Source: Spirogloea muscicola
Taxonomy: Eukaryota; Streptophyta; Zygnematophyceae; Spirogloeales; Spirogloeaceae
Length of the DNA: 33,260 bases
Assembly: GCA_009602725.1 (NCBI GenBank)
Contig: WELB01000024.1
Location: forward strand, 133,173 to 166,432
Direction: 5' to 3'
In this document: piece by piece, positions 1 through 33,260 of the stretch
How positions within the stretch are numbered: the first letter of the stretch is position 1
Layout: every line of letters starts with the position of its first letter
Translations under genes and position numbers: made by a program
Notes under the pieces: model-generated
What the model was told of the DNA's origin: nothing
Databases searched by the model: none
Seen by the model: only the letters and a program-made list of their open reading frames with translations

Positions 1-976
1 CGGCGCGCCCGCCGGCCAGCCGCTCGCCGCCCTGCGGCGCGCCGGCACGCTGGCCGCGCTCTTGCGCCCCACGATGCCCGCTGATGACAAGGCGAGGGCG
101 GTGAGCGAAGCCACGCTGCCGTCGCCCCCTCGGCCCCTCAGACTCATCGACTCGCTGCCTGGCCTCTGCTGAGACTGGCACCTTCCTCCCTTTGCCTCTC
201 CTCTCGACCTCCCTGCTCTGCCGCCTGACTGTTGCTCCACCCTTGCAGATGGCGCCGCTCACGCCGACCCGGATCCTGCCCAGTAGGGGCCGTCGCGGCT
301 CTAGCGTGCGACCGCGGACGCCCATAGACGCTGTGAAGCGCCCACAGGAGCACGGCAGTGTCAGCGACGGCTGTGGAATCAGGAAAGGCTCGTCCAATGG
401 TCGCAGCAGCTGTGGCGGACGGGTGGCCAAGCCAAGCGCCACCGTGGCGGATAGGCGACCGCCGCCCATGGCGGAGGGCTTGCACAAGCGCCACCGCCGC
501 CGCCGCCTGCCTCGCTGCCAACGACGTCAGCGACCACGGCGGCCGCCGCTGCGGCTGTAGCGGCTGCCTCGCAGTTGGCCGCCAGTCTGGCGCGCTCGGC
601 GGCGGCCGCAAGGCGCGCGTCGTTGCTGAGACTCGTGGCGCCAGCCCCGAGGCTGTGGGCGAAGAGCGCGCAGCAAGCGCGGCGGCAGCGGCAGCAACTC
701 ACCGGCCGCTCTGCAGCGCCGCTGGCCGCGGTGGCAGGCCGCGAGGCCGCGAAGGCCGCCCCCGCCGGCGGTCGCGGTTGGCCGCTGCCGTCACCAACGA
801 GGTGGCTGCTGTCGTGACCGCCATTGCTGCGTCGCTCGAGCGCAAGCCTGCTGCCGCGGCAGCTGGTGTCAGCGGACGGGCGTTTTCACGCTCTTTGACA
901 GCGCGCGCCGCCTGTCTCCGCCGCCGTTGGCCAGCTGCCGCCGGTCGGCCAGCGCGCTGCTAAGATCCTCAGTCTC
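1..976. other. GC-rich 5' segment without a resolved gene
   Basis: Very GC-rich sequence, dense in GCC/CGC triplets and open in several frames on both strands, so open length carries little weight. Stretches rich in Ala, Arg and Ser are readable on the + strand around 540-960 and also on the - strand. I cannot choose a frame. It resembles the GC-rich first-exon zones of the recognised genes in this window and may be the 5' part of the + strand unit at 977-1870, or the first exon of a gene that continues to the left. Confidence 0.35.
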
Positions 977-1870
977 ATGGGCCTCGCCGACATGGCACCA
1001 TCGGCGCCGGAGCTGCTGGCGCCGCTGCTGGCGCCTGTCCAGCCGCTGCCGCACCCACAGATTGCTATGTCGCAGCCGCACCTGCGGCTGCCACTGACCC
1101 TGCCGCCGTAATTGCTGCTGCATCAGTCTGCGCCGCTCCCCGCGCTCGTGCCGGCAGGCAGCGGCGTTGGAGGCCATCTGTCACCCACTACGCCGCCACC
1201 CTCCTCGCGGTATGTGACGGTGGCTCGATGTCTACGTCGTGTACAGTACCCCGATGTCGGCGCGCCTCTTGGCGGCAGTGGGAAATTCGGCTCCATGAGC
1301 AATGCAGGCACGACGATGTGGCCGTCACCACCGCCGCTGTCACTGGAGCAGCCGCCAACGCCTTCGGCGTCGGCACTGGCTTCAACGCCTCCGCTGCCGC
1401 TGCCGCTACCACTGCCGGCCCCAACCGCAGGCATCGCGGTCTACTCGGCTGCGTACCAGGAGTTGCGCGGGGTGTGCCGCATCATCGTCGAGGACTGGCT
1501 GAGCATCAAGACGCGCGCAGGCTCCCCTGGCTTCATGCGCCAGCTCCGCGACAACCTCGGCGACGCCAGATCTTCCTCCCCGCAGCCAGCGCCGCCGCCT
1601 TGTTACACTCGCCCCACTGCCTACCATCAACAGCCACCTCTCCTGATGGGGCCGCCCATGCATCGCACCTCGCTGCTGCCATACCGTATTATGGATTACT
1701 GCTCGTGGCATCATCGCAAGGCTCCCTGCTGCCTCCACGTTTTCCGAAGCCCCCTGTGGCAAGGACCGTGCAAGCGCCCGGGGCCATCGCCTTATGACAG
1801 CCAGCACCTGGCGAATGCTAGTCTCAGGTCTCGCCGCCTGATGGGCACAGATTGCACTCGTAATTCCTGA
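977..1870 (+). CDS. Putative frame-broken protein-coding exon(s), unknown function
   Basis: I do not recognise this gene. Third codon positions are almost all G or C in three successive pieces that lie in different frames: an Ala/Thr/Gly-rich piece at about 1315-1425, a well-structured piece at about 1435-1565 that contains YQELRGVCRIIVEDW followed by SPGFMRQLRDNLGDA, and a Ser/Pro/Ala-rich piece to about 1797. The middle piece looks like a genuine folded helix-strand-helix segment. Further upstream, 977-1110 reads as a Pro/Leu-rich stretch ending in TAA. Either one-base indels break one GC-rich exon, or short introns are hidden here. Low-complexity flanks around a small conserved core would suit a regulatory protein, but that is only an inference. 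Confidence 0.35.
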
Positions 1871-3053
1871 GGAGCAACAATAATTTCGAACTTGCATGCA
1901 GCGCCGCCAGGCAGCAGTGCCAGTAGTGGCTAGCGGCGGACATAAACGAGCCCGTCAAACACGGAATAGTTGGCAGAGAGTTGGGCCCGCTGTAGTGGCC
2001 GACCTCTCCAACTTGCTTTCACCGATCGGCTTGCTAGCTGAAGAAATACTACAGTGACACATATGGGCAATCTGCTGATTCTGGCTGACCACGATCATAG
2101 TTGAGACGAACATTGTACACTCACAATTATTCTTCCCTTCTGACTGCCGGTGAGATTATCTGATTATACTGTAACATTGTTATCTAGTGGAATGCAAACG
2201 CCATATCAAAGACGGCTTGACAGATGCTGGGGGAGGCTAAGCACACGCAGAAAACTTGGAAAAGTTGGTCTGCTTCATCGGGCAGAGGGTGGCACAAACT
2301 GGGTTGTGGCGCTAGTTGGCGTGGTGGTGGCGCTGGAAACAATGATGGGAACTGACTGCTGTGAAGTACTGTAGACTGGTTAAACTTTCAGTTAGACTGC
2401 TTAAAGTGACTGTCAGTGGTAGACCATTGGTGCCTGTCGACGGGCCATTGACGAGTCGCAGACGGGTAGAGTTGGTAATCAACATCACAAGTGCAATACC
2501 CGGAGCCAGGACCTAGGAATGGCCCTTAAGGAGCTCGTAGAGATTGGAGGTGGGGGTGATACCCCTTGAACTTTGTTGCTCAACCACCATCGCAGTTATT
2601 CGACTGCCTTCCAACCTTTTCTTGCCCAAATACGCACTTGGGATTGGTGATCCACTCGTCCTTCTTCCACATTCTGTACATTGCCGAGCTACCAGTACTC
2701 AAGAGTATCTTGAAGAAAATTCGTGTTAGCGAGGCCGCAGTAGCCAAGCAAGCAGCAAACTGATCATTTTGATGTCATGACAGCCGTGAATGGAGCAGAA
2801 GTTGGAAGTCCACGATAACTTGCCAAGTTGCTAGTCTCTCTTACACTTACAGAACGGAGCACGTACATTGAGGTGAGAGCTTGAGTACATCGTAGACACC
2901 AATAGGCAGACCCAGACGACTAACTCTGCCCCAGGTAAATCTTTGACAATAAGAAGAGCCGTTATCTAAGTTCATGACGTTAGCTAGCTGAACATCAGAG
3001 GACATCCGCGTGGCTGCAAATCAAGGACTCGTTGGTTTCAAGAGGCCGCTGAG
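1871..3053. other. Spacer, nothing recognised
   Basis: About 1.2 kb of lower-GC sequence. A short open frame at 2566-2763 (+) has no recognisable motif. No repeat shared with the rest of the window was noticed. It may hold 3' untranslated sequence of the ankyrin gene next to 3054. Confidence 0.4.
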
Positions 3054-4185
3054 CTACAGCGACTTGAGAGCGTCCTTGTATAAATATGCGACAGCAAGTG
3101 CCACGGTGGCCGCCACCACCGGCAGCGTTGCCTTGCACTGGCTGTTGAAGCGTTGCCGGGGGCTGACAGGGAGCCCGCCATCCTGCGCTTGCAGATCGAC
3201 AAGTGCTGCTCACGTTTAGGAGGACCCTTTGAGCCCTCATAAACCAAGTCAGCTTCAGCAGCATCTATAGTGCTGCATAACTGAATGGGCGCGAGGGGCT
3301 GGCAGTTGGAGCCGAAGCTTGCAGACCTTGTCGGGGATGCTGGGGTCGGCCCCCAAGCTGACAAGCAGGTCCCACAGGTTGCTCGTCCACTTGGCAGATG
3401 CGAGGTGCAATGCAGTCACGCCGGCCTGCGGCCCATCAGCGTGCAGCGGGTGACCGGCACCTCAGAGACACTGGCTTGCTGTGGCATTCCTGCAGGTGTT
3501 GTTGGGATATCCTGACAGCGCTAAGTGAGCACTGCAGGGCAGCTGGGTGAGGGCTGCAGGAAGTGCAAGGGACCTTGTCCTGGACGTTGGGGTCCAGGGC
3601 AGCGCCGCTGCGCCCGTCCGCAGCCGGTGCCTCCGCTAGCACCCGCACCACGTGGTCCCAACCATGGCCGACAGCGCCATGCAGCGGCCGTTGGCCGTCC
3701 TGCTCATAGTGCTTCCCGGCGCTCTATCAATTGGCAGATAGTGCGTTCCACCCAAACCTCGACCCCAACACCTACAACGTGGACCTCGTAGTCGAAGACT
3801 GGCAGCCATATCTCCTGACACAAGAGCAGCGCTGCCGGCGAGGGTGAAAGAGGAGGGCCGGGGCTGCTGACCTCGTTGGCGGCATTGACATCGGCACCGG
3901 CCTCGAGCAGGAGGCGCGCGGCCTGGCTGTGGCCAGTGATCGCCGCGTAGTGCAGCGGCGTGTTGCCGTCGTTGTTTCGGCAGCCGGGGTCGTTGAGCTT
4001 GTTCTGCAGTTGCCACCGCCGCCGCCACCCCGGGCCTCCGGCATGAGGCGTGCAAGCTCACGGCTGGCGGCGCCGTGCGCGGGCATCACCAGCAGCTCGG
4101 GCACCAACTTGTGCTGACGCGGGAGCGGCCCCGGAGTCGGTCTCCCGCCTTCGCCGCCGCACGAAGGGCAGCGGCTGCGGCGAAG

Positions 4186-4218
<33 letters not shown>

Positions 4219-4401
4219 GCGGACCTCGAGGAGGTAGCGGAGGCAGTCGAGGTGGCCGCCGCGCGCGGCCCAGTGCAGCGCCAGCGAGCCGGTGGCGGGC
4301 TCCACCTCGGCGGCATTGCCGCCCGCCTCCACAAGCCGCCGCAGCTGCGCCGCGTCGCCCGCGCTCGCCGCCCACAGCAGGTCGTCCTCGCGGCGCGCCA
4401 T
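3054..4401 (-). CDS. Tail-anchored ankyrin-repeat protein (5 exons, about 220 aa)
   Basis: Exons on the minus strand are 4401-4225, 4003-3872, 3699-3574, 3425-3327 and 3182-3054. All introns are phase 0 and all have GT donors and AG acceptors. The product begins MARREDDLLWAA and carries about four ankyrin units with the TPLH/ALH signature: LALHWAARGGH, NTPLHYAAITGH, QRPLHGAVGHGW and VTALHLASAKW, each followed by an L-L-x-x-G-A/D-x-N type turn such as LLLEAGADVNAANE. The last exon supplies a hydrophobic segment, LPVVAATVALAVAYLY, and stops eight codons later after KDALKSL, as in a tail-anchored membrane protein facing the cytosol. Ankyrin repeats bind partner proteins; the partner and the membrane cannot be deduced. 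The ATG at 4401 opens the first repeat with a normal helix. An in-frame upstream codon near 4575 would add a low-complexity leader reaching into the retroelement fragment and is less likely. Confidence 0.82.
4182..4216 (+). repeat. CGG trinucleotide microsatellite in intron 1 of the ankyrin gene
   Basis: Near-perfect run of CGG units with one T interruption, just inside the 5' end of intron 1 of the minus-strand ankyrin gene. If the intron were retained it would read as poly-Arg, and its 221-base length would shift the frame. Confidence 0.85.
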
Positions 4402-4525
4402 CGCCGCGCGTCCGCCGCCGCCGCCGCTGCCGCCGTCGTCGGCGTTCACGCCGCCCGTCCGCCAGCCATGGCCTTTGTCGCCACCGTGCTCTGTGCACAG
4501 CCTCGTCCTTCCAGTACCTCCCGAA

Positions 4526-4764
4526 GACGACGAGTTTCGGCCTGTTTGCAGCGTGCTCAGGCTAATGCCTTGCAACAGACAGCTGGGCGAGCTCTAGTTC
4601 TTCTTCTACTTGGTGGCAGAAGGGCTTCGTGTCTGACATCTGGTATCAAGGCAGCGATTAGCGACCTTCATGTTTTGACCCGTGGTTACTGAGCGAGTCA
4701 ATCTGCTGTAGATGTGCTTGCCCTTGTACTTGGCCACTTGGCCTTCGTTTGTTTCAAATACACG
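4526..4764 (+). mobile_element. 5'-truncated 3' end of an RLE-type non-LTR-like retroelement, copy 1
   Basis: About 239 bp that matches 10147-10386 closely; the first 36 bases of the two copies are identical. It encodes the extreme C-terminus of the element's polyprotein (RRRVSACLQRAQANAL ... SDLHVLTRGY, stop at about 4690) and a shared 3' untranslated stretch. The R-L-S-x-x-L-Q-R-x-N/Q-A helix is a familiar C-terminal signature of retroelement polyproteins with a restriction-like endonuclease domain. Everything 5' of it is missing, as expected for target-primed insertions that stop early. It lies only about 125 bp upstream of the ankyrin start codon, in the opposite orientation. Confidence 0.75.
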
Positions 4765-5800
4765 ACATTTCCCAGAAGAGAGACTTTTCCAGTAGATGGG
4801 GGAAGACTTTCCAGGGCGAAGGCTGTTGGTAAGCAACCCAGAGCTCTACTCCTCCAACCTCCGTATTATGTAGCCTTGTTTACTTTGCACTAGGCTCTGC
4901 CTGAACACTGTATTGGCTTGACTTGGCCTCCCTTTCATTTCATGCGCTCCGCGCGCTCTCTCTCTCTCTCCAATATATTGAACTGCACTACCAAAAGTCC
5001 ATGCCCTATATTGACCTGACCACCTGCATCGGTGCTGATCGGTCACGAGCCCGCAAGAACCAGCAATTGACAAGGCCCCCACAAGTCCCCCAAGTCCCCC
5101 AGACGCGCTGCAAATCTCCGCACATCACTTCAGTACCTCACTACAAGACCTACAAGTAGCAGCTGCACACAGAAGGTCACCATCGCCGCTGTAGTTGCTC
5201 CTATGCTTATTCAACTGGATCGATCTCAACCAACCTTGCACTTTTGTGAGCAACAGTGACGTGCCTTACTGATGAGGATGCAACCTAGAGCCCATCCACC
5301 GCCACGCTTTGCTGGCAAGGTATTGCCAAGTGTGAGGACTTTTGATGCTATGCTCAAGATATGAAAGAATGGGCCTAGCTAGTGTTCCGTATTCTGTATT
5401 GCAAAGTACTTGACATTTCAGGGTAGCCAAGCATGCTGGGAGGAAAGACAAGGAGAGCCAGTACTGAGTCAGCCAGGAATTTCCTCGCAAAAAGCCAGCA
5501 GACTGCTGGCCTGCCACTGTGGTAGCAAGACTTGTCCATCCCATTCGTGTCCCATCCACTGGCATCACTAGTCGCCTCCTGTCAGAAAGCATGACGCCAG
5601 CCTATTGATAAATCGAAATGAGTAGCTTTGTAGCACGTATATTGAAGTACCAGCAGGCAACATGAAGCACCAGACATGCGCCAACTTGTCAAGCATAGAC
5701 GCGTCACAAGCAGGCCAGAGAAGCACAATGACCTGCCTGCATGATGACCATTGATCCCTTCAGATGACACCGCATGCACATGTCCTGTTCTTGAAAGATC
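4765..5800. other. Spacer between the ankyrin and GT14 genes
   Basis: About 1 kb without a recognisable gene. It contains a short CT microsatellite near 4955-4970 and a small tandem CAAGTCCCC motif near 5085-5100. The right part may be 3' untranslated sequence of the glycosyltransferase gene that ends at 5801. Confidence 0.45.
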
Positions 5801-8174
5801 TCATGCACTTGATGCAAACGGCACCAATTGAGCAAAGTGCTTGGTAAGAATGCCTGCGACTTGCATCAATGTGAAAGGAGTGGCGTGCTTTGGACTGACT
5901 TGTAACTTCCGGATCACAGCAGGCGAAACACTGCCATCATATGCAGTAGGATGAGATCCACCCTTACTCCAGTCCACGCTTACTATGGATCGGTTGGCCA
6001 AGCCCCCAGAATCCTGTGTAAGAGACCAGGGCGGTTACCAGTAAGTTCCTCATGACATCTGACAGGAACAATCAAGCTGCAGATAACAGCCAAGAGACTC
6101 ATAGCTGCACAAAAGTGCTTAGTTCAGATAACATACACAACCCTCGTCTTGCAGGAAGCAGAAACATCAAAGCAATATCTACAATCTTACCTCCATGGTC
6201 AGAAGGGTTTGCACAAGGTGCTCCTCTGTTGGACACGAATGAAAGAGTTACAAACATCCTCGAGTATGACAAGCAGCAGATGGTGGACATTAAGGTGAGA
6301 TGGCATCCTACGTCCTCAGTGGACTTGCACTGACGAGCGAAGGTGGCAGCAACAAGGGCACGAGCAAAAGGTATCAGTTATCAGGAATACAACAAACACC
6401 AACAACATGTGCCTGACTGCAGCCTAAGCCTTAAGGATAGCTTGCCTTAGCACACTGTAAATTGCTCGCAACTTACCCATGATGCAGGTGAAATTTGCCA
6501 TGGATGCCACTGTTATCCACCATCTGGCCCTCTCTGTGCATAGCTGAAGGCATTTGCTGTAGAAATCCGTATCTGCATTCAGACTCAAGAAGGGAGGGCT
6601 TTTGAGAAGCCCTTTGTCAAAGAAATGAAGCACATCAGATGCAATACACCAAGTCGGTGCTTGCAATCATCACACTCTCAAGCTGACAACCACTGTGACT
6701 TAGTGGTCTGAAAGCATGTAGCTTAAGTGTGTTTGACTTCCCTAGCAGTGAAAAGCAACTGTGATTTGTGCCTCAGACGCACCAGAGACTACAATCTGAG
6801 CGTGCTTGCGCTGCATCTCATGCCATGTGGCTCCCTTCCGCCAGAATTCCCTCCCAATCTCTGGTAGCAATGTTGATTTGTATCTGCTCCCATGATGACC
6901 ATCTCCACTTACTGGTCAGTCGAACAGCACTGCTCCACAGCTGGCAAGCTCCTACATGGGGCAGCAGATCTTGCACCAGTGGAACATCAAGTCAGATCAG
7001 TCAGACAGGCCTCAGATGAGCAGTGCATGTTGGCATATTATCTTGCCTTTCATTGGTGGGATGTCCTCCGGTGAAGCTTTGCCTTGAAGTCAAGAGGTAG
7101 TCATACACGAAAGAGAAGTTCCTGATAGGGAGGTCGCTCTCGGACAGGAAAATAAGTCTCTCTACGGCTGGGTCCAGGAGTGCTGTGGCTAACAACCTCT
7201 TGTGTGCATCAACAGTGCGTATGGTACCCCACCCTGTGGTAAGGAGCACAACAATCATGGTCATAGGAGCTCAACTGTCACAGTCATACAAGGCTTGAGA
7301 AGGCAAGAGAAGGCAAGCTGGTCAGCATGATGTTCACAAAGCTGCCACCCATTAACAACATTCGCTTTAATAGTGCAGAGCACCTGGAGCTTGTCTATGT
7401 TCCTCGTTGAAAGCACTGGGGTACAAGATGTCCTACTCTGCCAGGGGCTAAGGCTTCAGAACCTTGAGGAGATATATCCACCCGACAGCAGCAGCATGTG
7501 TGCAGCCTGCTTAAGAAAACTGAGCCAGACTTGCGGTGACTCTTTGGTCCGGCGAATTCATCGGGCTCATAATCTCAGTATTCGCTTCGGCAAGGGCCCC
7601 GTGAGAGCACACCCGTGAGATTGCTGCGAATGTGGCGGCCGCGAAAGGCCCAGGAGTCGCGAGGGCCGTACTCGTACCCCGGCGGCGCGTGCACGTGCAG
7701 GACGTAGCGCGCGGCGTGGCCGGCCAGGAAGCGCTCCCACAGCGGCGCCAGCGGCATGGGGCCGCGCGTGAGGAAGAGGAAGGCGAGCTTGCGGTGGCGA
7801 GGCCGCCGGGCTGCCGGCGTGGCGGCGGCGCGGGCGAAGAGCGCCGCGTCCGCCGCGTCCAGCCCCGAAAGGCTGTCGGCACGCAGCCAGGGGGGGAGCT
7901 CCTCTGGCGCCTCCGCGGGCCGCGGCGGAGGTGGCGCGCCGCCCAGCCCCTCATGGCCTGAGGTGCTGGCGACGGCGTCGGCGGCAGAGTGCTGCTCCGG
8001 CACTGAGCTGCGCAGCAGCTGGTCGTCGGCCGCCGAATTGCCCGCCAGGCTCCGCGACGCCGCTAGGAGAGTGAAGAGGAGGGCCACGGCGGCCGCCAGC
8101 CGGCGCCGCCACCGCCCGTTTGGCCACGGCGACGGCGCCGGCGGCGGCGGCGCCGCCGCCGCGGCCGCCGGCAT
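5801..8174 (-). CDS. GT14 family glycosyltransferase (core-2/I-branching, DUF266-type), 6 exons
   Basis: Minus-strand exons: 8174-7613, 7233-7047, 6907-6783, 6572-6477, 6225-6191 and 6013-5801, all in phase, giving about 405 aa. The N-terminus is a type II Golgi signal anchor: basic WRRR followed by a hydrophobic stretch at residues 26-39, then a Pro/Ala stem. The catalytic part begins with KLAFLFLTRGPMPL at about residue 129 and continues with the family blocks LLATALLDPAVERLIFLSES, DLPIRNFSFVYDYLL, LLPEIGREFWRKGATW, EEHLVQTLL (usually DEHY) and VDWSKGGSHPTAY. Land-plant members are Golgi enzymes thought to add sugars to cell-wall or arabinogalactan glycans; the substrate here is unknown. 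The exon 2 donor appears to be GC (AAAG|GCAAGA), and the exon 2/3 junction is the least certain. The ATG at 8174 is chosen because it immediately precedes the signal anchor; an in-frame start at about 8312 is possible. The last exon reads straight through to TGA at 5801. Confidence 0.85.
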
Positions 8175-8364
8175 GGCAGGGCTCTGCCCAAGTCTGAGCC
8201 AGTGAATCTCGCTGCCACGTGGCAGCACAAGCTTCCGGAGCTGCCCGTAGAAGGACAGTACGGAGTGTATGGAGTGATGGAGGGCGTTAGTGACTTGAAC
8301 TTGCACTCTCACTCCCTCTTGCTCCGATGCCGTTGTAAACCATCCATACTTCAGCGTTTTCAGT
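8175..8364. promoter_or_regulatory. Probable promoter/5' leader side of the GT14 gene
   Basis: Short segment upstream of the glycosyltransferase ATG, with an in-frame open leader up to 8312. No clear TATA box or defined element was seen; assigned only from position. Confidence 0.3.
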
Positions 8365-8605
8365 TAGCTGGTTAGTCATGCCCTCTCTGCCATGGTTGCT
8401 GAAGCATGGGAACGACGAGATGCTGTCTTAGTACTCAGCCCTCAGGATTCTTCTGTCCTTGTCCATTCCTTTTTGGGCTGGCCTCTCCCAGCCGCCAGTC
8501 AATCTGGCCGCGCTTGCTCTCTGATGCTGACTGCTCAAGCAGTGAGCACTGCAAGCGATCAATGTTGACATGCCATAGCAGAGAGGGCATGGACTAACTC
8601 AGCTA
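8365..8605. mobile_element. MITE-like element with about 31-bp terminal inverted repeats
   Basis: The arm at 8365-8395 (core TAGTCATGCCCTCTCTG) is matched in inverted orientation by 8573-8605 (core CAGAGAGGGCATGGACTA). There are a few mismatches or one-base gaps, and about 180 bp lies between the arms. A small non-autonomous DNA transposon is one reading; a hairpin transcript is another. I could not identify an unambiguous target-site duplication. Confidence 0.5.
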
Positions 8606-8949
8606 TCATGAAAGCCCAACTATTGATGTTTTGGTATTCACAAGCTCGGCTACTCCCAACATCATGCGAGAGAGATTGGTATCTCTCCCCACTGACCATT
8701 CTCAACAGCATCGGAGCAAGAGAAAGTAGGACTGCAAGTTCAAGCTCAAGCAACAGCACATGCTGTACATGCAGCTGCTGTCCGTATCGAAGTCCTTGCC
8801 CCTGCTGCTACTTCAACAGCCTCCTCACTTGCACATGTACATGCTTTCATGGCATGGCAGGGGGATTGCTCCTCTCCTGCTCGAGCTCAGGCTTCTGTTG
8901 ATGCTATTCTGAGGCAGGAAGCTGCTAGTGTCAATAGCAATCCTCGCAT
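8606..8949. other. Spacer inside the transposon island
   Basis: No recognisable gene. Short Ser/Cys-rich open frames on the + strand have no family signature. It may be further-decayed upstream sequence of the copia-like fragment that follows. Confidence 0.4.
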
Positions 8950-9249
8950 GCAAGTTAAGAGATGGCAGCTGACTTCTCTTTCCCCCTAGGAAGAGCATTG
9001 GTTGCAAGCGACCATTGCAGTGGAGAAACAATGCAGACAGAAGTGTGGATAGGTGCAAGGCTCGTTTGGTAGCAAAGGGGTCCTCACAACAAGAGGGAGT
9101 AGACTCCTTCTCTCCTGTTGCTAAGTCCTATTTGATTCGTGCGTCACTGTCTGATGAAGCCTTCAAGGAGTAGAAGCTGCACCAAATGAATGTAGGACAT
9201 GTTCCTCAATGGCGAGCTCGATGCAGAGAAGTACATGGAACAGCATTAG
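8950..9249 (+). mobile_element. Decayed Ty1/copia reverse-transcriptase fragment
   Basis: From 8988 one frame reads the start of a copia-type reverse transcriptase: RKSIGCK, then DRCKARLVAKGSSQQEGVD, FSPVAK and LHQMNV, corresponding to the canonical K-W/RLVAKG/FSPVAK/LHQMDV blocks. It is broken by an in-frame TAG at 9171. After a frame change at about 9196 it continues FLNGELDAEKYMEQH and meets another TAG at 9247. A few bases before 8988, a WQLTSLS-like piece in another frame fits the usual region just upstream of the RT. No integrase or RNase H was found. It is a dead relic. Confidence 0.8.
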
Positions 9250-9369
9250 GGGCCATCTTGATCACAGTAAGCGATGTGTCTGCTTGTCTGCTTGCTTAAA
9301 CTTGCAGATAGTACTGACATTCTTGCAATACTTCACTATGATGAGTCTCTTTGACATCAGTGCCATATG

Positions 9370-9679
9370 TGTTGGAAGTACAGGACAAGTATCCTTGAAA
9401 TTTCCCATGGGTCCCCACAAATCTTTTGTGGCTCTCCCAATGGGGGCAAGGGCTGTAATAAGCATGGTTGAGCACTTCTTCGATAAGCCAGCCCGAAAAG
9501 TATTGACATACAAAATCGACAAGCTAATTTGGGGAGCCAGAGCGCCGCCACGAAACCCGGTCGCCTGACTTATTTAGAGCGCGCCCACTAGAAGAGTATT
9601 ATTCCTCTTCTTACCTCCCTCTTAGCATAGGACTTTCTCTTATATAAAAACACTATTTGCACTAGCTTTTGCCCTAACA
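9370..9679 (+). repeat. Candidate solo or 3' LTR
   Basis: A 310-bp segment starts TGTTGGAAG and ends CCCTAACA, so its ends are imperfect short inverted repeats of the TG...CA kind. It contains TATATAAAAA at 9641. It lies just downstream of the copia fragment and abuts the RLE-type element copy at 9680. No matching second LTR and no convincing 5-bp target duplication are visible, and the TATA box is unusually close to the 3' end, so this is tentative. Confidence 0.3.
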
Positions 9680-10386
9680 GAGTGTTGGCTTGCATAGGTC
9701 ACCCTTATCACAACCTCCTCCGAGATGCCCTGGCGGGTTTGATGCGCGACGCCGGGTACTGTGCGGTCGTGAAAGTGAGGAACATCATGCCTATCCCCAC
9801 GGATGCCCAGGTACGTCATCATCGCCGCACACTTGACATTGTGGGCGTGCAACCTGGTGGAGGACCACGGGCCTTGGTCGATGACGTTGTTATGGAGGCT
9901 TACAAAGGTCCAGCATCGACGCACATGGCTGGCCACGCAGTGGGCAGTGCAGAACAAGAAAGATGCAGCACTACTCCGATTATGCCCAATGTGATCAGCT
10001 CCTGCCAGCGGCAGTCGACATCTTTGGCTGTTTAGGTCCTCGTTTCCACATTCGCCTTCGAAATATTGCCACTCTAGGCTACGCACGTCATGCAGATGTG
10101 TTTCCGGCTGAGATGGGCTTGCCAGCTGCATATCTGTCGCTCTTGCGACGACGAGTTTCGGCCTGTTTGCAGCGTGCTCAGGCAACTGCTTTGCACCAGA
10201 AAGCTGGGCAAGCTCTAGTTGGTAGCAGAAGTGCTTCGCATCTGCCATTCAGTTGTCAGGCATCGAATAGCGACCTTTCTGTATTGACCCGTGGTTACTG
10301 AGCGGGTCAATCTGCTACAGGTTATGTACGGGATGTGCTTGCCTTTGTACTTGGCCATTTGGCCTTCATTTGTTCCCAAAAACACG
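9680..10386 (+). mobile_element. RLE-type retroelement 3' part, copy 2 (C-terminal nuclease domain and 3' UTR)
   Basis: From 9680 the sequence reads ...ACIGHPYHNLLRDALAGLM and IMPIPTDAQ, then a TLDIVGVQ/VDDVVMEAY region, then, after at least two frame changes, HYSDYAQCDQLLPAAVDIFG and finally RRRVSACLQRAQATALHQ and the stop at about 10301. This order (C-x-H-x-x-L-R-D, aspartate strand LD-V-V, a lysine/tyrosine helix, F-x-P-x-x-x-E/D-x-x-G, R-L-S-x-x-L-Q-R) is what I recall of PD-(D/E)XK-like endonuclease tails of retroelement polyproteins. The reverse transcriptase is absent, cut off at 9679 by the LTR-like segment. Frameshifts make it inactive. The 3' end is about 280 bp upstream of the HEXIM-like ATG. 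Confidence 0.72.
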
Positions 10387-10664
10387 TATATCCTTTTCCT
10401 TCCATGGCACCGCGTGCCCTCTCTCTTACAGCCATCGCCTTACTTCGACAGAGCCACTGTCTTTTGCCACGGCGGCGTTGGCCATAGAGAGAGCGCCATT
10501 CTTCTGCCATAGGGAGCTTCCAAGCCGCCCCGGTGACACGTCTCCCTCACCCCGGTTCAAACCCTACCCTCCTCCGGACCTTGGCGGACGTACCATCGCC
10601 GCGCGCACGCCGCGCCGGGCCTCCCGGCTCCCGCGCCGCCGGCGGCAAGTGCGGCCCCCGTGGC
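10387..10664 (+). promoter_or_regulatory. 5' flank of the HEXIM-like gene
   Basis: About 280 bp between the retroelement 3' end and the proposed start codon, rising sharply in GC towards the gene, as at other gene starts in this window. No defined promoter motif was recognised. Confidence 0.3.
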
Positions 10665-11700
10665 ATGCGGCAGCGCCTCGCCCAGGCCGCGCAGTGGCGC
10701 GAGAGCTTGGCGTCAGCGCTCGCCACGCGGCGACCTGTGTGCGGCCCCATGGCCNCCGCTGGCTCAGCTGCATGGTTATGGGAGACGCAGCAGGAAGCGA
10801 AAGGCGAAGGACGGTGGGGCTCCGCGGCTCGCCGTGAAGAAAGCAAAGGCGGCGTCGTCACTGCCACCGCTGCCGCCGCCGCCGCCGCCGCCGGGGCAGG
10901 GCTACTGGCCGACGCGTGTTCAGGACTCCCGGAGGCGCAATCGACATCGGGCGCGCAAATTCTTCGGCCGGCACGCCAAGCGGCTGGCGGCTGCCCCGGC
11001 GGCACCGTTCAACACTAGCCAGTTCCTTATGCGGTCCAGCCGCATGGGTATCCTCGCGCCCGTGGAGTCGCCGGCCACGCCAGCGTCGGTCATGCTCGCC
11101 GGTGCTGCTACACCATCCCTGTGGCCTGATGTCTCTGCTGCCACTGGGGGCGGTAAGCAGCTGGTGGATGAGGCTCGGGAGCTCGGTGTCGACGCCTATG
11201 GCTCCATGAACGACTGCATCCGGCTGCGCGAGGCGACGGACGACTGCCGAGTCGAGGAGACGGAGAGCGTGCAGCGCCAGGGCTCACCGGATCACCTGTC
11301 AGGCGGCCAGGCCGGTGGTAGCAGCAGCAGCAGCACTAGTAGCAGTGGCGCCTGTGATAAGTCGGCTGGCCGCTCCTTAGTCGACTCTGCTGACCAGGTA
11401 GAGCGAAGGATTGACCATGAGCTGCTGCGTTTCGAGGTCTCTCTGGCGGGGATGGCGGAGCCGCTCGGCAGTCGAGGTGCCTCAGCTAGCCGGCGAGACC
11501 GACACCTGCGGGCGCGGATTGATGAGCAGGAACGGCAAGTGGCGCACCTGGAGGAGGAAAATCTGACGCTGCGAGAGAGGGTGTATGTGATGGAGCAGGA
11601 ACTGACTGGGCTGCGGCAACGGCTCTTGGATGCCCCCCCAGAGTCTGTCTGCGGGGAGGGCTCTGACAACAATGCCCAGGACCTTGAAGACGCACTGTAA
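10665..11700 (+). CDS. HEXIM-like protein (putative P-TEFb inhibitor)
   Basis: The main frame runs to TAA at 11700 without an intron. Reading order: basic tracts RRSRKRKAK and VKKAKA at about 10780-10850, a poly-Pro run (PPLPPPPPPP), GYW, an Arg-rich helix RRRNRHRARKFFGRHAKR, then APFNTSQFLM at 11002-11031. Animal HEXIM proteins carry APYNTTQFLM at the equivalent place, directly after an Arg-rich helix; that Tyr and Phe contact and inhibit CDK9. A Ser/acidic linker follows, then a strong coiled coil at 11500-11628 (RHLRARIDEQERQ, HLEEENLTLRERV, VMEQELTGLRQRLL), like the HEXIM cyclin-T-binding dimer region, and an acidic tail. A single N at 10755 lies where the frame of the best start (ATG 10665, MRQRLAQAAQWRESLASALA) must switch to the main frame, so the N-terminus is uncertain. 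By analogy it would bind a structured RNA and hold a CDK9-type kinase inactive in the nucleus. A convergent Pro/Arg-rich coiled-coil protein is the alternative. Confidence 0.65.
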
Positions 11701-13773
11701 AAAGTTGTGGAGAACATCCTGCAAGCAGCTGGCAAGGCCAGCAGTGACTCTCCGCACTCCAGGCTGGAGTGCTTTGCACGGGCAAAGGCACAATACACTG
11801 CTACCGAAATATGAGATGGTCAATCCCCGTGCCTTGCATGCTCGTAGTTCCTGGCTCTCTGGATGTGAAGGTGCCTGATGTTGCTCCGCTTTGTGGTCCC
11901 TGCTGGCCTTAAACATGGCGCGCGCTTGGCTGGCTATTCAAGCGCAGCGGCACATTCTGATCTGGCACTACATGGTGAGACCAGCAGGCCTGACCTGCAG
12001 TCTACGCGTAAGACAACCAGGTCACATGAGCACGCATGCCAGAATTGATGTCATGGTACTTCCATAGGTCCCGGTGCTTTTGTCAGTCTTGCTGCTGGCA
12101 TTTGACATGACAATCCTTCACATCAAGTGAACATGGAGATTGACAACTCAATCTTGTCACTCAGGATTGATCAAGCTCGCCGAACCTGCCGTGTCCAAAG
12201 CCAGAGGCACGGCAAAAGGTGAGTTGCTTGTTGCGACGTGACAAGCAACTTGCTATTGTGTGGAAAGAGAGGCACTGCTAGTTGAATTGACATGCATCAT
12301 CCATCAAAAGTCTGACATTTTTTGCCCAGCTTTGTGCCTGTGATGCGGTGGGCATGTAGTGCTGGCCATAGCATTTTGAAGAGCTACAGAGGATGTAAAG
12401 AAGAACACCTGCACATATGGTCATATCTTATGTGGCACTGCTTGCTTGATGACCATGCGCTTGAGAAAGTTGCGGCTGGTGCCCTACTACCTTATCATTT
12501 AAAAGGTCAAGAATGCAAGAAGTCAAAGCTGGAGGGGCTACACTTGCTTTCATGAGTGTGCATTTGCAGCAGCTACTCTCATTTTGGCACGGAGCAAGCA
12601 GCCATGCAATAACGTGCCACTGTGTCTGGTTTCTCAGCAGGCCCAGGCCAGAGGTCATGGTTCTTAATTGTTGCATAAGAAACTGCATGAGGGCAATCTG
12701 CAGCACTGTTTGTGTGAGTCATTGTATGTCAATTTCCTTGTCTAGTCCAGCATGCACGTATTTGATGTTTCTGAAGACATTCTTCGCAAGTATGTCCTGT
12801 AGAGAGATATATTTGAGTTTGTCACTCATGGGGCAAGGCGTTTCACTAGTGTGCAAGCTCGGTTGTTGCGTGTGTTACTCTGCATCAGAGTACAACTGTG
12901 TGATCACATCTCCGGCTGGCCGCTAGCTGGATGTAAGCGCATACAGAAGCCGGAAAGTTGAGGTACTGTTGAGGCAAAACGAAGCAGGGTGCAAATTTCC
13001 GGCTGGCAATACGGAGACAGGCAACGCACATTGGCAATGTGGATTGGATTGATTTGCATTGCCTGTCAGATAGCTGAATGTGCAAAATGGTGCCAGATTT
13101 GCCAGCCGCATTTTAAGTTTAAGCTGGAGCCTGCTGGTGGGACGACGAGGTGAGAACAGTTTTTTAATTGATGGCGGAGTAAGAGTCAGCAGGCAAGTAT
13201 GCAGCTGGTAGGTCTGCACAGGACTTGGCAACTGACAAGTGTACAGTTGGGCGAGCAGTGGCAAGCTTAAGCTGATCCAAGCAAGAGCCTCATGCCAAAC
13301 CCTGACCCAGTGAGCCCCAGTCAGCAGCTGGAGGTTGGACAAAGCAGCAGCAGGACTATGAGTTACCAGCTGCTCAAAGTCTAGTACTTTGCTGTGATGA
13401 ATTACAAACAGCCTGCGTTCAGCAACAGCTACAGTAGTAAGTTGCACACATCAGCACGAGCATCATTACTTGAGTGATTGAAGGCCACAGCGGCGCAAGC
13501 ACCAATAGGAAGGAAGTTTGATTGATAGCTTCTACGTTGAAAGGAAACGAATGGCTGTGAGAGGCCAGCCCCAAGAGGTATGAACAAGGAGATGCAAGCA
13601 TACTTGCAACTGTAAGGTAGCGCCACGACGAATGCTCGGCGCGCCGCCTGCCTCGTTCATGTCACGACTGTGTTCAAGCGGCCAAAGGCTACGTGAAATT
13701 AATCGTCGAGAGCTCTTACTACCCGCTTGGACACCTCGCGCCCCTCGGGCCCCTCCCTCGCGCTCTCGGGCGG
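11701..13773. other. 2-kb spacer without a recognised gene
   Basis: Probably begins with the 3' untranslated region of the HEXIM-like gene and ends with the 5' flank of the orphan gene at 13774. Short open frames on both strands show no domain, splice-consistent chain or GC-rich first-exon signature. No repeat shared with other parts of the window was noticed. Confidence 0.45.
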
Positions 13774-16700
13774 ATGCATGGCGGCTGCGACGTCGCCATG
13801 GCGGCGGCAGCGCCAGCGGGCGCGACGCCGGCTCGCGTGAGGCTTGACTTCACGAGCGGGGCGGGTCGGATTGGCGACGGTGTCCAGAGTGGCCGGCGTT
13901 TGCACTACGTCCCTCATGGCGCCGGTCCAGTTACGGCCGACGGCGACGGCTCCGCTCTGCACGGCGCAGCTGCCGGCGTCGCTGATGCTCGGACGCCTCC
14001 TGGTGGGGCTGCTTTTTCGGACGCCATGCCTGGAGCAGAGCTGCCGAGAGCTTCTGATTGTCATGACTATGGAAGAGCCGAACGTCGAGGCGAGACAGAC
14101 TGGATGTGGGAGGACGAGGACGAAGACTGGGACGAGCCTGGCAACGGCAGAGATTTCAGGAGAGCCGATGGTGCGCTCTCGCTTGTTGCCAGTAGCGACG
14201 ATGCTGCAGGAAAGCAGGTGCCTGCAGGTGGCGATGAATATCTTGAGCCTCTATCGCTGACGGACTACGAGGTGTACGACCTCCTGCTATCCTGCCGTGA
14301 GACCGTCATTGGCATCCAGTTGGATGACGAAGCTCTAGCCCTCAAACGGAGGTAAAGTATGTGCCTGCACACACCCCCTTTCATCTCTGTCAAGTGATGG
14401 CCTATGACATTATTGACAGTGGGGCAGGCCTTGATTACCTGCCAGCGTGGAGGTCCTGCAAGCTTCAACGTGCCCATTTGACTTGCAGGCGTTGCTGCTG
14501 ACTGGGAGGTTCATGGCACCAGGTTGCTGCAGTGGGAGTGGCCAAGGGGCTGCCTGGTGCCGGGTGTGAGGAGGTTCTGCGCCGACAGGGGGTGAGTCAA
14601 GCAGCTGAGCTTCTCCAAGCTCTGAGATTCTTGAGTAACAATGCTGAATCATGTCTACCACGGGTCTGATTCACTTAAAGCGTTTTTGCAAGCAGGCCAG
14701 AGCTCCTGGGTCATTCTCATTATAAGTGATTGACGATGCAGATGTATGTCTGAGCTGGATCAGCGGGACAATGAGGAGGTGCGCACTTAGTACACCACCT
14801 GATATATGTCCCAGTATCGTCTCTATGCACATAGTCAATGTAGTAGGAGCTTCTCTATCTGCAGCCGCTTTCTCTATCTGCAACAAGCTTGTGAAGAGTC
14901 GCGTACTCTCGGACTGGCAGCCTCTTGCACATCTCTTCCTTGGGGGATATGGTACGGGTTTGTAGTAATTCCTAGCATGCTAGCTGTGGAGTGCTTCCTA
15001 GCATGCAACCAACTTAAGGTGCTTCTGATGGCTTTGTAACAGGTTGACGAAGTGGCAGCGGTCATCCGCCAGTGTGTCATGAAGCTGCAGGGTCAGAAAA
15101 GGGGTTGCAAGTCCCCTGACAATGGTGGTTCACCCCAATCTGCAGAGCCTGACCAACTAGTGGAGAACATACATGATAGAGGCATCCATGAGCTGCGAGC
15201 TTGGTCAGAGCTCGGCCTTGGTCCAGAAAGCAGGTTGCAAAGAGGAACGCCACCACCACCCGCTCAGCTGCCCCATCCGCTTGAGCAAGGAGTCACGATG
15301 TCGTGCTGCTCTCCAGTGACTGGGCATAATCCCCAGGAGAGGAAGTGGAAACAGTCGCACAGAAGCATAAACAGAGAGGAGCTGCAAGGTCAGGAGGCAT
15401 TCTGGAATGAGCGCGGCCTTCAGTGCAGGGAGATGGCAAGAAGTGCTGCTGGGCGGGAGAGCAAGGCATCCTGGCGCAACCAGCAGGCACAGCGGCGGGC
15501 AGTAGACACTATTGAGGAGGAACTCTTGGCTATTGCAGACGGGCAGCGTGATGCTAGTTATACTAGCCCAGCTCTAGAAAGAGCCCACAAAATACAAGAA
15601 CTTGCAAGTGTGGCATGCAGCAAGGCCAGCGCAGCTACCAAGGCCGCTGAAGAGGCAGCAGAGCTTGCTGATGTTGCTTGTGCTGCAGCATACAGAGCCA
15701 CAAAGGCTCTGGCGCGGTTGGGCAGCTTGTTGAGGAAGCCAAAGCTGCGAAAACGACGAGGTCGTGTACAACAGGATCAGGTCACAGGAAGCGAACCCCC
15801 TCAAGCAGGGGAAGAACAAGAGTGCCAGTTGCTGGAGAGTACCCTTCGGCTCAGCAGTCAAGTAAATAAGTGGCTGTCCACAAGATGCATAAGTAGTGGA
15901 AATTTTGCAGATATTGAGGCCAGATATGTTTCTGTCGACAATACTGGTCTCTGGGAGACAGCCTCGCAGGAGATATTGAAGGGTGACAATCAGTATCTTG
16001 ATCATGTCAACATGCTGGAGATGGCTTACGCAGAGTCCACCTCTGTGCATGAGATGGATTTGAACAATACATCATCAGTACCTCTACACATTGCCTCCAG
16101 TGACACAAGGGCAAGCTTGCTGGAGTCTTTCTCAGGAGCCAGGTATAGCAAGACCGAAAAGGAGCAGCAGGCAGTTGCAGATGAGGCTGCGCTGCTAGCT
16201 TTTCACCTTGTTGGCTATGCCCTGGAAAAGAAAGCAAGACGACTGGGGAAGCTCCTATCAGCACAAGTGTCTGCATTCCTCTGCAGTCAAACGAGTGCAG
16301 CTCCTGCAGGTGAGGGCTCTTTTCAGCTGCTCATTGTGACATCCACTGGTTGCCATTATAAGCCAGCATAAAGCATCTCACAATACCAGCAGCATTGTCA
16401 CTCTCATTGTTTTCAGAAGGTGGTTGAGTTATCTAAGTCTCCTTTCACCGTCTTGCATCGGCATAGTTTGCTGAATGTTTCACAGTACATCAAGCTCATA
16501 TCTTAAGCAAGAGCTGAACAAAGTTCTTGCTTTGCAGGCCACCTTCACGTTTCGAGTGTCGATGACAGCCTACCAGATGATATGTTGATTCTTAGTCTTC
16601 TAGAGAAATTTCCACAAATATCGAAGAGGTGAGCAAGGGGCTGAGTGCCCATAGGGTGGCATGGACAGTCATTTCAGGGAGTCCAAGAGCTTGCATAGCA

Positions 16701-16844
16701 CAAGAATGACTTAGCTCGTCGACATCTCCAGTGACTGCATTGTGCACATCTTGTTGCAGGTGGATAGCACTTACTTGCTTGCCTATGTCCTGTGCTGCTG
16801 CAGAGCTCTACAAGCTATCCGTGAAATCGTTGTCAAGAATGTGA
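13774..16844 (+). CDS. Orphan protein with acidic N-terminus, Ala-rich helix and basic patch (5 exons, about 712 aa)
   Basis: I do not recognise this gene. Proposed exons are 13774-14351, 14446-14563, 15043-16309, 16538-16628 and 16760-16844; donor and acceptor phases agree at each junction. Exon 1 is GC-rich, encodes a Gly/Ala-rich start, an acidic EDEDEDWDE patch and a structured end (PLSLTDYEVYDLLL). Exon 3 carries a Gln/Arg-rich region, a long Ala-rich amphipathic helix at about 15574-15732 (ELASVACSKASAATKAAEEA and onward) followed at once by a basic patch, KPKLRKRRGR, that could be a nuclear localisation signal or nucleic-acid contact. A second helix lies near its end (ALEKKARRLGKLLSA). 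The last exons are short and end in TGA at 16844. The exon 2 donor (CGG|GTGTGA) is the weakest; a better GTGAGT 30 bases downstream would not keep the phase. A nuclear or scaffold protein is an inference from the helix and basic patch only. Confidence 0.6.
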
Positions 16845-17601
16845 CGATCAGCTAAGCTTGACAGTTTGGGTGCATAATCTGGGTGAAACGCTTGCTTCAG
16901 GTCTACTTCAGGTCATCATAGATAGATTATGTTGCAGGAGGCGTACTTTCAGAGTACCCATAGAACTCGAGCCTAGCTAGGAATGTCATCAACGATGAGC
17001 ATGCCAGCCATCATTTTTGGACACGTGAAAGGAGCCTCTGATCATCCCTACACTGGAGCACTGTTGACATGCCTGGCTGGGCCCAAGAAAGTCAACGAGT
17101 GCTTAATGCTCTGAGACCTGACCTTGTGTAGAGCATTTTGAAACTACAGCACAGTGCCACATAGGAAAGATGCGTAAGAACCCGCTCAAAAGATTACATT
17201 CAAATTTCATTGTACATTTGTGCAGTCAAAGTCTGACCGGCACATTGCTATCAAACTTACTGCACTAGTATGAGTTGGCTTTGGTGGAGGCAAAGATATT
17301 TTCCAACTTCTAGCATGGGCTTCACATAGGTTGCGAAGTTGCACGGGGTGCAGCCCAGCAGGGCATATGACACTCCCAGTGATGCTCAAGTTGTCAACGG
17401 CTTGCAGTCATTATTGCTCTAAGCAACAACACATTCAAGCAGGTGTTAAGGTGCCCCCACCACATAGTCTTCTGGTGCCAATTGGAATGGTACGTAGGCA
17501 GGGACGCCACTATAAATTCTTACCAGACTTACTAAGTTGTAAAGGGCAGCCCGCAGGCAGTGTGATATTAGTTGGCCTTAAAGGACAGCGTGACTTGCAA
17601 C
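16845..17601. other. Convergent intergenic region
   Basis: The 3' ends of the orphan gene (+) and the cyclophilin gene (-) face each other across about 750 bp. No gene, RNA or repeat was recognised; it presumably holds both 3' untranslated regions. Confidence 0.45.
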
Positions 17602-18840
17602 TTACACGGGCAGCTCTCCAGACTTGGAAATTATGACTTTTGTATATGGCCGATTGAAGCCCCTCTCTGCAACATTGCCCGTGTGTCACCTATCAGCTTG
17701 GCAACCCTACAACACGCACAAGTGCAAAAGAAGTGTTTGACATTAGAATGCATATCAGTGTAACTTGTCAAGTATGAGAGACACATGTCTCCAGATTGAC
17801 ATTGTAACTAATTACAGAGTGACAAGACTGGTACGCGCAGCTGCATGACAGCACCTACCCTTATATCTATTGTTTGTAGAGGCACCAACGTGGAAGAGAG
17901 AGGTGGTGTATATCAACTCACTGGAAATATGGGCTGCTGCTGTTGTCTCTGACTGCTGGAACAGCAGCAATCTTGAGGACAACATCGAGCCCTTCAAGGA
18001 CCGTGCCCACAACCTCGTTGGTCAGGTCCAGCTCGGGCGCATCTGCGAGTGCAATGGCAAACTCGGTCCCATTGGGCTCGGGCCGCGTCCCCTCATCCAC
18101 GTACGACAGCCCACCATCGCGGGCGACCAGCTTCTGCTTGGGCGGCGGCTTGGAGAGGTCTTTGACCAGGATGGAGACCGACCCGCGAACATGCTTCAGC
18201 CTGCCGCTCATTTGCCTGCCAAGCAGTGCGGGCTGCTGTCAAGAGCCAACAACAGGTTCTCAGCCAGAGGCCAGAGTACTCCGCAAGCAGGTGGCAGTGC
18301 GCCGGTTGCGTTGCACACAGTATGAGCGCTGGGTGGTCACTTGTCCTGGGAGTCCATCTCCATGGCCAGCTCCCGCGCGGAGTCACCGCCCGTGAAGCTG
18401 GCGGCGTCAGCCAGGCCGCCGGTGAGGCTGAAGTTCCGAAGGCCTGCATTGGCGACGTAGTCTGGGCCGACCTTGTAGAACTCCTTGCGCGGTAGCTCAC
18501 ACCTCGCTGCCGCGGCGCACGGTGCTGTGGGTTAGAGCGTACGCCTGATCAGCGTTAACACGTTTGACAGTGCAAGCCTTGAGCACGGCGTGGGCGCCCA
18601 TCGATGGCCATGCCGAGCGGCACCTTGCCCAGCATTCCGACCTGGCCAGCGGCGATGTCCGCGAACCGGTTGGCCCCGACGGGCGCCACGCCGCCGAAGA
18701 GGCCGACCACCACGCGGCCCGCGGGCTCGCGGTCAATGGCCACGTCCAGGTACACCTTCCTGGTCACCGCCGGGCCGCCGGCGGCCGCCGGAGGCGCCGC
18801 AGCGGGGCTGCTCGCTGCCGCCGCCGGCTCGTCCGCCACG
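17602..18840 (-). CDS. Plastid thylakoid-lumen-type cyclophilin (CYP26-2/CYP28 group), frame-broken, 5' end missing
   Basis: Cyclophilin-type peptidyl-prolyl isomerase. Minus-strand exons: the first ends at 18642, then 18506-18341, 18215-17922 and 17706-17602, with stop TAA at 17604-17602. Readable blocks in order: TRKVYLDVAIDREPAGRVVV and GLFGGVAPVGANRF; KEFYKVGPDYVANAGLRNF; SILVKDLSKPPPKQKLVARD; PNGTEFAIALADAPELD; SSPYFQVAKLIGDTRA; VAERGFNRPYTKVII. The SKPPPKxKLVA and NGTEF blocks with the C-terminal RGFNRPY are what I recall of Arabidopsis CYP26-2/CYP28, divergent lumenal cyclophilins whose isomerase activity is doubtful. Two one-base deletions relative to the family break the frame, at about 18489 (SYR|RKEF) and about 17677 (TRA|NVAERG). 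The Ala/Pro-rich sequence before KVYLD runs into a poly(T) block on this strand with an N gap, so the transit peptide cannot be read. Either a gene with assembly errors or a young pseudogene. Confidence 0.8.
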
Positions 18841-19053
<213 letters not shown>

Positions 19054-19054
<1 letters not shown>

Positions 19055-19565
19055 ACGCTGGCCGCCAGCGTGGCCGGGCCGGATCGCGCGCCAGCTGACG
19101 CGCGCCGGAGCTGACGCCACCGCTGACGCCACCGCTGACGCGCCCGGCCCCCCCGATGCTGCAGGCCGCACGCACCGGTGAGCAACGCCCGGCCGCCGCC
19201 GCCGCCGCCGTTGCGCGGCGCCGCAGGATGGCGCCGCGGCGGCGCCAAGCGGGCCTTCTCCGCCTGAGCCCCCACCACGCCGAGCTGGGGGCCGCCTCAC
19301 GCGCTCACGGGGGCAGCCTCGTCTCACGACAGTGCCTCGGGCAGCCGGACGAAGCTGCCGCTCTCCGGCGCGCCGCCTTGATGTCCGTGCAGCGCCGCCG
19401 CTGGCGACTCGTGCGCGAGGAGGACAACACAGCAACCCGGGAGCACGTTCGTCACTCCATAGCTACTTGAGCTCTCTGCTGTACGAGCAGCACATCTGGT
19501 GGTGCGGAGCAGCCTCAAGTAGTTGGTTGGCGCTGAAACAAACAGACGTGAAGGAGGTCGCAGTC
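19054..19565. promoter_or_regulatory. GC-rich divergent spacer between cyclophilin and HAP2
   Basis: About 500 bp of GC-rich sequence between the minus-strand cyclophilin and the plus-strand HAP2. It includes a threefold short tandem of CGCTGACGCCAC-type units at about 19110-19140 and a GCC run at 19192-19212. It must contain the missing cyclophilin N-terminus and both promoters. No TATA box was recognised. Confidence 0.4.
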
Positions 19566-22500
19566 ATGATCGAGCTGAAGGCTGCCGCGGCAGCTGCGCT
19601 GCTGCTCGCTCAGCGTTGGTACCTGGTCCAGGCTATCGTCATCGCAAAGAGTGACATCACCGAGTGCGTGGTGCAAGGCCCAAATGGAGAGGGGAACTCG
19701 CGGCAGGGAATCAGTCCAGCGCCGGCGCCTGCTCCCTCACATAGGCCGACGGGAAGGTCCAGTCCTAATTCTTCGATGGCGACCATGGACTGCCAGAAGA
19801 AGGTGGTTATCAGTATTACAGTCTCCAATGGCCAGGTATGTTGCAGCGAAAATCTCGTCGAGGGAAGAGTCCTCATGCGGCGATAATCGTCAATTTCAAT
19901 GTGGACATTCTTGGAGGTTTTCTTGGAAGCATAAGCAGCGGGGAAATGTCACCCGAGCTGCTTCTAATACGTTGAAAAGCATCACCCAAGATGCGGGTGA
20001 GCACCTGCGATGCATGCGCTGCCTGGATGCACAAGCCAATTCTGCAACATAGCCGCACTGAGGACTTTTGGTCGTTGACAGACGGAAGCAGCCCAAGCCT
20101 TGGAGGCCGTTGTCTCTTCCGTCCAAGATGGAAATGGGACCTCGCACAAGCTGGCAGAACCCCTCATGATCACCATAACCAAGTCTCCAGTGTACGCAGT
20201 CTACCCTCTTACTTACATTCAGGTGGGTAAGGATTTGCTCGGGCACAACGAAGAAATTCTTTCCAAGCAAGCTCTCTTGCTTCAGCAGCCATAAGCCGCT
20301 TGACTTGAGCATACCCTCAATCCGACAAGATAAATCTGCTATTACTCAAGGCAGACATACTCACTGAAGTCGAACAATGTAGCAGGCAAACATGCTCTGA
20401 AATATGTACAGTCGAAAGAAGCAAGTGACCTCTGCCTTGAGCAGACATGGCTGCGCCGCAGCACTTCGTGCGTGCTTCAATGGTGTGCTTGTGGAAGTGC
20501 ACGCCCTGGTCTGACCACGGTATCCCTGCAACTCTTCTGTGGCAGTCCTTCAATGGCAAGCCATATGAGGAGGTGGTACTAACAAAGCATTGCGATGATG
20601 GTGACTCAGCCAGCAAGCCCACCTGTGGGTGGTTCCTCGATCCAGATGGTTCTCATGTCTATGCTAGCCAGGTGAGTGTACTGATTATGCCTTTTCCGTA
20701 GTGGGAAGCATGTGATTGTAGAAGAGGCTCACTTACTCCACTGCAGATTTCAGTAATCCTGACCACAGGTCTGCAATTCAATAGGGATTTTGCATATGAC
20801 ATTTGGTAGTGTAATAATAGCTGACATAAGGCGTGGCATGACATTTGAAGTGCATGCGTTTCTTCAGCACTACTGTCTTTGACGCGTCCTTGGAAGTCAA
20901 AATTTCAGGGCTTTTGCTGTAAATGTGGGGCCGATAGTGCATTCGACCAGTCTATTTTGGGCTCCAGTGGTGGCAGTTACCGAGCGCACCTGGACTGTAG
21001 TCTTTGGAGCCAAGGTTTCTTGTCTTACATCTCCTAAGATTGTTTCAAACACACGAAAACCTCCTCTTAAGTAGCTGTGCATATGGTAAAGCGGATAGCA
21101 GAGCGGCGGTGTTAATCAAGGGAGAATGAGCTATGCTCAGCGAGTAGTCAGGCCATTATTACCTTTATTGAACGAGTGACATGATAGCAATTTTGCAGAT
21201 TTGTATGTTTTGCAGGTCTTTTCTTAGGTGGGATACCAGCTAGTGCCCACTGCCTTCGCTTCTCTAACACCTGGTAAGAAAACAGCGAAATCCAGATGTG
21301 GCACTTGCTCGGTTGGTGCTAAGTCATTTGCTGAGATATGAGTACAGTAATCGGTGCGTCACAGCAGCGTGTGCAATTTCTCAAGCTGCTTCAAGCACAT
21401 GAAGAGCTCCAAACATAAGTACAGGTCATGCTCATGTACAGGAGCCTGTGACATCTGTCCTTATCTTATGACGTACTATCTGCTAAGCAGCAGCATGCCT
21501 ATTGCCTCAAAGGTATCCGACTTATGAGATTGGCCCTGCTACACTGGAGTTCCAATTACAAATCACAACAGCGAAGGTTGACGACGAGAGAACATCAGCA
21601 GTATGTCCCTACAAACTTCCCCTGGTGTAATATTGTATTTGATGGTCGAGGGCTGGGCATGTGCTCCCTACATCAATATCCTGGTGCTGATCACAGATAT
21701 TGCCACTTGCCCGGCCTTCCCGACTCATTTGTCTTTCTCTCTTTATGTCCTCCAAGGAGGTGCTGACACTGAGTGCGAGCTCGCCAGTGGCCCTGAATAA
21801 GGACCGCACTATTAGCGCAACTCTTATCGGCGACTTCATCACCTACACGCAGCTTCCTGTCCTCGCATCATACTACCTCTCAGTCCCTCAGGTGAGGTGG
21901 CGCTTGATACACGAGCATGCAGCGCTTGCAACTGCCTGGAAGACCTATTCAAGCAGATGCTGACAATTACATCATCACATTCGCATCATCTCATACTTAG
22001 ACAGAAGATACTGGCAAAGCTAAATCATGGCCCCCATATTTTAGTACTTCGAACTGAGACAGCATGGCACACTGCCGCTACACAGATGGTGGGTGTCAGC
22101 CCTGGCAACCTAACTACGAGTGTGACTGGGTGGTTGCTTCTCGACAAGTCTGTCTATACTCTTGATGGTTCTGAATGTAACAAAGTCGGGAGCAGCTTTG
22201 CTGCCTTCCGTTATGAAGCGTCTCGATGTCAGAAGCAGGTTGGGAGCTGCCTGGCTAATCAGCTGGCGGACTACACTAAGGCAAGTATAACAACCTGCAA
22301 CGGCAAACCCTGGAGGTTTGTTGCCACCTTAATGGCGCTACATCATTGCATGTTACTCGACGTTGGCTCTGCAGGCTGATGCCGATAGGGTAAGCCGGGG
22401 AGGTACCCCGCTGTATGCCCTCACAGCCATGGGAGCAGTGTCGCCATACATTGCTGTAAGTGGGCTGGTCCACCACCATTTAGGCTTGACGTATGTAGAA

Positions 22501-24795
22501 GCTTGTGTACAGCCTTCTGGGCCGCCGATTGTCGATCCTGCCGTGCAAATCAAGCGGTGGCTTTATCAGGGCCTCCTGATCAGCAAGGATCTGCCCTCAC
22601 CGTGTTGTGATTTCCATTTGTGTACCAGGGTGATGGTAACCTCAGCATAGCAATAGTAGTGGATCAAATATTGAACTCCCTAGTCACTTTGGAACTCAAC
22701 GCCGATAACATCACTTACCTTGTCAACAAGTACGTAAGAAAGAAGTTCTAGACCATCAGTGTGCTGTTATGCCTCCTTCATTTTGCAATGATAAAGCTGA
22801 TATTATTTCACAGCCTGCTTATGACTTGCTAGTTCTCGTCACCTGGGCTTGGCTGCAGATCTCCCGGTCAGATACTCAATGCAACGCTCCCAGATTTTGA
22901 GGCACTCTCTAGCTCCGGGAAGATGATCGTCCTTGTTCGCAATACAGGAAGCATTGTGGCTGACTACATCGTCTCTGTACGTCTTACTCGTTGATGGCAG
23001 CCTCATGCTAGAACAATTACAACCACGACCATGCAATACATATATGCCTGTCTAGCCACATGTGTTAAGCTACACCTGTTTATATCATAGTTTTCTAGCT
23101 ACATCAAACTTCGCTGCTGGGTCATCAGATTCTGATTAAGCTGCAACCTAAGTATCATAAGTGACCAGCCCCACCATCCAAGGCAGCAGAGCTGATAAGA
23201 TGCTGTCCACGTTCTTGCACCTAAACCAGGGTGGTGTTTGTTTTACAGATTCAAAATTGCTCTGAAGGGATTGCTCCAGTTCTTGTGAGTATCACCAACT
23301 AACTCGACGGCTTGAAGCGGTTCTGCAGATCTGCCTGTAGAAAGTCAGGTTCATGAAAATATTGTTCACTGCAACATCGGTGTCGCCTGCGAGGCACTCA
23401 ACACCGATCTTCCTGACTTCTTCTTCCGTTGTTGTGCTTCTCATCATCAAGGCACAAGAGACTTCAGTTTTGCCACAAACGACCAAGACTCTCTTATTTG
23501 ATATAAAGACTCAGGATGGACGGGAGGCTGTGCGCCAATGCCTTGGTGAGTGCCGAGCAAGCACTGCAAACTGCACCACTTGATCACCATGAATGCTTGC
23601 TGGGTTATACAGTATAAGAAGTAGGAAATATGTCCAACCTCACCAATCCAGCCAACAGCCTCACCAGTGTCCTGCCAAGTTAGTGCCACACAAGGCATGC
23701 AGCAGCAGTGTACACCACTTTCTACAAAATGTGGTGCTCACGAATGATTATGTCATGAAGTCCAAGAGATGAGGCTGCTGAAGGCTACTTCATAACCTCT
23801 AGGACCTGTGCGTTGTACAGTCAAACTCTATGATTCCACCAACCTCCTCATTGACACGCACAACATCACATTTCACACAAATGCAACAGTGGACATGCGT
23901 GGCAGCCAGGTCTCAATCCATTCACAATATCCCCGTGCTTTGCCAAGCAGTGCTGTGGTATGGTTGGGTTGCTGCTTTGTCACTACAGTGACAGCCTGCC
24001 CGGCTGTGAGTAGGGAGGACAATCGGATGGAACGCGACTGCACAACACCACCTCATTCTCCATCCACAAGTCATCCTGCCAGTGAGTATCAGGGGTTTGC
24101 CATACCATCTTGAATGTTCCCCGCGGCATGCTGACTGTGGCGTATCTCGCATGCTGGAGAGGCTGTTATCATAGAGCAAAATCTATGCTGAGGTCAGACG
24201 CTGCCTTGCCAACACCTGTCTCTCCTAATTGCTGAATGCTATTTGCAGCAATTGCCCTCTCATTTTCAATGTGGCCTGCCTGGTGGCCAACCACTGCTGG
24301 GTTAGCGTGGGCAAGCTGGTTGGGAGCTTGCTGGGTGTCCTTGCAGTTGGAGCTTTAGGTGAGATACAGTATGGAACCCACATGAGATCCCTGTGAAGTA
24401 ATCACACCAGGCTCATAAGTTGGGAGACAAGGTTTAGGGTTCAGTCTCACTCCGCCAAAACGACTTCACGATGATGATCATGGACACTATCAAGGCTCCT
24501 AGTGCGCTGAGAGACACCAATCAGGCTCCTCCACGTGACAAGCTCGGCCCTCTTCGCTGTTTAGACCAGGAATGCGCGCCGGCAGTCTCCACTAGAGTGG
24601 CAAATGGACAAATCCATGACACATCAGCGTTTGTGTGCAGTAATTCTGGCGTTTTGTCTGCTGCACAATGCTGGACTGCTTGGTCCGCTGGTTGTTTCGG
24701 CAGCCACAGGTTGTGGCCTGTTCAACCGAGCGCGGGTGGCACGCAAGTCAAAGGCTGCGGACAAAAGGTCCAGCGAAGCAGCTGCTGCAAACTAG
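19566..24795 (+). CDS. HAP2: HAP2/GCS1 gamete membrane fusion protein (18 exons, about 715 aa)
   Basis: Single-pass gamete-surface protein that drives membrane merger at fertilisation. Exons: 19566-19835, 19939-19996, 20092-20222, 20546-20671, 20909-21014, 21216-21273, 21513-21600, 21757-21891, 22086-22280, 22375-22455, 22629-22729, 22859-22976, 23249-23284, 23341-23545, 23803-23909, 24014-24081, 24249-24358, 24641-24795; phases match throughout. The start gives a signal peptide (Ala/Leu core, then AIVIAKSDITEC). Family blocks in order: CQKKVVISITVSNGQ; ITITKSPVYAVYPLTYIQ; PTCGWFLDPDGSHVY; Cys-rich GFCCKCGADSAF (about residues 196-207); SAHCLRFSNTWYPTYEIG; TLIGDFITYTQLP; LLLDKSVYTLDGSECNKVG; SPGQILNATLPDFEAL; RCTVKLYDSTNLL. 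A Cys-rich stem (SSCHNCPLIFNVACLV) leads to one hydrophobic segment at about residues 651-672 and a short basic tail (RARVARKSKAADKR). Intron 9 has a GC donor (AAG|GCAAGT). Exons 2 and 3 are the least certain. The layout resembles Chlamydomonas HAP2, but the tail is much shorter. Apparently intact. Confidence 0.92.
22281..22374 (+). other. GC-AG intron (HAP2 intron 9)
   Basis: The donor reads AAG|GCAAGT, the textbook strong context for the minor U2-type GC-AG class, and the acceptor reads CTCTGCAG. Both flanking exons are phase 0 and join ...QLADYTK to ADADRVSRGG, agreeing with the family alignment. Confidence 0.75.
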
Positions 24796-25194
24796 TCCGC
24801 CAACTTAGCAGGGAAGACATCAGCCCAGAGGTAAAGTAGCTTACTCCAAGTGATGTAAGTGGAGCTTACTCCAATGTGCAGTATGGAAGGTCCATCAGGG
24901 CCCAGCCAATACACAGGTCTGACATTTTCTTTTTCATTGCTACTCCATGCTTTCGCTTCATTCTTTACCTCCGTTAGTCCTACTCTTGCCATATTGAAGA
25001 GTGCACCTAAGTGGCCACTCTCCTTGAGCAATCTCCACGCATTCTTTGGTAAAGGCTTCCTCTTCCTGACACAGTCTGACTACCTGCATGACTCGAATTT
25101 TGTCCTATTGTGCTCAATAGATAGACTCTTGATATCCCTGTTGAGTACATAATCAAATCGAAAAATATGATTTGTAGGCCAGCAAACTGTAGTA
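24796..25194. other. Convergent intergenic region between HAP2 and SEX4
   Basis: About 400 bp between two stop codons on opposite strands. Presumably overlapping or adjacent 3' untranslated regions; no other feature was recognised. Confidence 0.45.
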
Positions 25195-28100
25195 TCAGTT
25201 ACTGATGGAGGCAGCAAGCTCATCCAGCCGTCTGCGGAGGAGCTCGCGATCCTTGTCTGTGAGCTTCGCATCCTCTTGCATCAGCCGCTTGCGCATTGCG
25301 TACGATTCGCTGCCCATGCTGGTCCCAACAACCTGCAATTAGCAGATGTGGGGTGCGTTTAGGGGGCCTGTAACAAGCTGATCGCCAGCTCAATAGAATG
25401 AGGCATGAATACATACGTGAAACTAACATTGCTTGAGAGACAGAAGGCATGCACAGGGTACTAGCGCAGAGTGTCATGATGAAGCCTGCAAACTGCTAAA
25501 AGTATATACTATGAAACTGTAGTTGAAGGAGTAGCTTATCATCTCCAACCTCAATGTAGTTGTTTACATTCCCGCTCTTGTCTGCGGGTGTCAGTGGAGC
25601 GTTCGGATTGTATGTCCAATTGCCATCAACAACATACTTGTACTGGTAACGTCCAAACTGTCAAATAAAACCCATGCCTAATCATTCTGGGCACTGAAGC
25701 GCCAGTAAGGCTTGGGATCACACACAGACTGTATCAGACACTCAAAGTCATGCTCAATAATGGTCACCTTCTCAGATTGTTCTCCTTTACATCCTTCATG
25801 ACATGTGCAGCCTAGTCGAAGTGTAAGCTGTGCAGCAGTGCATGGGCATCTTACAGGTAGCTCACGCTCCAGGACCCATCGCTGCAGCTTCGTGTCGTAT
25901 TCAAGCGGAACCTTCTGTGAGGCCAAGAGACGGGCTTAAGAGTGTGCATGCATCACCAAGTTGCAAAACTGAGTGGCCGCCGGGCACAATGATTTGCAGT
26001 CGACACAGGACTCACATTGAACCAGCCTACGTCGAGGCCAGCAATTTCAACTTGGTTTGCCGAGCCCCCTTGCCGCCACTGCAGCCTGACCAGCTCTCTC
26101 TCGTGACCAGTCAACTGCACATTTGTCCCTTCAAGTTATTCAGCCACTGCATGGGAAGTCTCAATACCAGTGCATAGAACTAGCACCTGAAACATGCAAC
26201 AAATGGCACATGAGGCATATGCAAGCCGATACCAGAATATGCAGTGAGTGCATATTTCGTGTGCAGAGCTGCTCTTTGTGATGGTCGCCTTACTAGATCG
26301 ACAGTGGCACTGCGAATGGCCTCCAGCTTAGGGCTGCAGCGCCGAACTTTCTACTTCCACACAGAAGCCACTTACAACAGACACTTCAGAGACGAAGCCT
26401 CAGACCTCTAGAGTAGTGAGCTCATATGTTAGAAAGTTGTTGCAGGTGCAGAGCGTTGTCAGAGCAATGTACAGCATCTGTGGCTAACACCAAGTCTCTT
26501 CTGGGAGGTAGAATGACCTCCAAGATTCAGTATGACCTTGTCATCTGTGCGTGGGAAGGACAATTGTCTGCTTGGTGGTGAGGATATATAGCTACCTGAA
26601 GATCAGCATTCACCTCCAGCAAGTCATATCCTCGCAACCAAGTCATATAGGCTAGCTGCATGACCATGAGGAAAGTTTGAGACATCAAGCACACGGAAAT
26701 CATCACAGCCAAGCATGCTATATCCTTGCTGTACCCTTGCTAAATTTATGAACCATTTGATCAGTCAAACTCCTTCTAGTTTCTTAATGCCTATCACCTA
26801 CAAGGACCAGATAATGTAGGTCATCAACAGACCGCAACAGCAGGCGCTCGTCCAAGTCCAGCTGTGCAGTGCACATATGCATTCCCGCCTCGTTCTTGGA
26901 AGGCTCGATGTAGCTTTGCAACAGCAGTGGGCAGCTCCCTTCTCAGGCTGAAGGGGTCAAAGTCCCTACGAGCCCGCAAGAGATACTAAATGAGCTCAGA
27001 TGCAAGTGGTACGCCTATATATCCCCATCACAGCGTAACTACAGTGCCAATCCTGAAGCCTCTTTACTCCTCTCATGTCAAGACTCTAGCTCTTGTTCAG
27101 CCAACTCAGTGTGTTCCAAATTTGAATACCTTATTCCCGATCTCACATGCTCGATGTCACCTCTTTCGGCTGCCCTAGCCTGAATGGCAGCCAGGTCCAG
27201 ATTGAAATATCTGTCACCAACAAGCACTGAAGGTCACTTGCATAACGGTGATGAGACAACAGAGTCTTTGCATGCCCAATGAAGCGTCATGTGATCTGCG
27301 CAAGGCCAGGTCAGCTATGCTTGCGTCCTTGAGTTGGCTCAGTTGATGCTAACCCAGCTTGCATGAGGTGACGGAATGCCTACTGTAGGTCTTGCTCTTG
27401 CTGGAGACACAGGATGGTGCTCACTCCAGCACTGTCACGGAGATGATCAACATCGTCTGGCTTCTGCAAAGATTGTAGTAAGAGCCCAAGTCATCAGAGA
27501 GAGTCTGCAGCAAGCAAACAACAGTTGCCATCCAATGTATCAGATCTCAAAAGGTCACGCTTTGTAAGAAGGGTCATTCTCTGAAGCTCACCTGCGGGCA
27601 GGAGCCGACAATGAGATCTGGTAGAAGATAGGAGTAGTTCATCCCCAACTCATGCCTGTAGACAAGAGCTGCAGCAAAGAAGAACGCACCGTCTCCTCCA
27701 AAGTAAGATAACTCTGGGCCCAAAGCGCTTCCTGCTCTCATTGTCATGACCACATTCATCCTGACTATGCTACAGGACAGCTCTCATACTACTGGAGAGC
27801 AATATGAAGCACATTCATCCCTGAAACATGCCACAGGTCAGCTCTCCTACTAAGACATGTCTTGCTCACAGACCTGCATCGCCCATCGCTTGCTGCATTG
27901 TGGAGGAGTACTCCTTGGCCTTCTGCTCATCGTCCTGCCTGGTGCCCTCCGCTTCTTTCCGCTGAGCAAGGGGCCGTACACAGCCACCGACTGCTTCCAT
28001 GGTCAATGCGGAGGACCTTAAGGTGGCTCCCTCCGACGTTGCAATCCAGGTCCCCATGTGGAGCGGGCAGACCAGCCGGGCGGACTGCCTGGGACCTGTC

Positions 28101-28585
28101 AAGCGGGACGACGAGCCAGGTGTCCCACAGGCCCGAGTGCGGCCAGCGAGCCCAGGAGCTGGCATCGCACCTCAGCCTCCACGCGATCCGCCCAGATGAT
28201 GCCGTCCTTGACGCCCTGCTGCGCCACCGCGTCCGCCCGCACGACCAAGGCCCCGCCGCGCGAGCCGGGCGCTGCCGGATCTCCGCGAGCTCGGCCGCCG
28301 CGGAGGGGGCCGCCACGGAGGAGCACGTGGCCAGTGCGGAGCACAAGCCAGTGGGCCTTCGTCGCAGGACCGTTCGCCGCGGCGCTCGCCTGACGGCATG
28401 CCGCTCCGCCAGCGAGCCTGTCGGCCGCCAAGCAGGAGCTCTCGGCCGTGTGAGTGCCGTGCTGCGGCGAGCTCAAGCTACTAGGCACGCGCAAAGGCCA
28501 GTCGCCGCCGCGGGCGTCGCGGCGGCCGCAGCTCGCGCGGCGTCCGCCGGCACTCACTCTCGCCTCGCGCCAAGGCAGCGGAGTC

Positions 28586-28618
<33 letters not shown>

Positions 28619-28644
28619 AAACGCCGCCGCCCGCGGCGGCCATG
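25195..28644 (-). CDS. SEX4: SEX4-type phosphoglucan phosphatase (DSP + CBM48), at least 12 exons
   Basis: Removes phosphate from starch glucans in the plastid so that amylases can act. Minus-strand exons: 27961-27874, 27668-27592, 27463-27384, 27210-27147, 26985-26833, 26655-26596, 26350-26294, 26114-26016, 25914-25855, 25657-25550 and 25332-25195, all phase-consistent (327 aa). Blocks: [68 protein letters not shown] with the general-acid Asp; [14 protein letters not shown], the glucan-phosphatase loop with catalytic Cys at 26868-26866; [22 protein letters not shown]. Then the CBM48: [49 protein letters not shown]. The tail [20 protein letters not shown] is helical. Domain order is that of SEX4. 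The first exon lies in GC-rich 28129-28644, where G/C-ending codons mark pieces in different frames (for example [20 protein letters not shown]), so transit peptide, start and that exon's frame are unresolved. The ATG at 28644 is only a guess. Confidence 0.88.
28588..28618 (+). repeat. GCC trinucleotide microsatellite
   Basis: Perfect run of about ten GCC units in the 5' GC-rich zone of the minus-strand SEX4 gene; it reads as poly-Gly, poly-Ala or poly-Arg depending on frame. Length changes here would shift any reading frame crossing it only if not in units of three. Confidence 0.9.
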
Positions 28645-29231
28645 GCGGTCCGGCGGGCTTCCAGCCGAGACGCGGCCGCCGAGGAATCGCGGCCTGATTC
28701 TGCCAAGTGGCCTCTGGTGAGGCGGGCCGGGCTGGCCGCGACGTCAAAAGAGAGAAGGCGCGCGGTGCGCATGAAATTGAAAGGGAGGCCAACTCTAGCC
28801 TCACAAATGTCATTTTAACTGGGTAGTGAGCTGGCTAAGGGGGGACACTAATATCCCCGAATGAGCACATGCATATCTGACAAGCTATACTGAGGAGCCA
28901 AACCACCCCCACGGAAGCCATTAGCCTGGGCTAATGCACGACCGGCACGCTGGTGGATCGCGAGTGCCTGAGAGCGCTGCAGACTCAACGATAACCGCAT
29001 TCTAAAGCATGCAACTATGGCTTGCGGGACGCTAGAATGGCCTAAGCTACCTGCCCGACTACGTCGGCGGGCATTGACATGCAGTGCCAGGCGATGGAGG
29101 AGGGCAGACCACTTCGTTCTATAGCCGCCGTAGATGTCCATGGCGCATGGGACGAAGTGGTCGCCCCGGGGGTGGTCACTATAGTGCCTCTCCTTCTTCC
29201 TCTCCGCATGATGTGTCGCCCAACCTGGCAC

Positions 29232-29750
29232 AGTCGGTGTGGGTGCCTCTGGTTGGAAAAAGGAACGAGATGCGGCTGCTGATATTGGTCGAGCAGCTGT
29301 GAAAGCCAGCCAGAGACGTCGGAGAGACGGACGACGACGGCCAGAGCGGCCACGTAAAAGGCAAGCAAGCCCATGTTCCTGCGACGAAGGCACGCCAGGC
29401 CCGAGCACGACTGCAGGCCGCCTGCTGCTGCGTCCACCCCGCTCGGCACGCCGCGCACGCAGAGGCAGCACGGAGAGGCCGCCGGCCGAGGCCCGGATGC
29501 CGAACGGCGGGCGGCACCACCCCCCCCCACCAGCCGCAGCTCGCTCATGTTGCTGGTGCAGAGCATGGGCCAAGCGAGCTGCGGACACACCGACTTGCGG
29601 CTGCGCAAGACCCAGAGACACGCGCCGGCAGACCCATCTCGGCTGGAAAGCCCATCCTCGCACGTCGTGTACAGCCTAGCCTGGCGTTGCCTCCAGTGAG
29701 ATGCGGGGACCTAAGCAATCATGTGTCAGACTGCAGCTGATGGGCTGTGA
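29232..29750. other. GC-rich insertion inside retroelement copy 3
   Basis: About 500 bp absent from copy 2. It is GC-rich with a C-run at 29520-29530. A minus-strand frame contains a hydrophobic piece (LLAFYVAALAVVV) but no recognisable family, and no terminal repeats were seen. It could be an inserted fragment of a host first exon or an unknown non-autonomous element. Confidence 0.4.
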
Positions 29751-29983
29751 TCACCACGCCGGCAGTCCAAGTAGTGCTGCACCTGCTTTTTTTTCGCAAC
29801 ACCCACCGCGCGACCAGCACTGGAGGTCGACGCTGGGCCTTTACACGCTTGGGGACAACCACGTCAAGTGATGCACGCATTCCGCGGCCAGTTGTGCCCC
29901 CACAAAGACAAATGCAGCGTGATATTGCCCCTGAGCGTCCGTGGTGATGGGCACCATATCCTTACCTCTACATATTACACGGC

Positions 29984-30017
29984 AGCCCATGTCTCGCATT
30001 AGCCCATGTCTCGCATC
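29984..30017 (+). repeat. 17-bp tandem duplication
   Basis: Two adjacent copies of AGCCCATGTCTCGCAT plus T or C. It lies within the retroelement coding remnant of copy 3 and shifts its frame by two. Confidence 0.85.
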
Positions 30018-30377
30018 AACACCGCCAGAGGTAAGTCGGAGGAGGTGATTGCACCAGGTCAGGGCAAGAGTCGGGGATGGGGAGCTCGGTGGAACCATAG
30101 CAGGACTACCCGCACGAGGAAGCAGGAGACTTGTGGCAGCTTGCAGCGGGGGTGTCCACGAGCCAAGTCTTAGCGCAATGGCCGGATTGAGGTGCAAGAG
30201 TCCGCCTGGTGACTGTGGCATGCCTTTGCTGGACCTCGTCTGCTCGTACGACTTGACTCGGGGCTGCGAACGAGCGAGGCACAGCCGCACAGGCACCAGT
30301 CCAGCCACAAAGAGTGGGTCCCGAGGTTGGGCCCACAGCGCAGAGGCGGATCATGCACCTTGAGACGGCGTGGGGCG

Positions 30378-31585
30378 ATGCATGCATGCACCATCAGCGG
30401 CAACGCCGCCGCCAACGCCGCCACCGCCGCCGCCGCCGCTGCGCGTGCCGCCCGCTGGCTCCGCCATCTCTCGCGGCGCTCCGCGGCCGCGCTGGCGTCG
30501 GACCCATACCACGGCGGCCTTGCTTTCCGCAAGCAAGCACGTGGAGGCCCTCCAACGTGGGCCGCGAGAGTGGCTTCCGACGTCAGGTGCCCTCCGACGA
30601 GGCGACGCTTCGCACCATCTGTGGTCGCGCCGCTGACCGTCTAGTCATTTGCATGCGCCAGGCGCCTTGGCAAAGCGGGCGCCTGTCAATCGCGCTTCGA
30701 GCTGCCTATGTCTGAACTGAACAGCATGCTTACTCTGGAGGAGCAGCAGTACGCTCGAGCAACTCAGACGTTAACTATGCGTACTGTGCCTGCCTCTGCG
30801 CACACCCTCACGGCAGCTACGCACCAGCAGCTTGGCAGGAGCCGGAGATAGCCGCGGCGCACGCCACGGTTATGGCGCAGCTGGTCAGAGACACAGGCGA
30901 GCAAGATGCCGACCAGAGAGCTGATGCAGCGCAGTCGAAGTACGAGCAAGTAATCACGCACGCCGAGCAGGCCATAGAGCACACCGCTGATTCGATTGAG
31001 CAATATTGGTCAAGAGTGCGTGAGGCTTCGTACGATGCCAAACGGGAGGCTGTTGAGGAGTATGAGCGAGCAGCCGAAGCAGCCCATGCGCGGTACGAGG
31101 AAGCCAAGAGGCATGTGGAAGAAGCTAAGCACTACACTGGAGAGGCGGCAGGCGAGGCAAGGCGGCGGGCTGAAGAGGCAACTGAACGAGTCAGGCTCGA
31201 GGCCGCTGAGAAGGCTGAACGAGCCCGGCAACTCACGGCGGAGCTAGAGGGCAAGCTAGCCCACATTCTAGAGAAGGTGAGACCGATTGCAGGACCGGTG
31301 CACCTCAGTCCTACCAACTGCGACCTGAACCTGATAACGCGCAACGTGCCCAGCAGAATGCAAACAAATGACATCTGATCGGGCGCATCCGAGATGATCA
31401 GCTCGTCGGTCGTCGACTCCCTGCGCCTGACCTTAGCAGTCCTGCTGCAGGTCAGTGACTACATGAGGGACATCATGAAAGCGAGAAAGGGTGAGAGCCT
31501 CCGGCAAGAGTGACTGCGCAATCAATTTCCAGAGATCGCCCCTGCCAAGCAACCTCCTGTACCCTGGGGGCGACAAGATTGGTGA
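30378..31585 (+). CDS. LEA-like amphipathic helix protein, partly resolved
   Basis: The clear part is the exon ending at 31276, in the frame containing ATG 30872. It is about 135 residues, nearly all helical and rich in Ala, Glu, Arg and Lys, with repeating 11-residue-like motifs (AEQAIEHTADSIEQYW, EEAKRHVEEAKHY, AGEARRRAEEATERV, KLAHILEK), as in group 3 LEA or apolipoprotein-like helices that coat membranes or protect proteins on drying. The donor is GAGAAG|GTGAGA. One phase-consistent ending is 31451-31490 plus 31533-31585 (ends GRQDW), although the second intron would be only 42 bases; another is one exon from 31652 to 31807 (VQASDIHDTLAPVL to WCGTRAI). Upstream, 30378-30530 encodes an Ala/Arg-rich leader (AARAARWLRHLSRRSAAA) typical of an organelle targeting peptide. 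Between it and 30872 the frame is broken or spliced; one frame is open from 30314 to 31378 apart from one TGA at 30713. Function is inferred from helix pattern only. Confidence 0.5.
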
Positions 31586-31807
31586 TGCCCTCAACTCCAA
31601 CATCATCTGCTGGCCATGCTTGATCAAGCCTGGTATACTCCCCTGTTGACACAGGTCCAAGCGTCCGACATACATGACACGCTTGCACCAGTACTTGGAA
31701 CCCCTGAAATGGCAACAGAGATCCTCGTGAGAGCGGCTGCTGTACAGAATCACCTCCATGGCAGCTTGCTGGACGATTTAGACTGGTGCGGCACGCGAGC
31801 TATCTAG

Positions 31808-32184
31808 AAAAGTCCATCTTTAGTGGCCTGGCGCAAGCGAGCTCCACGGCAAGGGACTGATGAAAGACTAGCTTGCAACTGACTGCGAAGGCTGTCCTCT
31901 CCTGTGAAGTGCTCTAGGTCCACAGATCTCATGCTCATTGGAGCACCTCGTGGACTCCATAGCTTGAATGTGGGGTTTGCCACAGCACAATACGCTCTTG
32001 TAGCGTAAGGGTGGTCAAAAGATGAATCTTATGTGTAAGCGCTAGATTGTGCACACTGGGTCCAGTGGCTCATGGAGCACCAGTGAGCAACGGCTCAACC
32101 TCAGGAGGAGGAAAAAGCGTGCTGGCCAGGCACGGCTCGGTAGAAGACTGGGAACTCAGAGGCGGACACGGGCACGAGGTGTAT
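31808..32184. other. Spacer, nothing recognised
   Basis: Convergent region between the LEA-like gene and the CaaX-ending gene. No repeat, RNA or coding signature was seen. Confidence 0.4.
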
Positions 32185-33239
32185 TCACAATATTGTACAA
32201 ACACAGCACTTGCTCTGCTTTGGCAACGTGACCACCGTCGACGTCCCCGGCTCTGAGAAGAGTAGCGGTTCGGCCAACGGTCGTTGGTACTGCGGCCTTC
32301 GCTTCTCCAGGTACTCCTGCCACTCCTGCTCGACGCTCCGTACTGGACCAGTCCTAGCCTCCGGTAGCTGAGCCTGGGCCTGCTTGGTCTCAAACAAGAG
32401 GTCCTCCCGGCTCCCCCACCGCAGGCTGTCGTCAGGAGGCCGTGCAAGGCCAGGATATGGGGCCCGTGTTGGCGCCTGGACCGAGGTCTGGGACGTCACT
32501 GCTTTCCGCAGGTCCTGCACAAGCGTTGCCTCGCGGTAGACCTTGTCTGCTTCCGCCAGGAGCTCCGACGCCTGCATCGATATCTTGGATGAGTAAACGT
32601 CGTGCGAAGTGGCAGAGGCTCGGCAATGGGGTGACCCCGACATGCCCTTGCAGACACTGAAGATGTTTCCTATTGCCGTCGCATACGCAATCACCTCCCC
32701 GAGATGCAAATTTGGCTGCAGGTCGGGACTCTGGAGGCTGTTTGCATGCGTGCTTTGACGCAGTCGTCACCCCAGCGCGCATGGTGGCATGGTGGCGGTG
32801 CCAGCAGACGAGCGTTCACCTTGTGCTCGTGGCCGTGCCGGGCCTCCTCAAGCGCGATCTGAGCGAGAGCGCGGCGCAGCTCAGGCGCGTCAGCACGACT
32901 CGCCACACAGGGCTCCCCTGGCCGCAATGTAAGACGGCTGTGGTGCCATTGTGGCATGGCTCTGGGCTGACGACCGGGAGGAGGGGCAAGGGAAGGCCAG
33001 CAGCCCCTACGAGGGCGAGTGGCCGTCAAGGCAGCCGCGGCGAGCACGGCGGCGAGCGCGGCGGCGATGGCGGCAGCGGCTGGGGAGGGGCCACGGTTGA
33101 AGGTGCTCACCCTGCGCAGGCGGTACTCCTCCTCCTCCAACAGCCGCGCCTCGTCGGCCAGCACCTTCACGGTGATGCGCTGCCGCCCCAGCGGCTGCCG
33201 CCGCGCCGCGCCGAAGGCGCTCGGCGACGGCGCCGCCAT
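32185..33239 (-). CDS. Helical protein with Ala-rich hydrophobic segment and C-terminal CaaX box (2 exons, about 268 aa)
   Basis: I do not recognise the family. Exon 1 is 33239-32820 and exon 2 is 32571-32185, both phase 0, with donor AAG|GTGAAC and acceptor GATGCAG. The ATG at 33239 opens a GC-rich exon: basic leader RRQPLGRQRITVKVLADEAR, acidic LLEEEEYRLRR, then an uninterrupted Ala/Leu hydrophobic stretch at residues 54-73 that could span a membrane. The splice joins two halves of one amphipathic helix (ALAQIALEEARHGHEHK with ASELLAEADKVYREATLV), which supports the junction. The Pro-rich middle is followed by a second helix (SVEQEWQEYLEKRRPQYQR). The protein ends KCCVCTIL: CTIL fits a CaaX prenylation box with Leu (geranylgeranyl-type) and nearby Cys for palmitoylation. 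A peripheral membrane scaffold is a reasonable inference. Confidence 0.68.
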
Positions 33240-33260
33240 GTGCGGCCCCGGCCCCGGCGG

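Follow-up and report, generated by a model that had tools for sequence, protein, structure and literature searches.

A HEXIM-like gene of the streptophyte alga Spirogloea muscicola and its land-plant relatives as candidate plant counterparts of a P-TEFb inhibitor

HEXIM1 and HEXIM2 (Pfam PF15313) inhibit P-TEFb in metazoans within the 7SK snRNP. In HEXIM1, a basic region that binds RNA is followed by a linker, an acidic region and a coiled-coil. The linker carries the conserved PYNT motif (202-PYNTTQFLM-210), which binds Cdk9 and is unmasked when RNA is bound; the coiled-coil dimerises and binds cyclin T (passages of PMC12901311). According to passages of PMC11482795, HEXIM arose in the ancestor shared by animals and the unicellular lineages closest to them, patchy HEXIM-like sequences occur elsewhere in eukaryotes, and land plants have lost the core NELF subunits. 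The patchy sequences are listed in the supplement of that paper, which may hold plant entries; no plant or algal HEXIM was described in the literature searched, by titles and abstract openings.

The stretch of DNA analysed here, referred to as the window, comprises 33,260 nucleotides of contig WELB01000024.1 of the zygnematophycean alga Spirogloea muscicola, for which a genome triplication is described in passages of PMC10487979. An open frame of 387 codons from stop to stop occupies positions 10537–11700 of the forward strand. The original prediction had read from it basic tracts, an Arg-rich helix, the peptide APFNTSQFLM and a C-terminal coiled-coil, and all of these are present in the frame. 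The middle of the protein is AAAPAAPFNTSQFLMRSS, preceded by the Arg-rich stretch. The predicted span of 10665–11700 was correct at its end and was revised at its start by alignment with the homeologs. The frame lacks an ATG ahead of the motif because 86 bases are missing at the N at position 10755, where the gap is shown as a single letter. With these bases restored, an ATG at 10749 falls in the main frame, and the gene therefore most likely extends from 10749 to 11700 as one exon, this ATG rather than position 10665 being the most likely true start on the aligned sequences. The features of the gene are as follows:

10749–11700, forward strand: single-exon coding region of the HEXIM-like protein (open frame; start and gap by alignment with two homeologs)
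10755, no strand: N in place of 86 bases absent from the window copy and present in both homeologs (DNA alignment with L002 and L003)
10783–10848, forward strand: tracts of basic residues, RRSRKRKAK and KKAK, that may bind RNA (sequence; net charge +14 over the 60 residues before the motif)
10918–10986, forward strand: Arg-rich stretch with a predicted helix at about 10918–10965 (AlphaFold model of homeolog P0007; largely within the Pfam HEXIM match, 132–166)
11002–11031, forward strand: APFNTSQFLM, putative counterpart of the HEXIM1 PYNT motif (Pfam match, profile comparison, conservation)
11185–11229, forward strand: conserved block of the green lineage, GVDAYGSMNDCIRLR (alignment of 32 green proteins; none seen in the animal alignment)
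11389–11451, forward strand: first predicted C-terminal helix, around VERRIDHELLRFEV (AlphaFold helix 298–318 of P0007)
about 11485–11631, forward strand: long predicted C-terminal coiled-coil helix, candidate dimerisation and cyclin-binding part (AlphaFold helix 330–378 of P0007, pLDDT 86–97; coiled-coil Pfam matches)

The order of these parts, from the basic region through the motif to the coiled-coil at the end, is kept in the green proteins. As in HEXIM1 and HEXIM2, a basic region and a predicted helix precede the motif, a predicted coiled-coil lies at the C-terminal end, and an acidic stretch lies between the two, most clearly in four land plants. Net charge before the motif was positive in all seven green proteins measured (+8 to +17), and the sequence after the motif was acidic in six of the seven (−5 to −13), the exception being P0009, a member of a second algal trio described below. 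Between 60 and 120 residues after the motif, the four land plants had a net charge of −7 to −13, the window protein one of −5 and P0009 one of 0. The green proteins differ from the animal ones in a basic region that could not be aligned, a coil that could not be aligned with confidence, and the additional GVxxYGSM block. The AlphaFold model of P0007 has a mean pLDDT of only 58, with a confident last helix. In the same model a helix at residues 141–156 (pLDDT about 62–74) ends 12 residues before the motif (169–178). By sequence alone the Arg-rich stretch covers 10930–10986, and the Arg-rich helix may, by its position, be the counterpart of the HEXIM linker helix. A Foldseek search of this model, at its mean pLDDT of 58, against the PDB gave no match at E 10 or below, and a PDB sequence search with the window protein returned five sequences at E ≤10, none of them named HEXIM (best E 0.23). 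No counterpart of the Tyr271 region of HEXIM1 was seen in the green proteins.

Within the alga genome the gene is present as three close copies, on C24 (the window), C49 (88%) and C39 (85%). Ka/Ks for the three homeolog pairs was 0.131, 0.174 and 0.187 over 308 codons, so the HEXIM-like protein is under purifying selection; on the same values a noncoding frame was rejected. Upstream of the conserved start, Ka/Ks rose to 0.40, 0.47 and 1.01 over 53–54 codons, the two lower values coming from the pairs with the window copy, which are distorted by the frame break at the gap. A fourth, more distant copy (L004, at 704 kb of C39, 51%) keeps the GVNAYGSM block and the coil, and no PxNT-like motif was found within the copy or in about 9 kb to either side; on its sequence, L004 is probably a truncated copy. 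A second algal trio (L008, L009 and L010, on C14, C38 and C16) carries APRNTTQFIM and a GV(N/D)AFGSM block, and gives the top HEXIM scores in the genome, yet its coil is irregular. Selection on it appears weaker (Ka/Ks 0.45–0.59 over 346 aligned codons that possibly include untranslated sequence). Compared with the window trio, it has a less regular coil and, in P0009, no acidic stretch, and it is possibly a diverging paralog that retained the kinase peptide. GRAS genes are also present, many of them in threes by eye. Together with the two HEXIM-like trios and three cyclin T places, such threefold gene sets would fit a triplicated streptophyte alga near the land plants.

A protein database search with the window protein returned four homologs at E 0.01 or better, all from land plants (E 1.3e-21 to 1.3e-7): a lycophyte (P0002), Ginkgo (P0003, assigned by its gene prefix), a fern (P0004) and a grass (P0005). 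The lycophyte and fern homologs share 36–40% identity over 55–62% of the window protein, and when the lycophyte protein was searched back against the alga genome, the three copies of the window gene came first. A seven-sequence profile matched 867 UniRef proteins at E 1 or better, and the family figures given here rest on the best 120 of these. Among the 120 matches listed, all with an organism name were from land plants, the others being unnamed transcripts, and the commonest informative name was ‘PRLI-interacting factor A’. Single odd names among the matches listed (P0078 ‘Protein HEXIM2’, P0042 ‘Centrosomal protein’, P0066 ‘midasin-like’ and P0119 ‘callose synthase 3-like’) look like automatic naming. 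Membership is evident from similarity over the motif, the GVxxYGSM block and the LEEENLTL(K/R)ER coil, with E values of 1.3e-21 to 1.3e-7 and the reciprocal match. Judged by this similarity, the window gene belongs to a large land-plant family often named ‘PRLI-interacting factor A’, with which it shares the motif, the block and the coiled-coil, and from which it differs in reading FNTSQF where land plants read RNTTSF. The original prediction had spoken of green algae; the gene does lie in an alga, and the family extends across land plants. No functional study of the ‘PRLI-interacting factor A’ family was found in the literature searched. By title, the phrase occurs in a wheat association study and a faba bean QTL study. 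Two sources were rejected as guides to function: a maize effector target, which passages of PMC4871590 name factor G, and the faba bean passages of PMC8253854, which was found by the factor A phrase and which, in those passages, give no factor letter and no test of function.

Conservation of the motif in relatives had been put forward as a check of the prediction, and it held for the core of the motif, with changes at two positions. Among the 120 land-plant homologs listed, the best of the 867 matches, 117 fit APxNT[ST]xF and the other three carry Y for F, so that APxNT[ST]x[F/Y] is found in all 120, in the form APRNT(T/S)S(F/Y). Across 32 aligned green proteins, the equivalents of A201, P202, N204, T205 and F208 are invariant, giving the APxNT(T/S)xF core that is shared with HEXIM1 and HEXIM2. 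The positions that differ from the animal proteins are Y203 and Q207, both invariant in 21 animal HEXIMs. The equivalent of Y203 is F in the window trio and R in the other green proteins, and that of Q207 is Q in the two algal trios; land plants have S there and so read R and S at the two positions. The algal forms PFNTSQFLM and PRNTTQFIM are in this way intermediate between the animal and land-plant motifs. Few parts of the green family are invariant, and the motif is one of them; a G[VL][ND]x[YF]G[ST]M block was present in all 126 plant and algal proteins tested.

HEXIM headed the Pfam matches of the window protein (18 bits, E 0.0036) and of five other motif-bearing algal proteins (17.7–20.4 bits, E 0.0006–0.0044). 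The profile check proposed with the original prediction thus returned HEXIM as the top match in all six motif-bearing algal proteins, all of them below the curated cut-off of 29 bits, a score attained by no protein among the ten that were scanned one by one (best 20.4). When the 153 Mb genome was scanned in six frames with the same profile, only six places were listed, corresponding to the window trio and the second trio (18.3–21.1 bits). None exceeded the cut-off, and no place is significant alone because the genome-wide E value of each is 0.03–0.23. In land plants the profile ranked third for P0002 (E 0.0025), fifth for P0003 (E 0.29) and third for P0004 (E 1.3), and did not match P0005. Among the 32 aligned members, the matches at E 10 or better were to the coiled-coil families Csm1_N in 26 and Cnn_1N in 17, and to HEXIM in 16. 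On its sequence, the window gene would not be filed as a member of the HEXIM family.

Whole alignments were also compared. The animal set consisted of 21 HEXIMs picked from 50 matches to a fragment of human HEXIM. When these were compared with the 32 green proteins by hhalign, the two directions gave P values of 5.7e-7 and 1.1e-7 and scores of 57.4 and 62.1, and 100 column shuffles of the green alignment in the first direction reached at most 27.7 against the real 57.4. An animal core profile scored the six algal proteins at 17.4–20.4 bits, with at most 2.9 for 120 full shuffles. The best 120 land-plant proteins averaged 8.4 bits (−3.6 to 15.9) and 2400 shuffles of land-plant proteins averaged −3.2 (at most 8.9); the best shuffles thus score within the range of individual land-plant proteins. 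With the full-length animal profile, the algal proteins averaged 18.0, and the land plants −12.1 against −4.4 for their own shuffles. In the opposite direction, a green core profile gave a mean of 16.6 bits (−0.6 to 26.1) on the 50 animal HEXIMs, where the highest score was 6.7 among 2000 full shuffles and 6.2 among 1960 motif shuffles. The full-length green profile averaged 9.7 (−9.8 to 21.5) on the animal HEXIMs, with shuffles at most 7.0.

These values bear on whether the resemblance is an accident, in a family of ordinary coiled-coil proteins of the nucleus or cytoskeleton whose function is unrelated. Coiled-coil profiles do account for many of the family's Pfam matches, and one member carries the name ‘Centrosomal protein’ (P0042). 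That explanation is nevertheless improbable: the profile P is 1e-7 to 6e-7, shuffling the algal proteins or the alignment gave far lower scores, and the motif is one of the few stretches that do not vary across the family.

The similarity detected by hhalign spans 17–18 columns, which are the motif only. With the motif columns removed, the profile comparison gave P 0.0039; the C-terminal halves compared at P 0.0017 (probability 15%) and the N-terminal halves at P 0.67. Common descent with HEXIM is not proven by these results, and convergence on a kinase-binding peptide is possible. A plant-specific coiled-coil scaffold, the ‘PRLI-interacting factor A’ protein, would in that case have evolved a HEXIM-like short linear peptide for the same kinase cleft or another, with neither common descent nor control by RNA. 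The green proteins have a conserved block of their own, GVxxYGSM, and the placement of HEXIM origin near the animal stem in passages of PMC11482795 also agrees with such a history. It is the serious rival to the reading of the family as a plant counterpart of HEXIM, and on balance it seems somewhat doubtful. Convergence on a peptide sits poorly with the shared order of basic region, helix, motif, acidic stretch and coil, and with algal motifs that are intermediate between the animal and land-plant forms. It also sits poorly with an excess of similarity in the flank of the motif: when the residues before the motif were shuffled, only 7, 14, 16 and 10 of 1000 shuffles matched the real animal-core score in four algal proteins. 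The same treatment of four land plants gave 83, 32, 5 and 63 of 1000, and from green to animal the residues before the motif contributed little (16.6 bits, 15.1 when shuffled). Taken together, the profiles and shuffles make the motif match firm. They make the flank match suggestive, chiefly in algae, and the coil adds little information.

Candidate kinase and cyclin T partners of a HEXIM counterpart are found in the genome. The cyclin T C-domain was detected at three places over the cut-off, and CDK9-like exons include a trio on C16, C101 and C175 with 64–66% identity to human CDK9 in one exon, which may represent CDKC. Bin3/MePCE was detected at two places and the La domain at four. The assignment as a HEXIM-like P-TEFb inhibitor is favoured by the motif, the order of parts, the top Pfam match and the cyclin T and CDK9-like genes in the genome, and weakened by scores below the cut-off and a likeness confined to 17–18 columns. 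Given the motif in all 120 land-plant homologs listed and the profile match, the idea of a brake on P-TEFb is plausible and much broader than one alga. The preferred reading takes the window gene as a plant counterpart of HEXIM, encoding an inhibitor of CDKC/cyclin T, with a probability of roughly 0.55.

Control by RNA is a separate matter. The original prediction implied an unrecognised 7SK-like RNA and a LARP7-type partner, for which the searches, both run without a positive control, returned no support. Rfam gave no family over threshold on the window. For 7SK (RF00100) there was no match at E ≤10 in the whole genome, in a search that scored 19 of 4772 first-look candidates and in which only three prokaryote controls matched, below the cut-off. 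The RRM_3 (LARP7-type) profile had no match in the genome and none in any control genome either. With no 7SK found and LARP7 undecided, RNA control is therefore unsupported. The failure to match 7SK, in a search without a positive control, is what would be expected if the protein were a HEXIM-type inhibitor free of RNA, acting directly on CDKC/cyclin T and freed through phosphorylation or by partners, for instance a complex that contains PRL1. The acidic region is weak in the window protein and lacking in P0009, leaving little to mask the motif, and the database name ‘PRLI-interacting factor A’ points to an interaction with PRL1, presumably the origin of the name. The basic stretches before the motif in all seven green proteins (+8 to +17), well suited to binding RNA, argue the other way. 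This RNA-free form is a variant of the preferred reading with which its odds overlap, and taken by itself it is unlikely.

If the preferred reading is correct, the green protein would be largely disordered and nuclear and would dimerise via its C-terminal coiled-coil, which would also dock on cyclin T. The AP(F/R)NT(S/T)(Q/S)F peptide would then enter the catalytic cleft of the P-TEFb kinase of plants (CDK9/CDKC) and hold it inactive until release. As in HEXIM1, the peptide may be masked by the basic region that precedes it and the acidic stretch that follows, until something, perhaps RNA, binds the basic region and unmasks the peptide; control by a 7SK-like RNA is purely conjectural at this point. 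In its most extended form, the HEXIM brake on P-TEFb would predate the plant–animal split, and the ‘PRLI-interacting factor A’ family would be the plant HEXIM, inhibiting CDKC/cyclin T through AP(R/F)NT under the control of an unrecognised 7SK-like RNA capped by plant Bin3/MePCE. That full combination is doubtful. Were the counterpart real, plants too would have a form of elongation control that has been described chiefly in animals, as a direct brake on transcription elongation, and the origin of HEXIM would shift from the animal stem, where passages of PMC11482795 place it, back towards the eukaryote root. A land-plant-wide family with only an interaction-derived name would gain a testable function, and the question would arise which RNA, if any, controls it.

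Several other features were observed in the window around the gene. A decayed copia-type reverse transcriptase-like fragment, read by eye, lies at about 9000–9180 of the forward strand (RLVAKGSSQQEGVDSFSPVAK). A transposable-element origin of the HEXIM-like gene was rejected despite this fragment about 1.5 kb upstream, as the land-plant orthologs indicate a host gene. Three frames, at 3997–4692 (forward), 9885–10301 (forward) and 28848–29675 (reverse), end alike in LQR(A/S)QAxAxxQxAG(R/Q)AL ... SD(L/M)xVL(T/I)RGY followed by a stop. The second of this repeat family lies just upstream of the HEXIM-like gene, and the two frames that were scanned were without a Pfam match. At 18841–19053, A runs of 123 and 64 bases flank an assembly gap of 26 N, and the reverse-strand frame beside it has, by eye, a cyclophilin-like start, with no Pfam match at E 0.01. 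A LEA-like Ala/Glu/Arg-rich frame at 30716–31378 of the forward strand (EEAKRHVEEAKHYTGEAAGEARRRAEEATERV) likewise had no Pfam match at E 0.01. On the reverse strand, the frame at 3772–4593 contains ankyrin repeats (Ank_4, E 2.7e-7) and the last part of that at 7575–8363 matches the beginning of a Core-2/I-branching glycosyltransferase domain (PF02485, E 1.2e-7).
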